A stretch of DNA of 64,000 bases from Natrinema versiforme JCM 10478 (GTDB taxonomy: Archaea; Halobacteriota; Halobacteria; Halobacteriales; Natrialbaceae): NCBI RefSeq assembly GCF_000337195.1, contig NZ_AOID01000045.1, positions 62,001 to 126,000 on the forward strand, read 5' to 3'. Each line of letters starts with the position of its first letter. Position 1 is the stretch's first letter. Under the pieces are notes generated by a model. The model worked only from the letters and a program-made list of their open reading frames with translations. It did not search any database and was not told the DNA's origin. The position numbers and the translations under genes are program-made. Below, one piece after another: positions 1 to 64,000 of the stretch.

Positions 1-228
1 GACGACCTGGCCGTTGACACCCGAGACGTCTACTTCGGCGGCGACGGGGAGCCGACCGCGTACGCGACCCCCTTCGTCGAACGGCGTGCGCTCGGCGCGG
101 GCCAGGAGCTGGCCGGACCGGCGATCATCGCCGAGACCGATTCGACGATCCTCGTCCCGCCCGACTTCACCGCTCGCGTCCTCGAGTACGGCGATATCGA
201 ACTACGAAACGACGCGGTACACCAGTGA
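1..228 (+). CDS. hyuA: Hydantoinase/oxoprolinase subunit A, C-terminal part (truncated by window edge)
   Basis: Last 75 residues of the HyuA subunit, which works with HyuB as an ATP-dependent cytoplasmic hydantoinase or 5-oxoprolinase. The gene enters from the left edge, so no start is visible. The segment GPAIIAETDSTILVPP is the typical ending of the family's final domain. Its TGA is followed within a few bases by the hyuB start (a GTG even overlaps it), which indicates translational coupling of the two subunits. The true substrate (hydantoin, N-methylhydantoin, oxoproline or related) cannot be decided from this fragment; acetone-carboxylase-type relatives are a possible alternative. Confidence 0.85.
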   Translation, partial: DDLAVDTRDVYFGGDGEPTAYATPFVERRALGAGQELAGPAIIAETDSTILVPPDFTARVLEYGDIELRNDAVHQ

Positions 229-233
229 GACCG

Positions 234-2078
234 ATGTCCGACACAGACCGATCCGACCGATCCGTAACCGCACAGACCGCACCGCGCCTCGACGTCGACG
301 ACCCCCGGGAGGCGATCGACCCGATCACGCAGCGCGTGATCGCGGGGAGCCTCGAGAACATCTGCGACGAGATGGGCCACAAGCTCACCCGGACGAGCTA
401 CTCGAGTATCATCCGCGAGTCCGAGGACTTCGGCTGTGCCCTCCTCGACGAGCAGGGGCGACAGCTCTGTGAGACCGACAGCACGCCGCTCCAGATGGGA
501 CCGATACCGGCGTACGTTGGCGGGGTCATCGACCTCTTCGAGGACCGGGGCGAGGTATTCGAGCCCGGGGACGTGATCTTGCACAACGATCCGTACTACG
601 GCGCGAGCCACGCTCCCGACTTCGGCGTCATCGTGCCGGTCTTCGACGACGGCGACCTGATGGGGTTCGCGGTGACGACGGCCCACCACCTGGACGTCGG
701 TGCCGACAAGCCGGGGACCTGCATCATCGAGACGATCGACGCCTACAGCGAATCGATCCGGCTGGACGCGCTGAAGATCGTCGAAGGCGGCGAGCGAAAC
801 GAGACCGCCTGGCAGCTGATCGCCGACAACATCCGCGTCCCCGACATGGTGATGGGCGACATCGAGGCCCAGATCTCCGCGGCCCGCGCCGGCGCGCGCC
901 GGCTGGAAGGGCTCTTCGCGGAACACGGGCGCGACACCGTCACGCTGGCCGGCCAGGCGATGATGGACTACTCCGAGGGGCGGCTCCGCGACGAGATCGC
1001 GGCGCTGCCCGACGGCACCTACTCCGCCGAGGGGTACATCGACGGCTATCTCGACTCATCGGATCCCGCCGAAAAGGACGTCTTCCTCGCCGTCGACCTC
1101 GAGATAGACGGCTCGGAGATACGCGTCGACCTGTCGCGGTGTGACGCCCAGCTCGATAACCGTCCGATCAATATGCCCCTCGAGGGGACCGTCGTCCCCG
1201 CGATCTTGCTCGTGATCCGCTCGACGTTGCTCGACACGGAATCCCACGAGTTCGTGCCACAGAACGACGGGATTACCCGTCCGGTCTCGGTCGACGCCCC
1301 CGAGGGGACGATCGCGAACCCGCGGTTCCCCGCGCCGACGATCGCCCGGTTCTGTCCGGGGAACCGACTCGCCGACCTGACCCTGAAGGCGCTCGCCGAG
1401 GTCGTCCCCGAGAGGACCTGTGCCGGCGTCGGCAATATCAAGATCAGCACCTTCAGCGGTGTCACGGACGACGAGTACTGGGTGTACATGGACATCTCCT
1501 CGGGGAGCTACGGCGCTCGGCCGACCGCCGACGGGCTCGACGCGGTGGACACGCTGTACGCCAACACTCGGAACAACCCCATCGAGGACATCGAGAGCCA
1601 CTACCCGCTGCGGATCAGCCGCTACGAGCTCCGCGAGGACGGCGACGGGGCCGGCGAACACCGGGGCGGGATCGGGCCGGTCCGGGAGATAGAGTTTACC
1701 GACGATGGCCGCGTCTCGATCGAAGGCGACGGCACCACGTATCCTCCGTGGGGCGTCGGGGGCGGCCGCGACGGCTCGACGGGAGCCGTCACCCTCGACG
1801 CCGGGACCGACGGCGAGCGTTCGCTGGGCTCGAAGCTCGAGAACCGGTCGATGGACGCGGGCCAGCGGATCCGCCTCACCGGGCCCTGTGGCGGCGGCTG
1901 GGGCGATCCCGTCGACAGGGATCCCGCGGACGTCTGGGACGACGTCCGCGACGGGCTTCTCAGTCCCGACCGGGCCGAGCGCGTCTACGGCGTCGTCCTG
2001 GATTCGGACGGGACCGTCGACCGCGAGGCCACGACCGCCCGGCGCGAACGGCTGCGAAACGGTGACGGCGATGGCTGA
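234..2078 (+). CDS. hyuB: Hydantoinase/oxoprolinase subunit B
   Basis: HyuB subunit, 614 aa, about the usual size for the family. It pairs with HyuA to open five-membered cyclic amides in the cytoplasm. The N-terminal part has the family stretches SLENICDEMGHKLTRTSYSS and GDVILHNDPYYGASHAPDF; the C-terminal region has GAGEHRGGIGPVREIEF and the terminal GPCGGGWGDP. I chose the ATG at 234; a GTG at 225 overlaps the hyuA stop and is an equally possible start adding three residues. It is followed after 66 nt by a racemase-type gene, so a hyuA-hyuB-racemase transcript is likely. Confidence 0.9.
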   Translation: MSDTDRSDRSVTAQTAPRLDVDDPREAIDPITQRVIAGSLENICDEMGHKLTRTSYSSIIRESEDFGCALLDEQGRQLCETDSTPLQMGPIPAYVGGVIDLFEDRGEVFEPGDVILHNDPYYGASHAPDFGVIVPVFDDGDLMGFAVTTAHHLDVGADKPGTCIIETIDAYSESIRLDALKIVEGGERNETAWQLIADNIRVPDMVMGDIEAQISAARAGARRLEGLFAEHGRDTVTLAGQAMMDYSEGRLRDEIAALPDGTYSAEGYIDGYLDSSDPAEKDVFLAVDLEIDGSEIRVDLSRCDAQLDNRPINMPLEGTVVPAILLVIRSTLLDTESHEFVPQNDGITRPVSVDAPEGTIANPRFPAPTIARFCPGNRLADLTLKALAEVVPERTCAGVGNIKISTFSGVTDDEYWVYMDISSGSYGARPTADGLDAVDTLYANTRNNPIEDIESHYPLRISRYELREDGDGAGEHRGGIGPVREIEFTDDGRVSIEGDGTTYPPWGVGGGRDGSTGAVTLDAGTDGERSLGSKLENRSMDAGQRIRLTGPCGGGWGDPVDRDPADVWDDVRDGLLSPDRAERVYGVVLDSDGTVDREATTARRERLRNGDGDG

Positions 2079-2144
2079 GCTGGACGGCGGGGCCCGAGAG
2101 ACGCACGGCATTCGAGACGAAAACGCGAACGAGAGACGATTCCC

Positions 2145-2906
2145 GTGACCATCCGAATCAAAGCGATCAATCCGAACACGACCGAAGCGATGACTGACAA
2201 CATCGAGCGGGTCGGCGACGAGCACACGAGCGATGACACCGAGTTCGTCGCCGTGTCGCCCGACAGCGGCCCGATCAGTATCGAGTCCTACTACGACGAT
2301 TACCTGGCCGTCCCCGGCGTCCTCGAGGAGATCAGGCGCGACGCCGACGAGTTCGACGCGTTCGTCAACGCCTGCTGGGGCGATCCCGGGATCGACGCGT
2401 GTCGGGAAGTGACCGATGCCCCGGTCGTCGGCATCGCCGAGAGTTCGATGTACGTCGCGAACATGCTCGGCGCGACGTTCTCGGTCGCGACGATCATCCC
2501 GCGGGCCCGCGACTTCATCGAGCGACGGGTGGAGACGACCGGCCTCGAGTCGCAGTGTGCCTCGGTCCGGTGTACCGATCTGACCGTCGTCGAGACGGAG
2601 GAAACCCGGGACGCGGCCGTCGACGCGCTGCTCGAGGCGAGCGAGCGCGCGATCGAGGAGGACGGCGCCGAAGTGATCTGTCTCGGCTGTGCCGGGATGG
2701 GCGGGCTCGACGGGGAACTCGAGGAGGCCCTTCCCGTTCCAGTCATCGACAGCGTGGCCGCGGCGGCCGTCCTCGCCGAGGGGGTCGTCCGCCTGGGGAA
2801 GACGACGAGCGACGTGCTGACCTACGGCTCCCCCGAGCCGAAAGCGATCGCAGGCTATCCGGATATCTTCCGAATCGGATCGACCGAGCCGTCCGCGGAC
2901 GAATAG
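2145..2906 (+). CDS. Asp/Glu/hydantoin racemase family protein
   Basis: 253-aa member of the Asp/Glu/hydantoin racemase superfamily, PLP-independent enzymes that use two cysteines as acid and base. Both are visible: NACWGDPG near residue 74 and CLGCAGMGG near residue 183. The N terminus INPNTTEAMTDNI is typical of hydantoin and allantoin racemases. The GTG start at 2145 puts the first beta strand immediately at the N terminus. Beside hyuAB and an amidohydrolase, racemisation of 5-substituted hydantoins is the natural role; maleate isomerase-like activity is less likely because the sequence pattern and neighbours fit hydantoin racemase. Confidence 0.85.
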   Translation: MTIRIKAINPNTTEAMTDNIERVGDEHTSDDTEFVAVSPDSGPISIESYYDDYLAVPGVLEEIRRDADEFDAFVNACWGDPGIDACREVTDAPVVGIAESSMYVANMLGATFSVATIIPRARDFIERRVETTGLESQCASVRCTDLTVVETEETRDAAVDALLEASERAIEEDGAEVICLGCAGMGGLDGELEEALPVPVIDSVAAAAVLAEGVVRLGKTTSDVLTYGSPEPKAIAGYPDIFRIGSTEPSADE

Positions 2907-3250
2907 CTCCCGGGTCCACCGAGCGGCCTCGAGCGGGCGCTCCGGGATCGGGGCCCCGTTTCTGGCTCTCACAGCTCTTCGCCTTCGAGACGAGACGCCG
3001 ATAGCCGCCCATTGGGAGGCGATCGCCTCGGTACTCACGTGTATTTCTTACTATTATATGGGTGTAAACCACAGATGCCGAAAATATATCGGTTGACTAG
3101 TTCGTCCTTATATCACGCTATATACTGACCGAGTGGCGCTTGCCGCCGGAATCGACTGCCGAACCCCGGCGGTCGCTGGCTCTCGAACCGGCCGGTCGGG
3201 AACGGGACAGCCGGGGAATATATTTATACCAGCGACATAATTGGCTACGT
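2907..3250. other. Intergenic region before the amidohydrolase, AT-rich with promoter elements
   Basis: 344 bp without a convincing gene. An AT-rich part at about 3045-3125 contains several TATA-like stretches, and a strong promoter lies at 3221-3228. A reading frame open from 3140 continues into the amidohydrolase but the added residues are Arg/Pro-rich and unlike the family. Confidence 0.5.
3221..3228 (+). promoter_or_regulatory. TATA box of the amidohydrolase gene
   Basis: TATTTATA centred 27 nt before the ATG at 3251, the spacing expected for a leaderless haloarchaeal transcript. It fixes 3251 as the start and rejects the longer frame from 3140. Confidence 0.7.
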
Positions 3251-4642
3251 ATGTCGCCCGAGACGGTAGACACTATCATAGCCGACGGAACAGTCGTGAC
3301 GCCGACGGGAACGATCGACGCGGCGGTCGCGATCGACGGCGAGACGATCGCCGCCGTCGGCGCGGAGGAGTCGCTACCCGTCGCCGACCAGCGGATCGAC
3401 GCGAGCGACAGGCTCGTGATGCCGGGCGTGATCGATCCCCACGTCCACGTCGGAGAGGATCCGTTCACGATCGACACGTACCAGACGGCAAGCGAGGCCG
3501 CCGCGCTCGGCGGGACGACGACGTTCGTCAACTTCGCCTGGGAAGGCTGGGACGGCGAGACGAGCATCTACGAACCCGAGACGACGCTCGTCGAAGGGAT
3601 TCGAGCCCAGAAAGAAGCGGCCGCCGACGCCCTCGTCGACCACAGCTCCCACGGCGTGCTCGCCACCGAACGGGATGCGACGATCGAGCAACTCGAGCCG
3701 GCCCTCGAAGAGGGCGTGACATCGTTCAAGCTGTTTACCGCGTACGAACACGGCGTCTCCTACGGGTTCATGAATCAAGCGCTGCGGCGGATCGCCGAGC
3801 TAGACGCCGTCGGGATCTTCCACACGGAAGACGCCACGGTCTGTGACCAGCTGACCGAGCAGTTCCGAGCGGAGGGGAAAGGGGACCCCGAGTGGTATCC
3901 CCGGTCCCGGCCGGACTACGCCGAGGCGATGGCCGCCGACGACGTCGCGCGGATGGCCCAGGAGGCCGGCGCGAAGTACTACGGCCTCCACACCAGCTGC
4001 CGGAAGTCGGCGGAGGTTCTCGAGCGCTATCAGGACGACGGCAGTCAGATCCGCGCGGAGACCTGTACCCACTACACGGTCTACGACGACTCTGTCTTCG
4101 CGGAGCGCGGGAACCTGCCGATGATCGCGCCCCCGATCCGGAAGCCGGACGACGTCGACGCCATGTTCGAACACCTCCGCGGCGGGGCGCTCAGCGTCGT
4201 CTCGACCGACCACTGCGGCTACAAACGCGAGAGCAAGGAAGTCGAGAACTGGTGGGACAGCACGTTCGGCGCGAACGCGCTCCAGACGAGCCTGCCAGTC
4301 TTCCACGACGAGGCAGTACACGAGCGTGGATTCTCGTATCCGGCCCTTGTCCGCCTCATGTCGACCAATCCCGCACGGACGTTCGGGATGCCGGAGAAAG
4401 GGACGCTCGAGCCCGGGACCGACGCGGACGTGGTCGTGTTCGATCCCGCAGAGACCTACACGATCGACGCCGACGAGAACGGCTCCGAGGCCGACTTCTC
4501 GATCTACGAAGGGCGGGACGTGACCGGACGGGTCGAGCAGACGTTCGTCCGGGGCGAACTCGTTGCGGACGACGGCGAGATCGTCGCAGACCCCGGTCAC
4601 GGGTCGTTCGTCGAGCGGGACCTGCCGGACTGGGAGCAGTAA
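3251..4642 (+). CDS. Dihydropyrimidinase/hydantoinase-type cyclic amidohydrolase
   Basis: 463-aa metal-dependent amidohydrolase that hydrolyses the ring amide of hydantoins, dihydropyrimidines or allantoin. Visible metal-site elements are PHVHVGED (H64 and H66), a lysine in SFKLFTAY (K160, the position usually carbamylated), H191 in FHTED, a His in GLHTSC and the Asp in STDHCGY. Length matches D-hydantoinases. The start is set by the TATA box ending 22 nt upstream. Position after hyuAB and the racemase suggests one cyclic-amide utilisation locus, transcribed separately. Allantoinase or dihydroorotase-like specificity cannot be excluded. Confidence 0.85.
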   Translation: MSPETVDTIIADGTVVTPTGTIDAAVAIDGETIAAVGAEESLPVADQRIDASDRLVMPGVIDPHVHVGEDPFTIDTYQTASEAAALGGTTTFVNFAWEGWDGETSIYEPETTLVEGIRAQKEAAADALVDHSSHGVLATERDATIEQLEPALEEGVTSFKLFTAYEHGVSYGFMNQALRRIAELDAVGIFHTEDATVCDQLTEQFRAEGKGDPEWYPRSRPDYAEAMAADDVARMAQEAGAKYYGLHTSCRKSAEVLERYQDDGSQIRAETCTHYTVYDDSVFAERGNLPMIAPPIRKPDDVDAMFEHLRGGALSVVSTDHCGYKRESKEVENWWDSTFGANALQTSLPVFHDEAVHERGFSYPALVRLMSTNPARTFGMPEKGTLEPGTDADVVVFDPAETYTIDADENGSEADFSIYEGRDVTGRVEQTFVRGELVADDGEIVADPGHGSFVERDLPDWEQ

Positions 4643-4951
4643 CACACCACGCGACGTTGGGGGCGAACCCGCCGATCAGCGGAGCCATTTTCCGTCGGGA
4701 AGCCGTCGCGAGACAGACGGAAGCAGCGGATCGAGGACGGCTGTCCGATAAGAGTACGAGATGACCAGCGAGTCCGTCACACGGCGACGGTCGCAGAGGG
4801 GTCGCCAGCCGGCTCGGTCAGTGACCGACCGTTTCGGTCTACCTATTGATGTGGATGGCGCGACCGGGACGCGGTCCGCAAGCGTTGCAGAGGACCGCGA
4901 TTCGGAGCGCAGCAGAAGCGTGGTGTCAGGGGTCGGCGAGCGGGCCTCGGA
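4643..4951. other. Convergent intergenic spacer, nothing recognised
   Basis: 309 bp between the converging amidohydrolase and asparaginase genes. I see no supported coding frame, RNA or clear terminator. Confidence 0.4.
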
Positions 4952-5917
4952 TCAGGGGGTATCGAAGACCTGTTCGACCGCGATATCGTCCGCCGAGAGC
5001 GCCAGCATGAGCTTGATCCGGGCCTTGTGTGCCGGCAGGTCGCCGCCGAAGAGCGCTCCGTGCGCTCGGAGCGTCCGGCCGCCGCCGCCGGTGCCGTAGA
5101 CGGGGGCCACCGCACCGGCGTGACACCGCGAGGTGACGACGACCGGAACGCCGGCGTCGATCGTCGCCTCGATCGCGTCGCCGATTGCGGCGGTCGCGTT
5201 CCCGAGCCCGGTCCCTTCGACCACGAGCCCGTCGACGCCGGCGTCGACGGCCCGCTCGATCGCCGCCCCGTCGACGCCCGCGCCGGATTTCACCAGGGCG
5301 ACATCCCGCTCGGCGTCCAGGACGGGAACGTCGGCCGAGCAGCTGCCGGGCTCGCGGTGGAACCGGACGCCCTCGCGCGCGACCGCCGCGACCGGCCCCT
5401 TGCCGGGAGAGCCGAACGTGCCGAGCTTGCGGGTGTGGGTCTTGGTCGCGTCGCGCGCGGCGTGTAGCTCCTCGTCGAAGGCGATATAGACCCCGTCGTT
5501 AACCCGGTCGTGGCTGGCGGCTCGAACGGCCGTGAGGAGGTTCGACGGACCGTCGGAACTGATCTCGTCGGGCCGTCGCTGGGCCCCGGTGAACACGACC
5601 GGCACGTCGAGATCGAGCGCGAGATCGAGGTAGTACGCCGACTCCTCCATGGTGTCCGTGCCGTGGGTCACGACGACGCCGTCGGCACCGCGCTCGGCGG
5701 CCCCGCGAGCGAATCGCCCCACGTCGGCGATCGCCGCCGGGTCCATATCGAAGCTCGGCCGTTGCGTGACCTGTTCGATCGAGAGCGTCGCGTACTCGTC
5801 GATCGTCGGCACAGCCGCGAGGAGTTCGTCGCCGTTCTTGCTGGGCGTCGCGCCGCCCTCGCCGTCGGTCGACGCGATGGTCCCACCGGTACTGAGCACC
5901 GTGATGTTCGCAACCAT
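4952..5917 (-). CDS. L-asparaginase family protein
   Basis: 321-aa asparaginase, converting L-asparagine to aspartate and ammonia. Both catalytic threonines of the family are present: STGGTIAS (T13) and VVTHGTDTMEES (T87, with D88). Other family signs are VFTGAQRRPDEISSDGPSN and LGTFGSPGKGPV. The ATG at 5917 is chosen because family similarity begins there and a TATA-like CTTAATAT (5943-5950) sits 29 nt upstream; a longer in-frame extension to 6064 is Arg/Pro-rich. GatD of the Glu-tRNA amidotransferase is related but carries an additional N-terminal domain, which is absent here. It may supply ammonia and carbon alongside the hydantoin genes, but this is inference. Confidence 0.88.
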   Translation of the reverse strand: MVANITVLSTGGTIASTDGEGGATPSKNGDELLAAVPTIDEYATLSIEQVTQRPSFDMDPAAIADVGRFARGAAERGADGVVVTHGTDTMEESAYYLDLALDLDVPVVFTGAQRRPDEISSDGPSNLLTAVRAASHDRVNDGVYIAFDEELHAARDATKTHTRKLGTFGSPGKGPVAAVAREGVRFHREPGSCSADVPVLDAERDVALVKSGAGVDGAAIERAVDAGVDGLVVEGTGLGNATAAIGDAIEATIDAGVPVVVTSRCHAGAVAPVYGTGGGGRTLRAHGALFGGDLPAHKARIKLMLALSADDIAVEQVFDTP

Positions 5918-6305
5918 ACCCGAGCGGTCGTGCTCCCGATACCTTAATATTCGGACTGAAAGACATGGCCGTCCCGGTGGCAGCGAGAGGAAGCCGGAAA
6001 CGGGAGCGCGCCGGCCGCTTCCGGTACAGGTCGGTGGTCTCCGCCTCGTCGATCCCGTCCGCATCGCTGCCGACGCCGCACTCCCGCCGCTCGCGGTCCC
6101 GAGTTCGGTCTCAGATTTCGTGGAGCGAGAAGAAACTCTATATCAGTTGATAAAGACTCGTATCCAGCCCCTATTCCGCTATACTCTCGTTTTCAGATAC
6201 TGTTCTATTTCTCTATATACTTGCTGCTGAAGGCGCTTTCCCACCCGTTCACAACAACTCCCATAAACTTATTTATATCCCGATTCCGGCCGGGGTTCGG
6301 ATCAT

Positions 6306-6550
6306 GTCGGGGTCAACGAAACCGTGATTCGACTCGACAACGAGCGGTATCGGCTGTACGTTGCGGTCGATCCAACTCCGAGTAGAGACGGGGTACAAAG
6401 CTTGCACGGGCCAGATCAAAGCGTATAGCTAGCCGTCTCCCGGACTAACGCGGAAGATTTGATGCCGGTGACAGAGTGTTTCTCGCCGATAGAGACGAGT
6501 CATTGAACCACATCGTCAGCGATACGGACCCGATTGCAGATACGAACGAC
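6306..6550 (+). mobile_element. Decayed transposase remnant (IS6-like)
   Basis: A reading frame gives VNETVIRLDNERYRLYVAVD followed by a stop at 6426, and in a shifted frame DRVFLADRDESLNHIVSD. These resemble, in order, two stretches of haloarchaeal IS6-family transposases: the first DDE-Asp block (DETVIQLN...YAAVDP in the family) and the second (VFLVD). With an internal stop and a frame change it cannot be functional. I found no terminal inverted repeats. The family assignment is from memory of the motif pattern. Confidence 0.5.
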
Positions 6551-6920
6551 GGGAAGATCGGAGCAGTGGCAAAAACATAATTGAAATGGTAAACAATGAT
6601 AGTGATAACTATAGTTATGAGTTAGGAAGCGAGTGATAACTAAACTACTAATTAGTTGTTCAGATCATTCGCATTCCCGCGGACAACATCTCTGAACACG
6701 ATCCACTGACCGATACCAGTGCTCGAACGACACTCGAGCCCGAAGAAGTGTCCGGATAGCGGACGGAGAACGAAACGGTCGACGTGTTTACTTGAAAAGT
6801 CATGGTGCCCGTGACCCATGCTAACAGGGGCGGTAATATCGGAGCGACTCGACAGCGTGGTGGCCGGGCGACGGTGAAGTTCGATATCGAGACACGACGA
6901 TGCCCGTCGAGCGCATCACC

Positions 6921-6992
6921 TCACACCGTTCGTAGCGATCCCTCCTCGAGGTCGTAGTACAGCGAGACGGACCCGTTCGTCACGGTGGGCAT
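6921..6992 (-). pseudogene. Possible alpha/beta-hydrolase N-terminal stump
   Basis: A 23-codon frame whose product begins MPTVTNGSVSLYYDLEEG. Haloarchaeal alpha/beta hydrolases often begin with this kind of sequence before the oxyanion strand, but here a stop follows directly and the remainder is absent. It could also be chance. It lies in a gene-poor region with a decayed transposase, which fits a deletion scar. Confidence 0.3.
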
Positions 6993-7311
6993 ACTCGAGG
7001 AGAGAGGCGGAGGAAGGCGACGGTTTCGGTTCCGTACGGATCCCGGCTTATTCCCGCGGCCACCGATAGTCTTTGATTTGTTCCCTCGGTCCTCCGCTCA
7101 CAAGTAGGGTAACAGTTTTCCCCACCTCGAGTCCCTGGTGCGATCGATTCTCGGGTGGTCAGATTTCAATCGCGTTCTCGTCTCGATTATCGTGTTTGGC
7201 TATCAACAGACAGTTAGAGTGATGGACGGTCTTCCGTTCCTCGAAGCCACCGAGATTCACGTACCGACCACGTTCCCCGGCTCCGACGAGAAAACGCGTT
7301 AGAACCCGAAG

Positions 7312-10089
7312 TTACGCGTCCAGCACCTGCCGCAACACGTCAGGCGCGTCCTCGAGCGCCTCGTCTAAGTCGTCGACGTTCGGGCCACCACCCTGTGCGA
7401 AGTCCGGCGGGCCGCCGCCGCCGCCGCCGACCTTGGCGGCGAGTTCGCCGACGACGTCGCCGGCGTTGACGCCCACGTCGTCGGGCACCGCGACGACGAA
7501 CTGGGCACCGCTCTGGCCGCTGCCCAGCACTGCGATCTTGCCCTCCTCGACGAGGGCGTTGGCGGTCGCGCGGAGTTCGCCCATATCGGCGTCGATCCGG
7601 TCGACGACGGCCGTCGTTTCGCCGACCTCGACTTCCTCGCCGCCGCCACCGCCGCCGGCGCGGGCTTCGGCGAGTTGTTCCGTGAGGTCTTCGATCTCCT
7701 TGCCTCGAGCCTTCCACTCGTCGAAGAACCGTTCGGCGGTCTCGGGCACGTCTTCGGGCGAGACATCGAGGATTTCAGCGGCTTCGTACAGCGCGTCTTC
7801 TTTGGTCTGGGTGGCCTCGATGGCGGCCTCGCCGGCGGCGAAGGTGATCCGTTCGACGCCGTCTTGCACTCGCTCGGTGTTCAGGACCTTGATCGCGCCG
7901 ATATCGCCGGTGCGGGCGACGTGGGTGCCACCGCAGGCTTGGACATCCTCGTCGACGGTGATCAGGCGGATCTGCTCGCCCGGCGGGATGCCGCCCTGAT
8001 AGAGGTCGAAGCCGTGTTCGGCCTCGGCGTCGTGGCGGTCGGGCCACTCTTGGGTGACCTGCGTGTTGTCCATCACGATTTCGTTCGCCCGTTGCTCGAT
8101 CCGCTTGACGTCCTCGCGGGAGATCCGATCGTAGTGGCGAACGTCGATCCGCGAGGAGTCGACGCCCTTCTGGGCACCGGCCTGCCGGATGTGTTCGCCG
8201 AGTACCTGTCGTGCGGCGTGGATGACGATATGGGTCGCCGTGTGGTGGCGCATGAGCTGGCGGCGGCGACCGCCGTCGACCTGCCCGTTGACCAGTTCGC
8301 CCTTGCCGGGGTCCTCGTCGGTCCGGTGGAGGATCACGTCGTCCTCTATCTGGACATCGGTGACTTCGACGGTCGTATCGTCGGTCGAGAGCGTCCCCGT
8401 GTCGGCCGGCTGGCCGCCGCCCTCGGGGTAGAACATCGTCTGGTCCAAGACGACGTCGTAGCCGTCCTCGCGCTCGAAGACGTCGAGCACGACCGCCTCG
8501 AACTGGGTCCGCTCCTGATCGTCGTAGTAGAGTTTCTCCGTCTCCGGGAGATCCTCGAAGCGCTCGTCTTCCTCGTCCTCGACCTCGGCGACGGCCTCAG
8601 GCGTGTCGTGGCGCTTCGCGACGAGACTGTAGAAATCGTCGGGAATCTTGACGTCCGCGCCCGTCTCCTCGGCGATCTCGGCAACCATATCGGGCTGGAT
8701 ACCGTGGGAGTCGTAGAGTTCGATCAACTCCTCGGTGGGAATGGGCTCGCCTTTCTTCGCGTACTCCTCGGCCAGCGTCTCGACCCGGCGACCGCCCCGC
8801 TCGAGCGTCTCGCGATATTTCTCGACCTCGGTCCGGACGATGTCCCGGATCGTGTCGCGGTTCTCGTACTCCAAGCGCTCTGCCTGCATGTCGACGAGTT
8901 CGTCCAGCGGCGCGTCGACGCCGACGGTGTCACAGAGCCGCTTGGTGCGCCGGAGGACCATCCGCGCGAGGTAGCCGGTCCCGACGTTCGAGGGGACGAT
9001 GCCGTCGCCGAGCATGTAGGCGAGGGTGCGGCAGTGGTCCGCGATGGCGTAGATGTCCTCGAGGGGTTCCATGAGGTCCTCGAGGTGGTCGGCGTCGACG
9101 TCGAGTTCGGCGGCGATCTCGCCGCGGGCGGTTGCCATATCCTCGGCCTCGTCGATGTCCATGTGGCCCGCGAGCTTGGCGGCGCGGTGGATCAGTTCCT
9201 CCTGGTCGTCGGTGTGGTCGAGGCCCGCGTTCTCCTTCAAGAAGGCGATCATGTCGGGGTAGACCGCCTCGTAGACGGTCGGCGTCCCTTGGGAGACCCA
9301 CGTCCACCGCTCGAGCCCGTAGCCGGTGTCGACGATGTAGGTGTCCATCGGGCTGTAGCGGTTCCCGTCTTTCATCTCGTACTCGCCGTCGGGGTCTTGC
9401 TCCATGGACATGAAGACCAGCGTGGCGAGTTCGACGCCGCGGTAGATGACCTCGATGGCGGGGCCGGCGTTGCCGCCGCCGACCCACGGGTCCTCGATGT
9501 AGATGACCTCGTCGAGATCGACGCCCATGGAGTCGAAGAAGCCGTCGCAGAGTTCGACGGTGCGGTCCTTCCAGTAGACCTCGCCGTGGTAGGCGTACTC
9601 GTCTTCCTCGACGTCCTCGCGCGTGTTGAACGCGTGGTGGGCCATCATCTCGAAGGCCATCGTGTGCCGACCGGTCTTGCCGACGTTGTCGATGTCCTGC
9701 ATCCGGATGCAGGGCTGAGAGACGGTCAGCGGGTTCGCCGGCGGCGGCGTCTCGCCGCTGGTGACAAGCGGTTGGAAGTCGTAGATCGACGCTTGGGTCA
9801 ACAGCACGTCGTCGCGCCAGCGGTTCGCCGCGACCGGGTAGGGATCGATTCGCTCGTGGTCGTTGGCCTCGAAGTAAGAGAGAAAGGCCTCGCGCATCTC
9901 GGTCAGGCTGTACGAGTCGTCGAAGCCCGAGTTGTCGATGAAGCCGTACTCCTCGCAGGGCGGCTCACCGCAGGTCACCCGATCGTGGTCGCGCGTCCAG
10001 AAGTACGCGCCACACTCCGGGCACTCCTTGCGCTCGAACCCTTCCTCCTCGAAGTACTCGAGGCGGTATTCCTCCGCCAGTTCGCTCAT
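7312..10089 (-). CDS. alaS: Alanyl-tRNA synthetase
   Basis: 925-aa archaeal AlaRS, charging tRNA-Ala in the cytoplasm. The N-terminal class II core follows a Cys-rich archaeal head ([21 protein letters not shown]). The editing domain has [13 protein letters not shown] (HxxxH) and [13 protein letters not shown], the metal-binding Cys/His that clears Ser- and Gly-tRNA-Ala. The C-terminal DHHA1-type domain ends in a Gly-rich [17 protein letters not shown]. The start at 10089 gives [13 protein letters not shown], and a TTTTAC element (10115-10120, reverse strand) lies 29 nt upstream. Length is normal for archaeal AlaRS. Confidence 0.97.
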
Positions 10090-10389
10090 TACGCGTCTAT
10101 TGGCCCTGCAGCGCGTAAAACAGTTCCGCAACTGCCATCGGCGAAACCATCGTCGGACGCGACCGCGAGCGGGATGAACAGCGGTGATAGTGGCCCCGAT
10201 GCGTATCCGCGGTCACGGCCACAGGTTCGTCGCCGCGCTCGAGATTCGTAACCGCACTCGAGTCGCTCGAGCCGAGCGCGGGCCGGCTACCGAGGTCCCA
10301 ATTTGAATCCGGCGATACCGAGGGACGACTCAGTGTTCGATATCGGGGATACCGTTTTACCGTGGTGGAAGGTCACGCAATACAGAGAC
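10090..10389. promoter_or_regulatory. Divergent promoter region between alaS and the kinase-like gene
   Basis: 300 bp holding the alaS TATA-like element (10115-10120, reverse strand). On the forward strand a weak ACCGTTTTAC (10351-10360) lies about 34 nt before the GTG at 10390. No other gene is supported here. Confidence 0.45.
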
Positions 10390-12615
10390 GTGAACGGCGA
10401 CGGCACGAGCAACGCACCGGCGAACCCGCGACCGCGGACGGTCCTCTACGTGGCCGGCTCGGAGCGGACCGCAAGCGACGGCGCCGGAGAGCTCGAGGCC
10501 CACCCGTCGGGTCCGAAGCGGTCGGTCCACGCCGTCACCGCGGTCGAGCGAGTCCGGAGTTGGGCCCCGGAGGCCGACTGCGTGGTCTTCGCCGAGACGC
10601 CGACGACGGCGGCCGGCTCGACGCTGCTCGAGGTCGTCGACGCCTGCGGCGCGACGCCCGTGATCCTCTTTACCGAGTCGTCGTTCGCGCCGGCGGCCGC
10701 GCGGTCGACCGGGGGGATCGACGGCTACGTCCGCCGCGAGACCGACGACGCCGTCGCACACCTGATCGACGAGATCGAGTGGGTCTGCAGGGGCGAGAAC
10801 GGGACGACTGCCGACGCCGAGACCGAAACCGAACCGACGAAAGACGGCGCGAACGACGTGATCGCGATGGGCGGCAAGCGAGCGGCATCGGTCGGCGATC
10901 CGGCCGACTCGAGCGACCCAGCGGCCCGGCTCCTCGAGGCGGCCCCCGAACTGGCGGCCTGTCGCGATCGCGACAGGCTCTTCGAACTGCTGGTCCAGAG
11001 TGCAGCCGACGCCCTCGAGCGCGAGGCCTGTTGGCTGTCGACGGTTCACTTCGGGGAATTCACACCGCGAGCGACCGCGCCGACGGTGTCGGACGCCGAC
11101 CTCGAGGCGCTACCGCGTGAGGGACCGCTCGGCGATATCCTCCGAACGGGCAAGGCGCTGCAGATCGACGATCTCGCGGCCGACGACCGGCTGGCGGCCC
11201 CGCTCGAGGGGATCGCGTCGCTGTGCTGTGTTCCGGTCGGCGACGTGGGTATCCTCCAGGTCGCCGCCGAGGAGACGGCGGCATTCAACGAGGGCGACTG
11301 CGACCTACTCGCGACGTGGTGTCGCGCGGCCGCTGCAGTCCTCGAGCGGATCGACGCCGACGCGAACCGCGCCACGGCGCGCGAACGACTGCGCCGGGAG
11401 CGCGATCGGCTACAGACGGAACGGGATCGAGTAGCGAACGACCGGGACGAGATCGCCGCCGAGCGCGACCGGGTGGCAGCCGAACGCGACCGCATCCGGG
11501 CCCTGTTCGCGAACGTGCCGGAGCCGACAGTCCGGTACGAGATCGACGACGGACGGCCGATCGTCCGGACGGTCAACGACACCTTCGCCGCGGTCTTCGG
11601 CACCGATCCCGAGGCGATCGTCGGCGCGCCCGTCGACGAGGACACCGTCCCGCCGGGCCTCGAGACCCGGCGGGCGACCCTGCTCGAGTCGCTGCGAGCG
11701 GGCGAGCGCCGCCAGTTCGTCAGTCGCCGGGAGACCGTCGACGGCGTCCGCGAGTTCCTGCTGACGCTGGTGCCGGTCGAGACGGGCGCGGGCGGAGCCG
11801 CGGCGGCCGGCGAAGACGGGGCGGCGCAACCGCCCGATCACAACCCCGAGGGACTGATCGTCTACAGCGACGTGACCGAGGCGAACCGCCGGGAGCGGGA
11901 GGCCGCCGCCGCCGAAGCGCGCCTCGAGACGATCGCGGACCTGGTCGACGAGGACGTGCGAACGCCGCTGAACGTCGCCCGCGGCTACCTCGAGTTGGCC
12001 GCCGAAACCGGCGATCAGGAGCACTTCGCGGAGGTCGACGACGCACAGGAGCGGCTCCGCGAACTCGTCGATCAACTGGTTGCGATCGCCCGGCGGGACG
12101 ACGTACTCGTCGAGACCGAACCCGTCGCCGTCCACGACGTCGCGCGGCGGGCGTGGGTCGCCGTCGACACCGGCGACGCGCGGCTCGTCACTCGGGCGGC
12201 GAACGATCGCGTGCTCGAGGCGGACAAAGCGCGGCTGCGAGAGTTGTTCGAACACCTGCTGCAGGCTGTCGTCGAGGACGCAGGGAGCGATGATTTCGGC
12301 ACCGGACCCGGTGCGAACGACGCGGGCGGCGACGCCCCGATCGTCACCGTCGGCGCGACCGACGACGGCTTCTACGTCGCCCGGCACAGCACCGACGGCG
12401 ACGCCGCGACCGACGACGACGGGCTCGAGACGAACCCCGTCCCCGGCCGATTGGCCGCGGCCGACGGCACCGGGTTCGGGCTCGGCACCGTCGAGCGCAT
12501 CGCCGACGCGCACGGCTGGAGCGTCGGGGTCGCCGAGGACGACGATCGCGTCGCGTTCGCCTTCCGCGGCGTCGGCGATGGGGACGAAACTGATGCGGTG
12601 AAAAGCGACCGGTAG
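10390..12615 (+). CDS. Histidine-kinase-like sensor protein with degenerate kinase core
   Basis: 741-aa multidomain signalling protein without membrane segments. In order: a receiver-like N-terminal domain (TVLYVAGSE ... GATPVILFTESSFAP) without an obvious phospho-Asp, a GAF domain (about residues 170-320), an Arg/Glu-rich coiled coil (RERLRRERDRLQTERDRVAN), a PAS domain, and a HisKA/HATPase-like C terminus. The phospho-acceptor position reads DEDVRTPLNV where haloarchaeal kinases have HD(L)RNPLNV, so His is replaced by Glu (codon 11950-11952). The N-box asparagines are also missing (FEHLLQAVVED), while GTGFGLGTVERIADAHGW is kept. The GTG at 10390 is chosen; a TTG at 10303 would add 29 residues. 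Confidence 0.75.
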   Translation: MNGDGTSNAPANPRPRTVLYVAGSERTASDGAGELEAHPSGPKRSVHAVTAVERVRSWAPEADCVVFAETPTTAAGSTLLEVVDACGATPVILFTESSFAPAAARSTGGIDGYVRRETDDAVAHLIDEIEWVCRGENGTTADAETETEPTKDGANDVIAMGGKRAASVGDPADSSDPAARLLEAAPELAACRDRDRLFELLVQSAADALEREACWLSTVHFGEFTPRATAPTVSDADLEALPREGPLGDILRTGKALQIDDLAADDRLAAPLEGIASLCCVPVGDVGILQVAAEETAAFNEGDCDLLATWCRAAAAVLERIDADANRATARERLRRERDRLQTERDRVANDRDEIAAERDRVAAERDRIRALFANVPEPTVRYEIDDGRPIVRTVNDTFAAVFGTDPEAIVGAPVDEDTVPPGLETRRATLLESLRAGERRQFVSRRETVDGVREFLLTLVPVETGAGGAAAAGEDGAAQPPDHNPEGLIVYSDVTEANRREREAAAAEARLETIADLVDEDVRTPLNVARGYLELAAETGDQEHFAEVDDAQERLRELVDQLVAIARRDDVLVETEPVAVHDVARRAWVAVDTGDARLVTRAANDRVLEADKARLRELFEHLLQAVVEDAGSDDFGTGPGANDAGGDAPIVTVGATDDGFYVARHSTDGDAATDDDGLETNPVPGRLAAADGTGFGLGTVERIADAHGWSVGVAEDDDRVAFAFRGVGDGDETDAVKSDR

Positions 12616-12618
12616 CCG

Positions 12619-15600
12619 TCAGTTGTCTTCGTCGAGCGCAAGCGACGCCAACATCGCCTCGAGTTGCAGGCGTTCGTTCGCGCCCTCGGTGATCCGGAAG
12701 TCCACCTCGCCGAGTCGCTCGAGCAGTCGCACCGTCGCCTGCTCGGGGATGTCGAACTCCCACGCGGAGCGGTGGAGCTGATCGATAACGTCGCCGCCGG
12801 CGAGGCCGCGCTCGGTCAGCAGGTCCTCCAGGGCGGCGCGGGCGGCGGTGAAGTCGCCCTCGATGGCGTGGTCGACCATCGCCTCGACTTCCTCGGGGCG
12901 GGCGGTCGCGGTGATCGCGAAGACGGTCTCCTCGTCGACGGTTTCGCCCATCACCGCGGCGGCCTGCAAGGCGTTGATCGCCTTCCGCATGTCGCCGTCG
13001 GCGGCGTAGATGAGGGCGTCGACGCCGTCGTCGGTGACCGCGATGTCCTGATCGGCAGCGATCTCGCGGACCTGCGCCTCGATGGCGTCGTCGGTCAGTT
13101 CGGTAAAGCGGAAGACCGCACAGCGAGACTGGATGGGATCGATGATCTGGCTCGAGTAGTTACACGAGAGGATAAAGCGCGTGTTGTTAGAGAACTGCTC
13201 CATCGTCCGACGCAGCGCGGATTGGGCATCAGACGTGAGGGCGTCGGCCTCGTCCAAGAAGATGATGCGGTGGTCGTAGCCGCCGAACGAAGAGCGCGCG
13301 AAGTCCTTGATCCGATCGCGGACGACGTCGATCCCGCGCTGGTCGGAGGCGTTCAGCTCGAGGAAGTTCTCGCGCCAGTCGTCGTCGTAGACCTCGCGGG
13401 CGATCGCCTGCGCGGCCGTGGTGTTGTGCATGACCGTCGGCACGTCACCGGCGACGTAGTTTCGCGTTCCAGGTACTGTGAGGTCGTAGACGCGTTGTTC
13501 ACTCTGTACTTGCTCGACGTTCGTCACCCGATCAAAGTAGAGCGTTCCGCGGGAGAGTCGATCGAGTTCGACGATCCGTTCGACAACCGCCATCGAACAC
13601 ATCTCGCCAGCGACCTCGAGGATTCGGTCGGCAACGGTTTCGAACCGCGGCAGCGACGCGAGATCGTGATCGCCGTTTTCGATGAGATTTCGGACCTCCG
13701 TACCAAGCAGTTCTGTGCCCTCCGCGATTCGGTTATCCGAAACGCCGAGCGCGTCGATTGCGTTTCGCAGCGACTCCTGAACGGAACGGATATCCGGCGT
13801 AGCGGACCGTGCCTCGAGCGTGGCGAGTAACTCACCCGCTCGACTCGCAGTCGGGGAGCGGCGTCCGTTCGCATATTCGAGCAGTCGGTCAGTCCGAATT
13901 TCCGTCGCAGATTCGACCTCTTTTCGCATCTCGAGCGGCTCCAGCGCATCACGCTCGCTGACCCACGTCGTCGGAACGGCACTCACCGATCGAATAGCAG
14001 AGCGTACCTGCTCGATATCTTGCTCGACCTGCTGTGCCGCCTCGAGTCGATCGGACGCCGCCTCGAGAACCCGATCGATGTCCTCGAGCGCGGCTTCTCG
14101 ACCGGGGTTGTCGGGGTTCAGGGTGTCGGTCACCAGCGGTTCTTTCTGCAGCGCGAGCGTTCGACAGAGATCGTCGATAGCCGCCTGCGCGGGCATGGTA
14201 TCGTGATTCGGATTTCCGGTGCCCGCAGTCGCGTTGGCGAGCCGCTCTCGTTTGTGATCGATAGTGAATCCGACGGCGTCTTCGAATTTCGAGAGCGCCG
14301 AGATGCCTGATATGTACAGCGCGTGGTATTCCCGTTTCGGTCCGGAGCCGTTCGTTGCCGTCTTCTCAACGCGTTTCCGGCGCGTTGGAACGCCGAACGA
14401 GGCGAGCAGATACGAACAGAGCGTAATTACCGACTCGTCTTTCTGCGTCAGTTCGATCGTCCCTTGATCCGCGACGTGCGCTTCGGAATCGAAGACCGCC
14501 CGCAGGAACGCCGTTCGAACGTCGTCCGAAGCGTGAACGAGGATCGAACCGGCGGTTGAGTCCGCCGAATCGTCGAAAACATCGAAGCAGGACTCGAGGA
14601 AGTGATGAAGGGACTTCGTCCGGAGTTCGACGTACGGCACGTCTTTCTGCACGCCCCGGGTCGTTTCGACACCGAACAGTTTCCGTGCGGTACGTTCGAA
14701 CGCCTCACGGAGCGCATCGTCCGTATTATAGAACTTGATTCGGCCGTTATCGATCCGCGCTTCGCTGATTGTGAGTCCGACGAAACGCGCCAGTTCCGGC
14801 GTGAGTTCCCACGGCGGCGTGATCGGACTGGACCGTTTGTTGTACGGCGTGACGTACTGTACGGCTTCGACGTTGGCTCGAAGCTCGGATTCTGAAACAT
14901 CGAGCGACCGGAGATACGCAAGCGAACAGGTTACCGACGGCTCCTCGAGATCAATCGAGACGTCTCGTGCGTAATTCTGCGCTGTCTGACGAGTGATATC
15001 GTATTCGGCGGCGATCTCGGCGACCGAATAGCCTCGTCGACGGCAACCAATAACTGTCTTCTTCTGTCCGACGTAATTCTCTTCGGCTGGAATTTCGTAC
15101 CGCTCGGCGAACGATTCCGAGACGGTGACGAACGTTCTGTCGCCGTCCATCGACGAGAGCCAGTCGAGCGATGCGGATGTGTCGTCAGCAGCGAGTGGCG
15201 TTTCCAGTGGCCGCGCGAGACGTTCGTCGCCGGACAGCGTTCCGGCCTCCTGCCACTCGAGGCCCGTCTCGTCGGCCACGAGAAGTTTGTGTTCCGGCGT
15301 GACCGTGAACTCGTTTCCGTCTCGCGTTGTAATCGAGACGAGATCGGTCGCTTCCTTCGAGAAGACGTGCGACGGGGAGACGTATTCGAACGAACCGTCG
15401 TTGTCGTACGTCAGGATCTCGAGGTCGTCGTCCGGCGTTCCGAATCCGTCGACATCACCGACGACGGTGGAGATCGGAGCGACACCATCGTTCGTCAGCA
15501 CCGGTGTCTCCCCAGTGACACACTTCCCCGTCCCGGCCGGTCCCGCGAACATGAGATGGGGGAGATCGTCCTGCTCGACGTACCGTTGGAGCCGCGGAAC

Positions 15601-15711
15601 GATGTCCTCGTGGCCCTTGATCTCGTCGAGGCGCTCCGGTCGATACTTCTCGATCCAGACTTCGGTCTTCCCGGGTGTGGGCTCCGCCGCCTCGGCGTCG
15701 GCCTCGCTCAT
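12619..15711 (-). CDS. rfcS: Replication factor C small subunit containing an intein
   Basis: RFC small subunit of the clamp loader that opens PCNA at primer-template junctions. The 1030-residue precursor contains a 700-residue intein (13423-15522) in the Walker A motif: extein GPAGTGK, then intein, then [10 protein letters not shown]. The spliced protein would be 330 aa, the usual size. Walker B is [10 protein letters not shown] and the arginine-finger motif is [20 protein letters not shown]. The C-terminal collar follows. The ATG at 15711 gives [15 protein letters not shown]. Splicing is obligatory because the intein splits the nucleotide-binding loop. The upstream neighbour is a divergent membrane protein gene. 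Confidence 0.97.
13423..15522 (-). mobile_element. Intein with LAGLIDADG-type homing endonuclease domain, in RfcS Walker A
   Basis: The 700-residue intein begins with Cys ([10 protein letters not shown], block A), has block [10 protein letters not shown] (TxxH), and ends with [13 protein letters not shown]; the next extein residue is Thr, so it is a normal class 1 intein. The central part has two LAGLIDADG-like helices, [14 protein letters not shown] and [12 protein letters not shown], each with an acidic residue near the usual position, so endonuclease activity is possible but unproven. An HTH-like segment ([20 protein letters not shown]) lies between splicing block B and the endonuclease. 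A long helical region of about 200 residues after the second motif is an unusual extra, making this a large intein. Confidence 0.93.
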
Positions 15712-15875
15712 ACTGGCCGAAGGTGCGGCCGGAAGATAAATCGCCCGAAGGTCGCTCCCCGACAGAGCGGCCGCGGGTTCGGTCCCGTCGCGAACGGATC
15801 ACGCACCCTGACGGTTTCTGCACCGGAAGTCGTGGTGGCGGCTTTTACACCCTGCTCGAGGAAGGACTAGCTGCA

Positions 15876-16976
15876 ATGGTTGCAAATATCACACGATCGC
15901 GGATCGCTGTCGCGGCACTGGTCATCCTCCTGATCTGTGGGACCGTCCCGGCGACGGTGGCGGCACAGACTGACGGGCAGACCGGTGGCACGGTCGTCGT
16001 CGAGGAGGGCGAAACGGTCGACAGCCTCGAGGCGTTCGGCGGGAGCGTCATCGTCCGCGGCACCGTCACCGGCGACGTCAGCGCGGTCGGGGGCGACGTG
16101 CGGATCGAAACCACGGGCGAGGTTGGCGGCGACCTCGAGGCCGCCGGCGGGAGCGTGACCATCGCCGGCAGCGTCGACGGCGACGTGGAGATCGGTGCGG
16201 GGAGTCTCACGATCACCGAATCGGGCACCGTCGGCGACAGTTTGATGGCCGGCGTCGGAAGCGCGACGATCGACGGCACGATCGAGGGCGACGCCGAAAT
16301 CGGTGCCGAGACGATCCGGCTGGGCGAGAGCGCGTCGATCGCGGGCGATCTGCGCTACGACGGCGACCTCGAGGGCAACACCGACGCAGTCGCGGGCGAG
16401 ATCGAAGAGGACGCCTCGCTCGGCGTCGACGTCGCGCCGACGATCCAACCGTTCGCGTCGTGGTTGTTCGCGGCCTACGTCCTCGCGGTGAACCTGCTGA
16501 TCGGGGCCGTGTTGCTTGCGCTGTTCCCGCGGTTCTCCGACGGCGTCGCCGACCGCGTCGCGTCGGGGCCGCTCCGCTCGGGACTGGTCGGACTGGGTGT
16601 CCTGATCGGGGTTCCCGTGCTCTTGGTCGCGCTCGCGATCACCGTCGTCGGCATTCCGCTGTCGCTGATCGGCGGCTTCGCGTTCGGCCTGTTGCTCTGG
16701 ATCGGCGTCATCTACGGTCGCTTCGCCATCGCCGCGTGGCTCCTCTCGCTGGTCGGCCTGGGCAACCGCTGGCTCGCGCTCGTCGTCGGGCTGGTCGCCG
16801 GTGCCCTCCTCGGTCGGCTCCCGATACCGATCGTCGGCGACGCGATCAACCTGCTCGTCCTCCTGCTCGGCCTCGGCGCGCTCGCTCGCGGGCTGGTCGG
16901 CCACTGGCGGGCCGCCCGAAATCGCGAGCAGGACAGACCCGTCGGTCCCGGTCCGGACGAACGGACCGCAGACTGA
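15876..16976 (+). CDS. Membrane protein with bactofilin-like repeat domain
   Basis: 366-aa protein. A signal-type hydrophobic helix (about residues 8-30, IAVAALVILLICGTVPATVA) is followed by a beta-helical, polymer-forming repeat region (about 37-175) with repeated G-x-V-x-GDV/GDL units, the pattern of the bactofilin/polymer-forming cytoskeletal family. The C-terminal half has about five membrane helices rich in Gly/Leu/Val. The repeats would be outside the membrane. Function is unknown; cell-surface assembly or envelope shape is a reasonable guess. It is divergent from rfcS and followed by samp2 after 56 nt. Confidence 0.75.
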   Translation: MVANITRSRIAVAALVILLICGTVPATVAAQTDGQTGGTVVVEEGETVDSLEAFGGSVIVRGTVTGDVSAVGGDVRIETTGEVGGDLEAAGGSVTIAGSVDGDVEIGAGSLTITESGTVGDSLMAGVGSATIDGTIEGDAEIGAETIRLGESASIAGDLRYDGDLEGNTDAVAGEIEEDASLGVDVAPTIQPFASWLFAAYVLAVNLLIGAVLLALFPRFSDGVADRVASGPLRSGLVGLGVLIGVPVLLVALAITVVGIPLSLIGGFAFGLLLWIGVIYGRFAIAAWLLSLVGLGNRWLALVVGLVAGALLGRLPIPIVGDAINLLVLLLGLGALARGLVGHWRAARNREQDRPVGPGPDERTAD

Positions 16977-17032
16977 GAGGGGCCGCGATCCTCGAGCGAT
17001 GCGCTCAAGGCCGCGCTCGCGCAAGGCGAGGT

Positions 17033-17320
17033 ATGCACGTCACCGTCGACGTCAAGGGCGAGGACACCTACGAACTCGATCTCGAGGCGGTGGCGGGAGC
17101 CGCGGCCGCCGGCGCTGACACCGCTGGCGGGGTCGGCGACGCCGATGGCGACGATACCAGCGGTCCCGACGGCGCGACGCCGACCTACGCGGACCTGCTG
17201 CGCGAAGTCGACCTGAGCCCCCACGAGGTCAGTGTCCTCGTCGACGGTCGTCCGGTCCCCGAGGACCAGCCCGTCGAGAGCGACCACGTGACGGTGCTCC
17301 GGCTGATCAAGGGCGGGTGA
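17033..17320 (+). CDS. samp2: Ubiquitin-like small archaeal modifier protein SAMP2, with enlarged loop
   Basis: 95-aa beta-grasp protein ending in LIKGG. Its C-terminal half YADLLREVDLSPHEVSVLVDGRPVPEDQ matches the Haloferax SAMP2 pattern very closely. SAMP2 is activated by the E1 UbaA at its Gly-Gly end and is used both for lysine conjugation and for tRNA 2-thiolation. Known SAMP2 proteins are about 66 aa; here about 29 additional Ala/Gly/Asp-rich residues (about 20-49) sit between the first beta hairpin and the helix. The ATG at 17033 gives MHVTVDVKGEDTYELD. Sampylation targets and processing need no other gene in this window. Confidence 0.88.
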   Translation: MHVTVDVKGEDTYELDLEAVAGAAAAGADTAGGVGDADGDDTSGPDGATPTYADLLREVDLSPHEVSVLVDGRPVPEDQPVESDHVTVLRLIKGG

Positions 17321-17339
17321 GACCGGCGAGTCACGCGGC

Positions 17340-17377
17340 GATACGACCGCGTCGCGAATTTGTTCGCGTTTCGTATC
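17340..17377 (+). terminator. Nested hairpin downstream of samp2
   Basis: Outer arms GATACGA (17340-17346) and TCGTATC (17371-17377) enclose inner arms CGCGAA (17353-17358) and TTCGCG (17363-17368) with a TTTG loop. It follows the samp2 stop by 19 nt. A terminator or mRNA 3'-end structure is likely, but there is no following T-run. Confidence 0.45.
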
Positions 17378-17446
17378 CGAACCGGCTCGAGATCCCTCTC
17401 TGCTGTACGTACCGTTCGTTGGGAGACGGGAGAACACAGTGGTATT

Positions 17447-17467
17447 CTCGGATCGCGGTGATCCGAG
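17447..17467. terminator. Hairpin between converging samp2 and BCCT genes
   Basis: Perfect arms CTCGGATC (17447-17454) and GATCCGAG (17460-17467) with a 5-nt loop. It lies 54 nt after the BCCT stop on the reverse strand and could end transcription from either side. Confidence 0.4.
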
Positions 17468-17521
17468 ACGAAACGAGAACGGCGACTGCAGGCCGATCGT
17501 ATCGCCGTCCGACGCCCGCAG

Positions 17522-19153
17522 TTAGTCGTCGTCGGAGGCGGCCGAGCCGGTCGGCGTGGTCGATCGATCCTCCTCGTGTAAGAAGACCGCCCGACGGCTG
17601 CCGAAGACCCAGATCATGACGCCGACGGCGATCAGCGTGATGATCGCGAAGGGACCGCCGGCGATGATCGCGGCCTGTTGTAACGCGGTGGTGCCGCCGG
17701 CGACCATCAACAGCGAGGCCAGCGTCCCCATGAGAACGCTCCAGATGACCCGGTTGATCGTCGACGGCTTCTCCTTGCCGCCGGTGGTGAGCATCCCCAG
17801 CGCGAGCGTCGAGGAGTCCGCCGACGTCACGAAAAAGGTCGTCACCAGCACCAGGAAGAGCGCGGTGAGCAACTGGCCGGCCGGCAGCGCTTCGAACAGC
17901 GGGTAGCCGGCGACGGCCTCCTCGAAGCCCCACGCCTCGAGCGTGCCGAGGATGTCGGCCTGCCCGCTCGATTGCAGGAAGATCGAGGTCCCGCCCATCG
18001 TCGCGAACCACGGGATCGTGATGGCCGTCGAGGCGACGACGCCGGTGGCGGCGACCTGCCGGACGGTTCGCCCGCGGGAAATGCGGGCGATGAAGAGGCC
18101 GACGAACGGAGCCCACGAGAACCACCACGCCCAGTAGAAGACGGTCCACGCGCCGACGAAGCCGGCGTCGGCACCCTGTCCGCCGGTCTCGCTCGCGCCC
18201 ATGAAGAAGCTCATCGAGATGAACTCGTTGACGTACGCCCCCAGCGCTTGGGTGCCGACGGTCATGATGTACACCGTCGGCCCGAGGATGAACGCCGCGA
18301 CCGTCAGGACGACAAACAGCCCCATGTTGAAGTACGAAATGCGGCGGATCCCTTTCTCGACGCCGAGCGCGACCGAGATCGTAAAGGCCACCGTCAGCCC
18401 CGTGATCACGAGCACCGTGCCGGCGTCGCCGAAGGAGACCCCGGCGGCGTACTCGAGGCCGACGAGGAACTGATTGCCGACCAGTCCGAGCGTCGTCGCG
18501 ATGCCGCCGATCGTGGCGAAGACGGCGAGGATGTCAACGAGTTTCGCCCACGGGCTGTCGAGGTTGTCGAACCCGATGATCGGGCCGATGATCGTCGAGA
18601 TGCGCAGCGGCGCGTCCCGGCGGTAGGCGAAGTAGGCGATCGGGATCGCCACGATCACGTAGGCCGACCACGCCGAGAGCCCCCAGTGGAAGAACGTGTA
18701 CTGGAGCGCGCTGACGGCGGCACCCGTCGACTCGGCTTCGACACCCGAAAACGGCGAGGGCGTCGAGTAGTGGAAGATCGCCTCCGCCGGCCCCCAGAAA
18801 ACGATACCGGCGGCGATCCCCGCGGAGTACAACATCGCGAAGTACCCGAGGAAGCTGAACTCGGGCTCTTCGTCGTCCTTTCCCAGCTTGATATTGCCCC
18901 ACGGGCCGAAGATGAGGTACAACACGAACGCCACGAGGGCGAACATCGACACGAGATACGCCCAGCCGAAACTCGTCCACAGGAACTCGTTTGTCCCCTC
19001 CATGATCTCGAGCGTTCGACTCTCCCGGAAGAGAAACGCCACGACGACTAACGCGGCGACGACGAAGCCGACCCCGAAGACGACGGGATCGAGCTCGTCG
19101 AGAAAGGTACGGATCGGTCCGGTTTCGTCGGTCGTGCGGTCGGTCTCGCTCAT
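17522..19153 (-). CDS. BCCT-family (betaine/choline/carnitine-type) transporter
   Basis: 543-aa secondary carrier with about 12 membrane helices and short acidic cytoplasmic ends. BCCT carriers import quaternary ammonium compounds such as glycine betaine, normally with Na+ or H+, for osmoprotection or as nutrients. The family signature is FYWAWWFSWAPFVGLFIARI followed by SRGRTVRQ, containing the tryptophan-rich substrate helix; GIAAGIVFWGPAEAIFHY is the usual glycine-rich early helix. The short C-terminal tail has no long osmosensory extension. The ATG at 19153 overlaps (ATGA) the stop of a possible 41-codon upstream frame. The exact substrate cannot be read from sequence. Confidence 0.92.
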   Translation of the reverse strand: MSETDRTTDETGPIRTFLDELDPVVFGVGFVVAALVVVAFLFRESRTLEIMEGTNEFLWTSFGWAYLVSMFALVAFVLYLIFGPWGNIKLGKDDEEPEFSFLGYFAMLYSAGIAAGIVFWGPAEAIFHYSTPSPFSGVEAESTGAAVSALQYTFFHWGLSAWSAYVIVAIPIAYFAYRRDAPLRISTIIGPIIGFDNLDSPWAKLVDILAVFATIGGIATTLGLVGNQFLVGLEYAAGVSFGDAGTVLVITGLTVAFTISVALGVEKGIRRISYFNMGLFVVLTVAAFILGPTVYIMTVGTQALGAYVNEFISMSFFMGASETGGQGADAGFVGAWTVFYWAWWFSWAPFVGLFIARISRGRTVRQVAATGVVASTAITIPWFATMGGTSIFLQSSGQADILGTLEAWGFEEAVAGYPLFEALPAGQLLTALFLVLVTTFFVTSADSSTLALGMLTTGGKEKPSTINRVIWSVLMGTLASLLMVAGGTTALQQAAIIAGGPFAIITLIAVGVMIWVFGSRRAVFLHEEDRSTTPTGSAASDDD

Positions 19154-19275
19154 GAGGGATCACGCGCCTGTGGCGTTCCAACGGCGGTCGTGATCGATTC
19201 AGTCATACTCGCTGACGGGCAGACGACCGCACCGTCGCCCCGTGACGGCACCGATTCCGCGTCGTGCCTTTCCAT
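19150..19275 (-). CDS. Possible 41-aa leader peptide upstream of the BCCT gene
   Basis: A short frame starting MERHDAESVPSRGDGAV and ending so that its TGA overlaps the BCCT ATG (ATGA), an arrangement typical of translational coupling. A TATA-like element lies about 50 nt upstream at 19322-19329. There is no recognisable domain, and the frame may be chance in a GC-rich genome. Confidence 0.28.
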   Translation of the reverse strand: MERHDAESVPSRGDGAVVCPSASMTESITTAVGTPQARDPS

Positions 19276-19541
19276 GATGACATGCACCACGGGGTAAGAT
19301 AACAAGTGTATCAATCAACGTTTATCTTAATAATCGGTGCCGCTTTTATACCCAGGACCGAACACGTTAGCGCGCCGGACGGTGTCGGTGCCGAAACGAG
19401 ATCCGGCAGCGAGCGCGCTCGAGCCAGACGGGTCTGCCGGCATGTCGTACGCCTCGAGTAAGGCCGTGGCCGACTCGTCCCACTGCGAGGTCTCCCGGCC
19501 GCCCGAATCGGAGCACTCCGCGCCGGGTTCGTCCTGTCGCG
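19154..19541. promoter_or_regulatory. Long leader/promoter region upstream of the BCCT gene
   Basis: 388 bp between two same-strand genes. On the reverse strand an inverted repeat TAAGATAA (19295-19302) / TTATCTTA (19322-19329) overlaps the best TATA-like element (TTATTAAGATAA), about 150 nt before the BCCT start. A 41-codon frame (19150-19275) lies in the leader. No other gene is supported. Confidence 0.45.
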
Positions 19542-20186
19542 TTACTCCTCGAGAAGCGTCGTTTCGACCAGTTGGCCGGTCCCGCGACGGATGCGCCCGC
19601 CGACGGCCGTCGGTGAGATGCCGAGGCGTTCGGCGAGTTCCTCCAGCGACGTGTCGCGGGGCTCCTCGAAGTAGCCCTCCTCGTGGGCGGTCACCAGCGC
19701 GGCGCGCTGTTCGTCGGTCACCTCGGGGGCCGTCGCACCGGTCCACTCGTCCTGTCGGAACATCCGTTGAAGATCGAAGGCGATGTCCGTGTCCTCACAG
19801 CACTCGCAGAGTTCGGCGAGGGCTTCCCGATCGGGGAGATGGAGGCGATTGGTCCAGCCCCGGTCGTTGCTCTCCGCTTTCAACAGCAACCCGCCGAGTT
19901 CGGTCGTCATCGGCGAGATCAACATGGTGTCCGCAGCGTGCTGGAGCCGATAGATGCGCGTCGAGCCGAGGTCGTCGACGAGCATCCAGTCCACGACCGT
20001 GTGGTCGCGCTCGAGGACATCCTCGAAGGTGTCGTCTGCGCCCTCGACAAGGTAGAAGAACAGTCCCGTCTCCGGGTCCGTCGTGGAGTGGGGTACGACC
20101 TCGATGGAGGCGTCCGGGCAATCGCGAATCGTCGGCGTCAACGCGAGATCCGGGTGGGCGATATCGAGGATTGCGATCAGACTCAC
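19542..20186 (-). CDS. HTH-10 (bacterioopsin-activator-type) transcriptional regulator
   Basis: 214-aa regulator. The N-terminal part (about residues 1-150) is a haloarchaeal input domain of Bat-like proteins. The C-terminal part, TDEQRAALVTAHEEGYFEEP then TSLEELAERLGISPTAVGGR, is the HTH_10 DNA-binding domain. Such proteins act as sensors or activators of single haloarchaeal operons. It lies upstream of, and on the same strand as, the BCCT carrier, separated by 388 bp, so it could control that gene, but no direct evidence shows this. The ATG at 20186 matches the usual start MSLIAILDI. Confidence 0.88.
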   Translation of the reverse strand: MSLIAILDIAHPDLALTPTIRDCPDASIEVVPHSTTDPETGLFFYLVEGADDTFEDVLERDHTVVDWMLVDDLGSTRIYRLQHAADTMLISPMTTELGGLLLKAESNDRGWTNRLHLPDREALAELCECCEDTDIAFDLQRMFRQDEWTGATAPEVTDEQRAALVTAHEEGYFEEPRDTSLEELAERLGISPTAVGGRIRRGTGQLVETTLLEE

Positions 20187-20445
20187 GGGTTGTCACATCG
20201 GCTCTTTGGAGCGCGGTTCGGTTCGCAGATCGACTCGTGAACGATGGTTCGTTTCCTGATTGTCAATTGATCGGACGTGTCCAGCCCCCATACTGATAGA
20301 TAGTACCACGCACGATCACTTAATCGTTACTTCGGGCGCAAAACGATGAGCGAAACCTGTTCCGGTTCACCAAGCGTCGACGGAAGGGCTGCCGAGCCGC
20401 CGGTGAAAGCCCAGTCGCTTTGCCGGTCGACGCGGTACACGGCGT

Positions 20446-20679
20446 ATGGCCGAACCCGCCCTCGATAGGGCCCTGCCGAACGTCGGTCCGGGACCGAATC
20501 GACTGACGCTTGCGGATCTGACGGCACCGGTCGAGCCGGCGGACCCGGCGGTGGCCGTCTCCGATGTGGGGGCCGCCGTCTCCGACGGGCTGGCGGTCAC
20601 CGCGGCCGACCGCGACCGGACGGTGCTCGACCGACTCGTGATCGACGCGTTGTTAGCCCGCGCCGACCGACGCACCTGA
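20446..20679 (+). CDS. Small hypothetical protein, upstream of an acetyltransferase
   Basis: 77 aa, beginning MAEPALDRALPNVG, Ala/Asp-rich and soluble. I recognise no domain. It ends 3 nt before the next ATG, so the two genes are probably one operon. Codon use (strong G/C at third positions, acidic product) is that of a real haloarchaeal gene. Confidence 0.55.
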   Translation: MAEPALDRALPNVGPGPNRLTLADLTAPVEPADPAVAVSDVGAAVSDGLAVTAADRDRTVLDRLVIDALLARADRRT

Positions 20680-20682
20680 CGA

Positions 20683-21102
20683 ATGTTCGTCCGCACAGCC
20701 ACCCCCGACGACGCACTCGAGGTCCGGCGCATCCTCGACGCGGCCATGCTCGAGCCCGGCGATGTCGAGGCCCGGATCGCGGCGGGAAACGTCTTCGTCG
20801 CCGGCGACGACCGCGGCGGAACGACCGACGCGAGCCGCGAACGGGTGCTGGGGACGGCCGTGCTCGAGTCCCGCGAGGGGCCGGGGGCACACGTCTCGGC
20901 GATCGGTGTTCGCCGCCGACACCGCGGGCGCGGCATCGGACGGGCGCTGATCGACCGCGCCCTCGAGCGAGAAGGACGGCTGACGGCGCGGTTCGACGAC
21001 GGCGTCCGCCCGTTCTACGAGCGGGTCGGCTTTTCGATCGAGCCGATCGACGAGCAGCGACACCGCGGCGTCAAGCGCAGTCTCGAGACCGAGTCCGACT
21101 AA
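20683..21102 (+). CDS. GNAT family N-acetyltransferase
   Basis: 139-aa acetyl-CoA-dependent N-acetyltransferase. The acetyl-CoA binding loop RRRHRGRGIGRALI (RxxGxG/A) follows the central strand AHVSAIGVR, and the C-terminal end FYERVGFSIEPI is the typical final strand of GNAT proteins. The acceptor substrate is unknown. It is translated directly after the small 77-aa gene. Confidence 0.85.
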   Translation: MFVRTATPDDALEVRRILDAAMLEPGDVEARIAAGNVFVAGDDRGGTTDASRERVLGTAVLESREGPGAHVSAIGVRRRHRGRGIGRALIDRALEREGRLTARFDDGVRPFYERVGFSIEPIDEQRHRGVKRSLETESD

Positions 21103-21158
21103 GACCCGTCGCCTGCCAGCGGTGCTTTCTCCCGACCGAACGTGGTAGACACCGCCGC

Positions 21159-21521
21159 ATGGCACTCAAAGGGTTACTCAGCGGCAATCCGTCGCGAAAC
21201 GCCACGCTCTACCTCGGGATCGGGGTCATTTCGCTGGCCAAGGCGATCGCGGTCCGTAACGACCGAAACCGATTCCGCCGAGAGCTCACCGACGCCGCCA
21301 TGTTCATCGGCGTCGGCCTCGCGTTGCGTCGGTACAGTCAGCTCAAGGCCGAGAAACGGCAGGAAATCGAATCGCAGGTCCCCGACTGGGCGATCGATCT
21401 CGCGACTTCCGAACAGGCCCAGCGGAGCGTCCGAAGCCTCGCGAAACAGCGGATGGGACGGCAGTCCGAACCGGAGCCGAGCCTGAAAGATCGGGCCCAG
21501 CGCGCGCTCTTGAGTCGCTAA
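21159..21521 (+). CDS. Conserved hypothetical protein with one or two membrane-like helices
   Basis: 120 aa. Residues about 15-30 (ATLYLGIGVISLAKAIAV) and 45-57 (DAAMFIGVGLALRR) are hydrophobic; the C-terminal half is charged and basic (KDRAQRALLSR). No known domain recognised. It follows the acetyltransferase by 56 nt on the same strand. Confidence 0.6.
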   Translation: MALKGLLSGNPSRNATLYLGIGVISLAKAIAVRNDRNRFRRELTDAAMFIGVGLALRRYSQLKAEKRQEIESQVPDWAIDLATSEQAQRSVRSLAKQRMGRQSEPEPSLKDRAQRALLSR

Positions 21522-21559
21522 TCACGGTTCGGCCGACGACTCGAGCGGTCCTTAGATTC

Positions 21560-22906
21560 TCACGCGGATATCGGCTCGAGATCGGCCGTGAAATGCCGTA
21601 GCTCTCGGTTGTCGGGTTCGGACGCGATCTCGAGTCCGGCGACCGTCTCGCGGTTCTCGAGGACGGTCGCGGCGGTTTCAGCGACGTGTTCGAAGTGTTC
21701 GGTGTGATAGGTCCGGCGCGGGACCGCGAGTCGGACCAGTTCGGGTCGATCCGTCTCGGGGAACGCGAAACTCCCGAGTTCGACCCCGCGGACGCCGCCT
21801 TCTCGATACAGTTCACAGACCAGCGCCTGTCCCGGGAACTCGTCGGCCGGGAGATGCGGGAGCGCGGCGCTCGCGTCGAGATAGACGGCGTGGCCGCCGG
21901 GCGGCGTGTAAATCGGTACGCCGGCATCCTCGAGCAGTGCGGCAAACTCCCGGACGCCGTCGAGGCGGTCGGCCACGTACGCCTCCTCGACGGCCTCGCG
22001 GAGGCCGACGGCCAGCGCGGCGACGTCCCGCCCGGACATCCCGCCGTAGGTCGGAAACCCCTCGTAGAGGATCGCTCGCTGCTTGCACCGCTCGAACAGC
22101 GCCTCGTCGTCGGTCGCGACGAAGCCGCCCGCGTTGGCCAGTCCGTCTTTCTTGCCGCTCATGACGATGGCGTCGGCGGAGGAGAGCTGTTCGCGGACGA
22201 TTTCGTCGATATCGGCCCCGGCGAACTCCGCTTCGCGCCGCCGGACGAAGCCGGCGTTCTCAGCGAACCGGCAGGCGTCGATGACGAACGTTGCGTCGAT
22301 TTCGTCGGCAAAGTCCCGAACACGACGGGTGTTTTCGACGCTGACCGGCTGACCTGCCGTCGAGTTGTTCGTGATCGTCAGAATCACCAGCGGCACGCGC
22401 TCAGCGCCCACCTCGTCGACGACCGAGCGGGCGCGCTCGAGCGAGAAGTTCCCCTTGAACGGATCGTCCGACTCGAGGTCGTGAGCCCCCTCGGCGGGGC
22501 AGTCGATCGGGTCGGCACCCTGATTCGCGACGTGGGCGCGAGTCGTATCGAAGTGGGTGTTGTTGAGCGCGACGTCGCCCTCGGAGAGCAGCGTTCCGTA
22601 GAGGATGTTCTCCGCGCCCCGGCCCTGATGGGTCGGGACGACGCGCGAGAACCCCATCACGTCCCGGACTGCCGACTCGAGGTCGTCGAAGCTCTTCGAG
22701 CCGGCATAGGACTCGTCACCGCCCATTATCGCCGCCCACTGGGCGTCGCTCATCGCACCGGTACCGCTGTCGGTCAGGAGATCGACGAAGACGTCCTCGG
22801 CGTCGAGATCGAAGACGTTGTATCCGGCCTCGGCGAGCGCCCGTTCGCGCCGGTCTCGAGCGGGGAGGTGGATCCGTTCGGCTACTTTCGTCTTGTATGC
22901 GACCAT
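21560..22906 (-). CDS. tnaA: Tryptophanase / tyrosine phenol-lyase family beta-eliminating lyase
   Basis: 448-aa PLP enzyme of the beta-eliminating lyase family, which splits tryptophan (to indole, pyruvate and ammonia) or tyrosine (to phenol). The PLP lysine lies in VMSGKKDGLANAGG (K252/K253) and THQGRGAENILYGTLL is a family hallmark; FVIDACRFAENAGFV contains the Asp/Arg that contact the cofactor. It is transcribed alone, between convergent and divergent genes. The choice between tryptophanase and tyrosine phenol-lyase is not safe from the sequence, though haloarchaeal members are generally called tryptophanase. Confidence 0.87.
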   Translation of the reverse strand: MVAYKTKVAERIHLPARDRRERALAEAGYNVFDLDAEDVFVDLLTDSGTGAMSDAQWAAIMGGDESYAGSKSFDDLESAVRDVMGFSRVVPTHQGRGAENILYGTLLSEGDVALNNTHFDTTRAHVANQGADPIDCPAEGAHDLESDDPFKGNFSLERARSVVDEVGAERVPLVILTITNNSTAGQPVSVENTRRVRDFADEIDATFVIDACRFAENAGFVRRREAEFAGADIDEIVREQLSSADAIVMSGKKDGLANAGGFVATDDEALFERCKQRAILYEGFPTYGGMSGRDVAALAVGLREAVEEAYVADRLDGVREFAALLEDAGVPIYTPPGGHAVYLDASAALPHLPADEFPGQALVCELYREGGVRGVELGSFAFPETDRPELVRLAVPRRTYHTEHFEHVAETAATVLENRETVAGLEIASEPDNRELRHFTADLEPISA

Positions 22907-23092
22907 ACCAACCCAACGCCGTCGCGCGTGTTCAGTCTAATTGAGAGTTCGTGTGCATCGATGGGTCGAAGCGTCCGTTTCGAACCGGATCGGCGCATCG
23001 ACGGGCAACCGTCGCGGCGGCCCGTTGCGCGACCGACCGGCCCCAGCGTTTCCGCGCTCGAGCGACTCGAATACCAGCCGAGACGTCCGTGA

Positions 23093-23866
23093 TCAGGACC
23101 CGTCCGCGCCGGTGCGACCGAAGGCGTCGGTCCCGACTCGCGTCGTCGTCGGCTCGGGACCGACGAGTTCCAGTTCGTCCGTCGTCCCGTAGGACAGCGT
23201 GAGCGACCGGTCGGACGCGGAATCGTCGCTCCGGGCGGCGTCTCGAGTATCCGTCTCCGCGGCGCTTCGAGTGTCAGCCACCGGGCCGCTGTCGCCCTCG
23301 TCCACAGCAGTCGAGGCATCGGAATCGGTCGGAGTCGGTGCTTCGGTCTCGAGTCGCAATTGGGACTCGAGCGGCGCTTCGGTCTCGTCGGCAGCGGCCG
23401 TCTCGTCGGACCCGACCACGCGCTCAGCAACCGCGTTGAGTTCGGCGGCCGTCGACTCGACGAGGCCCTCGTCCTCGCGGGCAGCGACTGTCGGCTCGGC
23501 GACGACGGCCGCCTCGAACTCCTCGAATCCGGACGGGGCGTCCCCGTCGGTCGAATCGACCGGCGCGTCGGTCACGCCGTCGTCGGGGCCCCGGTCTGCG
23601 GGATCAGTCGCTCGAGAGTCAGTGGCGTGGTCTGCGAGGTCGGCGAACAGTTCGGCCGCGGTGGTGTCGTCCACATCGTCGTCGGACTGCGTCCGACTGC
23701 TCGAGGCGCGTAGCGCCTCGCTGATTTCGTCGTCGGTGGTAGGGTCGTGTGCGCCGCCGTCTGTGGCGAGTTCGTCGAGCGAGTCGACGCCGAATTCGGC
23801 CAGGACCGCGTCGGGATCGGGATCGATCTCTTCGAACACGTCCGTGCCCGGCTGCTCTGTGCTCAT
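23093..23866 (-). CDS. Highly acidic hypothetical haloarchaeal protein
   Basis: 257 aa, dominated by Asp, Glu, Thr, Ala and Ser, low complexity through the middle. It begins MSTEQPGTDVFEEIDPDPDA and ends with a more ordered stretch, LTLSYGTTDELELVGPEPTT. No catalytic motif or membrane helix. The ATG at 23866 fits better than an in-frame GTG-type start 15 nt earlier. Function unknown; disordered acidic proteins are common in halophiles. Confidence 0.6.
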   Translation of the reverse strand: MSTEQPGTDVFEEIDPDPDAVLAEFGVDSLDELATDGGAHDPTTDDEISEALRASSSRTQSDDDVDDTTAAELFADLADHATDSRATDPADRGPDDGVTDAPVDSTDGDAPSGFEEFEAAVVAEPTVAAREDEGLVESTAAELNAVAERVVGSDETAAADETEAPLESQLRLETEAPTPTDSDASTAVDEGDSGPVADTRSAAETDTRDAARSDDSASDRSLTLSYGTTDELELVGPEPTTTRVGTDAFGRTGADGS

Positions 23867-24018
23867 AGCGACGACTCCCATCTCGTCCCCCTTCGTTACG
23901 ACCCCCGTTATCGAGATTTCGAGCGGCTAGTCAACGGCTAAAACAGTGTCTCGATCGCGAGAACGTTGCACGAAATCGGCCGACGGAATCGGTTCGGTCC
24001 CGACTCGAGGCGCGTGCC

Positions 24019-25197
24019 CTAGAACAGGTCCTGAGTCAGTTCGAGGGTCTCCTCACGGTCGTCCCAGTTGACGAAGAGGGCGACGCTGGTCGCGCTCGTG
24101 ATGATGTCCTGCAGGTGGATGCGGGCCTCGGCGAGGGGGTTGACGATCTCGCTGATGATTCCCGGCTGGTTGGGGAGTTCGCCGCCGGTGACGCGGATGA
24201 CGGCGATCGGCGAGTCGACGGTGACCGAGGAGAGTTCGTCGCGGGCGATGACCTCGCGATGGAGGATGTTCTCGGCGCGTTCGGCTTCTTCCTCGTCGAT
24301 GTAGAACGTGATGGTGTCCATCCCGCTGGCGACGGCGTCGACGTTGACGTCGCTCTCGTGGAGCGCCTCCGAGAGGTGATGGAAGATGCCGGGCTCGTTT
24401 CGGATCGCCCGACCGGCGACAGTCAGGCAGGCGAGCGGCCGCTCGCGCAGGTCGACGAGGTTCTTGAACTCGCCCTCGATGCTCGTCCCGCCCGAGAGCA
24501 GGTCGCCGTGCTGGTAGTGGACGACGCGGACGTCCAAGTTGCCCTCCTTGTAGGAAAGCGCGGAGGGCGCGACGACCTCGGCCCCGCGGAACGAGAGGTT
24601 CCGGAGCTCGTCGACCGAGATCTCGCCGACGTTTCGCGCCCCCTCGACGACGTGTGGGTCGCCGGTCATGACGCCCTCGACGTCGGTCACGATGACGACC
24701 TCGTCGGCGTCCATGTACTTGCCCATCATGACCGCCGTGGTGTCACTGCCACCGCGGCCGAGCGTCGTGATCGAGCCGTCCGGCCCCTCCGCGAGGAAGC
24801 CGGTGATGACTGGGACCGTCCCGTCGAGATCCGCCGCGACGTCAGCGGCGCGTTTCTTGGTCTCCTCAACGTTGACCTCGCCGTACTCGTCGGTGACCAC
24901 GGGCCACCGATCGCTGCCGGGCTCGAGGAAGATCGCGTCGATGCCGCGGGCCGACAGCGCGGCCTTGAGCATGCGAACGGAGGTCCGCTCGCCCATGCTG
25001 ACGATCTGGGCGCGGTCGGCCTCGTCGGTCTCGAAGGAGATCTCGTCGAGCAGTTCGTCGGTGGTCGATCCCATCGCGCTGGCGACGACCGCGATCTCGT
25101 GGCCGTCCTCAACGGCCGCGGCGATCGAATCCGCGGCGCGGTTGATCCGATCCCCGCTGCCGAGACTGGTCCCGCCGAACTTGGCTACGACGCGCAT
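24019..25197 (-). CDS. lysC: Aspartate kinase
   Basis: 392-aa aspartokinase, the first enzyme for lysine, threonine and methionine synthesis. The N-terminal kinase domain has VVAKFGGTSLGSG (ATP site) and VITGFLAEGPDGSITTLGRG; two C-terminal ACT domains follow (about residues 265-392), the allosteric part that senses end products. Length is normal for a monofunctional aspartokinase. The ATG at 25197 is the natural start of the KFGGTS strand. A perfect 13-bp palindrome lies 34-46 nt upstream (25231-25243). Confidence 0.95.
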   Translation of the reverse strand: MRVVAKFGGTSLGSGDRINRAADSIAAAVEDGHEIAVVASAMGSTTDELLDEISFETDEADRAQIVSMGERTSVRMLKAALSARGIDAIFLEPGSDRWPVVTDEYGEVNVEETKKRAADVAADLDGTVPVITGFLAEGPDGSITTLGRGGSDTTAVMMGKYMDADEVVIVTDVEGVMTGDPHVVEGARNVGEISVDELRNLSFRGAEVVAPSALSYKEGNLDVRVVHYQHGDLLSGGTSIEGEFKNLVDLRERPLACLTVAGRAIRNEPGIFHHLSEALHESDVNVDAVASGMDTITFYIDEEEAERAENILHREVIARDELSSVTVDSPIAVIRVTGGELPNQPGIISEIVNPLAEARIHLQDIITSATSVALFVNWDDREETLELTQDLF

Positions 25198-25230
25198 GCC
25201 GACACCTCACTGGCCGCGTGCGTTACGGTG

Positions 25231-25243
25231 GTATGACTCATAC
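25231..25243. promoter_or_regulatory. Palindrome in the lysC promoter region
   Basis: GTATGACTCATAC, perfect arms GTATGA/TCATAC around one central base, centred 40 nt upstream of the lysC ATG. Position suits an operator or a promoter-overlapping site; the cognate regulator is unknown. Confidence 0.35.
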
Positions 25244-25413
25244 TCGGTCCGTTACCAGAGCGTGCAGATAACTGTGTCCCATCGGTCGCATTTTTATCCA
25301 CCTCGAGCGAGCGCGAGTCCGCCCGACCGGGCCGGCGATCGGTCCCGGTCGAATCGCCGCCGACGGCAATCCGCGACGGGATTTATGTTCGTGCGCCGCA
25401 TTACCATACGTCG

Positions 25414-25851
25414 ATGAACGTACGGGACGCACTCGAGGCCGATGCCGACGCGCTCGCGTCGATCGCCGACTCCCCGACGGACGTGATGCGGAATCTCGTC
25501 CACGACCGGACGGTGCGCGTCGCGGAGGACGGGAGCCACGATCCGAACGCGGACGTCTCGGGATCGCAGTACGACGGCTCCGATCCGGAGGACCTGCTCG
25601 GCTTCATCAGCTTCGACGCGCGCGAGGACACCGTCCACGTCACCCAACTCGACGGCACGAGCGAGGCCTGCAAACGGCTGCTGGCCGAACCCGTCCGATT
25701 CGCCGAACGTGAGTCGATGGCCGTCGAAGTGTTGGCGTCACAGGACGCCGACCCCATCGAGACCGCCGCCGAAGACCTCGGCTTCGACCGACGCGGCCGA
25801 GGCCCGCGATTCAACGGCTCGCCGACGACGCGGTTCCGCCTCGAGCCCTGA
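25414..25851 (+). CDS. GNAT-like haloarchaeal protein of unknown function
   Basis: 145 aa, starting MNVRDALEADADALASIADSP, like the first helix of GNAT acetyltransferases, with a central LLGFISFDA and a terminal PTTRFRLEP. The R/Q-x-x-G-x-A CoA loop is not evident, so it may not be an active acetyltransferase. A TTTATG promoter element (25382-25387) lies 29 nt before the ATG, indicating a leaderless mRNA. Confidence 0.65.
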   Translation: MNVRDALEADADALASIADSPTDVMRNLVHDRTVRVAEDGSHDPNADVSGSQYDGSDPEDLLGFISFDAREDTVHVTQLDGTSEACKRLLAEPVRFAERESMAVEVLASQDADPIETAAEDLGFDRRGRGPRFNGSPTTRFRLEP

Positions 25852-25903
25852 CGCCATGGCTGCGATCGTACCGGCGGATAGAACGGAATCGACAGCGGAG
25901 CGC

Positions 25904-26797
25904 TTACTGCACATCTGAGCTCGAGGCGCTGTTCAGGGAGGAGACGGCGACGGCACCGAGGACGAGATCCAGCGCGGCCAAGACGGCGAGGGCCGGCACC
26001 AGCGTGTTCCAGAGCCCGCCGAAGCTCGACACCTCGATGACGGTCATCACGTCCTGTCCGAACATCAGCGCGCGGGCGGCGTCGACGCCGTAGGTGATCG
26101 GGTTGAGCGCGGCGACGGTCTGGACCCAGCCCGGGAGGATCTCGAGGGGGAGAAAGGCACTGGAGAGGAACAGCAGGGGGAACTGCAGCAGGTTCACCGC
26201 GATGATGGTCGACTCCTGATCGCGCGTGAGCAGCGCCACCACGTTCGAGAGCGCGGTGAACCAGACCGAGAACACGATCGCGACGGCGACGATGCCGAGC
26301 GCGCCGGGAACGCCCGTGGCGATGTACTCGTCGAGCGACGCGCCCGTGTCGAGAGCGAGGAGGACGTAGCCGAGGACGAGGATAATCGTGACTTGGACGA
26401 CGATGCGGAGGACCTCCGAGAGGGACTTCCCGAGGAACACCGCCCCGCGGTGCATCGGCGAGACGAGCACCTTTTCGAACATGCCGTTTTCGATGTCCTC
26501 GACGAGGCCGATCCCGGAGGTCGTCGCGGCGATGAGCGCCGTCTGGATCACGATCGCGGGGACGAGATAGGTCACGTAGCTCGCCTCCGTGCCGAGGCTC
26601 TGACTGACCGCGCCCGCGGTGATCTGTCCGAACACTTCCGTAAAGAGCACGAGGAAGATGATCGGATTCAGCAGCGAGACGGTCATCACGAACGGGTTGC
26701 GGGTGGTCTTCAGCACCCAGCGCTTCAGGTTGATCCACGTATCGCCGACGAAGCCGTTCCCGCTGGTCTTCCGGCCGGTCTCCGCCTCGGCGCTCAT
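25904..26797 (-). CDS. ABC-2 type transporter permease (DrrB-like)
   Basis: 297-aa membrane protein with about six helices, of the ABC-2/DrrB exporter class. FVMTVSLLNPIIFLVLFTEVF and the C-terminal EILPGWVQTVAALNPITYGV are family regions. It overlaps the upstream ATPase gene by 4 nt (ATGA type), so the two form one transporter that probably extrudes a hydrophobic compound such as a drug, lipid or pigment. A divergent TetR gene is the likely regulator. Confidence 0.9.
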   Translation of the reverse strand: MSAEAETGRKTSGNGFVGDTWINLKRWVLKTTRNPFVMTVSLLNPIIFLVLFTEVFGQITAGAVSQSLGTEASYVTYLVPAIVIQTALIAATTSGIGLVEDIENGMFEKVLVSPMHRGAVFLGKSLSEVLRIVVQVTIILVLGYVLLALDTGASLDEYIATGVPGALGIVAVAIVFSVWFTALSNVVALLTRDQESTIIAVNLLQFPLLFLSSAFLPLEILPGWVQTVAALNPITYGVDAARALMFGQDVMTVIEVSSFGGLWNTLVPALAVLAALDLVLGAVAVSSLNSASSSDVQ

Positions 26798-27795
26798 CGG
26801 TCCACCTCCGCGGCCGCGGTTCGATCCTCGGCGGCCGCCTCCTCATCGTCGAGACCGTCGCCCGTGATCGCGAGGAAGACGTCGTCGAGCGTCGGATCGC
26901 GGACGTTGAAGCCGGTGACGGGGATCTCCGCCTCTTTCAGCGCGACGAGCAGGTCCGTGCCGCGCCGTCTGGCCGCCGTCGACCGGACGCTGAGCCCCTC
27001 GTCGGTGACCTCGATTGGCGCATCGTCGAAGACGTCCGCGTCGACCGCGGCCCGGCGAGCGCGCTCGAGGGTCGCATCGTCGGGGTCTGCGATCTCGATC
27101 TCGAGGACGGCACCGCCGACGCGGGCCTTGAGCTCCGACGGCGAGCCCGAGGCGACTATCGACCCGTCCCGGATGACGCCGATCCGGTCGCAGAGCTGAT
27201 CGGCCTCCTCCAAGTACTGCGTGGTCAGAAAGACCGTCGTCCCGCGGTCGTTGATGCGCTCGAAGTAGTCCCAGAGCCGGTTGCGGGCCTTCGGGTCGAG
27301 TCCGGTCGTCGGCTCGTCGAGGAAGACGATGGGCGGCTCGTGGACCAGCGCGGTCGCGACGTCGAGGCGTTTCTGCATCCCGCCGGAGAAGTCCTTCGCC
27401 TGTTTGTTCGCGACGTCGGCGAGATCGACGAGTTCGAGGAGGTCGTCGATCCGATCGCCGCGGTCGCCGGCCGAGACGCCGTAGGCCTCGCAGGCGAAGC
27501 GGATGTTCTCGCGGGCCGTGAGTTCGGGATCGATACTGGTCTCTTGGGCCATGTAACCGATCGATTCGCGGACCGAGCGCGGATCGGCCTCGACGTCGAA
27601 CCCGTTGACGGTGACGGTTCCCCCGGTCGGTTTCAACAGCGTCACGAGGACCTTGATGGTCGTCGTCTTCCCGGCCCCGTTCGCGCCAAGAAAGCCGAAG
27701 AACTCCCCCTCGGGAATCTCGAGCGTGAGGTCGCTGACGGCCTCTGTTCCGTCGGCATAGGTAAGTTCGACGTGTTGGGCATCGATCGCGTTCAC
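26794..27795 (-). CDS. ABC transporter ATP-binding protein (DrrA-like)
   Basis: 333-aa ATPase powering the adjacent permease. Walker A GANGAGKTTT, signature DFSGGMQKRLDVATAL, Walker B PIVFLDEPTTGLDPKARNRL. The DrrA-type C-terminal extension after residue about 220 is present. It starts with GTG at 27795. The TATA-like ATATAG (27821-27826) lies 28 nt upstream. The gene is divergent from tetR, with the shared 18-bp palindrome between the TATA element and the tetR ATG. Confidence 0.92.
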   Translation of the reverse strand: MNAIDAQHVELTYADGTEAVSDLTLEIPEGEFFGFLGANGAGKTTTIKVLVTLLKPTGGTVTVNGFDVEADPRSVRESIGYMAQETSIDPELTARENIRFACEAYGVSAGDRGDRIDDLLELVDLADVANKQAKDFSGGMQKRLDVATALVHEPPIVFLDEPTTGLDPKARNRLWDYFERINDRGTTVFLTTQYLEEADQLCDRIGVIRDGSIVASGSPSELKARVGGAVLEIEIADPDDATLERARRAAVDADVFDDAPIEVTDEGLSVRSTAARRRGTDLLVALKEAEIPVTGFNVRDPTLDDVFLAITGDGLDDEEAAAEDRTAAAEVDR

Positions 27796-27819
27796 GGGTA
27801 TTCAAACGGATCCATAACG

Positions 27820-27827
27820 CATATAGC
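27820..27827. promoter_or_regulatory. Shared TATA-like element of the divergent ABC and tetR genes
   Basis: CATATAGC reads as a TATA element on both strands. Its centre is about 28 nt from the ABC GTG (27795) and 28 nt from the tetR ATG (27851), so one element could serve both leaderless transcripts. Confidence 0.45.
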
Positions 27828-27830
27828 TTG

Positions 27831-27848
27831 TGAATGAATATTCATTCA
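27831..27848. promoter_or_regulatory. Perfect 18-bp palindromic operator, probably for the TetR protein
   Basis: TGAATGAATATTCATTCA is identical to its reverse complement. It lies between the shared TATA element and the tetR ATG, exactly where a TetR dimer could block its own transcript and the divergent exporter. Confidence 0.75.
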
Positions 27849-27850
27849 TA

Positions 27851-28471
27851 ATGGATGCACCCGATCCGTTCCAATCGGCACCGGACGAGACGCACACGGA
27901 GATCATGCACGCGACCTACGCCGCGCTGCGGAAACACGGGTACGCCGACCTGACGATACAGCGCATCGGCGCGGAGTTTCCCAAGAGCAAATCGCTGATC
28001 TACCAGCATTACGACGGGAAAGACGAGTTGCTCGTCGCCTTCCTTGAATTCTTACTCGAGCGACTCGAGGCCGACGTGCCGACCGACGGGTTCAGCGACG
28101 CCCGCGAGCACCTACAGGAACTCCTCGATCACTCCCTCCCGGAATCGCCCGAGTCGGACCACACCGAGTTCATGAGCACGGTCACGGAACTTCGGGCGCA
28201 GGCCGCCCACGACGACGCCTATCGGGAGCAGTTCACCAGAACGGACGACTTCTTCCGCGAGCACATCGCCGATATCGTCCGCCGGGGGATCGAGCAGGGC
28301 GTCTTCCGAGACGTCAATCCGGAGCAAACCGCGGCGTTCATCGCGACGACGATCTACGGCGCACAGAACCAGCGGGCCACGACGAACAGCGACGACCCGA
28401 TCCTCGCGGCTCGACGCGAACTCGAGGAGTACGTTCGCATTCGGCTGTCGGCGGCTGAGAGCGAAACGTAA
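27851..28471 (+). CDS. TetR/AcrR family transcriptional regulator
   Basis: 206-aa repressor. The N-terminal HTH is in YADLTIQRIGAEFPKSKSLI followed by YQHYDGKDELL, the standard TetR recognition segment; the C-terminal domain (about residues 75-200) would bind an inducer. A GTG at 27830 is in frame but would overlap the palindrome, so the ATG at 27851 is chosen. It is divergent from the DrrAB-type exporter; the inducer is probably a substrate of that pump, which is inference. Confidence 0.9.
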   Translation: MDAPDPFQSAPDETHTEIMHATYAALRKHGYADLTIQRIGAEFPKSKSLIYQHYDGKDELLVAFLEFLLERLEADVPTDGFSDAREHLQELLDHSLPESPESDHTEFMSTVTELRAQAAHDDAYREQFTRTDDFFREHIADIVRRGIEQGVFRDVNPEQTAAFIATTIYGAQNQRATTNSDDPILAARRELEEYVRIRLSAAESET

Positions 28472-28544
28472 GCGGGGCTTTCAACGTCGCTACGCTGCGG
28501 TACGTAACTAGACTCGAGCGAACCGACGAACGGACGACAACGGC

Positions 28545-30146
28545 TTAACTGAATTTCTGGACGGTCACGTCGAGCGTGTCCAGATCGACGATCGGCGCGA
28601 AGCCGGCGTCGGGATCGATGTTGACGCTCTTCTGGAAGTCGGTCTGGGCCTGCCAGCAGCCGGAGTTGATCGCGAGCACGTCGTGGTACTTGCCGAAGCC
28701 GAGTTTGTGGACGTGGCCCGTATGGAAGATGTCGGGCACTTCGTCGATGATCAGGTAGTCCTTTTCTTCGGGTGCGAGCCGGGTGTGGCCCCCGAACTGG
28801 GGCGCGACGTGGCGCTTCTTGAGGAGGTGGTACATCGCCTTGTGCGGGTCGTCGTAGCTGGCTTTGTCCTCGGGCAGTTCCGCGATGACCTCGTCCAGCG
28901 ACACGCCGTGATACATCAGCACGGAGACGCCCTCAACGGTCACCATCGACGGGTTGCTCACGATCTGTGGGTCGTGGGCGGACATGATCTCTCGGAGCTC
29001 CTCGTCGAAGCCGGGCTGGGGTTCGGCGAGCCGGACCGCGTCGTGGTTGCCCGGAATCATGACGATCTCGATGTCGCCGGGGATCTTCTTCAGATGCTCG
29101 CTGAACGCCTCGTACTGCTCGTAGATGTCGACGATATCGAGCTCCTCGTCCTGGTCGGGATAGACGCCGACGCCCTCGACCATATCGCCCGCGAGCAGTA
29201 GGTACTCGACGTGTTGGGCCTCCGGCGTGTGAAGCCAGTCGGCGAAGGCGTTCCACGCGTCGGCCATGAACTCCTGACTGCCGACGTGGACGTCGCTGAT
29301 CAGCGCCGCCTGCACGTGGCGGTCCGCCGTCGACGGCTCGTGGGTCCGCGGAACGTCCGGGAAATGCATCGAGTCGACGAACGCGATCCCCGAATCGTCC
29401 GCCAGCGTTCCCTCCATCGCCAACACCTCGTCACAGAGCAGTTCCTCGACGAGGTCGGCGTAGTCCCTGTCTTTCATCACCAGCCACGGGAAGGTCCCGG
29501 TCGCGTCCTCGAGTTCGACCAGCCAGTGGCCGCTGGCCGTCGAGCGGATATCGTTGACCAGCCCGACCATCGCGACCTCGCTGCCGCCCGGCATACTCTG
29601 GATAGCCGTCGCCGGGCGGTGGTTGATCCGACCGCGCAGTTTCGATCCGAGTCGCTCGAGTCGGTCGCGAAAGACGGAGACGAAGTCGCTGTACTCGCCG
29701 GTTCCCGTACTCTGACCGGTCATGTCGCCGACGATCTCGAGGGACCGTTGGGCCGGATCTGCGGACCGGTTCGCCGACGGAGACCCCCCCGTTTCGACTG
29801 GAGATGGGTCGGCCGGTTCGCTCCCGCGGGCCCCGTCGGTTCCAGTCGAAACGGAGGGGGTGGCCGACGGGTCCGCGGGCGACGGCTCGGTCGTGGCGGC
29901 GGATCCGGCGTCGGCACCGGCATCGGTACTGGCTCCGACCGGGCCGCCCGCGCCGTCCGCTGAGAGGACGGCTTCTACGTGCTCGGTGCGGACCACGAGC
30001 GCGTCGTCGGGAATGTCCTCGAGCACGCGCTCGAGGGCCGCGCCGGGGTCCGCCGCCGACGCGAGCCGCGTCACCGCCTCGCGTTCGGCGTTGTACCCGC
30101 GGCTCGTGAGTTCGCCGACGATCCGAGCGGGGGCCTCGAGTGGCAC
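28545..30146 (-). CDS. polB: DNA polymerase II (PolD) small subunit DP1
   Basis: 533-aa DP1 subunit of the archaeal replicative polymerase PolD. The C-terminal calcineurin-like domain has ALISDVHVGS, LLAGDMVEGVG, MIPGNHDAVR, MYHGVS and HTGHVHKLG, the metal-binding set of the DP1 3'-5' exonuclease. An OB-fold precedes it. Residues about 70-150 are a low-complexity linker. GTG at 30146 (MPLEAPARIVGELTSRGYN) fits the family start; a further upstream start would add nine residues. Two inverted ORB-like boxes (29783-29802 and 29841-29861) lie in the linker-coding part. Confidence 0.95.
   Translation of the reverse strand: MPLEAPARIVGELTSRGYNAEREAVTRLASAADPGAALERVLEDIPDDALVVRTEHVEAVLSADGAGGPVGASTDAGADAGSAATTEPSPADPSATPSVSTGTDGARGSEPADPSPVETGGSPSANRSADPAQRSLEIVGDMTGQSTGTGEYSDFVSVFRDRLERLGSKLRGRINHRPATAIQSMPGGSEVAMVGLVNDIRSTASGHWLVELEDATGTFPWLVMKDRDYADLVEELLCDEVLAMEGTLADDSGIAFVDSMHFPDVPRTHEPSTADRHVQAALISDVHVGSQEFMADAWNAFADWLHTPEAQHVEYLLLAGDMVEGVGVYPDQDEELDIVDIYEQYEAFSEHLKKIPGDIEIVMIPGNHDAVRLAEPQPGFDEELREIMSAHDPQIVSNPSMVTVEGVSVLMYHGVSLDEVIAELPEDKASYDDPHKAMYHLLKKRHVAPQFGGHTRLAPEEKDYLIIDEVPDIFHTGHVHKLGFGKYHDVLAINSGCWQAQTDFQKSVNIDPDAGFAPIVDLDTLDVTVQKFS
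29783..29861. repeat. Inverted pair of ORB-like boxes inside polB
   Basis: Left box ACCCCCCCGTTTCGACTGGA (29783-29802) and right box TCCAGTCGAAACGGAGGGGG (29841-29860) are near-perfect reverse complements with the G-strings pointing outward. They resemble the boxes of the origin at 35.2-35.5 kb. They lie in the coding region for the flexible DP1 linker. Confidence 0.55.
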
Positions 30147-30371
30147 ACTCCTCGCATTCGCGAGGGAGGCCAAAAGGGTAGCGACTCGCCGTCTCAGGCG
30201 GGTGTTTGTCGGCCGTTAGCGTGGGGAATTCGGCAGCGACTGGTGAGGGCAACTGCCAGCAGTTGCATCTCCTCGGCAGCAGTAGCGGGGCGTCTGGTTC
30301 CCGCGTGCGACTCGCCCGCGAGGGCGTGTTCGTCGGAAGCTTAATGCCTCGGTCCGCGAAATCGACTGCCG

Positions 30372-31271
30372 ATGGACGGTCCCGACGGCGAACGGAACGG
30401 GAAGCGGTCCGATACTCGCGAGGAGCACTCCGAATCGGCTCCGTTTTCCGCGGATTCCCCTGCTGATCGCGATTCAGAGGCCACCGATCGCCAACCGAAG
30501 CCGGGTGCTCGAGCGCGGGCCGAGCGCGAGGAGCGGGTCACGATCGACGACGACGGCGTCGTTCGCTGGCTGCTCGAGACCGACGACTGGACGGTCACTG
30601 TGGGTCGCGACATCGCGACGTGTCTTGCCATCGTGGCCGTCAGCAGCCTCCTTCTGTTCGGTATCAGCGGCGTCTGGCCGGCCTTCGTCGCCGTCGAAAG
30701 TGGGAGCATGGAGCCGAACATCGCGCAGGGAGACCTCGTCTTTATCGCCGACGATGACCGGTTCGTGGGGGACAGTGCCGTCGCGGGAACCGGCGTGGTC
30801 ACGTTCCAGAGCGGGCAGGCGACCGATCACGAGAAGTTCGCCAATCCCGGCGACGTGATCGTCTTCATGCCGAACGGCGATCCGACCGAGACGCCGACGA
30901 TCCACCGCGCCCACTTCTGGGTCGAGGCGGGCGAAAACTGGATCGAGACGGAGGCAAATCCAGAGTTCACGAACGGCGCGACCTGCAACGAGATCGTCTC
31001 GTGTCCGGCACCGCACGACGGCTTCATTACGAAAGGCGACGCCAACGCCGGCTACGACCAACTGCCGCGGTCGGGCGCGGACACGACGGTCGTCAGCGCG
31101 GACTGGATCACCGGGAAAGCGATGGCTCGAGTCCCGTGGATCGGCGGACTCACGTTAGCGGTCGGCTCGGTGCAGTCGCTGACCGGCGTCGGCTCGATCG
31201 CTATCCTCGCCGGTACAGCAGTCGTCGCGCTCGCGCTGTTCGCGATGGCCGCCGAAAAGCGCAAGCCATGA
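30372..31271 (+). CDS. Signal peptidase I-like protein (archaeal S26B), copy 1
   Basis: 299-aa membrane serine peptidase of the archaeal/ER signalase type, which cleaves signal peptides. An acidic N-terminal tail of about 75 residues is followed by a membrane helix (LAIVAVSSLLLFGISGVWPAF), the catalytic Ser in VAVESGSMEPNI, and His in TIHRAHFW that replaces the bacterial Lys. A C-terminal helix (GSIAILAGTAVVALALFAMA) anchors it. A GCTTAATG promoter element is about 30 nt upstream. It is followed after 88 nt by a close paralogue, so the pair arose by tandem duplication. Confidence 0.88.
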   Translation: MDGPDGERNGKRSDTREEHSESAPFSADSPADRDSEATDRQPKPGARARAEREERVTIDDDGVVRWLLETDDWTVTVGRDIATCLAIVAVSSLLLFGISGVWPAFVAVESGSMEPNIAQGDLVFIADDDRFVGDSAVAGTGVVTFQSGQATDHEKFANPGDVIVFMPNGDPTETPTIHRAHFWVEAGENWIETEANPEFTNGATCNEIVSCPAPHDGFITKGDANAGYDQLPRSGADTTVVSADWITGKAMARVPWIGGLTLAVGSVQSLTGVGSIAILAGTAVVALALFAMAAEKRKP

Positions 31272-31359
31272 CGGCCGCGAGAGAACGGGACGGGCGGTCC
31301 CCGACCTCAGGCCCATCCGAACAGAAAGTTGATTGTCGGGCCTCGCAAAACGGGTGACG

Positions 31360-32337
31360 ATGAGCGGTTCTAACTCCGGGGATCCCCCGGACGAGCCCGG
31401 CGACACCGATCGCGAGCAACGGGATCGAAGCGCCGGCACGTCACAGCCACCGCCCGCCGCCGAGGAACCGTCGCGGAACGATCCACCCGCCGCCACCGCT
31501 TCCGAAGCCGACGCTGACGGCGTCACGATCGAGGACGACGGCGTTCTCCGCTGGTTTCTCCACACCGACGACGAGACCGTGGTGATGGCTCGAGACGTAC
31601 TGAGCAGCGTCGCCATCGTCGCGGCCGTCGGGCTCTTGCTGTTTGCGGTCAGCGGCATCTGGCCGCCGCTGGTCGCCGTCGAGAGCGGGAGCATGGAGCC
31701 GAACATGCACAAAGGTGATCTCATCTTCGTCGTCGACGATGACCGATTCGTCGGTGACAATCCCGCCGCCGGAACCGGCGTCGTTACGCTTGAAAACGGT
31801 CAAGAGAGCGGCCACGAGAAGTTCGGCAATCCCGGAGACGTGATCGTCTATCAACCGAACGGTGATCCATCGGAGATTCCAGTGATCCACCGCGCTCACT
31901 TCTGGGTCGAAGAGGACGAAAACTGGGTCGAAACGAAAGCCAGCGAGGAAATTGTCGGCGACGCGACCTGTACGGAAATCGCGACCTGCCCCGCAGAGCA
32001 CGCCGGCTTCGTCACGAAAGGTGACGCCAACGACGGCTACGATCAGTACGGGAACGGGATCAGCGACATCGTCAAACCCGAGTGGGTCACCGGCAAGGCG
32101 ATGTACCGAATCCCGTGGCTCGGCAACGTCCGCCTGACGTTCGACAAACTCCTCGGCGGGATGCTCGTCCCCACGTCGCCCTCGAGTCAGTCGCTACAGG
32201 ACCCGACAGCCGCGACGGTGACGCCGGCCGGTGCCGACGCTCCCGGCTTCGGGGGAGACGGTGACCTCGCCGTCGCCGCCGGCCTCGCCAGTGTCGGAGC
32301 CGGCGCTGCGGTTGCGGTCGGCCGATCACGTCGCTAG
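31360..32337 (+). CDS. Signal peptidase I-like protein (archaeal S26B), copy 2
   Basis: 325-aa paralogue of the preceding gene. It keeps VAVESGSMEPNM (catalytic Ser), VIHRAHFW (His), and FVTKGDANDGYDQY. The N-terminal acidic tail differs in sequence but is of similar length, and the C terminus is longer and Ala/Gly-rich (GLASVGAGAAVAVG). The ATG at 31360 begins MSGSNSGDPPDEPG. The two copies may differ in substrates or expression; neither is broken. Confidence 0.88.
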   Translation: MSGSNSGDPPDEPGDTDREQRDRSAGTSQPPPAAEEPSRNDPPAATASEADADGVTIEDDGVLRWFLHTDDETVVMARDVLSSVAIVAAVGLLLFAVSGIWPPLVAVESGSMEPNMHKGDLIFVVDDDRFVGDNPAAGTGVVTLENGQESGHEKFGNPGDVIVYQPNGDPSEIPVIHRAHFWVEEDENWVETKASEEIVGDATCTEIATCPAEHAGFVTKGDANDGYDQYGNGISDIVKPEWVTGKAMYRIPWLGNVRLTFDKLLGGMLVPTSPSSQSLQDPTAATVTPAGADAPGFGGDGDLAVAAGLASVGAGAAVAVGRSRR

Positions 32338-32483
32338 TTCGGCTTCCCAGCGGGACGACTCGTTTTGTCCGGTCCGTTCTTGTCGTCTGTCACGGTTCGT
32401 CGTCGCATTCGGTGTCGTCGTCCTTGCCATCATCTCGGTCGTGTTCCCTAGTCGTTCGGATGTGGCGAGCCAATGGAGCACTC

Positions 32484-32503
32484 TCGAGTGGAAGGAAGGG
32501 GGT
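32484..32503 (+). repeat. ORB-like box downstream of orc1
   Basis: TCGAGTGGAAGGAAGGGGGT, with the dyad half and G-string of an origin recognition box, 132 nt after the orc1 stop. The 32338-32634 interval holds no other supported feature. Confidence 0.45.
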
Positions 32504-32634
32504 TGCTGCACAACGCTGGTGAGAAGTGTCACCGGCTCAGTCGAAACGGGCTAGCGAGCAGTCACGATAACTGAGACACGAAAGGCAGACAACAAACGGC
32601 GGACACAGCAGCCAAGAAGCGTCGGAGACGTGTT

Positions 32635-34452
32635 TCAGTTCTCGAACCGGGCCTGAACGAACGGCTGAACGTCGTCGATGTCGCTCAGGCGGGAGTCGGA
32701 AAGGAGGACGGCCTCCGTCTCTTCGAGTGGAACGGAGAGGCTGATTTCCTTGGTTCGGCCGTATCGCCCCTTCGAGACGACGACGGCGTTGACGATTCCG
32801 AGCATGTCGAGTTCGCTGATAAGGTCGGTGACCCGCCGCTGGGTCAATACGTCCGCATCGATTTCCTCGCAGAGGCGCTTGTAGATGTTGAACACCTCGC
32901 CCGTGTTGATGCTGTGGACGCCGTTTTTCTCGAGGAGGATGATCGCGAAGAGGACGAGTTTCGACTGCGTGGGCAGGGTGCGGACGACCTCGACGACGCG
33001 GTCGAGTTCGATCTTATCCTGGGCCTGCCGGACGTGTTCCTCGACGATCGTCTCGGCTTGGGACCGCTCTGCCAGTTCGCCCGCGGTCCGCAACAGGTCC
33101 AACGCGCGTCGCGCGTCGCCGTGTTCCTGCGCGGCGAAGGCCGCACACAGCGGGATCACGTCGTCGGAGAGCGCGTTGCCCTTGAACGCGACCTCCGATC
33201 GGTGTTTGAGGATGTCCCGCAGCTGATTCGCGTCGTAGGGCGGGAAGACGATCTCCTCTTCGCCCAGCGAGGACTTGACGCGGGGATCGAGGAAGTCGGT
33301 GAACTTCAGGTCGTTCGAGATACCGATGATCGACACCCGCGAGTTCTCGAGTTCGGAGTTCATCCGCGAGAGGTTATAGAGCGTGTCGTCGCCGCTTTTC
33401 TCGACGAGTTTGTCGATCTCGTCCAACATGATGACGACGACCCGCTCGTCGTAGTCGACGGCGTCGAAGAAGACACTGTAGACCCGATCTGTCGGCCACC
33501 CGGTCATCGGTACTTCTTCGAAGGAGTCCTTGTCGGCCTCGAGTTCATCGATCCGGTCTTCGACCTCGGATCGGCTCCCGAACGGCGTCGATTCGAGGGG
33601 ATGATCCGGCGGGAGCGGGGCCGAATCCGACGTCGTCTCGTCGCGATCGAGCGGCCCGGTATCCGCCAGTTCGGGATCTGCCGCGGGCGGCGAATCTGGC
33701 GGCTGCCCCGACTCGTTGGAGGACCCCTCTGTTTCGAGTGGAAGATCGCCCGACTGAGTATCGATATCGCTGCTATCGTCTCCAGCCGAAAGATCGGTCT
33801 CCGAGACCGTCGTCTCGGTCTCTGCTCGCGTCTCCTCGCTCGAGACGAAATCGAAGGGGTCCGACGCCGTTTCCTCGCCAGTTCGATCGCTCGAGTCGGC
33901 CGCGTCAGCACGTCGGCGTTTCGCGTCGGCGTCGTACGCCTCGAGGGCGTCGAGCACCGACTCGAGGTCCGCGATTCGGTCGTCGATGCGCTCTTTGTTC
34001 TTGTCGATGAACTTGTTCGCGAGCTGTGCGAGGACCCGATACTGGGTGTCGGTGACCTCGCAGTTGATGTACTCGACGTCACACGGGACGCTGTACTTCT
34101 GGGAGGTGCTCTCGAGTTCCTTGCTGACGAACTTCGCGCTGGCGGTCTTGCCGGTTCCCGTTTTCCCGTAGATGAGAATGTTCGACGGCGTTTCGCCGCG
34201 GAGCGCGGCGACGAGAATCGTCGCCATCTTGTTGATCTGATCGCTCCGATGGGGGAGTTCGTGTGGCGTATAGGACGGGCGGAGGACTTCCTTGTTCTCG
34301 AAGATCGGTTCCCCGCTGAGAAGGTCGTCGAATAACCCTTGATTCGACTCTTCGTCGCCGAGATCCGCGTTCTCGAAATCCGTCGAGAACCCGCTCGTTC
34401 CATCGACCTCGACCTCGTCTGAGCCAGTGGTCTCTGAGTTATCGTCTGACAT
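32635..34452 (-). CDS. orc1: Orc1/Cdc6 replication initiator
   Basis: 605-aa AAA+ initiator that binds ORBs and loads the MCM helicase. Walker A is YGKTGTGKT (95-103), Walker B VVIMLDEIDKL (338-348), sensor 1 region SIIGISNDL, and the C-terminal winged helix holds the ORB contacts. Typical members are about 400 aa; here about 160 residues (155-312), acidic and Pro/Ser-rich, are inserted between Walker A and B. The gene is oriented away from the origin, and an ORB overlaps its promoter (34464-34486), so autoregulation is likely. An ORB-like box also lies in the insertion-coding part. Confidence 0.96.
   Translation of the reverse strand: MSDDNSETTGSDEVEVDGTSGFSTDFENADLGDEESNQGLFDDLLSGEPIFENKEVLRPSYTPHELPHRSDQINKMATILVAALRGETPSNILIYGKTGTGKTASAKFVSKELESTSQKYSVPCDVEYINCEVTDTQYRVLAQLANKFIDKNKERIDDRIADLESVLDALEAYDADAKRRRADAADSSDRTGEETASDPFDFVSSEETRAETETTVSETDLSAGDDSSDIDTQSGDLPLETEGSSNESGQPPDSPPAADPELADTGPLDRDETTSDSAPLPPDHPLESTPFGSRSEVEDRIDELEADKDSFEEVPMTGWPTDRVYSVFFDAVDYDERVVVIMLDEIDKLVEKSGDDTLYNLSRMNSELENSRVSIIGISNDLKFTDFLDPRVKSSLGEEEIVFPPYDANQLRDILKHRSEVAFKGNALSDDVIPLCAAFAAQEHGDARRALDLLRTAGELAERSQAETIVEEHVRQAQDKIELDRVVEVVRTLPTQSKLVLFAIILLEKNGVHSINTGEVFNIYKRLCEEIDADVLTQRRVTDLISELDMLGIVNAVVVSKGRYGRTKEISLSVPLEETEAVLLSDSRLSDIDDVQPFVQARFEN
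33723..33743 (-). repeat. ORB-like box inside orc1
   Basis: ACCCCTCTGTTTCGAGTGGA begins this box. It encodes the PLETEGS segment in the disordered insertion of Orc1, so sequence constraint by protein structure is weak there. Confidence 0.45.
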
Positions 34453-34463
34453 CCGTCATGCAG

Positions 34464-34486
34464 CACCCCCTTATTTCGAGTGGAAC
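34464..34486 (-). promoter_or_regulatory. ORB overlapping the orc1 promoter
   Basis: The box starts with CACCCCCTTATTTCGAGTGG. Read on the reverse strand it contains AAATAAGG, a TATA-like element about 22 nt before the orc1 ATG (34452). Orc1 binding here would cover the TATA element. Confidence 0.65.
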
Positions 34487-35161
34487 GCCGGACCGGGGAG
34501 CAGGAATATCGCGGTATGATGGCCTCCGTGGGATGATCCACCGTTCCAGATACCCGATTCGGGTCCAGTTGATGCAAACGAAACAGAGGAAAACCACGCT
34601 AATAAAGCCTTCCCTTCCCCCCTCGTTCCGGTCGACTGAACCGTTTCGCCGCCACGTCTATCGGTCGCTGAAAGTCACGTCCGGTGTTCGATCGCAACGC
34701 TGCCGAACGATATCGTTTGAAGATAATTATAATTGAACGTGCGTGTGAGCGACAGGAGGGTGTGTACGAGCGATAGGAGGATGTTCTCGCTCGAGACGAA
34801 ACGGGACCGGTCACGATGAAGATCAGGATGCGTGTCGATCCGCCGCTGTTCTCGTCAACTCCCGGTCGTGGTGACGACCGAAACGGTGTCCCATTGGGGA
34901 TCGTTTCGAGTCGACGGGATTCATGTGCGAAGGTCGTATCAGGATTCGACCCACTGGTTGACCGGTGGCTTCGACTCCGCCTCTATTCAGGCGATCTGTG
35001 AGTCGATGGAGAGGTGACTCATTCGGGAGGTCATATCGGATTCACGCTATGAATTCCATAAGATATCAGGTATGTTTGTGCGAGGAGACGGAGAACGATC
35101 TTGGAAATCGAATCGGAGTGTGTTCCGTGCTAACAGATGACTCTTGGAGGGGAAAGCCCCC

Positions 35162-35184
35162 CACCCCTTTGTTTCGAGTGGAAC
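35162..35184 (-). repeat. Origin recognition box, left
   Basis: Begins CACCCCTTTGTTTCGAGTGG. The G-string (on the reverse strand) points left, away from the AT-rich segment. It sits in a longer palindrome, ACAAAGGGTGGGGG being repeated inverted on its right. Confidence 0.8.
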
Positions 35185-35422
35185 GAGACAAAGGGTGGGG
35201 GAGGGGGAGAACGGGCATTTAGGACGGGAAGCTTTATTTGGATAGGCTAGAAACAGTATCCGCAGAACTAGCAGACCGAATAATTCTACTAGAGTTGTTT
35301 TTGTTGTTGCTAGTTCCTGCTAGAATCGGTTCTCATCGTTCCACGAGTTACTAGATTAGCTTCTGGGTTACTAGAACCATCTCTTTCAACCGATTCGTCC
35401 GTCTCATCCCCCTGAACGGCGG

Positions 35423-35444
35423 CTCGAGTCGAACGGAGGGTGGG
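35423..35444 (+). repeat. Degenerate origin recognition box
   Basis: Begins CTCGAGTCGAACGGAGGGTG; same orientation as the right ORB but with a base missing in the AAAC part. Confidence 0.5.
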
Positions 35445-35500
35445 AAATCCCTCCACTCACTCCCGATCAATCCGTTCGACCGGCCACGGCCTCGACAGTC

Positions 35501-35525
35501 TCCAGTTGAAACGAAGGGGTGGGGG
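35501..35525 (+). repeat. Origin recognition box, right
   Basis: Begins TCCAGTTGAAACGAAGGGGT, very close to the general archaeal ORB. The G-string points right, away from the AT-rich segment. Confidence 0.85.
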
Positions 35526-35810
35526 ATTCGAGATCGTCTCCGGAGTACTAGAATGATATTCATTCTCAGTCCCCTTTCCCTATTGCTGGCCGAGTAACTA
35601 TCACAATTCGCACTCTTCTCGAGTGAGAGCGGAGGTATCGTTCTTCGGCGACGAGTATCCCGATTATCGAAACTCGATTCGTCTCTGCGGAAACTATCTG
35701 GGGTACTAACAACTCTCTTCCATCGAATTGTCTACATGTCTGACGTAGGCTTAAGTGAGTTCAGTTTGTAGTACGCGCAACTGCACCCCGCGGTGCTGGA
35801 GGCCCCCACG

Positions 35811-36449
35811 ATGGGACTGTTCACAGAACTCAAAGATAGTATCTCTCGGGCTACGGATCGCCTGTTTTCGGAACAGGAGCCCAAACGAATCGGTATCTAC
35901 GGTCCGCCGAACGCCGGCAAGACGACGCTCGCGAACCGAATCGCGCGTGACTGGACTGGTGACGCGGTCGGCGCGGAGAGCCACGTCCCCCACGAGACGC
36001 GTCGCGCACGCAGGAAAGAAAACGTCGAGATCGAACGCGACGGCAAGACGGTAACCATCGACATCGTCGACACGCCCGGCGTGACGACGAAGGTCGACTA
36101 CGAGGAGTTCACCGACGAGATGGACGAGGAAGACGCCATCCGTCGCTCCCGCGAAGCGACCGAAGGCGTCGCCGAGGCGATGCATTGGCTGCGCGAGGAC
36201 GTCGACGGCGTCATCTACGTCCTAGACAGCGCGGAGGACCCGATCACACAGGTCAATACGATGCTGATCGGCATCGTCGAGTCTCGGGATCTCCCCGTTC
36301 TGATCTTCGCGAACAAGACCGACCTCGACGACTCGAGCGTCAAACGGATCGAGGACGCGTTCCCGCAACACAAGACCGTCCCCCTATCGGCCAAAGAGGG
36401 GGACAACATGGACGAAGTCTACGACAATATCGCGGAGTACTTCGGGTGA
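35811..36449 (+). CDS. Origin-associated Era-like GTPase (OapA-type)
   Basis: 212-aa GTP-binding protein. G1 is GPPNAGKTT, G3 DTPGVT, G4 ANKTDLDD and G5 SAKEG, a full Era/Der-type set. The ATG at 35811 (MGLFTELKDSISRATDRLF) is preferred to an upstream GTG that would add six residues. It is the first of three tightly spaced genes beside the origin. Haloarchaeal literature describes such origin-associated proteins (oapA, B, C) next to orc1 at the major oriC; a replication-linked role is inferred from context. Confidence 0.88.
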   Translation: MGLFTELKDSISRATDRLFSEQEPKRIGIYGPPNAGKTTLANRIARDWTGDAVGAESHVPHETRRARRKENVEIERDGKTVTIDIVDTPGVTTKVDYEEFTDEMDEEDAIRRSREATEGVAEAMHWLREDVDGVIYVLDSAEDPITQVNTMLIGIVESRDLPVLIFANKTDLDDSSVKRIEDAFPQHKTVPLSAKEGDNMDEVYDNIAEYFG

Positions 36450-36455
36450 CCACCG

Positions 36456-36857
36456 ATGCCAAAAGCAACTAACGCGGACGACTCCGATGCCCCCGACGGC
36501 GTCCAGATCGACCTGATCAGCGGCGAACGGATGGCCGGCATGGCAACGATGGAGAAGATCAGGATGATCTTAGACGGCGTCCACGACGGCAACATCGTCA
36601 TCTTAGAGGAAGGGCTCACCCCCGACGAGGAAAGCCGGCTCATCGAGGTCACGATGGCCGAGATCAGCCCCGACGAGTTCAACGGGATCGAGATCGAGAC
36701 CTACCCGAAATCCGAGACCCGCGACTCGTCGCTGCTCGGTCGCATCATGGGGGGTGACGAGACGGAAGCGAAGCTGACGGTAATCGGCCCGGCGAATCAG
36801 ATCGAGACGCTCCACAAGGACGAAACGCTCATCAGCGCGCTCGTGTCCCGTAACTAA
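36456..36857 (+). CDS. DUF2073 / origin-associated protein OapB-type
   Basis: 133-aa protein of the DUF2073 (OapB) family. It begins MPKATNADDSDAPDGVQIDL and has the conserved RMAGMATMEKIRMILDGVHD and ILEEGLTPDEESRLIEVTMA. It starts 6 nt after the GTPase stop, and its stop overlaps the next ATG (TAATG), so the three genes are translationally linked. The biochemical function is not known to me. Confidence 0.87.
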   Translation: MPKATNADDSDAPDGVQIDLISGERMAGMATMEKIRMILDGVHDGNIVILEEGLTPDEESRLIEVTMAEISPDEFNGIEIETYPKSETRDSSLLGRIMGGDETEAKLTVIGPANQIETLHKDETLISALVSRN

Positions 36858-37873
36858 TGCCACATCAGTGTACGAACTGCGGCCGAACGTTCGCCGACGG
36901 CTCCAAGGAGATGCTGTCGGGCTGTCCCGACTGCGGCGGGAACAAGTTCCAGTTCGCGCCGACCACAACGGCCGCAGCCGAATCGTCCGCCGGAACCGCT
37001 GCCGATACCGACGACTCGGGATCGGCCGGGACCGCGAGTGCCGCGGCACAATCTTCGACCGCCGAGTCGGACGGCGTCGCGACGCGAGCCGCGGAGACGG
37101 TTCGCGACTGGGTGTCGTCCGATTCCGCGGACGAACCGACGGCCGACGCCGCCGAGCGATCGCGCTCGGACGACTCGACCGCGACGTCGGCAGCCGCACC
37201 GAACCAGTCGTGGCCCTCGAGCGAGGACGCCGCCGCTCCGGAGTCGGACACCTCGCCGGACGGCGAGTTCGACGAGTGGCCCGAGACGGCCCGGCGGCCC
37301 GAGGATCGATCCGGCTCGCCGGACGAGACGGCCGCCGACGCGCCGACTGAGGCGACGACCGACGATCGAACGCGGTCCGACGACGACTGGCCCGACCAAC
37401 CCTCGAGCGGGCCGACGACGACGATGGCGGACGACGAGAACTCGGCACAGGCAGATGCCCGGAGCACGGTCGTCCCCTCGGACGACCTCCCCTCCCACTC
37501 CGAGACGCCCGGTCGTGAGTCCGATCCGTCCAGTCGAAACGGAGCCGACCGCGATCCTGCAGCCGGGAGCGCCGTCGATGCACACGCCGAAGCCGAGACC
37601 GAAGCCGCAGTCGACACCGGTGTCGACGACCAGCCCCCGGACCACGGGCGCGTCGTCAGCGAACCGAGCGGACAGCGCCCGTCGATCGAGGAACTCCGGG
37701 CGGAGCTCAACGAGCAGTTCGAGAGCATCAAGATCGTTCGGCCGGGACAGTACGAACTCAACCTGATGGAACTCTACAACCGCGACGAGTACATCATCTC
37801 TCTGCAGGAAGACGGACGGTACGTGATCGACGTGCCGGATTCGTGGCACGCCGACGACGACGGCGAGGACTGA
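36857..37873 (+). CDS. Zinc-ribbon protein, origin-associated OapC-type
   Basis: 338 aa in three parts: an N-terminal zinc ribbon (CTNCGRTF ... CPDCGGNKF, four cysteines), a long Ser/Thr/Asp/Ala-rich disordered linker (about residues 40-255), and a conserved C-terminal block SIEELRAELNEQFESIKIVR ... PGQYELNLMELYNRDEYI. The C-terminal block probably mediates a protein contact. An ORB-like half box (37529-37544) lies in the linker-coding region. The gene ends the origin-side operon. Confidence 0.87.
   Translation: MPHQCTNCGRTFADGSKEMLSGCPDCGGNKFQFAPTTTAAAESSAGTAADTDDSGSAGTASAAAQSSTAESDGVATRAAETVRDWVSSDSADEPTADAAERSRSDDSTATSAAAPNQSWPSSEDAAAPESDTSPDGEFDEWPETARRPEDRSGSPDETAADAPTEATTDDRTRSDDDWPDQPSSGPTTTMADDENSAQADARSTVVPSDDLPSHSETPGRESDPSSRNGADRDPAAGSAVDAHAEAETEAAVDTGVDDQPPDHGRVVSEPSGQRPSIEELRAELNEQFESIKIVRPGQYELNLMELYNRDEYIISLQEDGRYVIDVPDSWHADDDGED
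37529..37544 (+). repeat. ORB-like half box inside the zinc-ribbon gene
   Basis: TCCAGTCGAAACGGAG matches the dyad part of the origin boxes but the G-string is broken. It lies in linker-coding sequence. Confidence 0.3.
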
Positions 37874-38216
37874 ATAGCCGGTCCGCGTCTCGCTCGTCAC
37901 CTGTCCCCCGTTTACCGTCTGTGACTCGCTCGCTGCTTGTCCGGTTCTTAGCGGTCGCCAGCATCCTCGCGAATACCTCGAGAAAACACCGGAGCGTTTC
38001 GACTGCGCTTCTCAGATGATCAATCGGGACAATCTCTCTCCGCAAACGTTTCTTTCCATACGAAATGACGGCCAGTTTGCATCGTCGGCTCCCCACTTCC
38101 GAGACTCGCTCGAGCACTCGAGTGCACACGAAGACAGCGCTCTCGTGGCAAACGGAGAGCGGGTACACCGAGCGGAGACAGATGGATTTAAGCGACGCGG
38201 AGACGACCCCACGCAC
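37874..38216. other. Intergenic spacer with promoter of a microprotein gene
   Basis: 343 bp with no supported gene. A GGATTTAAG element (38184-38192) is about 28 nt before the ATG at 38217. Confidence 0.45.
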
Positions 38217-38306
38217 ATGAGTACCGCAACCAAGGTCGTTCTCACCACGGTCGCCGCATCGGCGCTGCTGTCGATTCTGCTCGTCTTCCAGAACGCACTC
38301 GCCTGA
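38217..38306 (+). CDS. 29-aa single-helix membrane microprotein
   Basis: Begins MSTATKVVLTTVAASALLSI and ends LLVFQNALA; almost entirely one hydrophobic helix, with a lysine near the N terminus. A TATA-like element precedes it at leaderless spacing, and its TGA overlaps the next ATG (TGATG), so it is probably translated and coupled to the 261-aa gene. No known family recognised. Confidence 0.6.
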   Translation: MSTATKVVLTTVAASALLSILLVFQNALA

Positions 38307-39091
38307 TGTTCGAGGCGCGAGCGCTCTCGGACCGAGTCGAGGCCGTCCGCGAGGCTCGGGTCCCCGACGGACAGGTCCTCGACTGCGAGCGTGACTTCGA
38401 GACGCTGAACCCGGCGCTCGCCGAGGATCTCGGCCTCCTCGTCGACGCACTCGAGCCGGCGAGCTATCCCGCCGAGTGGCTCCCCGACGACGCCCCGACG
38501 CTGCTCGCCCGCTATGCCAGTTCGGATCTCACGATCGGGATGCCGGGCGACGGCAGTGTCGTCTGGACCCGACAGACCGAGCCGCCGGTCGTGCTGGTCA
38601 AACCGCGCGTCGAGGGGTCGCCGGAGGCCTTCGTCGACTTTCTGCTCGCCGAGGCGCTCGTCCAGGCCGACCTCGACCTCCCCGAACACTTCATCGGCTT
38701 CTTCGAGGAGTCGTACCGCGATCTCGACCGGGCGGTCGACCTCGACCCAACCGGCACCTATCAGGTCGCCGCGGCGCTGTACGACGGGTGGGTCGGACTC
38801 CAGACCCGCGAGGTCTTCGCGGACTGGCACGACGACCATCCCGAACTCGCCGACGCGTGGCAGGACGCGGGGACGCGACTCGAGGACCGCGTCTCGGGAC
38901 TCCCGCGTGCAGTCGCGCGCGGTGACACCGAGTTCGCGGACGCGACGGAACTCGCCTGTGCCGCGATCAAACACGCGATCGAACTGCCGGCTCCCTTCGC
39001 CGCGCTCGACACCGACGCCTATCTCGATCACGGCCCGGAGTACGCGATCCAGTGGGCCGAGAAAACGTTCGACTCGCTCGAGGACGCGTAG
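38306..39091 (+). CDS. Conserved haloarchaeal protein of unknown function
   Basis: 261-aa soluble acidic protein beginning MFEARALSDRVEAVREARVP. It is rich in predicted helix and contains conserved-looking stretches such as YPAEWLPDDAPTLLARYAS and FIGFFEESYRDLDRAVDLD. There is no catalytic motif I recognise. It is coupled to the preceding membrane microprotein by a TGATG overlap. Confidence 0.65.
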   Translation: MFEARALSDRVEAVREARVPDGQVLDCERDFETLNPALAEDLGLLVDALEPASYPAEWLPDDAPTLLARYASSDLTIGMPGDGSVVWTRQTEPPVVLVKPRVEGSPEAFVDFLLAEALVQADLDLPEHFIGFFEESYRDLDRAVDLDPTGTYQVAAALYDGWVGLQTREVFADWHDDHPELADAWQDAGTRLEDRVSGLPRAVARGDTEFADATELACAAIKHAIELPAPFAALDTDAYLDHGPEYAIQWAEKTFDSLEDA

Positions 39092-39211
39092 GCCGCCTCG
39101 TCCCAACTTGCCCTTCAACTGTTCTCACAGCTGTCCGCTCTCGAGTCGCTCCATCCTCGAGATCACAGTCTCGTATGCCACTGAAAACGGAAAACTGCGC
39201 TGCCGACCGGG

Positions 39212-39790
39212 TCAGAATTCGGCGTCGACGCTACCGTCTTCATCGAGGTCGATGATCCCGTCGAATAGGTCGCGGAACTCGTCGACGACTGCCTCGTCGT
39301 GGGGCTCTTCCGAGAGGTGGAAGAGGCCGACCGCGTCGTGGTCCGCAAGCAGTTCGAGAACCCGCTCGACGGCCTCGAGGGCCCGGTCGTCGCCGGCGTA
39401 GTAGGCGAGTTCGGTGACGGAGTCGATGCTGATGCGGAGTTTGCCGTCGTGGTCGTCGAGGAAGCCGTCGATGTGTTCGACGATGCCGTCGATGTCGTCG
39501 GGGGCGGCGACGTAGTGGACGGTATCCGAAGAGCGCCGCGAGTAGCCGCGTTCGATGCTGAGCGTGTCCAAGATTTCGGCACACTCCTCGTCGACGTCGT
39601 AGTACTCGAGTTTCTGTTTGACTTCGCGGGCGGTCGTTCGCGTGGAGACGACGAGGAAGCTGTCGGTATCGGTCTTAAAGAAATCGGTGTCGATGCGGTC
39701 GGTTTCACCGGTGCTCGGGTGTAAGAGGAGCACGCCGGTCCCGCCTGGTATCGTGTCCGGGGTGCCGTCTATTTCAAGCGTGTAATCCAT
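39212..39790 (-). CDS. Conserved haloarchaeal protein, RecA/KaiC-like fold without Walker A
   Basis: 192 aa, beginning MDYTLEIDGTPDTIPGGTGV. The sequence alternates strands and helices (GVLLLHPSTGETDRIDTDFF, TDSFLVVSTRTTAREVKQKL, LRISIDSVTELAYYAGDDRA), resembling the core of RecA/KaiC-type proteins, but there is no GxxxxGK motif, so ATP binding is not supported. A CTTAAG element (39820-39825) lies 30 nt upstream of its ATG. Function unknown. Confidence 0.65.
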   Translation of the reverse strand: MDYTLEIDGTPDTIPGGTGVLLLHPSTGETDRIDTDFFKTDTDSFLVVSTRTTAREVKQKLEYYDVDEECAEILDTLSIERGYSRRSSDTVHYVAAPDDIDGIVEHIDGFLDDHDGKLRISIDSVTELAYYAGDDRALEAVERVLELLADHDAVGLFHLSEEPHDEAVVDEFRDLFDGIIDLDEDGSVDAEF

Positions 39791-40120
39791 AGTGGCGTGA
39801 ACAACTTTGGGAACTCCCTTAAGCGTGCGGATGTCCGTTCCGACGGACGCGGCTGACGGTCGTCGTGGGAACTCCGGAAAGGGGAGGAAGGGTCTGAAAA
39901 ACTGGCGAGGGGTGGGACAGCGGACTCACCGAGCGTGACACGAAATCCGGATGCCCTCGGATTTCGGGTAGCGACGACCCTTCACCATCTAGTTTTTAGG
40001 CTAACCTAAAGTATCTGTCGGTGGTTCCCCGTCGAGTGAGAACGGTGGCCAGCGACTCGAGCGGTCGAGTAACGCGGCCGATGGGAACGCGTTTAGGCCC
40101 GCGGAGCCCATAGTTTCCGT
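39791..40120. promoter_or_regulatory. Divergent intergenic region with hairpin and iron-box-like palindrome
   Basis: 330 bp. Contains the promoter of the 192-aa gene, a hairpin with 9-bp arms CGAAATCCG/CGGATTTCG (39941-39966), the palindrome at 39995-40010, and a TTTAGG-type promoter element just before the methyltransferase ATG. No gene is supported. Confidence 0.5.
39995..40010. promoter_or_regulatory. DtxR/IdeR-type iron-box-like palindrome
   Basis: TTTAGGCTAACCTAAA has perfect 6-bp arms around CTAA and its right half equals the known IdeR half-site GGCTAACCTAA. It is 111 nt before the methyltransferase ATG and 205 nt before the divergent gene. Confidence 0.5.
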
Positions 40121-40801
40121 ATGAGCGTACGCGAGGAGTTCGACGACTGGGCGGCGAGCGGTCGCGACAGAGGAATGGAGGAACGCCACTGGCACACCGC
40201 AAAGCACGCGCTCGCGCGGCTGCCGGTTGAGTCCGGCGACACTGTGCTCGATCTCGGCTGCGGAAGCGGCTACGCCGGCCGAGCGCTCCGGGACACCAAG
40301 GGTGCCGGCCGGATCTACGGCCTCGACGGCTCGCCGGAGATGGCCCGCAACGCCGCGGGCTACACGGATGACCCGAACGTCGGCTACCTCGTCGGCGACT
40401 TCGACGAGTTGCCGTTCGAAGACGACTCGATCGACCACATCTGGAGCATGGAGGCGTTCTATTACGCCGCGGATCCCCACCACACGCTCGAGGAGATCGC
40501 CCGCGTCCTCCGACCCGGCGGCACGTTCTACTGCGCGGTCAATTATTACGAGGAAAACGTCCACTCCCACGAGTGGCAGGAGTTCATCGCGATCGAGATG
40601 ACCCGCTGGGACCGCCAGCAGTACCGCGAGGCCTTCCGCGACGCGGGGCTGGCCGTCGCCGAGCAGGACAACATTCCCGACCGAGAGATCACCATCCCCA
40701 GCGAGGCCGAGTTCCCCACCGAGGACTGGGACACCCGCGCGGACATGGTCGAACGCTACCGCGAGTTCGGGACGTTGCTCACCGTCGGCGTCGCTCCCTG
40801 A
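40121..40801 (+). CDS. Class I SAM-dependent methyltransferase
   Basis: 226-aa methyltransferase. Motif I is VLDLGCGSGYAGRAL (about residues 41-55); motif II region GRIYGLDGSPEMARNAA; motif IV VGDFDELPFEDDSIDHIWSM; EIARVLRPGGTFYCAV is the conserved post-motif helix. It looks like the UbiE/COQ5-type small-molecule methylases but lacks extra domains, so the substrate is open. The iron-box-like palindrome upstream may control it. Confidence 0.88.
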   Translation: MSVREEFDDWAASGRDRGMEERHWHTAKHALARLPVESGDTVLDLGCGSGYAGRALRDTKGAGRIYGLDGSPEMARNAAGYTDDPNVGYLVGDFDELPFEDDSIDHIWSMEAFYYAADPHHTLEEIARVLRPGGTFYCAVNYYEENVHSHEWQEFIAIEMTRWDRQQYREAFRDAGLAVAEQDNIPDREITIPSEAEFPTEDWDTRADMVERYREFGTLLTVGVAP

Positions 40802-40876
40802 ATTTTCGTCGCTCCACCACTCGCTTTCCTGTCTTTCGGTACCAGTCCGCTACTGGCGACTGTCATAGCAGCACAA

Positions 40877-40952
40877 ACCCCCTGGTTTCCACTCGAGCCA
40901 TCGATCCGTCGGGTACAGGCCGTAACGAGTCCGGTGGTTCGAGTCGAAACGG
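40877..40952. repeat. Inverted pair of ORB-like boxes between convergent genes
   Basis: Left box ACCCCCTGGTTTCCACTCGA (40877-40896) and right half box TTCGAGTCGAAACGG (40939-40953) face each other. The right one has no full G-string. They are about 5.4 kb from the main origin. Confidence 0.4.
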
Positions 40953-41018
40953 TCCTCGGTCACACGTGACCGGGAGTCACTCGAGCTGTCGTCTCGATCC
41001 CGCGGTCGATCGATCGCG

Positions 41019-41594
41019 TTAGTCGTCCCGTTCGCCGGCGGGAATCGTCACCTCGAGCCAGTTCTCCTCGGGCGGGAGCGGGCAGTCGAAGGTCTCGCTG
41101 TAGGCACAGAACGGGGAGTACGCGAGGTTGAAGTCGACGACGATCTCGTCGCCGTCCGCGAGGTCGTCCGTGGGCTCGAGTTCCATGTACCGGCCGCCCT
41201 GGTAGGTCTGTTGGCCCGTCGTCTTGTCGCGGAACGGGACGAACAGCGGCTGCTCGTTCGGGCTCTCCTGCTGGTAGGCCGCCAGCTCGAACGTGCCGTC
41301 TTCCAGGTCCTCGCTTTCGCGCTCGAGGTCGAACTCCAGCGTCGCGACGCGGAGGTAGCGCATCTCGCGGCCCGCGGTGGTGTCGATCGGGACGACCTCG
41401 GGCTCTTCGTGGACCCGCGCCGTCGCGGTCACGCGGTAGGTCGGGTCCGGCTCGAAGTAGTCGAGCCCCTCGAAGTCCGCGCGCTCTTCGGGCGGGATCG
41501 GCGACTGGGGATGGTCGGCGAAGAACTCGTCTTTCTCGGCGCGTTTCGACTCGAGTTCGTCGCGCCAGCGGTCGACATCGATGGAATCGCTCAT
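41019..41594 (-). CDS. DUF1684 family protein
   Basis: 191-aa cytoplasmic protein of the DUF1684 family. It begins MSDSIDVDRWRDELESKRAE and has the conserved KDEFFADHPQSPIPPEERAD, TTGQQTYQGGRYMELEP and FNLAYSPFCAYSETFDCPLP, the last with two cysteines. ATG at 41594 is chosen; ATG at 41603 would add three residues. The family's function is not established. Confidence 0.87.
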   Translation of the reverse strand: MSDSIDVDRWRDELESKRAEKDEFFADHPQSPIPPEERADFEGLDYFEPDPTYRVTATARVHEEPEVVPIDTTAGREMRYLRVATLEFDLERESEDLEDGTFELAAYQQESPNEQPLFVPFRDKTTGQQTYQGGRYMELEPTDDLADGDEIVVDFNLAYSPFCAYSETFDCPLPPEENWLEVTIPAGERDD

Positions 41595-41724
41595 ACCCGG
41601 CATACTCGACCGAGTGGGGAAGGGGTTGCGCTTCAGGCTCGAGCAGTCGGCGTACCGCGACAAAACAGGGTGTGTGATCGGTGGCTCGTTCTCGCCGGGT
41701 GATCGGGCGGCCGTTGCTCGGCCG

Positions 41725-41961
41725 TTAGTCCTCGATCGTGAGGATACCGTTTCGGGCCGAGACGGCGCTGGCCTCCGGCGGGAGTTCGAACTCGAACTGG
41801 TCGCCGTCCGCAATGATGATCGCGGTCGACCCGACGACGTCGACCGAGATGTCCGCGGCCGAGGTGCCGAAATCGACTCCGATGGTACTGCCGTCATCGT
41901 ATTCGAACGTGCGAACGACGACGTCTCGGTCGACGTTCTCGAGAGAGTGAGGGACCTTCAC
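41725..41961 (-). CDS. Small Hsp20-like haloarchaeal protein
   Basis: 78 aa, beginning MKVPHSLENVDRDVVVRTFE, composed of beta strands ending in VSARNGILTIED, which is like the last strands of small heat-shock proteins (the NGILTI motif). There is no N-terminal arm, so it would be a minimal alpha-crystallin-like domain. A TTTACTTAG element (reverse strand, about 41981-41989) is 24 nt upstream, giving a leaderless mRNA. Confidence 0.65.
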   Translation of the reverse strand: MKVPHSLENVDRDVVVRTFEYDDGSTIGVDFGTSAADISVDVVGSTAIIIADGDQFEFELPPEASAVSARNGILTIED

Positions 41962-42177
41962 ACGCGACCTAGGGACTCAGCTAAGTAAAGCATCACGCTG
42001 GCAGCAACCTGTCGGGCCGATCGAGCGGACGGACAGTCAGGGCGACAGGTGCAGTTCCGACCGGGATCGGCGACTCGCCTCGAGCGGTGGGGTGCAACCG
42101 CCGTCGTACAATCGGCCCCGACGTTTATCTCGGATGCCGCGGCCACTCCAGTCCGTCAACGCTATGACTGACCGACG

Positions 42178-44568
42178 ATGAGTACTGGCAGCATGACGGA
42201 CTGGCGGACGGTGTTCGGCCACACCCAGCCCTACGACCCGCAGGTCGACGGTATCGAGACGGCCATCGACGCCGGGCGAGAGGGCGGCTACACCGTCATC
42301 GAAGGGGCCTGTGGCACCGGGAAGACGATGATCGCGCTCACCGCGGGGATCGACCTCGTGCGCGACCCGGACACCGACTACGAGCGCGTGCTCGTGCTGA
42401 CGAGCGTCAAACAGCAGCTCCGCCAGTTCGAAACGGACCTCGAGACGATCAACGATAATCTGCCCGCCGACTGGGACCCGGTTTCGGGACTCACGCTCGT
42501 CGGGAAGGCCGACGTCTGTCCGTACAACCGTGAGAACGCGGCGGGGATCGACGACGGCAACGTCTACGACCGCTGTGAGACCCTGCGGGATCGCACCCGC
42601 GATCTCACCGGCGAGGGCGGCGACACGACGGCGAAGAACTTGGCCGCCCGCGCCCGGAGCCAGCAGATCGGGCTGGCCGACAGCGGCAGCCGGTCGAAGA
42701 ACACGTTCCTCGAGACCGCGGGCGAACCCACGCCGTACCCGCCGGACCTGCCGGAGTACGGCGAGGGCGGCCCCGTCGGGGCCGAAACCGAGTACTGTCC
42801 GTTCTACGCGCAGTACCTCGAGGATCTGCCCGAAGAGGAGGAAAACGGCTCGGTCGCGGAGGCGGTTCCCTACGATTTCACCGACGCGGGGATGGTCACG
42901 CCCGAGGAACTGGTCGCTCGCTCGGTCAAACACGGCACCTGTCCGCATTCGGTGATGGGGGCCGCCCTCGGCGAGGTCGAGGTCGTGATCGGCAACTACT
43001 ACCACGCGTTCGATCCTCGAACGGTCGGCTCCTTTACCGGCGCACTACTGGACGAGTCGACGTTCGTCGTCTGCGACGAGGCACACATGTTAGAGCCCCG
43101 CGTGCGCGATCTGGTCAGCGAAGGGGTCGCCGACCGCACCCTCCGGGACGCCGAGACCGAACTCTCGCGGGTCATCCAGCCGGTCAAATTCGAGCGCGAG
43201 GGTCGGCAGGCCGAAGGCGGCTCGAAGACCGCCGACGCTGACCTCGTCCGCGGGGAACTGAACGATAGCGACGTCACCTTCGAGGAACTCAATCGGACCC
43301 TCGAATTCGTCCAGGATCTCCGCGAGGAACTCGACCGGCGGGTCACCACACACCTCGACCGGAACTATCGGGGCTGGCAGTCGAATTTGAACGATCTCCG
43401 TGACGAGGAGATCCCGCTGCGCGATCCGGGTGAGCCCGCCGAAGACGAACTCACGGAGTGGGCGAAGAACGCGGGACACGGCGACGCGGAGTGGGTCCGC
43501 GCCGAGGCCGTCGGCGCGGTCGTCGAGCGGGTCTTGAACGAGGCCGAAGACGAGGACCGGACCCGCGCCGCGCCCGCCGTCGGCCGCGTGCTCGGCGAGT
43601 GGTACCGCCGCGGTCACACCGACTACTTCCGGGAGATCGAACTCGAGCGGACGTGGGACGACACCGAGCCACCCGATTCGTGGCGGCGGGCCTACAACGC
43701 CCGACTCGCCCTGCACAACTGCGTGCCAAGCGACGCGATCGGCGACCGGCTCGGGATGTTCGGCGGCGGGATTCTGATGAGCGCGACCCTCGAGCCGATG
43801 GACGCCTTCACCGAGGTGACCGGGCTCCAGTACCTCGCACGCGAGGAAGACCGGCCGGTCGTCGAGCGCCGATACGGGCTCCACTTCCCCGCGGAGAACC
43901 GCGAGAGCTTCGCCGTCGCCGCGCCGAAGTTCACCTATGACAACCGCGGCGCTCGAGACGAAGACACGCAGACGAGACGGTCCTACGCGAACGCGATCGA
44001 GAAGATCGCGGGGCTCCCCGGGAACGTCCTCGTCGGGATGCCGAGTTACGCCGAAGCCGAGTGGGTCGCTGGCGAACTCGAGGCCCGCGTCGATAAGCCG
44101 GTCCTGCTCGACGCCGCCAGCGACGACGAAACGACCCAGTCGCTCAAAGACGAGTTCTTCGACGGCGACGGGAAAGTGCTTGTCACGAGTCTGCGGGGCA
44201 CGCTAACCGAGGGAGTCGACTACAGCGGCGACCGCCTCGCCGCGGCCGTCGTCTGCGGCGTTCCGATCGTCAACACCTCGAGCCCGCGGACGAAGGCGGT
44301 TCGCCGGGCCTACGACGACGAGTTCGGCGACGGCTTCACCTACGCGCTGACGGTCCCCGCGGTGCGGAAGGCTCGGCAGGCGATCGGCCGCGTTATCCGC
44401 AGTCCCGAGGATGTCGGCGTTCGCGTCCTCCTCGACGAGCGCTACGCCCGCGATAGCTGGGACTCCGTTCGGCCGTACCTGCCCGAGGACAGCGAGTTCC
44501 AGCCGGTCAGCCCCGACATGCTCGACGTAGGTCTCGAGCGGTTCCGCTCGCGGCTCGCCTCGCAGTAG
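42178..44568 (+). CDS. XPD/DinG-type ATP-dependent DNA helicase with Fe-S cluster motif
   Basis: 796-aa superfamily 2 helicase. Walker A is EGACGTGKTMIAL, the Walker B box is VVCDEAHML (DEAH), and motif VI is RKARQAIGRVIRSPED. Four cysteines in the first part (VCPYNRE, YDRCE, EYCPFY, GTCPHS) match the Fe-S domain of XPD/Rad3. The middle (about residues 330-480) is longer and acidic. In archaea such proteins act in DNA repair, unwinding 5'-3'. A second ATG at 42193 is possible. A TTTATC promoter element lies at about 42124. Confidence 0.92.
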   Translation: MSTGSMTDWRTVFGHTQPYDPQVDGIETAIDAGREGGYTVIEGACGTGKTMIALTAGIDLVRDPDTDYERVLVLTSVKQQLRQFETDLETINDNLPADWDPVSGLTLVGKADVCPYNRENAAGIDDGNVYDRCETLRDRTRDLTGEGGDTTAKNLAARARSQQIGLADSGSRSKNTFLETAGEPTPYPPDLPEYGEGGPVGAETEYCPFYAQYLEDLPEEEENGSVAEAVPYDFTDAGMVTPEELVARSVKHGTCPHSVMGAALGEVEVVIGNYYHAFDPRTVGSFTGALLDESTFVVCDEAHMLEPRVRDLVSEGVADRTLRDAETELSRVIQPVKFEREGRQAEGGSKTADADLVRGELNDSDVTFEELNRTLEFVQDLREELDRRVTTHLDRNYRGWQSNLNDLRDEEIPLRDPGEPAEDELTEWAKNAGHGDAEWVRAEAVGAVVERVLNEAEDEDRTRAAPAVGRVLGEWYRRGHTDYFREIELERTWDDTEPPDSWRRAYNARLALHNCVPSDAIGDRLGMFGGGILMSATLEPMDAFTEVTGLQYLAREEDRPVVERRYGLHFPAENRESFAVAAPKFTYDNRGARDEDTQTRRSYANAIEKIAGLPGNVLVGMPSYAEAEWVAGELEARVDKPVLLDAASDDETTQSLKDEFFDGDGKVLVTSLRGTLTEGVDYSGDRLAAAVVCGVPIVNTSSPRTKAVRRAYDDEFGDGFTYALTVPAVRKARQAIGRVIRSPEDVGVRVLLDERYARDSWDSVRPYLPEDSEFQPVSPDMLDVGLERFRSRLASQ

Positions 44569-44664
44569 TGGGCATCGAACCGCGAGCCGGGTTTCGGGGC
44601 CGGATACAGCCGTCTCGAACCGGGGGCTTCAAGCGGGGCCGGCTGGGAATCTATCCTGGTAACT

Positions 44665-46617
44665 GTGTCCGGACTGCTCCCGTCAGCTCTCGGCATCGCT
44701 CCGCTGGTCGCCGATGTCGGCGGCCTCGAGGTGACGCCCCAGATGCTGGTCGTGTTCGGAATCATTGTCATCGCACTGGTGCTGTTCATTACCGAGTGGC
44801 TGCCCATCGACGTGACCGCCATCCTGATTATGGTCCTGTTGATGGTGCTCGGGGCCGACGGCGTGGTGAACCTCACCGAGATTTCGACGGGCGAAGGGAC
44901 CTCGGGGTTTTCGAACTCGGCGACGATCACCGTCCTCGCGATGCTCATTCTCAGTTCGGGAATCAGCCAGACCGGCGTCGTCCAGATCATCGGCCGCAAG
45001 ATGTCCGCGTTCGCGGGCGAGGATCTCGACAAACAACTGCTCGCGACGATCGGCGTCAGCGGCCCGATCTCCGGCTTTATCAACAACACGCCGGTCGTTG
45101 CTATCCTTGTCCCCGTCATTTCCGATATCGCCCACAAGGGGAAGACCTCTCCCTCGAAGCTCCTGATCCCGCTCTCCTACGCCTCGATGTTCGGCGGGAT
45201 GCTCACCCTCATCGGCACCTCGACGAACATCCTCGCGAGCGATGTCTCCGCGCGCCTGCTCGATCACCCGTTCTCGATGTTCGAGTTCACCAAGCTCGGA
45301 ATCATCGTGCTGATCGTCGGCAGCGTCTATCTCATGACCATCGGCCACCGACTGCTGCCCGAGCGCGTCCCCGTCGAGGAGGACTACGTACAGGAGTATG
45401 CGATCGAGGAGTACCTGACCGAGGTCGTCGTCAACGACGACTCGCCGATCGTCGGCACGACTGTCGCGGACGCCATCGATCACGTCGAGTTCGACGCCGA
45501 CATCATCCAGGTCGTCCGCGACGACGCGGAGTTCATCGAACCGATCGGTCAGAAGACGATCCGGGCCGGCGACCTGCTCCGACTGCGCGCCGACCGCGAC
45601 ACCGTCCAGCAGTTCGTCGACCGGGAGACGCTCACCCTCTCGGGCAGTCCCGAGACCGCCGACGACTTAGAGCCCGACGAAGTACCGGAGCGGACCCTCG
45701 TCGAAGTGGTCGTCCCCCGCGGCTCGTTCCTCGTCGGCGAGTCCCTCGAGACGTCGACGTTCCGCCAGCGCTACGACGCGACCGTGCTGGCCTTCCGCAG
45801 CCGGGGTGAGACGGTCCGCGAGGACATGGACGAGCGCCGCATTCGCGTCGGCGACACGCTGCTGGTGCAGGCGGCACCCGATAGCATCGACCGCCTCTCG
45901 CAGAACGACGACTTCATCGTCGCACACGAACCCGAAGAGCCGGACTACCGGACCGAAAAGATTCCCCACGCGACGGCGATCATGGCCGGCGTCATCGGCT
46001 TCGTCGCCGTCCCGTGGGGGGCGGTCGGCGCGGCCCTCGCCGGTGCGACCGGGATCGCCGGGTTCGAGGCGATGTCGGCGCTCTCCTTACCGATCCTCGT
46101 GACCGCGCTCGCGGGGGTCGTCGCGATGGTCGCGACGGGCGTTCTCAAGCCGACCGAGATCTACGACGCCGTCGAGTGGGACGTGATCTTCCTGCTGGCC
46201 GGCATCATCCCCCTCGGCATGGCCCTCGAACAGACCGGCGGCGCGGACCTGCTCGGCACGCTCGTCGCCGCGACGGGGGCCTATCTGCCGGCGATCGGCG
46301 TCCTCTGGGTGTTCTACCTCGCGACGGGACTCATCACGGGCGTGATCTCCAACAACGCGAGCGTCGTGTTGATGCTCCCGGTGGCCGTCGAGACCGCCGA
46401 TCAGATCGGTGCAAATCCCTTTGCGTTCGTGCTCGCGGTGACGTTCGCGGCCTCGACCGCGTTCCTCACGCCCGTCGGCTACCAGACGAATTTGTTCGTC
46501 TACGGCCCCGGCGGCTACAAATTCATGGACTTCGTCCGCGTCGGCGCGCCGCTGCAGTTGCTGCTCTCCGTCGTGACCGTCCTCGGAATCGCCTTCTTCT
46601 GGGGGCTGACGCCCTAA
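44665..46617 (+). CDS. SLC13/ArsB-type anion permease with two TrkA-C domains
   Basis: 650-aa membrane carrier. The N-terminal half has helices and the reentrant signature FINNTPVVAILVPVISDIAH; two cytoplasmic TrkA-C (RCK_C) domains follow (about residues 245-440; VVNDDSPIVGTTVADA and VVVPRGSFLVGESLETST); the second half repeats the motif as GVISNNASVVLMLPVAVETA. Such DASS-type carriers take up sulfate, dicarboxylates or other anions, mostly with Na+. The GTG at 44665 is chosen. Its stop overlaps the end of the convergent 56-aa gene by 4 nt. Confidence 0.9.
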   Translation: MSGLLPSALGIAPLVADVGGLEVTPQMLVVFGIIVIALVLFITEWLPIDVTAILIMVLLMVLGADGVVNLTEISTGEGTSGFSNSATITVLAMLILSSGISQTGVVQIIGRKMSAFAGEDLDKQLLATIGVSGPISGFINNTPVVAILVPVISDIAHKGKTSPSKLLIPLSYASMFGGMLTLIGTSTNILASDVSARLLDHPFSMFEFTKLGIIVLIVGSVYLMTIGHRLLPERVPVEEDYVQEYAIEEYLTEVVVNDDSPIVGTTVADAIDHVEFDADIIQVVRDDAEFIEPIGQKTIRAGDLLRLRADRDTVQQFVDRETLTLSGSPETADDLEPDEVPERTLVEVVVPRGSFLVGESLETSTFRQRYDATVLAFRSRGETVREDMDERRIRVGDTLLVQAAPDSIDRLSQNDDFIVAHEPEEPDYRTEKIPHATAIMAGVIGFVAVPWGAVGAALAGATGIAGFEAMSALSLPILVTALAGVVAMVATGVLKPTEIYDAVEWDVIFLLAGIIPLGMALEQTGGADLLGTLVAATGAYLPAIGVLWVFYLATGLITGVISNNASVVLMLPVAVETADQIGANPFAFVLAVTFAASTAFLTPVGYQTNLFVYGPGGYKFMDFVRVGAPLQLLLSVVTVLGIAFFWGLTP

Positions 46618-46784
46618 TCGTCCGCCGCTGTGCCGTCTTCGATGGACAGGACTTGATCGATCGGTTCCTCGAGCGACGGTTCAGCCTCGTCGCCTCGCTC
46701 GAGGGCTTCGGCGAGTTCCCGTTTGCGCTGTCGTCGCTCGGTGTCGTGGGCTTTCTTCGTCCGACCGGCCTTCGTATGTGACAT
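46614..46784 (-). CDS. 56-aa highly charged small protein
   Basis: Begins MSHTKAGRTKKAHDTERRQ and ends VLSIEDGTAADD: a basic N-terminal half with an Arg/Lys/Glu-rich helix, then an acidic tail. Its stop codon overlaps the convergent permease gene's stop by 4 nt. Codon bias is typical. I do not know the function; a nucleic-acid- or ribosome-associated role would fit the basic part. Confidence 0.65.
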   Translation of the reverse strand: MSHTKAGRTKKAHDTERRQRKRELAEALERGDEAEPSLEEPIDQVLSIEDGTAADD

Positions 46785-46844
46785 TAGGTATCATGCACCG
46801 TGGCACAATATAGCTCTTCCCCCTGTTTCTGCCCGTCCCCGGAG

Positions 46845-47156
46845 TCAGCGGGAGCCGGTCGCCCGATACGGGCGGAGTGCGGCCGCGTTCGGCACGACGC
46901 GGACGAGCGCTGACGCCGGCTCGTAGGCGACGCGGTCGGTCGGCGATTTGGCCGCGACGAGCTTCCAGAAGCCCGGCGAGTGAAACTGCAGGCGACACAG
47001 CCCCCGCTCGTCCGTTCGGACGGATTTCGTTTCGGTCGAGACGATCGCTCCCTCGACCGGCCGTCGCCGGTTATCGCGGACGCGAACGGTGATTTCGGTC
47101 CCGACCGCGATCTCCCTCTGCTCAACGGCGAGCCGGAGCTGCCGAGTGGTTTGCAT
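46845..47156 (-). CDS. Small protein with carboxypeptidase-regulatory-like beta domain
   Basis: 103 aa, beginning MQTTRQLRLAVEQREIAVGT. The middle EITVRVRDNRRRPVEGAIVS ... GLCRLQFHSPGFWKLVAAKS is like the carboxypeptidase D regulatory-like fold (a bacterial-Ig-type beta sandwich). A TATATA-type element (about 47163-47168) lies too close to the ATG to be its TATA box at normal spacing, so the true transcript start is unclear. Function unknown. Confidence 0.6.
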   Translation of the reverse strand: MQTTRQLRLAVEQREIAVGTEITVRVRDNRRRPVEGAIVSTETKSVRTDERGLCRLQFHSPGFWKLVAAKSPTDRVAYEPASALVRVVPNAAALRPYRATGSR

Positions 47157-47232
47157 GCGAGTATATAGCACGCCCGAGGCGGAAAAGCGATCACCTGCGA
47201 GTTCCGGCGAGCCGCGGCGGCCTCGAGACGGT

Positions 47233-48270
47233 TCACTGCCGAGCAACGACGTGTGCGTCCTCGGGTGCGAACCCGACCGTCAGTTCGTCGCGTTCGGGGA
47301 CCGTCGGCCGCTGGAGGACGATGTCGGTGCCGTTCCACCGGCCGTTGACCCGGACGGTCTCGCCGAGGAACTCGCTGGTCTCGACGCGCACCGTCAGCCG
47401 GTTTCGCTCGGCGGACCGCGAGAGCGCACCCGGGCGCACGCAGACGGTGACCCGGTCGGTTCCCTCGGGGACCGTCGGCAGCGTGAACGTCTCGCCATCG
47501 ACATCGACCCGCGAGTACTCGCCGTCGCCGCCGCACACCTCGCCCTCGAAGACGTTGTTGTCGCCGACGAACTCGGCGACGAACCGCGTCGCGGGCTCGC
47601 GATAGACCTCCTGCGGTCGGCCAACCTGCTCGACCCCGCCGTCGTTCATGACCGCGAGCCGGTCCGAGATCGCCAACGCCTCGGCCTGATCGTGCGTGAC
47701 GTAGACCGTCGTGATCTCGAGGGTCGATTGAATTCGCTTTACCTGCCGGCGTAGCGACTCCCGGAGCTGGGCGTCGAGCGCGCTCATCGGCTCGTCGAGC
47801 AAGAGCAGGTCCGGAGCCGGGGCGAGCGCTCGAGCGAGCGCCACCCGTTGGCGCTGGCCGCCCGAGAGCTGCTCGGGGCTGCGCTCGCCCATCCCCTCGA
47901 GATCGACTAACTCGAGCAGGTTGGCGACGCGCTCGTCGACCGTTACCCCGTCCGGCGGCTCCCGGAACTGGAGCCCGTAGCCGACGTTTTCGGCGACGCT
48001 CATGTGCGGAAACAGCGCGTAACTCTGGAAGACCACGCCGACGTCCCGCTGCTCGGGTGGCACGCCGGTCATCTCCCGGCTATCGAAGCGGACCGCGCCG
48101 TCGGTCGGCTCCTCGAAGCCGGCGACGGTCCGCAGCGTCGTCGTCTTCCCGCAGCCGGACGGCCCGACGAGGGTGAAAAACTCCCCGTCGCGCACGGTGA
48201 GATCGACGCCCTCGAGGGCGACCGTGTCGCCGTAGGCCTTCGAGACGCCCTCGAGGCGAAGCTCGGTCAT
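47233..48270 (-). CDS. thiQ: ABC transporter ATP-binding protein, thiamine/iron type
   Basis: 345-aa ATPase. Walker A GPSGCGKTTT, signature LSGGQRQRVALARALA, Walker B DLLLLDEPMSALD, and a C-terminal TOBE-like domain (about residues 240-345). It energises the double permease that overlaps it by 4 nt. The neighbouring binding protein looks like ThiB, so thiamine or a thiamine phosphate is the likely substrate; FbpC-type Fe(III) import is the alternative. Confidence 0.87.
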   Translation of the reverse strand: MTELRLEGVSKAYGDTVALEGVDLTVRDGEFFTLVGPSGCGKTTTLRTVAGFEEPTDGAVRFDSREMTGVPPEQRDVGVVFQSYALFPHMSVAENVGYGLQFREPPDGVTVDERVANLLELVDLEGMGERSPEQLSGGQRQRVALARALAPAPDLLLLDEPMSALDAQLRESLRRQVKRIQSTLEITTVYVTHDQAEALAISDRLAVMNDGGVEQVGRPQEVYREPATRFVAEFVGDNNVFEGEVCGGDGEYSRVDVDGETFTLPTVPEGTDRVTVCVRPGALSRSAERNRLTVRVETSEFLGETVRVNGRWNGTDIVLQRPTVPERDELTVGFAPEDAHVVARQ

Positions 48271-50180
48271 CGCTCGAACCTCCCGCCGACGCGGTCGACG
48301 ACGACGAAACTCGCGGCCGTGACGGCCAACAGTACGGTCCCCATGGCGATGGCGGGGCCGGAGCGGCGACCGAGGTAGCGCTCGACGGCGACGGGCATGG
48401 TGTAGGACTGGCCCCCGCCCGCCAAAATCACCGTCGAAGAGAACTCGCCGATCGAGATGGCGAAGGCGAAGGCCGCGCCGGCGACGATGCCACTGGCCAC
48501 CAACGGGAGTTCCACGTCCCGGAGCGCGCGATACCGGGTGGCTCCGAGCGCGCGTGCGGACTCGACCATCGCCGGGTCCAGATTCGACAGCAGCGGCGAG
48601 ACGTTCCGTGTGACGAAGGGGTAGGCCGCGACGGCGTGGGCAAAGACGATCGCGACCGCGCCGGTCACCTGAAACCGCCAGCCGCCGGGCAGCGGGATGC
48701 CGAAGACCAGTCCCCGCAGGAGGCCGATTCCGAAGACGACGCCGCTGACCGCCAGCGGCAACATCGCCAGCGTGTCGACGATCGCACCGCCGCGGCCGGC
48801 ACGCACCGTCACCACCGAGACGACCACGCCCATCGGCACGGCGACGGCCAGCGTCGCGACCCCGAAGACGAGCGAGTTCCGGATCGCGACCCACGGCAGG
48901 GTCTGGTAGTCGGCCCCCTCGAGTTGCCGCTCGAGCAGGAACGCGTAGTGCCGACCCGTGAGCCCGCTCCCGTCGGTGACGCTGCCCGCGACGAGACTCG
49001 CCAGCGGCCCGACGAAGACGACGACGGCGACGAGCCCGTAGCCCAGAATCGCCACCCGGCGCGGCGAGAGCGCTGTCCGGAGATCCGGAAACAGCGGTTC
49101 TCTGTCGGGCTCGCCGGCTCCCCGGGCCAGCCCGGATTGGGCGGACTCGTACCGGAGGTAGGCGTAGGTCAGGGCCAGCGAGAGGAGCGTCTCGAGGACC
49201 GTGAGCGTCGCGGCCTCGGCGTAGGCGAGCCGGCGGACACGGTCGTAGATCCAGACCTCGACGGTCGCGAGCTGCAGCCCGCCCAGCGCGAGCACGATGG
49301 GGAAGGTCATGAAGGTGAAAATGAACGTCAACAGCGCGCCGGTCAGTATCGCCGGTAGGAGCTGTGGGACGATCACGTCCCGAAACGCGCGGCGCGGGCT
49401 CGCCCCGAGGCTGCGGGCGGTTTCGACGGTCCGAGCGTCGACGGACTCCCACGCGGCGACGGTGACTCGCGCCACCAGCGGCGCGTTGTAGAAGGCGTGG
49501 GCGACGATGACGACGGCAAGTGGGTTCCACTCGATGAAGGGGTACGGCCCCACCCCGCCGACGCCGAGTAATCCATTGAGCGTTCCCGTGCGACCGAACA
49601 TCGCGTAGAAGCCGACCGCGACCATGATCCCCGGCAACACGAAGGGGAGGATCGTCAGCGACCGCAGCGTTTGCCGCCCGCGGAACTCGTAGTTCGCGAG
49701 AATATACGCCGCCGGTAGGCCGAGCGCGACGCTCGCGACCGTCGACAGCGCGGCCTGATAGGCCGTAAAGCCGAACAGCCCCGTCCGTATTCCCGGCGTC
49801 TCGAGGCCCGGCACCGGAACCGGAAGCGGGACACCGGGAAGCGGATACTCGAGCGAGACCGACACCGAGACGGCCGCGAGCCAGCCGGCGACCGACGCGA
49901 GGTGGTGCCGGACCGAAAGCGGCTCCGCGAAGACGTCCGCGAGCGCCCCGAAATAAAACGGATCGGTGAGAACCTCGCGGACGAACGCCAGCGTCGCTCC
50001 GCCGTCGTCGACGACGGCGTTAACGAAGACGACGCCGACCGGGACATAGAGCATGACGGCGAGGACGGCGGCCGTTGCGAGCGCGGTCAGCGACAGGGCG
50101 CGGCGCTCGAGCCAGCGGCGAGCGGTGGCGGACCCTCGTCGAAGCCGGACGAGCCGGCCGGATCGATCCGAGTGGCCCAC
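48267..50180 (-). CDS. thiP: ABC transporter permease with two fused domains (ThiP-like)
   Basis: 637-aa membrane protein with about 12 helices, made of two binding-protein-dependent permease halves. Each half carries the EAA-type loop (ETARSLGASPRRAFRDVIVP and ESARALGATRYRALRDVELP) that contacts the ATPase. The gene order is thiB-thiP-thiQ, with 4-nt spacing to thiB and 4-nt overlap to thiQ. The first half ends about residue 340. Confidence 0.9.
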   Translation of the reverse strand: MGHSDRSGRLVRLRRGSATARRWLERRALSLTALATAAVLAVMLYVPVGVVFVNAVVDDGGATLAFVREVLTDPFYFGALADVFAEPLSVRHHLASVAGWLAAVSVSVSLEYPLPGVPLPVPVPGLETPGIRTGLFGFTAYQAALSTVASVALGLPAAYILANYEFRGRQTLRSLTILPFVLPGIMVAVGFYAMFGRTGTLNGLLGVGGVGPYPFIEWNPLAVVIVAHAFYNAPLVARVTVAAWESVDARTVETARSLGASPRRAFRDVIVPQLLPAILTGALLTFIFTFMTFPIVLALGGLQLATVEVWIYDRVRRLAYAEAATLTVLETLLSLALTYAYLRYESAQSGLARGAGEPDREPLFPDLRTALSPRRVAILGYGLVAVVVFVGPLASLVAGSVTDGSGLTGRHYAFLLERQLEGADYQTLPWVAIRNSLVFGVATLAVAVPMGVVVSVVTVRAGRGGAIVDTLAMLPLAVSGVVFGIGLLRGLVFGIPLPGGWRFQVTGAVAIVFAHAVAAYPFVTRNVSPLLSNLDPAMVESARALGATRYRALRDVELPLVASGIVAGAAFAFAISIGEFSSTVILAGGGQSYTMPVAVERYLGRRSGPAIAMGTVLLAVTAASFVVVDRVGGRFER

Positions 50181-50184
50181 GGCC

Positions 50185-51306
50185 CTATCGGCCGGCGAAC
50201 TCGCGGGCCCAGTCGTCGACCCAGCCGTCGAGGTTACCCCGGAGCCGGTCGTAGCCGATCGTCACCGCCTCCGTCGGGGTGTGGGCGTACTGATCGAATT
50301 CCTCGTCGAGGTCGACGTACTCCTCGTCGACGGCCGGGAACTGGACGTTGCGCTGGGCGATGACGGCTTGGGCGTCGTTCGAGAGGGCGAAGTCGAGGAA
50401 CTCGTAGGCGAGGTCGAGTTCGCTCGCCCCCTCGAAGATTCCCATGCCTTCGGGGTTGGCGTAGGCCTGCCCGTCGGGGAACGCGACCTGATGGCGGCTC
50501 ATCTCGTAGTCGTACTCGTTCGCGAACACCTGATCGGTCGAATAGGAGATGACCATCGACCGCTCACCGTTCATGTAGGCCCCGTTGTACGACTCCTGCC
50601 AGTCCTCGAGGATGCGAACGCCGTTCGCCTCGAGCTCGCGCCAGTAGTCGAGGTAGCCGTCCTCGCCGTAGGCGTCGATCGTCCACAGCAGGAACGCCTG
50701 TCCCGTGTCCGAGCCCTGCGCGTTCTGGGCGAGCAGCGCGTCTTCGTAGGCCGGCTCGGTCAGGTCGTCGAGCGTCTCGGGTTCGTCGACGAGTTCCTCG
50801 TCGTAGACGGGGCTGACGTAGCCCGTGTCGTAGGCGAGGACGCGCCCGTGGGGGTCGCCCATGTCGAGCCCGTCCCGAATGCGCTCGGCGTTGTCGATCC
50901 GATCGACGTTGAGTTCCCGGAGGAGGCCGCCGTCTTCGAGATTATCGTCGACCCGGACGAGGTCGTCGAGGTTAGCCCCGAGATAGACGTCGGCATCGAT
51001 CTCGGCGTTCTGTTGGCTGCGATCGATGTAGTCGTTGATGCCGTTCTCCGGGACGGTCCACGTCAGTTCGGCGTCGGGGTAGGCCTCCTCGAAGGCGTCC
51101 TTGAGCCACGGTCCAGCCGGATTCTCCCCGTTGACCATCGAATCGTACGTCGCGACCTGAACCTCGCCCTCGAGGTCCGGGTTCTCCGGCTCGGGATCGC
51201 CGGTTCCGTCGTCGTCCTCCGAACCGTCCCCGTCGCGAGTCAGACAGCCAGCGACGCCGGCGATAGCGCTTCCGCCGACCGCGCCGACGAACGTGCGTCG
51301 TCTCAT
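50185..51306 (-). CDS. thiB: Thiamine-type ABC transporter substrate-binding lipoprotein (ThiB-like)
   Basis: 373-aa extracellular binding protein. The signal is a Tat-type RRRTFVG followed by lipobox GVAGC, and then an acidic linker. Matches to ThiB are VATYDS at the first strand, DTGYVSPVYD, AFLLWTIDAYGEDGYLDYW and MVISYSTDQ. The protein should be lipid-anchored outside the cell. A CTTAAGG promoter element (51331-51337) is 28 nt before the ATG. Among ABC binding proteins, iron (FbpA) relatives are the main alternative. Confidence 0.85.
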   Translation of the reverse strand: MRRRTFVGAVGGSAIAGVAGCLTRDGDGSEDDDGTGDPEPENPDLEGEVQVATYDSMVNGENPAGPWLKDAFEEAYPDAELTWTVPENGINDYIDRSQQNAEIDADVYLGANLDDLVRVDDNLEDGGLLRELNVDRIDNAERIRDGLDMGDPHGRVLAYDTGYVSPVYDEELVDEPETLDDLTEPAYEDALLAQNAQGSDTGQAFLLWTIDAYGEDGYLDYWRELEANGVRILEDWQESYNGAYMNGERSMVISYSTDQVFANEYDYEMSRHQVAFPDGQAYANPEGMGIFEGASELDLAYEFLDFALSNDAQAVIAQRNVQFPAVDEEYVDLDEEFDQYAHTPTEAVTIGYDRLRGNLDGWVDDWAREFAGR

Positions 51307-51330
51307 TACGCGGTGGTTGTACCGGGTGGT

Positions 51331-51337
51331 CTTAAGG
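51331..51337 (-). promoter_or_regulatory. TATA-like element of the thiBPQ operon
   Basis: CTTAAGG centred 28 nt upstream of the thiB ATG at 51306. I saw no Thi-box RNA or other riboswitch in the short leader. Confidence 0.5.
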
Positions 51338-51414
51338 CCCCTGATCGACGCCGTTCCGTTCGGTCGCCGTCGATCGAGCCGAAAGACTTTGTTCTCCGGG
51401 TGAGATTCACCGCT

Positions 51415-52536
51415 GTGACAGAACCGACGACGGGGAGGGACTCGAGTGCGACCAGACGTCGGTACGTCCTCGCGGGGATCGTCGTTCTCCTCGGCGCTAT
51501 TACGGCCGGTATCCTGCTCGAGGTCCTCGGGACGATCCTCTTTGCGCTCACAGTCGCCTACGTGCTCATGCCCGTCCAGCGCTGGCTCGTCAGGCGGGGC
51601 CTCTCCGAGTGGCTGGGCGCGCTCGCGGCGACTATCATCGGCTTCGTGGCCGCGATCGCGGTCTTCTCGCCGATCGTCTTGACCCTCTATTTCCGTATCG
51701 AGCAGGTGGTCGACGCCGTCGAGGGGCTCCCACAGGAGCTGTCGATCACCGTTCTCGAGGCGACGTATTCGATCGAGGCCGGCGAGGTTCAAGCGCTCGC
51801 AATCGACTATCTCAGCAGCGCCGCGACCACGTTCGCGCTGGCGCTGCCGGTGCTCGCGATCAAGTTCGCGCTGTTCGTCGTCCTCCTCTTCGGCCTCCTC
51901 CTCAAAGGCAAAGAGGCGGGGCGGGCCGCCGTCGCGCCGATTCCCCACGACTATCGGGATGTCGTCTACGCGCTCACGACACGGGCCCGCGAGACGCTGT
52001 ACGCGATCTACGTCCTGCAGGTCGCGACCTCGATCGCGACGCTTCTCATCGCCTACCCGCTGTTCTGGGTGCTCGGCTACGAGGGTGCCCTGACCCTCTC
52101 AATCATCGCCGCGGTGTTGCAGTTCGTCCCGATCATCGGCCCGAGCATGCTCATCGCTCCGATCGCCCTCTATCACGTCGCCGTCGGCGAGATCGTCGCG
52201 GCGACGCTGATCGGCGTCTTCGGCCTCGGACTCGTCGCGTGGCTCCCCGATATCGCCGTCCGGCCGCGGCTGTCCCGCCGCTCTGCCGGCCTCCCCGGCA
52301 GCCTCTACTTCGTCGGCTTTACCGGCGGCCTCTTCACGCTCGGCCCGATCGGGATCGTCGTCGGGCCGCTGCTCGTCGCGGTCTTCGTCGAGGCCGTCGA
52401 CCTGCTCGCCGACGAGGTCAACAGCGACGCCACGTTCGGCGAGATACTCGAGTCCGACCTCGAGGAACCCCCGAGCGAGGACGCCGACACGGAGACGACC
52501 TTCGAGGAGTCGAGTTCGTCGGTCGCCGACGACTGA
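51415..52536 (+). CDS. AI-2E family (PerM-type) membrane protein
   Basis: 373 aa with about seven membrane helices. The family pattern is seen at VLMPVQRWLVRRGLSEWLGA, FVPIIGPSMLIAPIALYHVA and GPIGIVVGPLLVAVFVEAVD. The PerM/AI-2E family includes auxiliary transporters and Na+/H+ antiporters; no substrate is evident. The GTG at 51415 is chosen; a much longer in-frame extension upstream is antisense to thiB and not credible. The acidic C-terminal tail is typical of halophiles. Confidence 0.85.
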   Translation: MTEPTTGRDSSATRRRYVLAGIVVLLGAITAGILLEVLGTILFALTVAYVLMPVQRWLVRRGLSEWLGALAATIIGFVAAIAVFSPIVLTLYFRIEQVVDAVEGLPQELSITVLEATYSIEAGEVQALAIDYLSSAATTFALALPVLAIKFALFVVLLFGLLLKGKEAGRAAVAPIPHDYRDVVYALTTRARETLYAIYVLQVATSIATLLIAYPLFWVLGYEGALTLSIIAAVLQFVPIIGPSMLIAPIALYHVAVGEIVAATLIGVFGLGLVAWLPDIAVRPRLSRRSAGLPGSLYFVGFTGGLFTLGPIGIVVGPLLVAVFVEAVDLLADEVNSDATFGEILESDLEEPPSEDADTETTFEESSSSVADD

Positions 52537-52629
52537 TCTGCCGCTCGTCGTCCACCCCGGCTGGCGATCCGCGGCGACCCGACACCACGGACCACCGACA
52601 CTTTTCTCCCTGCTCCCCGTTCGTTCGGT

Positions 52630-53190
52630 ATGGTTAGCAGTCGGACGCTCATCAACGCGATCATCGGAGCCGTCGTCGGCGTCGTCCTCTCGTTTATCCC
52701 GTTCTCGACCGTGCTCGCCGGGGCGATCGCCGGCTTCCTCGAGGGACCGGATGGCCGCGCGGGGGCGATCGCCGGGACGCTGGCCGGCGCGATCACGTTC
52801 CTTCCGATCGCGGGCGGCGCGGTCCTCGTGTTCGGCTTCCTCGGACTGGGACTCGGCTTCGGCGTGCCCTTCGAGGGCGTCGCGCTCCTCTGGGTCTTCC
52901 TCGTCGGCGGCATGCTGTTCCTCCTCTTCTATACCGTCGGCCCGGCGCTGCTGGGCGGCTATCTGGGCGCGTACCTCGCACGCGAGTATCCCGACCAGCG
53001 ACGGCACACGCGGGAGACGATCCGACTCGACACGGCGTCGAGGCAACCGCCCCGAACGGCCGAAACGACGGGGGTCAGGGATCGCGAGCGGGATCGCGAT
53101 CGACCCGCGTCCGGCGGCCTCGAGGGCGACCGCTATTCGGACCGCGACCGGGACCGAGAGCGCGGTCGCGACCCCGAACGCGAGTCGTAA
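52630..53190 (+). CDS. DUF5518-type membrane protein with RD-repeat tail
   Basis: 186 aa. Three or four helices in the first 120 residues (IGAVVGVVLSFIPFSTVLAG, TFLPIAGGAVLVFGFLGLGL, ALLWVFLVGGMLFLLFYTV). The tail is strongly repetitive RDRERDRDR, which is unusual for a haloarchaeal protein because of its many arginines. The gene lies 93 nt after the AI-2E gene and may be cotranscribed. Function unknown. Confidence 0.75.
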   Translation: MVSSRTLINAIIGAVVGVVLSFIPFSTVLAGAIAGFLEGPDGRAGAIAGTLAGAITFLPIAGGAVLVFGFLGLGLGFGVPFEGVALLWVFLVGGMLFLLFYTVGPALLGGYLGAYLAREYPDQRRHTRETIRLDTASRQPPRTAETTGVRDRERDRDRPASGGLEGDRYSDRDRDRERGRDPERES

Positions 53191-53226
53191 GCGGCGAGTG
53201 GCTACAGCGGCGGCGTCGGACTCCAG

Positions 53227-54555
53227 TCACTCGTATCTGAGCGCGTCGATCGGGTCCGTCCGCGCCGCCCGCCACGCGGGATACAGCCCCGCGAGAATCC
53301 CGACGAGAACGCCGACGACGACGGCGAGCGCGACGTACTCGAGGGGATAGACCAGCGGGATTTCGATATACTGCGCGCCGAGATAGCCGGCGAGCAGTCC
53401 CAGCCCCGTCCCCAAGATCGCGCCGATGACCCCGAGGATGACCGCCTCGGTCAGGAACAGGCCGAGCACGTCGCGGTTCTGCGCGCCGACGGCTTTCATA
53501 ATGCCGATCTCGCGGGTCCGCTCGGTGACGCTGACCAGCATGATGTTCGCGATGCCGATCGAGCCGACCAGCAGGGAGATAGCCGCGATACCGACGATGA
53601 AGTTCCGCAGGAGATCCAGGATGTCCTGTAACTGCTGGAGCAGTTCCGTACTCGTCTGGAAGGTGACCGCGAGGTCGTCGTCCAGCAACTCGCTCGCGTC
53701 GGAGTCGTCGCTCTCGAGGTAGGCGGTCGCGCTCTCGCGGGCGGCGTCGATATCGGACTGGTCGGTCGATTCGGCCTCGACGATGATCGCGAGGAAGCGA
53801 GCGTCGTCGCCGCTCCCGTCGCCCTCTCCGGTACTCTCGCCACTACCATCGCCGCCATCGCTCCCACCGTCTCCGCCCTCTCCGCCGCCGATCCCCAGTC
53901 CGGACGCCTGCTCGGCGTAGTAGGGATCGGTCGGCACGTAGACCCGCGGCGAGGACTCGAACCCTTCGAACGGGCTCAGTCCCTCGCTGGTGTCGGTGAT
54001 GCCGACCACCTCGAGGGTCGTCCGCTCGCCGCCGAGGATCGTCACCGTGAGTTCGTCGCCGACGGTGACGTTCTCATCGAACTGGTTCGCCGCCGCGGGG
54101 TTGAGCACCGCCTCGCGTTCGCCCATCTCGAACTGGCTGCCCGCCGAGAGCCGGTCCTCGCGGATGTACGAGGGCCCCGAGGCGATCAGTCCGTTCCCCT
54201 GTGCGACCGTCTCGTTCCCGTTCGAGATCGCTTGCGTCTGAATCGTCGCGTAGCCGTAGGCCGCCTCGACGTCCTCGAGGCCCTCGACCGCCTCGAGGTC
54301 GTCCTGCGTGAAGACCGGCTGCGCGCCCGCCAGCGGGCCGCCCTCGGTGTCGGGGTCGGCGGCCCAGCCGTAGACGTTGCGCTGGTCGTCGGGGCTGATG
54401 TCGCCGATGATTCCCGCTTGCAGGCTCGCCCCCAGCGTGACGAAGGCGATCACCGCCGCGATGCCGATCACGATCCCCAGCGTCGTCAGCGCCGACCGGA
54501 GCTTGTGGCCGCGGATGGACCGCCACGAGAGGCGCAGGCTCTCGAGCGGGTTCAT
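53227..54555 (-). CDS. ABC transporter permease, MacB/FtsX type
   Basis: 442-aa permease with an N-terminal helix (HKLRSALTTLGIVIGIAAVI), a large extracellular MacB-PCD domain, and three C-terminal helices. The C-terminal FtsX part has GSIGIANIMLVSVTERTREI and GIMKAVGAQNRDVLGLFLTE. A Gly/Ser/Asp-rich spacer (about residues 225-250) interrupts the periplasmic-type domain. It overlaps the ATPase gene by 4 nt. MacB-like systems export peptides or act mechanically on the envelope. Confidence 0.9.
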   Translation of the reverse strand: MNPLESLRLSWRSIRGHKLRSALTTLGIVIGIAAVIAFVTLGASLQAGIIGDISPDDQRNVYGWAADPDTEGGPLAGAQPVFTQDDLEAVEGLEDVEAAYGYATIQTQAISNGNETVAQGNGLIASGPSYIREDRLSAGSQFEMGEREAVLNPAAANQFDENVTVGDELTVTILGGERTTLEVVGITDTSEGLSPFEGFESSPRVYVPTDPYYAEQASGLGIGGGEGGDGGSDGGDGSGESTGEGDGSGDDARFLAIIVEAESTDQSDIDAARESATAYLESDDSDASELLDDDLAVTFQTSTELLQQLQDILDLLRNFIVGIAAISLLVGSIGIANIMLVSVTERTREIGIMKAVGAQNRDVLGLFLTEAVILGVIGAILGTGLGLLAGYLGAQYIEIPLVYPLEYVALAVVVGVLVGILAGLYPAWRAARTDPIDALRYE

Positions 54556-55310
54556 TCGGAATCACCGCCCGACTCCGACGTTCGGCTCGCCGTCGGATCC
54601 GTCGTCGCGCCGTCGGCGGCTCCGCCGAGGTCCTCGATCCGCTCGATTCGCCCGTCGAGGAGGTGGACAATCCGGTCGGCCCGCTCGGCGACGTGGCGCT
54701 CGTGGGTGACGACGAGCATCGTCGTCCCGCCCTCGTGAAACTCGTCGAAGAGGTCCAGAATGTCCGCCTCGGTATCAGTATCGAGATTCCCCGACGGCTC
54801 GTCGGCCAGTACGATCGCCGGATCGTTGACCAACGCCCGCGCGAGCGCGACCCGCTGGCGTTGGCCCCCGGACAGTTCGTTCGGCAGGTGATCCGCCCGG
54901 TCGCCGAGGCCGACGCGCTCGAGCAGGTCCCGGGCCCGTTCCCGGCGCTCGGTTCGGTCGACACCCTGAAACAGCTGCGGAAGCGCCACGTTCTCGAGGG
55001 CCCGCAGCCGCGGCATGAGGTTGAACGTTTGGAAGACGAATCCGACCTCCGTCCCCCGGAGCCGGGTCCGTTCGCGGTCCCCGAGCGCCCCGACTTCGCG
55101 ACCGCCGACGACGACCTCGCCCGCAGTCGGCGTGTCCAGACAGCCCACGAGGTTCATCAGTGTCGACTTCCCCGAGCCGCTGGGTCCCATGATCGCGGTG
55201 TAAGAGCCCTGCGGAACCGCGAGGGAGACGCCGTCGAGGGCGTGGACGGGTTCGCCGATACGGTAGGTCTTGCGGACATTCGAGAGGCGGACCGCCGTCT
55301 CCCGTGCCAT
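54552..55310 (-). CDS. ABC transporter ATP-binding protein, MacB/LolD type
   Basis: 252-aa ATPase. Walker A GPSGSGKSTLMN, signature ELSGGQRQRVALARAL, Walker B AIVLADEPSGNLDTDTEADI. It is the motor of the MacB-like permease. The acidic Ser/Thr C-terminal tail is a halophile feature. It is divergent from rpiA. Confidence 0.92.
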   Translation of the reverse strand: MARETAVRLSNVRKTYRIGEPVHALDGVSLAVPQGSYTAIMGPSGSGKSTLMNLVGCLDTPTAGEVVVGGREVGALGDRERTRLRGTEVGFVFQTFNLMPRLRALENVALPQLFQGVDRTERRERARDLLERVGLGDRADHLPNELSGGQRQRVALARALVNDPAIVLADEPSGNLDTDTEADILDLFDEFHEGGTTMLVVTHERHVAERADRIVHLLDGRIERIEDLGGAADGATTDPTASRTSESGGDSE

Positions 55311-55459
55311 GCTCGGTCGTCCACGGACGGTTCAAAAAACGTTCGGCGCAACAGTGTTGTCCGCGGCCGAAACGAGTCAACGCGGCGGTTCGAGCGCGTC
55401 GACCTCCGACAGCACCGCGAGATGCAACGCTTTTCCCGTCGCCGCTCGCTTGCACACCC

Positions 55460-56167
55460 ATGAAGACGGACGGTGGCTCCGACACAGCGAAGCGCCGCGC
55501 CGGCGAACGCGCGGCCGAGGAAGTCGAAGACGGGTTCGTCGTCGGGCTCGGCACCGGATCGACGACCGCCCACGCGATCCGGGCGATCGGCCGGGCCGTC
55601 GCCGACGGCCGCGATATCCGCGCCATCCCGACCTCGTTTCAGTCCCGCCAACTGGCGCTCGAGGTCAGCATCCCCCTCACCGAACTCGACGCGGTCGACC
55701 GCGTCGACCTCGCGATCGACGGGGCCGATCAGGTGGTCGACGACCCCGACGCCGCCGCTCGCGGCGCGCTCATCAAGGGCGGCGGCGCAGCGCACGCACG
55801 CGAGAAACTGGTCGACACGGCGGCGGACCGGTTCGTCGTCGTCGCCGATCCCTCGAAGCTGACCGACCGGCTCGAGCGGTCGGTGCCGGTCGAAGTGCTT
55901 CCCGACGCCCACACCACCGTGGCGGATCGGATCGACGCGATGGAGGGCGAGCCGACGCTTCGCACCGCCGAGCGAAAGGACGGCCCGGTCGTGACCGACA
56001 ACGGCAATCTGGTGCTCGACTGCGCGTTCGGGCGGATCGGCGATCCCGCGGCGCTGGCGGCGACGCTCTCGGCGATTCCGGGCGTCGTGGAACACGGCCT
56101 GTTCGTCGGAGTGGCCGACGCGACCTACATCGGCACCGACGACGGCGTCGAGGTTCGACACTACTGA
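55460..56167 (+). CDS. rpiA: Ribose-5-phosphate isomerase A
   Basis: 235-aa isomerase interconverting ribose-5-phosphate and ribulose-5-phosphate. Motifs GLGTGSTT (phosphate loop), DGADQV (active-site Asp), KGGGAAHAREK (catalytic Lys/Glu region) and the closing HGLFVGVADATYIG are present. The ATG at 55460 (MKTDGGSDTAKRRAG) is chosen because family similarity starts there. Haloarchaea need it to make PRPP and RuBP-type intermediates. Length is normal. Confidence 0.95.
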   Translation: MKTDGGSDTAKRRAGERAAEEVEDGFVVGLGTGSTTAHAIRAIGRAVADGRDIRAIPTSFQSRQLALEVSIPLTELDAVDRVDLAIDGADQVVDDPDAAARGALIKGGGAAHAREKLVDTAADRFVVVADPSKLTDRLERSVPVEVLPDAHTTVADRIDAMEGEPTLRTAERKDGPVVTDNGNLVLDCAFGRIGDPAALAATLSAIPGVVEHGLFVGVADATYIGTDDGVEVRHY

Positions 56168-56193
56168 CGATCCGTCTCCCGCTGCCGGCCGGT

Positions 56194-56637
56194 TCAGACC
56201 TGTTTCGGCCGCTCTTCGCGTTCGTCGGTTGGCGTATCGACCCGCCGTGCGAACAGTCCGACGATCGCGTAGATCGCTCCCAGCAGGCGGGTCGCGGGCA
56301 CGACCCACCGTTTCAACTCGAGGTCGTCGCTGTTCTCGTAGGCCACCTCGAGATTGAATTCGACGACCGTTCGCGGAAACAGCCCCAGTACGAGCCCGGC
56401 GACCGCGAGGGCGTTCTCGAGACCTGCCGGGATGCCGTCCTCACGGTCGAGCAGCCAGACGAACGCCAGCCCCTCGAGTCGAACCATCGGAACCGTCCAC
56501 GGTCGCAGCCGTCCCGCGTCGGGGTCTGTAAACGCGATCCGCTCGCCGATTCCGATGATCCGTCTCGGGGCGACGATCTCGAGGAGCGCGACTCCGATCG
56601 CCAGTGGTCGTCGCATGGTCGTAGCGATCGCCGTCAC
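56194..56637 (-). CDS. Hypothetical membrane protein, paralogue of the next gene
   Basis: 147 aa if the GTG at 56637 is used (it overlaps the upstream stop as GTGA); an ATG at 56616 gives 140 aa starting MRRPLAIGVALLEIVAPRR. It is related to the adjacent gene: both have RLEGLAFVWLL, a hydrophobic LAVAGLVLGLFPR segment and DDLELKRWVVPATRLLGAIY. Two or three membrane-associated helices. Function unknown. Confidence 0.7.
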   Translation of the reverse strand: MTAIATTMRRPLAIGVALLEIVAPRRIIGIGERIAFTDPDAGRLRPWTVPMVRLEGLAFVWLLDREDGIPAGLENALAVAGLVLGLFPRTVVEFNLEVAYENSDDLELKRWVVPATRLLGAIYAIVGLFARRVDTPTDEREERPKQV

Positions 56638-57089
56638 CTCGAGCGGAGGCGCAGTCGACTCGAGTCAGAGTCCGCGTCGGTCTCGCTTGCGGCCGCTGCC
56701 GTCTCCTCGGACGTACTCCGCGAGAGCAGGGTCACGGTGAGATAGAGCACGCCCAACAGCCGCGCCGCGGGGACAACCCACGGCTGCAGTTCGAGGTCGT
56801 CGGTGTTCGCGTAGACCAGCTGCTGGCTGAGATCGATGATCGGCTGCGGAACCAAGACGAGCGTCAGACCGGCGAGCCCGAGCAATCCGCTGACGAGCGT
56901 CGATCCTTGCCGGCCGCGGATCAGCAGCCAGACGAACGCTAGCCCCTCGAGTCGCGCGCCGGTCAGCGCCAGCGGCCGTCGCCGGGTCTCTGAGGGGTTT
57001 CGCAGCCCGATTCGTTCGCACAGGCCGATGATCGGCTCCGGTTTGGTGATTTCGACGAGCCCGAACCCGATCAGGAGCTTGCGCAACAT
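56634..57089 (-). CDS. Hypothetical membrane protein, first of a tandem paralogous pair
   Basis: 151 aa, beginning MLRKLLIGFGLVEITKPEPI. It shares with the downstream gene ARLEGLAFVWLLIRGR, GLAGLTLVLVPQPIIDLSQQ and DDLELQPWVVPAARLLGVLY, so a tandem duplication is clear. It overlaps its copy by 4 nt. Hydrophobic segments suggest membrane association. No domain recognised. Confidence 0.7.
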   Translation of the reverse strand: MLRKLLIGFGLVEITKPEPIIGLCERIGLRNPSETRRRPLALTGARLEGLAFVWLLIRGRQGSTLVSGLLGLAGLTLVLVPQPIIDLSQQLVYANTDDLELQPWVVPAARLLGVLYLTVTLLSRSTSEETAAAASETDADSDSSRLRLRSR

Positions 57090-57223
57090 GTGTCGCTCCT
57101 CCCACGGCGAGTGGCAAAAAACTCGAGCCGGCAGTCGGGGTGCCAGTGACCGTCGACACCCTCTCGCCGACTGGACGCATCGCTATCCGAGTAGCGGCCG
57201 AAAAAATCGCGGGCGATCGTGCC

Positions 57224-57391
57224 TTACAGGTCGCGGGGCTGGACCGTCTTCCGGTCGTTGGCTTCTGCGCGTCGGGCGGCGTCCTCGAGCAGTTCGTCGA
57301 CTTCCTCGTCGAGTGCGTCGTAGAAGTCCGAAGCTACGTTTTTGTCATCGAGCGCTTCCTTGACGGCGGCTTTGACGATAAGATCTGCCAT
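57224..57391 (-). CDS. DUF1931 histone-fold protein
   Basis: 55 aa, beginning MADLIVKAAVKEALDDKNVA and ending DRKTVQPRDL. This is the DUF1931 haloarchaeal protein, predicted to have a histone-like helix-strand-helix fold (EEVDELLEDAARRAEANDRK). Coordinates come from reading the reverse strand directly. A TATATGA promoter element (57416-57422) sits 28 nt upstream. Role: probably DNA binding or chromatin-related, but this is inferred. Confidence 0.85.
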   Translation of the reverse strand: MADLIVKAAVKEALDDKNVASDFYDALDEEVDELLEDAARRAEANDRKTVQPRDL

Positions 57392-57680
57392 ACGATGTAC
57401 CCGTTTCGCGTTACCTCATATAACGGTTTTGGTTAGTCGTCGAAATACGGGGGTTGCAGCGGTTGATTCGCCCGTTTCGGGTACCAAAATCACCGGAAAG
57501 TATATGTCGGATGAGTAGCCACCGGGAATTTCGGGCCGTCCGAACCCCGGCATCCGGGTCGCGCGCGGTCCTCCGGGGCTGGCGCGCACGTTCAGTGATA
57601 CTGCGCGATTGGTAATGAGTATCAACCAACCATCGAAATCGGGTCGACGGATTCGAGTATGTCGACCGCCGAGGACGACC

Positions 57681-58439
57681 ATGCGCGAACTCCTCGAGGC
57701 CGTGGCCGACGGCTCGCTGTCGCCGGCACAGGCCGAAGCCGAGCTCAGGGGATACGTCGTCGGCGAGGCGGGCCGGTTCGACGCCGCCCGCGACCAGCGC
57801 CGCGGGATTCCGGAAGCGATCTTCGCGGAAGGCAAATCGGCCGAACAGGTCGCCGCGCTCGCCGAAACCGCCCTCGAGACGACGGGCCGGGCGTTGCTCA
57901 CCAGACTGTCCGACTCGCAGTACGACGCGCTCGAGTCCCACCTCGACACTGCCGTCCCCGATGCGACGATCGATCGCTGGAGTGGGACGGTCCGTGTTAC
58001 GGCACCCGACTACGAGCAACCGTCGCTGGACGCGACGGTCGGAATCGCGACCGGCGGAACGGTCGACGGCCCGGTCGCCGACGAGGCGGCGGCCGTCTGT
58101 CTGGACGCCGGCGCGACGGTCGACCGGGTCGACGACATCGGGGTCGCAGCGCTTTCCCGAACCCTCGACCAACTCGAGCGACTCCGCGAGGCGGACGTTC
58201 TCATCGTCGCCGCCGGCCGAGAGGGAGCCCTGCCGACCGTCGTCGCTGGCCTCGTCGACACGCCGGTCATCGGAGTCCCCGTCTCGAGCGGGTACGGTCA
58301 CGCCAGCGACGGTGAAGCGGCGCTCGACGGGATGCTCCAGTCCTGTACCGTGCTGTCGGTCGTCAACATCGATGCGGGGTTCGTCGCCGGGTCGCAGGCG
58401 ACCCTGATCGCCCGGGCGATCGCCGCCGCTCGTGAATAG
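57681..58439 (+). CDS. larB: NCAIR mutase-related protein LarB
   Basis: 252-aa LarB, the carboxylase of nicotinic acid adenine dinucleotide that starts synthesis of the nickel-pincer cofactor of lactate racemase. The C-terminal PurE-like domain has VGIATGGTVDGPVADEAA, VDDIGVAAL, VIVAAGREGALPTVVAGLVD and VIGVPVSSGYGHASDGEAAL, typical of the family. The ATG at 57681 (MRELLEAVADGSL) is chosen; an ATG at 57609 would add 24 basic residues. larC, larE and larA are not in this window. Confidence 0.9.
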   Translation: MRELLEAVADGSLSPAQAEAELRGYVVGEAGRFDAARDQRRGIPEAIFAEGKSAEQVAALAETALETTGRALLTRLSDSQYDALESHLDTAVPDATIDRWSGTVRVTAPDYEQPSLDATVGIATGGTVDGPVADEAAAVCLDAGATVDRVDDIGVAALSRTLDQLERLREADVLIVAAGREGALPTVVAGLVDTPVIGVPVSSGYGHASDGEAALDGMLQSCTVLSVVNIDAGFVAGSQATLIARAIAAARE

Positions 58440-58534
58440 ATCGCATAGTCACTCCCGAAAAATCCTTTTCGCAACCGAAAAGCCAAATAGTGTATGGTGA
58501 AGGTTATTTATTCGTTCACCCAGTAGTAGGAGCT

Positions 58535-58550
58535 ACCGGCTTCGGCCGGT
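58535..58550 (+). promoter_or_regulatory. TTCG-capped hairpin in the leader of the zinc-finger gene
   Basis: Arms ACCGGC (58535-58540) and GCCGGT (58545-58550) around a TTCG loop, ending 7 nt before the ATG. A TTATTTATT promoter element (58504-58512) implies a short leader containing this stem. Confidence 0.5.
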
Positions 58551-58557
58551 GTGACCA

Positions 58558-58707
58558 ATGCCCAAGTGTGACCACTGCGGCGCGCACGTCTCCGAACGGT
58601 TCGCACGCGTCTTCGCCGACGAACACGGCGAAATCCACGCCTGCGTGAGCTGTTCGGCCAACGCCGGAATCGCGGAAGCTGCAAAAGAGCGCGCCCGCGG
58701 CACCTGA
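58558..58707 (+). CDS. Small haloarchaeal zinc-finger protein (49 aa)
   Basis: Starts MPKCDHCGAHVSERFARVFA and contains CDHCG and CVSCS, four cysteines forming a zinc knuckle or ribbon. Such short zinc-finger proteins are conserved in haloarchaea and their function is not known. Coordinates were read directly. The leader contains a UUCG-type hairpin, which is unusual in a genome of mainly leaderless genes. Confidence 0.8.
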   Translation: MPKCDHCGAHVSERFARVFADEHGEIHACVSCSANAGIAEAAKERARGT

Positions 58708-58779
58708 CGCATCGCGACCGACAACCACACGCCCCCTCGGACGAGTCGCTTTTTACCGTCCCACACCTGCCCACGAGCG

Positions 58780-59028
58780 ATGGCCGATCACGTCGTCTAC
58801 GTCCTCGAGTGTGCCGACGGCTCGCTGTACACCGGTTACACGACCGACCTCGAGCGACGCGTCGCCGAACACGACGCCGGCGAGGGCGCGAAGTACACTC
58901 GCGGGCGGACGCCGGTCGAACTCCGACACCACGAGCGATTCGACTCCAAATCCGCCGCGATGTCCCGCGAGTACGAGATCAAGCAACTGAGCCGTGCCCA
59001 AAAGGAGCGACTCGTCGGCCTCGAGTGA
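58780..59028 (+). CDS. GIY-YIG nuclease superfamily protein (UPF0213)
   Basis: 82 aa, comprising just the GIY-YIG fold: [20 protein letters not shown] (the GIY and YIG strands), [20 protein letters not shown] and the terminal [19 protein letters not shown]. Catalytic Tyr, Arg and Glu positions are plausible. These stand-alone domains resemble the UvrC endonuclease part; their role in repair or mobile DNA is unproven. Confidence 0.87.
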
Positions 59029-59133
59029 GCGGTCGCCGACTGCTGTCCGATCATTTCCCGTAGTACAGTCACTATTCTCTCCCCTTCCGGGTCCGAAAAA
59101 TAGATGGGCGTCGCACGCGATGTCGGTCTCGAG

Positions 59134-60123
59134 ATGGAACCCGATATCGTCGACGATCTCAAACAATCCGAGTACACCGGCGAGAACCGGTGTGAACCCT
59201 GTACCGTCCTGAACCTCGGTATCGCGGCGGTAGCCAGCGCGGCCATCGCGCGCAAGTCCCGAGTCGGCGGCCTGCTCGCCGCCGCCGTCTCCATCGCACT
59301 GATCTCCCTCCGCGGCTACCTCGTTCCGGGGACGCCGACGCTGACCAAGCGCTACCTCCCACCCGAGGTCCTGCGCTGGTTTGGTAAGGACCCTGAGCCT
59401 GCTGTCGCGAGCGGGCTCGGCCCCGTCGATACCGGGTCGACCGATGCCATCGACACGGCCCGATCCGCCGCCGAAACCGACGCGGCAACGGGCCCTGGTG
59501 AGGCCGACGACGCGACCGCTGACAACGAGGCCGACGCTACCGAGACGCCTGACGCGGACGACGCCACCGTCGCCGCCAGCAACGGCGGTGCCGACCGAGC
59601 GGCACTCGACCTCGAGACGTTCTTCCGCGAACACGACGTTCTCGAGCCGTGTTCGGACCGGGACGACCTCTGTCTCACCGACGACTTCGAGGTCGCATGG
59701 TTCGACGAAATCGAGCCGCTCGCGGAGGGGACCGTCGGCGCTCCGGCGGCCGTCGACGCCTTCGGATTCGACGCCGATCAAGATGCCTTCGAACTCGAGA
59801 CACGGGGCGAGTCCCGCGCTCTGCTGTCGCAGTCGCGTCGGGTCGGTCGGTGGCCTTCCCGGGCCGCACTGATCGCGGATGTCGCCGCGAGTCGGACCCT
59901 CGAGTCGTGGGTCGATGACTGGGCCGCGTTCGGCCCCGAGACGAAAGGCGAGGTTCTGAACGGCCTCCGCATGTTCCTCGAGACGTGCCCGTCCGGCGGC
60001 GACGTGGTGATGGGCGAGGAGGTCGTCGAGTCCTGCTGTAGCAGCCACGAGGTCGTCGCGGTCACCTGCGAGGAGACGGGCGAGCGACTCTTCGAACAGC
60101 GTCTCGCCGATGTCGACGCCTGA
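59134..60123 (+). CDS. Hypothetical membrane-associated haloarchaeal protein
   Basis: 329 aa from ATG 59134 (MEPDIVDDLKQSEYTGENRC); ATG 59104 would give 339 aa. An N-terminal CEPC pair and two hydrophobic helices (LGIAAVASAAIA, GLLAAAVSIALIS) are followed by a disordered acidic linker (about residues 95-155) and a C-terminal globular part with CSDRDDLCL and ESCCSSHEVVAVTC, rich in cysteines for a haloarchaeal protein. The AAAAATAG element (59095-59102) fits the 59134 start. No known domain. Confidence 0.65.
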   Translation: MEPDIVDDLKQSEYTGENRCEPCTVLNLGIAAVASAAIARKSRVGGLLAAAVSIALISLRGYLVPGTPTLTKRYLPPEVLRWFGKDPEPAVASGLGPVDTGSTDAIDTARSAAETDAATGPGEADDATADNEADATETPDADDATVAASNGGADRAALDLETFFREHDVLEPCSDRDDLCLTDDFEVAWFDEIEPLAEGTVGAPAAVDAFGFDADQDAFELETRGESRALLSQSRRVGRWPSRAALIADVAASRTLESWVDDWAAFGPETKGEVLNGLRMFLETCPSGGDVVMGEEVVESCCSSHEVVAVTCEETGERLFEQRLADVDA

Positions 60124-60177
60124 GTGAGTCGTCGGTCCCGTGCCGGTCGACTGCCGACTCGAGGCGCAAATCGGATC

Positions 60178-60824
60178 TCAGTCGTCGGCCGCCGCGGATC
60201 GCGACGACGTGACGCTGGGGTCGATGAAGGCGTACTCGGCGATCATCCGGCCGAGTTTCTCGACGCGGTCCCGGAGCGCGGGGTCGCGGAACCCGCGGCC
60301 GTCGATCGCGTCGGGGTCGGCCTCGAACTTCTCGGACGCGTTTCGGAGCCCGACCTGATGGGGGAGGACCCAGCCGTGGACGCCGCGGACGGTGATCCGC
60401 AGGTGATCGAGCGTCGACCCGTAGCTCCCGCCGCCGGCGGTCGCCAGCAGGCCGACGGTCGTTTCTTCGTACTCGTCGAACTGCTTAAAGCGGCGAAGCC
60501 GCTTTAGCATGCCAAAAATCTGCGATTTTGAGCACCACAGTAGTCGTGGAAGTTCTTCAGCGCGCCCGAGTACGAGCCGTGATAGACCGGCGTTCCGAGG
60601 ACGACGGCGTCGCCCTCGCGAACGAGACGGGTCACCGCTTCGCTGTCGCCCTGTTCGTCGATGTCGGGGGCGTAGACGGGGAGGTCGTACTCGCGGAGAT
60701 CGAGCAGCGTCGTCTCGGCACCGGCTTCCTCGGCCGCTCGGAGGACGTACTTCAGCGCCGTCCGCGTGTAGCTCTCCTCGCGGAGACTGCCGCTGACGGC
60801 GACGACGGATGGGGAGGGCGTCAT
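60178..60824 (-). pseudogene. NADPH-dependent FMN reductase-type flavoprotein, interrupted by a 53-bp insertion
   Basis: The front part begins MTPSPSVVAVSGSLREESYT and runs to ALKNFHDYCG, and the rear part continues FDEYEETTVGLLATAGGGSY to the end in another frame. Together they make a normal small flavodoxin-like FMN reductase (SGSLR phosphate loop, GTPVYHGSYS FMN loop). Insertion of 53 bp (60482-60534), not a multiple of three, gives a stop soon after DYCG. The gene is therefore disrupted, unless a sequencing artefact is present. Neighbours are the hypothetical protein (convergent) and the phosphomutase (divergent). Confidence 0.8.
60482..60534. mobile_element. 53-bp double-hairpin insertion
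   Basis: Exactly two adjacent palindromes, each bounded by TGC and GCA: on the reverse strand 25 bp (arms TGCTCAAAATC and GATTTTTGGCA, loop GCA) and then 28 bp (arms TGCTAAAGCGGC and GCCGCTTTAAGCA, loop TTC). The outer ends are near-inverted repeats (TGCTCAAA/TTTAAGCA). It sits in a flavin reductase gene between the codons for DYCG and FDEYEE. I recognise no transposase; a REP-like or IS200-type MITE would fit. Confidence 0.65.
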
Positions 60825-60970
60825 GACCCGCTGTAGGCGGCAGATCCGGAAAACGCCGTTGCCGACGTTCGACGATGCGGACCGATTCGCCGAATCCATC
60901 GTGTGACTCCGTGACTATCGCGTTCTCCGCCAGCGTCGCTTTTTTCGCGCCGGCCATCGACCACCGGAGC

Positions 60971-62365
60971 ATGGAGACGATCAGCTTCGGCACCGACGGC
61001 TGGCGGGCGACGCTCGAGGAGTTCACCGCTCCCCGCGTTCGAATGGTGGGGCAAGCGGTCGCGACGTATCTCGCGGACGAGGGCCTCGAGGGGCCGGTCG
61101 CGGTGGGCTACGACGCCCGCGAGACCTCGCGTGGGTTCGCCGAGGAACTGGCGCGGGTGCTGTGTTCGAACGGCTTCGACGTCCTGCTGTCCGATCGGGA
61201 CCGACCGACGCCGCTGATCGCCCACGCGATCGTCGACCGCGACCTCGCTGGCGGGCTCGTCATCACCGCCTCGCACAACCCGCCGGAGTACAACGGCGTG
61301 AAGTTCATTCCCGAGGACGGCGCGCCGGCCCTGCCCGCCGTCACCGACGCCATCGCGGAGCGACTCGCCGAACCCGACCCGCTCCCCGAGGCCGAGCACG
61401 GGACCGCCCGCGAGGTCGACTTCGCCGAGCCACACGCCGACGCCGCCCTCGAGTTGGTGGAATCGATCACCGGCAGCGCCGACCTTGCCGGACTCGGCGT
61501 CGCCTACGACGCCATGCACGGCAGCGGCCGCGGGACCACCGACGCCCTGCTCGAGCGCGCCGGCGCGACTCTCGAGCGCTATCGCTGCGAGCGCGACCCC
61601 GAGTTCGGCGGCGGTTCGCCGGAACCCGCCGCGGAGAACCTCGGGGACCTGATCGCGGCCGTCACCGACGACGGGAGCGATGTCGATCTCGGCATCGCCA
61701 ATGACGGCGACGCCGACCGAATCGCCATCGTCACGCCGGAACGCGGCTATCTGGACGAGAACCTGTTTTTCGCTGCCCTCTACGACTACCTGCTCGAGGA
61801 CGCGTCGGGCGCGGCGGTCCGATCCGTCTCGACGACCTTCCTGATCGACCGGGTCGCCGAGGCCCACGGCGAGTCCGTCCGCGAGGTCCCGGTTGGCTTC
61901 AAGTGGGTCGCCGAGGCGATGGCCGACGGCGACGCCCTGGTCGGCGGCGAGGAGTCCGGCGGCTTCACCGTCCGCGGCCACGTCCGCGAGAAAGACGGCG
62001 TCCTCCTGGCCGTGCTCGCGGCCGCGATGCACGCCGAAGAGCCGCTCGACGACCGGGTCGATCGGCTGCTCTCCGAACACGGTACCGTCGTCCAGGACAA
62101 GATCAGCGTCGACTGTCCCGACGACGAGAAGTCGCGAGTGCTCGCCGACCTCGAGGACGTGATCCCCGAGACCGTCGCCGGAACGGCAGTCGAGGGAATC
62201 AACACCGCAGACGGGTTCAAACTGCAACTCGCCGACGGCTCGTGGCTGCTGGTCCGGCCGAGCGGGACCGAGCCCGTCTTGCGGGTCTACGCCGAAGCCG
62301 CCGACGAGGATCGGGTCGGAGAGTTGCTCGAGGCGGGCGAGGAACTGGTCGACCCCTTGATCTGA
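60971..62365 (+). CDS. Phosphoglucomutase/phosphomannomutase family protein
   Basis: 464-aa alpha-D-phosphohexomutase. Catalytic Ser lies in ITASHNPPEYNGVK (S101), the Mg loop is NDGDADRIAI, the sugar loop GGEESGGFTV, and the phosphate loop VRPSGTEPVLR. The ATG at 60971 begins METISFGTDGWRATL, the usual family start. It could act on glucose-, mannose- or glucosamine-phosphate (GlmM), feeding glycan and S-layer glycosylation; sequence alone does not decide. Confidence 0.92.
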   Translation: METISFGTDGWRATLEEFTAPRVRMVGQAVATYLADEGLEGPVAVGYDARETSRGFAEELARVLCSNGFDVLLSDRDRPTPLIAHAIVDRDLAGGLVITASHNPPEYNGVKFIPEDGAPALPAVTDAIAERLAEPDPLPEAEHGTAREVDFAEPHADAALELVESITGSADLAGLGVAYDAMHGSGRGTTDALLERAGATLERYRCERDPEFGGGSPEPAAENLGDLIAAVTDDGSDVDLGIANDGDADRIAIVTPERGYLDENLFFAALYDYLLEDASGAAVRSVSTTFLIDRVAEAHGESVREVPVGFKWVAEAMADGDALVGGEESGGFTVRGHVREKDGVLLAVLAAAMHAEEPLDDRVDRLLSEHGTVVQDKISVDCPDDEKSRVLADLEDVIPETVAGTAVEGINTADGFKLQLADGSWLLVRPSGTEPVLRVYAEAADEDRVGELLEAGEELVDPLI

Positions 62366-62481
62366 GCGGGCCACGGGGGATAGCAGTAGAGAGTAGCGCG
62401 ATTCCGGTATTCAGAAACGGGCTGGCACTCGATCCGATACCGACGTGTGTAAACTGTTCAGTGGTCGAACCGGGTAGTCGG

Positions 62482-62493
62482 TAATTTAATTAA
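62482..62493 (+). promoter_or_regulatory. TATA element of the AIM24-type gene
   Basis: TAATTTAATTAA centred about 39 nt before the ATG at 62526, implying a leader of roughly 12 nt. Confidence 0.5.
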
Positions 62494-62525
62494 CATTACG
62501 ACGAATCGTACGGCAAGACCCTCCA

Positions 62526-63200
62526 ATGGACTACGAGTTTACACACCGACCGTCGTACACGCACTTGATCGTGACACTGGAGCCGGGCGAGTCGGTCATC
62601 GCCGAACCGGGCGCGATGGTCGGTCACTCCGCGAACGTCTCGATGGATACCGGCACGAGTCGAGACGGACTCCTCAGCTCGGCGAAGTCGCTGCTCGGTG
62701 GGGAGTCGGCGTTCGCTAACGAATTCACCGCCGAAGACGAACCGGGGACGGTAACGTTCGCTCCGCCGTCACCGGGCGACGTCATGCCCCACGAGCTTCG
62801 GGACGAGACGCTGTACTCCACCGACGGGGCGTTTCTCGCGGCGACTGCGGGGATCGACATCGACTCGGAGATCGGCGGTCTCAAGTCGATGTTGGGCGAG
62901 GCCAGCGTGACGCCACTGGCACTGAAAGGGACCGGCACGGTCTTCATCGACGCGTACGGCGGCCTCGAGAAACTCGAACTGGCGGCCGGCGAGTCCTACG
63001 TTTTGGACAACGAACATCTGATCGCCTGGGACGACCAGGTCGACTACTCGATCCGGCGAGTCGGCAATCTCAAATCGACGCTACTGAGCGGAGAGGGGCT
63101 CGTCTTCGAGTTCACTGGCCCGGGAACTGCCTGGTACCAGACGCGCGATATGGACGCGTTGGTGTCGGTCCTCGCTCCCCGACTGCCCAGCGATAACTGA
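62526..63200 (+). CDS. AIM24/TIGR00266 family protein
   Basis: 224-aa protein of the AIM24 (TIGR00266) family, a beta-rich double-psi fold found in archaea, bacteria and mitochondria. YTHLIVTLEPGESVIAEPGA near the N terminus and FLAATAGIDIDSEIGG / LALKGTGTVFIDAYGGLEKL are its repeats; it ends VFEFTGPGTAWYQTRDMDAL. The biochemical role is unclear. Transcribed alone with a strong TATA element. Confidence 0.88.
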   Translation: MDYEFTHRPSYTHLIVTLEPGESVIAEPGAMVGHSANVSMDTGTSRDGLLSSAKSLLGGESAFANEFTAEDEPGTVTFAPPSPGDVMPHELRDETLYSTDGAFLAATAGIDIDSEIGGLKSMLGEASVTPLALKGTGTVFIDAYGGLEKLELAAGESYVLDNEHLIAWDDQVDYSIRRVGNLKSTLLSGEGLVFEFTGPGTAWYQTRDMDALVSVLAPRLPSDN

Positions 63201-63244
63201 GAACTCCCGGTATCGAACCGATAACGGCTGCCGAAAGAATTCGG

Positions 63245-63763
63245 TTAGTCGACTCGCTCCGCCGGCACGCCGACCACGGTCGCGCCGGGTTCGACGTCTT
63301 GGGTGACGACCGAGCCCGCACCGACGGCGGCGTCCTCGCCGATCGTGATCTCGCCGAGCAGCGTCGCGTTCGCGCCCAACTGCGCGCCGTCCTCGACCGT
63401 CGGATGGCGTTTGACCGGCGCGTTGGTGTCGCCGCCGAGCGTGACGCCGTGGTACATGTGAACGTCGTCGCCGATTTCGGCCGTTTCGCCGATGACGACG
63501 CCCATCCCGTGATCGATCGTCACCCGCCGGCCGAGTTCGGCGGCCGGGTGGATCTCCACGCCGGTCAACAGACGAACGACGTGGGAGAACAGCCGTGCCA
63601 ACAGGCGACAGCCGACCCCACTGTTCCAGCAGCGGTGGGCGATCCGGTGGGCCCAGACCGCGTGCAGGCCCGGATAACAGAGCAGTACCTCGAGCCACCC
63701 CTGCGCGGCGGGGTCGCGCTCGCGCATCGCCCGCACGTCCTCACGCACGCGTTCGAACATCAT
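63245..63763 (-). CDS. cysE: Serine O-acetyltransferase
   Basis: 172-aa CysE, transferring acetyl from acetyl-CoA to L-serine for cysteine synthesis. The left-handed beta helix has hexapeptide repeats ([40 protein letters not shown]); catalytic His and Asp lie in HPAAELG and [26 protein letters not shown] is the usual N-terminal helix. A shorter form lacking the long N-terminal helices of E. coli CysE. Two ATGs (63763, 63760) are adjacent. Nothing is supported between this gene and the right edge. Confidence 0.93.
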
Positions 63764-64000
63764 CGCTCTGGATCGCGTTCGCAGGGACGGTCTCGACGCG
63801 ACGCTGGCCGCGGGTCGACGGCCGAGTCGGCGAGCGACAACACCGGCCCACGGCGTAACGAGGACAGTTCCTGTCGGGACGCCCGGTGGGGCCGGTAGAT
63901 ACCATATCCGAACGTAGCAGTGGGGGTAGTGTAAAAAGATTCGTTTCCGGCGTTCCGTTGCCTCGGCGTACGAAGGGCCCCCATCGCAGATCTCGGCGGC
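63764..64000. other. Right-edge non-coding segment
   Basis: No supported gene. On the reverse strand a CTTTTTACAC stretch (about 63930-63942) could be a promoter, but it is more than 150 nt from cysE. Confidence 0.35.

Follow-up and report, generated by a model that had tools for sequence, protein, structure and literature searches.

The orc1/cdc6 and oapA genes of Natrinema versiforme diverge from an interval in which no credible gene is found, and the question raised by this locus is what that interval does and through which of its parts. The window analysed is a stretch of 64 kb, and all positions below count from its first letter unless another contig is named (Table 1). A sequence-only reading of the window had described a gene-free gap of about 1.36 kb between divergent orc1 and Era-like GTPase genes; this proved exact, with 1,358 bp between the orc1 start (34452) and the oapA start (35811) and with both genes identified by Pfam/NCBIfam. 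The oap trio that it placed downstream was likewise recovered in order, the small GTPase, OapB and OapC genes being consecutive. The ORFs at 30372 and 31333 appear signal-peptidase-like by eye only, without a Pfam match.

Table 1. Features of the origin locus, in window coordinates.
Feature	Position	Strand	Details
DNA polymerase D small subunit (DP1), known oriC1 neighbourhood gene	28545..30173	-	NF003116 6.4e-299
orc1/cdc6 initiator gene, 605 aa	32635..34452	-	PF09079 5.8e-32; NF001625 ORC1-type 1.9e-196
orc1-oapA intergenic region holding oriC1	34453..35810		No credible gene; divergent flanking genes
Third ORB	34463..34486	-	GTTCCACTCGAAATAAGGGGGTGC; 21 bp ahead of the orc1 start codon
ORB-L	35157..35184	-	GTTCCACTCGAAACAAAGGGGTGGGGGGC; outward (left) G-string
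Mirrored half-ORB overlapping ORB-L, with inner G-rich tract (35193-35207)	35178..35209	+	GTGGAACGAGACAAAGGGTGGGGGAGGGGGAG
Origin core	35226..35271	+	TTTAT 35233-35237, 14 bp, block AACAGTATCCGCA 35252-35264
CTAG array, 7 sites	35247..35374		35247, 35268, 35289, 35310, 35320, 35351, 35371
ORB-R	35499..35525	+	TCTCCAGTTGAAACGAAGGGGTGGGGG; outward (right) G-string
oapA, Era-like small GTPase	35811..36449	+	MMR_HSR1 5.4e-14, small_GTP 1.5e-18
oapB	36456..36857	+	PF09846 OapB 1.1e-42
oapC	36857..37873	+	PF09845 OapC 3e-30

The two strong inverted ORBs with outward G-strings claimed for this interval are present within slightly wider limits, and together with the mirrored half-site on ORB-L they are the only strong GAAAC-plus-G-string matches in the 64 kb. 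The segment between them is AT-rich, as had been stated (GC 0.445 at 35200-35399), and the 150-bp duplex at 35232-35381 ranks as third weakest in the window; the other weakest stretches lie at 6123-6719 and 2983-3132. A possible inner G-rich inverted repeat has its left arm, GGGTGGGGGAGGGGG, at 35193-35207 and only a partial right arm. In Haloarcula hispanica, oriC1-cdc6A shares this setting of orc1 and GTPase (gbp/oapA) genes and likewise has inverted ORBs whose extended G-strings point outward, an AT-rich centre and an inner G-rich tract beside ORB-L (Wu et al. 2013, PMC3936714; 2012, PMC3528665). The tract at 35193-35207 is comparable with the enhancer G-repeat of that origin (PMC3936714), from which the Natrinema site differs in the incompleteness of the right arm. 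GC skew, which the sequence-only reading had named as a check, switches sign close to the site (Mann-Whitney p = 0.003). Its cumulative curve, however, hardly moves between 35.3 and 45 kb, so that skew gives only weak support for an origin.

Since the DP1 gene, the two signal-peptidase-like ORFs, orc1, the ORBs, oapABC and the weak duplex all fit oriC1, we consider it nearly certain that the site is this conserved main chromosomal origin, replication activity itself not having been shown. The earlier claim of a haloarchaeal chromosomal origin is thus upheld, the site agreeing with haloarchaeal oriC1 in gene context, in the sequence and orientation of its ORBs and in its weak duplex. Haloarchaeal oriC1 is experimentally active in Har. 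hispanica and others (PMC3936714, PMC4010727), with ORBs and G-strings being required in Har. hispanica (PMC3936714). Haloarchaea do carry dormant origins, and about a dozen orc1/cdc6 genes are present in the N. versiforme genome, which would leave room for a degenerate or dormant site here; but every part is intact and conserved, and oriC1 is the conserved primary origin in the haloarchaea studied (PMC4010727), making such an interpretation very improbable.

For comparison, 120 other haloarchaeal genomes were reached via OapB, giving with the window 121 regions around oapAB. The divergent orc1-oapA layout was found in most of these loci, and a clear inverted ORB pair equivalent to that of the window lies upstream of oapA in 95 of the 121. 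Most of the remaining 26 are regions in which contig ends cut the locus or oapABC lies apart from orc1. The latter arrangement is seen in many genomes of genus g20, probably Halorubrum as inferred from its matching methyltransferase (MTase) distribution, and there the ORB pair was found beside orc1 instead. Several kilobases separate oapABC from orc1/oriC1 in many of the g20 genomes represented by loci L094, L158, L159, L161-L163, L167 and L168, and because of such kilobase-scale separation the oap trio cannot be taken as always adjoining the origin. No recognisable ORB pair was seen beside the best oriC1-type orc1 at three other loci (L270, L271 and L274, from G045, G046 and G043; Natrialbaceae g6 and g5): in G043 a pair with the core described below adjoins oapA, and for G045 and G046 neither orc1 nor oapA was found to have a pair beside it.

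The origin reading is right but as such already known, and the novelty of the site sits between the ORBs. Three parts had been omitted from the earlier account, namely a conserved core (35226-35271), a CTAG array (35247-35374) and, outside the ORB pair, a third ORB in the orc1 promoter. An ORB-like site within 70 bp upstream of orc1 was observed in 26 of 28 Natrialbaceae loci and in none of 28 control stretches, nearly always at 21-22 bp from the start codon. It likely serves Orc1 autoregulation, an inference made from position alone.

The core was first noticed by laying out the inter-ORB DNA of about 110 haloarchaeal oriC1s. It is a directional element of 46 bp with a BRE/TATA-like first half of consensus RGRAG-N-TTTAT, followed after 14 bp by a 13-bp block, AACARTAYCCGYA. 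Searches with an ungapped 46-column matrix, using the 99th percentile of shuffles as threshold, detected it in 104 of 110 oriC1 inter-ORB regions, covering 9 of 10 families, and training with each family held out recovered the same 104 sites; in the other six regions the core fell below the matrix threshold. Within the window the core scores 45.9 and the runner-up position -0.7, the best score in 3 Mb of random sequence at 45% GC being 14.2. Its distance to one ORB is nearly constant over the oriC1 set, with a median of 76 bp and a 5-95% range of 73-89. An alignment of 59 cores showed A11, A28, C35 and C36 to be invariant and T10, A27, C29, A33 and G37 nearly so, and in an alignment of 29 Natrialbaceae sequences the core columns were 0.88 identical versus 0.61 for other columns. 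As no conserved RNA structure was found in the core and an Rfam scan of the interval gave no match at E<=1, the core is probably a DNA element. Moreover, its presence in 17 of 20 genomes lacking the MTase discussed below indicates that it is independent of CTAG methylation. Outside Halobacteria, no match was obtained in the searched genomes of other classes of the phylum at E<=0.001 under stricter filters. We have little doubt that the core is a real functional origin element.

In nine genomes from five genera and four families (G130; G098, G017, G061; G066; G128, G031, G053; G129) the core was observed in inverted orientation between the ORBs. The ORB on its own upstream side is again about 76 bp away; the core thus keeps its spacing to an ORB but not its orientation relative to orc1 and oapA. 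The genome of N. versiforme (4.19 Mb) contains only two core matches at E<=1, that of oriC1 and a second at G000:C36:15308-15351, which is enclosed by perfect inverted repeats from a distinct ORB family, is located upstream of a further orc1 paralog and has four CTAGs nearby. This second site (L010 about 3555-3600, minus strand) looks like a complete origin, with perfect inverted ORBs TTTTTCGAGTTG plus a G-run and the core. Several more ORB repeats are present there towards orc1 besides the inverted pair, recalling the negative-control ORB cluster of Har. hispanica oriC2.

Across 59 haloarchaeal genomes searched, zero to three core matches per genome were found. Twenty extra matches were fetched, 19 of which lie 235-879 bp from an orc1/cdc6 gene, with 42-52% identity to paralogs of N. 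versiforme in all these genes with one exception; the remaining match is weak and sits at a contig end. When these 19 cores, three from plasmids and the second one of N. versiforme were tested for flanking repeats, all 23 were located between 18-bp inverted repeats with 0-3 mismatches, versus about 5 in shuffles. As these repeats comprise at least five unrelated sequences, the core is not bound to one ORB type. Single-orc plasmid loci of haloarchaea carried the core in four of 13 cases, the nine without it being mostly of Orc4 type, and none was found in the one methanogen plasmid record in which it was sought. That the core marks orc1 loci universally is ruled out by its absence from these nine loci and from most orc1 loci of N. 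versiforme itself. Many of the core-less plasmid loci (L328, L329, L331-L333, L335, L337-L339) are annotated as Orc4 and some adjoin a gene for a type B DNA polymerase; these loci may use another initiation mode.

The oriC1 architecture as described thus far provisionally gains a component. Published accounts of Har. hispanica oriC1 give its centre as an AT-rich stretch and a G-rich inverted repeat, without mention of a directional core, of core inversions or of sharing with other origin types (PMC3936714, PMC3528665). In the open-access literature searched, which did not cover all primary origin papers, no description was found of the core, of its inverted forms or of its occurrence with several ORB types.

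A TATA-like element facing a gene could also be a normal promoter that serves oapA or orc1 and is placed between the ORBs by chance. The core does face oapA in most oriC1s, and here oapA begins about 550 bp downstream; yet haloarchaeal mRNAs are mostly leaderless, and such a leader would be unusually long for this group. Furthermore, this interpretation would have to accommodate the inversions in nine genomes, as well as origins without oapA in which the core points towards orc1, away from it or at its far (3') end. As this variable orientation shows that the core is not the orc1 promoter, an ordinary promoter constitutes an improbable explanation.

What the core does is less clear. Its first half appears in different origins as TTTAT, TTAAGT, CTAAGT or TTCAAG, and as far as can be judged from these variants it changes as haloarchaeal BRE/TATA boxes do; the columns RGRAG-N-TTTAT of the 59-sequence alignment place a BRE and a TATA-like box at the correct mutual spacing. 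Haloarchaeal promoters have the consensus CGAAA plus TTWT and share with the core the BRE-like purines 2-3 bp ahead of a TTTAT-type box (Babski 2016, PMC4983044). Unlike them, the core adds a near-invariant 13-bp block at a fixed distance, lies inside origins and has no common downstream gene. As the draft assembly of N. versiforme lacks 16S, regions upstream of 16S genes were taken from six other haloarchaea, and the first-half matrix alone landed repeatedly about 220 (-224), 320 (-325), 410 and 600 bp upstream of these genes, supporting promoter likeness because promoters are expected there. Alone this matrix is weak, with a shuffle 95th percentile of 10.2 and most rRNA-upstream matches at 6-13. 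The second half of the core gave no strong match in the same rRNA-upstream regions. We infer a promoter-like element whose start or melting block is specific to origins. Whether it works by a promoter-type mechanism is evenly poised, as this is an inference without data on transcription starts, TBP/TFB binding or melting.

The main rival to the promoter interpretation is a dedicated replication factor acting on the 13-bp block without transcription, such as an unrecognised initiator, an MCM loading or primase start site, or an Oap protein, in which case the TATA likeness would reflect a weak duplex only. The block is nearly invariant at A27, A28, C29, A33, C35, C36 and G37, beyond the needs of a haloarchaeal promoter, keeps a fixed distance from one ORB in oriC1 and is common to origins of different ORB type. 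Its conservation goes well beyond that of ordinary archaeal initiator regions and would suit a dedicated protein equally well. However, such a protein would not account for a first half that varies exactly like haloarchaeal TATA boxes, with BRE-like bases ahead, and we regard it as possible but rather doubtful. Current data cannot separate the two. Known precedents for the promoter interpretation are transcription-activated origins, such as that of plasmid ColE1 and the mitochondrial light-strand promoter, where a promoter inside the origin faces the region to be opened; unlike these, no transcription has been shown here and initiation depends on Orc1/ORB.

CTAG clusters upstream of orc1/cdc6, tied to an orphan MTase, were reported by Blow et al. 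2016 (PMC4752239). In the window, CTAG occurs 22 times versus 81 expected, and seven of the 22 fall within 128 bp between the ORBs, at spacings of 21, 21, 21, 10, 31 and 20 bp; an eighth site is found beyond ORB-R, at 35548. CTAG density between the ORBs is 20/kb in Natrialbaceae and 10.5/kb in other MTase-bearing genomes, as compared with 1.5/kb elsewhere in the same intergenic regions and 0.3/kb in coding DNA, and CTAG is the only palindromic tetramer so strongly enriched in both groups. In the 29-sequence Natrialbaceae alignment the CTAG columns are 0.90 identical versus 0.61 for other columns, many of the sites reading TTACTAGA. One could argue that the array is a mere by-product of relaxed CTAG avoidance in non-coding AT-rich DNA, given that CTAG is depleted genome-wide and any relaxation would lift its counts. 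Nevertheless, sites are about ten times sparser in the remainder of these origin-bearing intergenic regions, inter-ORB counts are 2.7-3.4 fold above dinucleotide shuffles in MTase-bearing genomes and below expectation in MTase-less ones, and the sites are conserved where neighbouring columns are not, so that this by-product explanation is hardly tenable.

Spacings between CTAG sites cluster at 10, 20-22 and 31 bp in Natrialbaceae, with an observed period of 10.25-10.5 (z 9-13; 15 genera, the sites being inherited). Helical phasing as a general rule was rejected, other families showing no significant period (z 1.3). Neither the placement of CTAG between the ORBs nor its phasing was found described in the open-access literature, again with incomplete coverage of the primary origin papers. 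Our sites agree with the clusters of Blow 2016 and Ouellette 2018 (PMC4752239, PMC5867850) in origin enrichment, MTase correlation and occurrence at several origins per genome, and go beyond them in lying inside the ORB pair and for the most part downstream of the core, in being phased and individually conserved in Natrialbaceae, and in the phylogenetic confounding of the CTAG-MTase correlation shown here.

An N4/N6 MTase gene is present in the N. versiforme genome (G000:C53; PF01555 2.5e-36), with homologs in 125 of 145 haloarchaeal genomes, and its methylation of CTAG is inferred from the matching distribution in the literature (PMC6471742, PMC5867850). The array could be an archaeal counterpart of Dam/SeqA, with hemimethylated sites blocking re-initiation after fork passage, either through a reader or through the loss of a duplex-weakening m4C. 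A role for the MTase was already proposed by Blow 2016 (PMC4752239), and the density between the ORBs of 14.4/kb in 90 MTase-bearing versus 1.6/kb in 20 MTase-less genomes would fit it, as would the low densities in outer intergenic and coding DNA and the conservation of the CTAG columns. The Natrialbaceae spacings, moreover, fit the two to three helical turns for efficient SeqA binding in vitro (PMC5145175). E. coli oriC also concentrates methylation-motif sites in the origin (PMC5145175), with m6A at unphased GATC; here m4C, which is inferred, would be at phased CTAG, with no known reader. However, a single family accounts for all MTase losses, and the association amounts to about six changes on the tree with only three supported independent pairs, which leaves the tests without power. 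MTase dependence of the cluster as a proven association was rejected, being unsupported after phylogenetic control. In addition, MTase-bearing Halorubrum-like genomes lack the array, and normal growth is seen in a Hfx. volcanii strain that lacks CTAG methylation (PMC5867850). A Dam/SeqA-type role, which is compatible with our explanation of the core, consequently remains tentative.

Our preferred explanation, to which we assign a probability of roughly 0.55, is that the site is an oriC1 at which Orc1 and MCM act at the ORBs, the promoter-like core aids opening and CTAG tunes re-initiation. Orc1 would bind the inverted ORBs and load MCM onto the weak duplex between them, as is established for this origin family and inferred here. 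TBP/TFB and probably RNA polymerase would bind the core, and melting would start at the 13-bp block or the unwinding region would be transcribed; in either case, basal transcription factors at the core would help to open the origin and confer direction. In MTase-bearing lineages, the CTAG sites would lie in the segment to be opened, where m4C or a reader on one helix face may tune re-initiation. Factor binding, transcription and any effect of methylation are all inferred. The broader proposal, in which origins of different Orc/ORB specificities share the promoter-like core, transcription factors open the origin and an m4C CTAG array gates re-initiation, falls somewhat short of an even chance.

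The first melting of archaeal origins is an open question. Orc1/Cdc6 binding is reported in a review to cause no further melting (PMC7776575), and origins have been described as just ORBs and an AT-rich stretch. A specific, directional and ORB-independent element in that stretch provides a concrete target for mutation, shows haloarchaeal origins to be asymmetric and, as 19 of the 20 extra matches lie beside orc1/cdc6, allows origins to be located without a known ORB sequence. The known CTAG clusters are now placed exactly where methylation could affect opening. If the proposal is true, archaeal initiation would use the transcription machinery at the origin itself.
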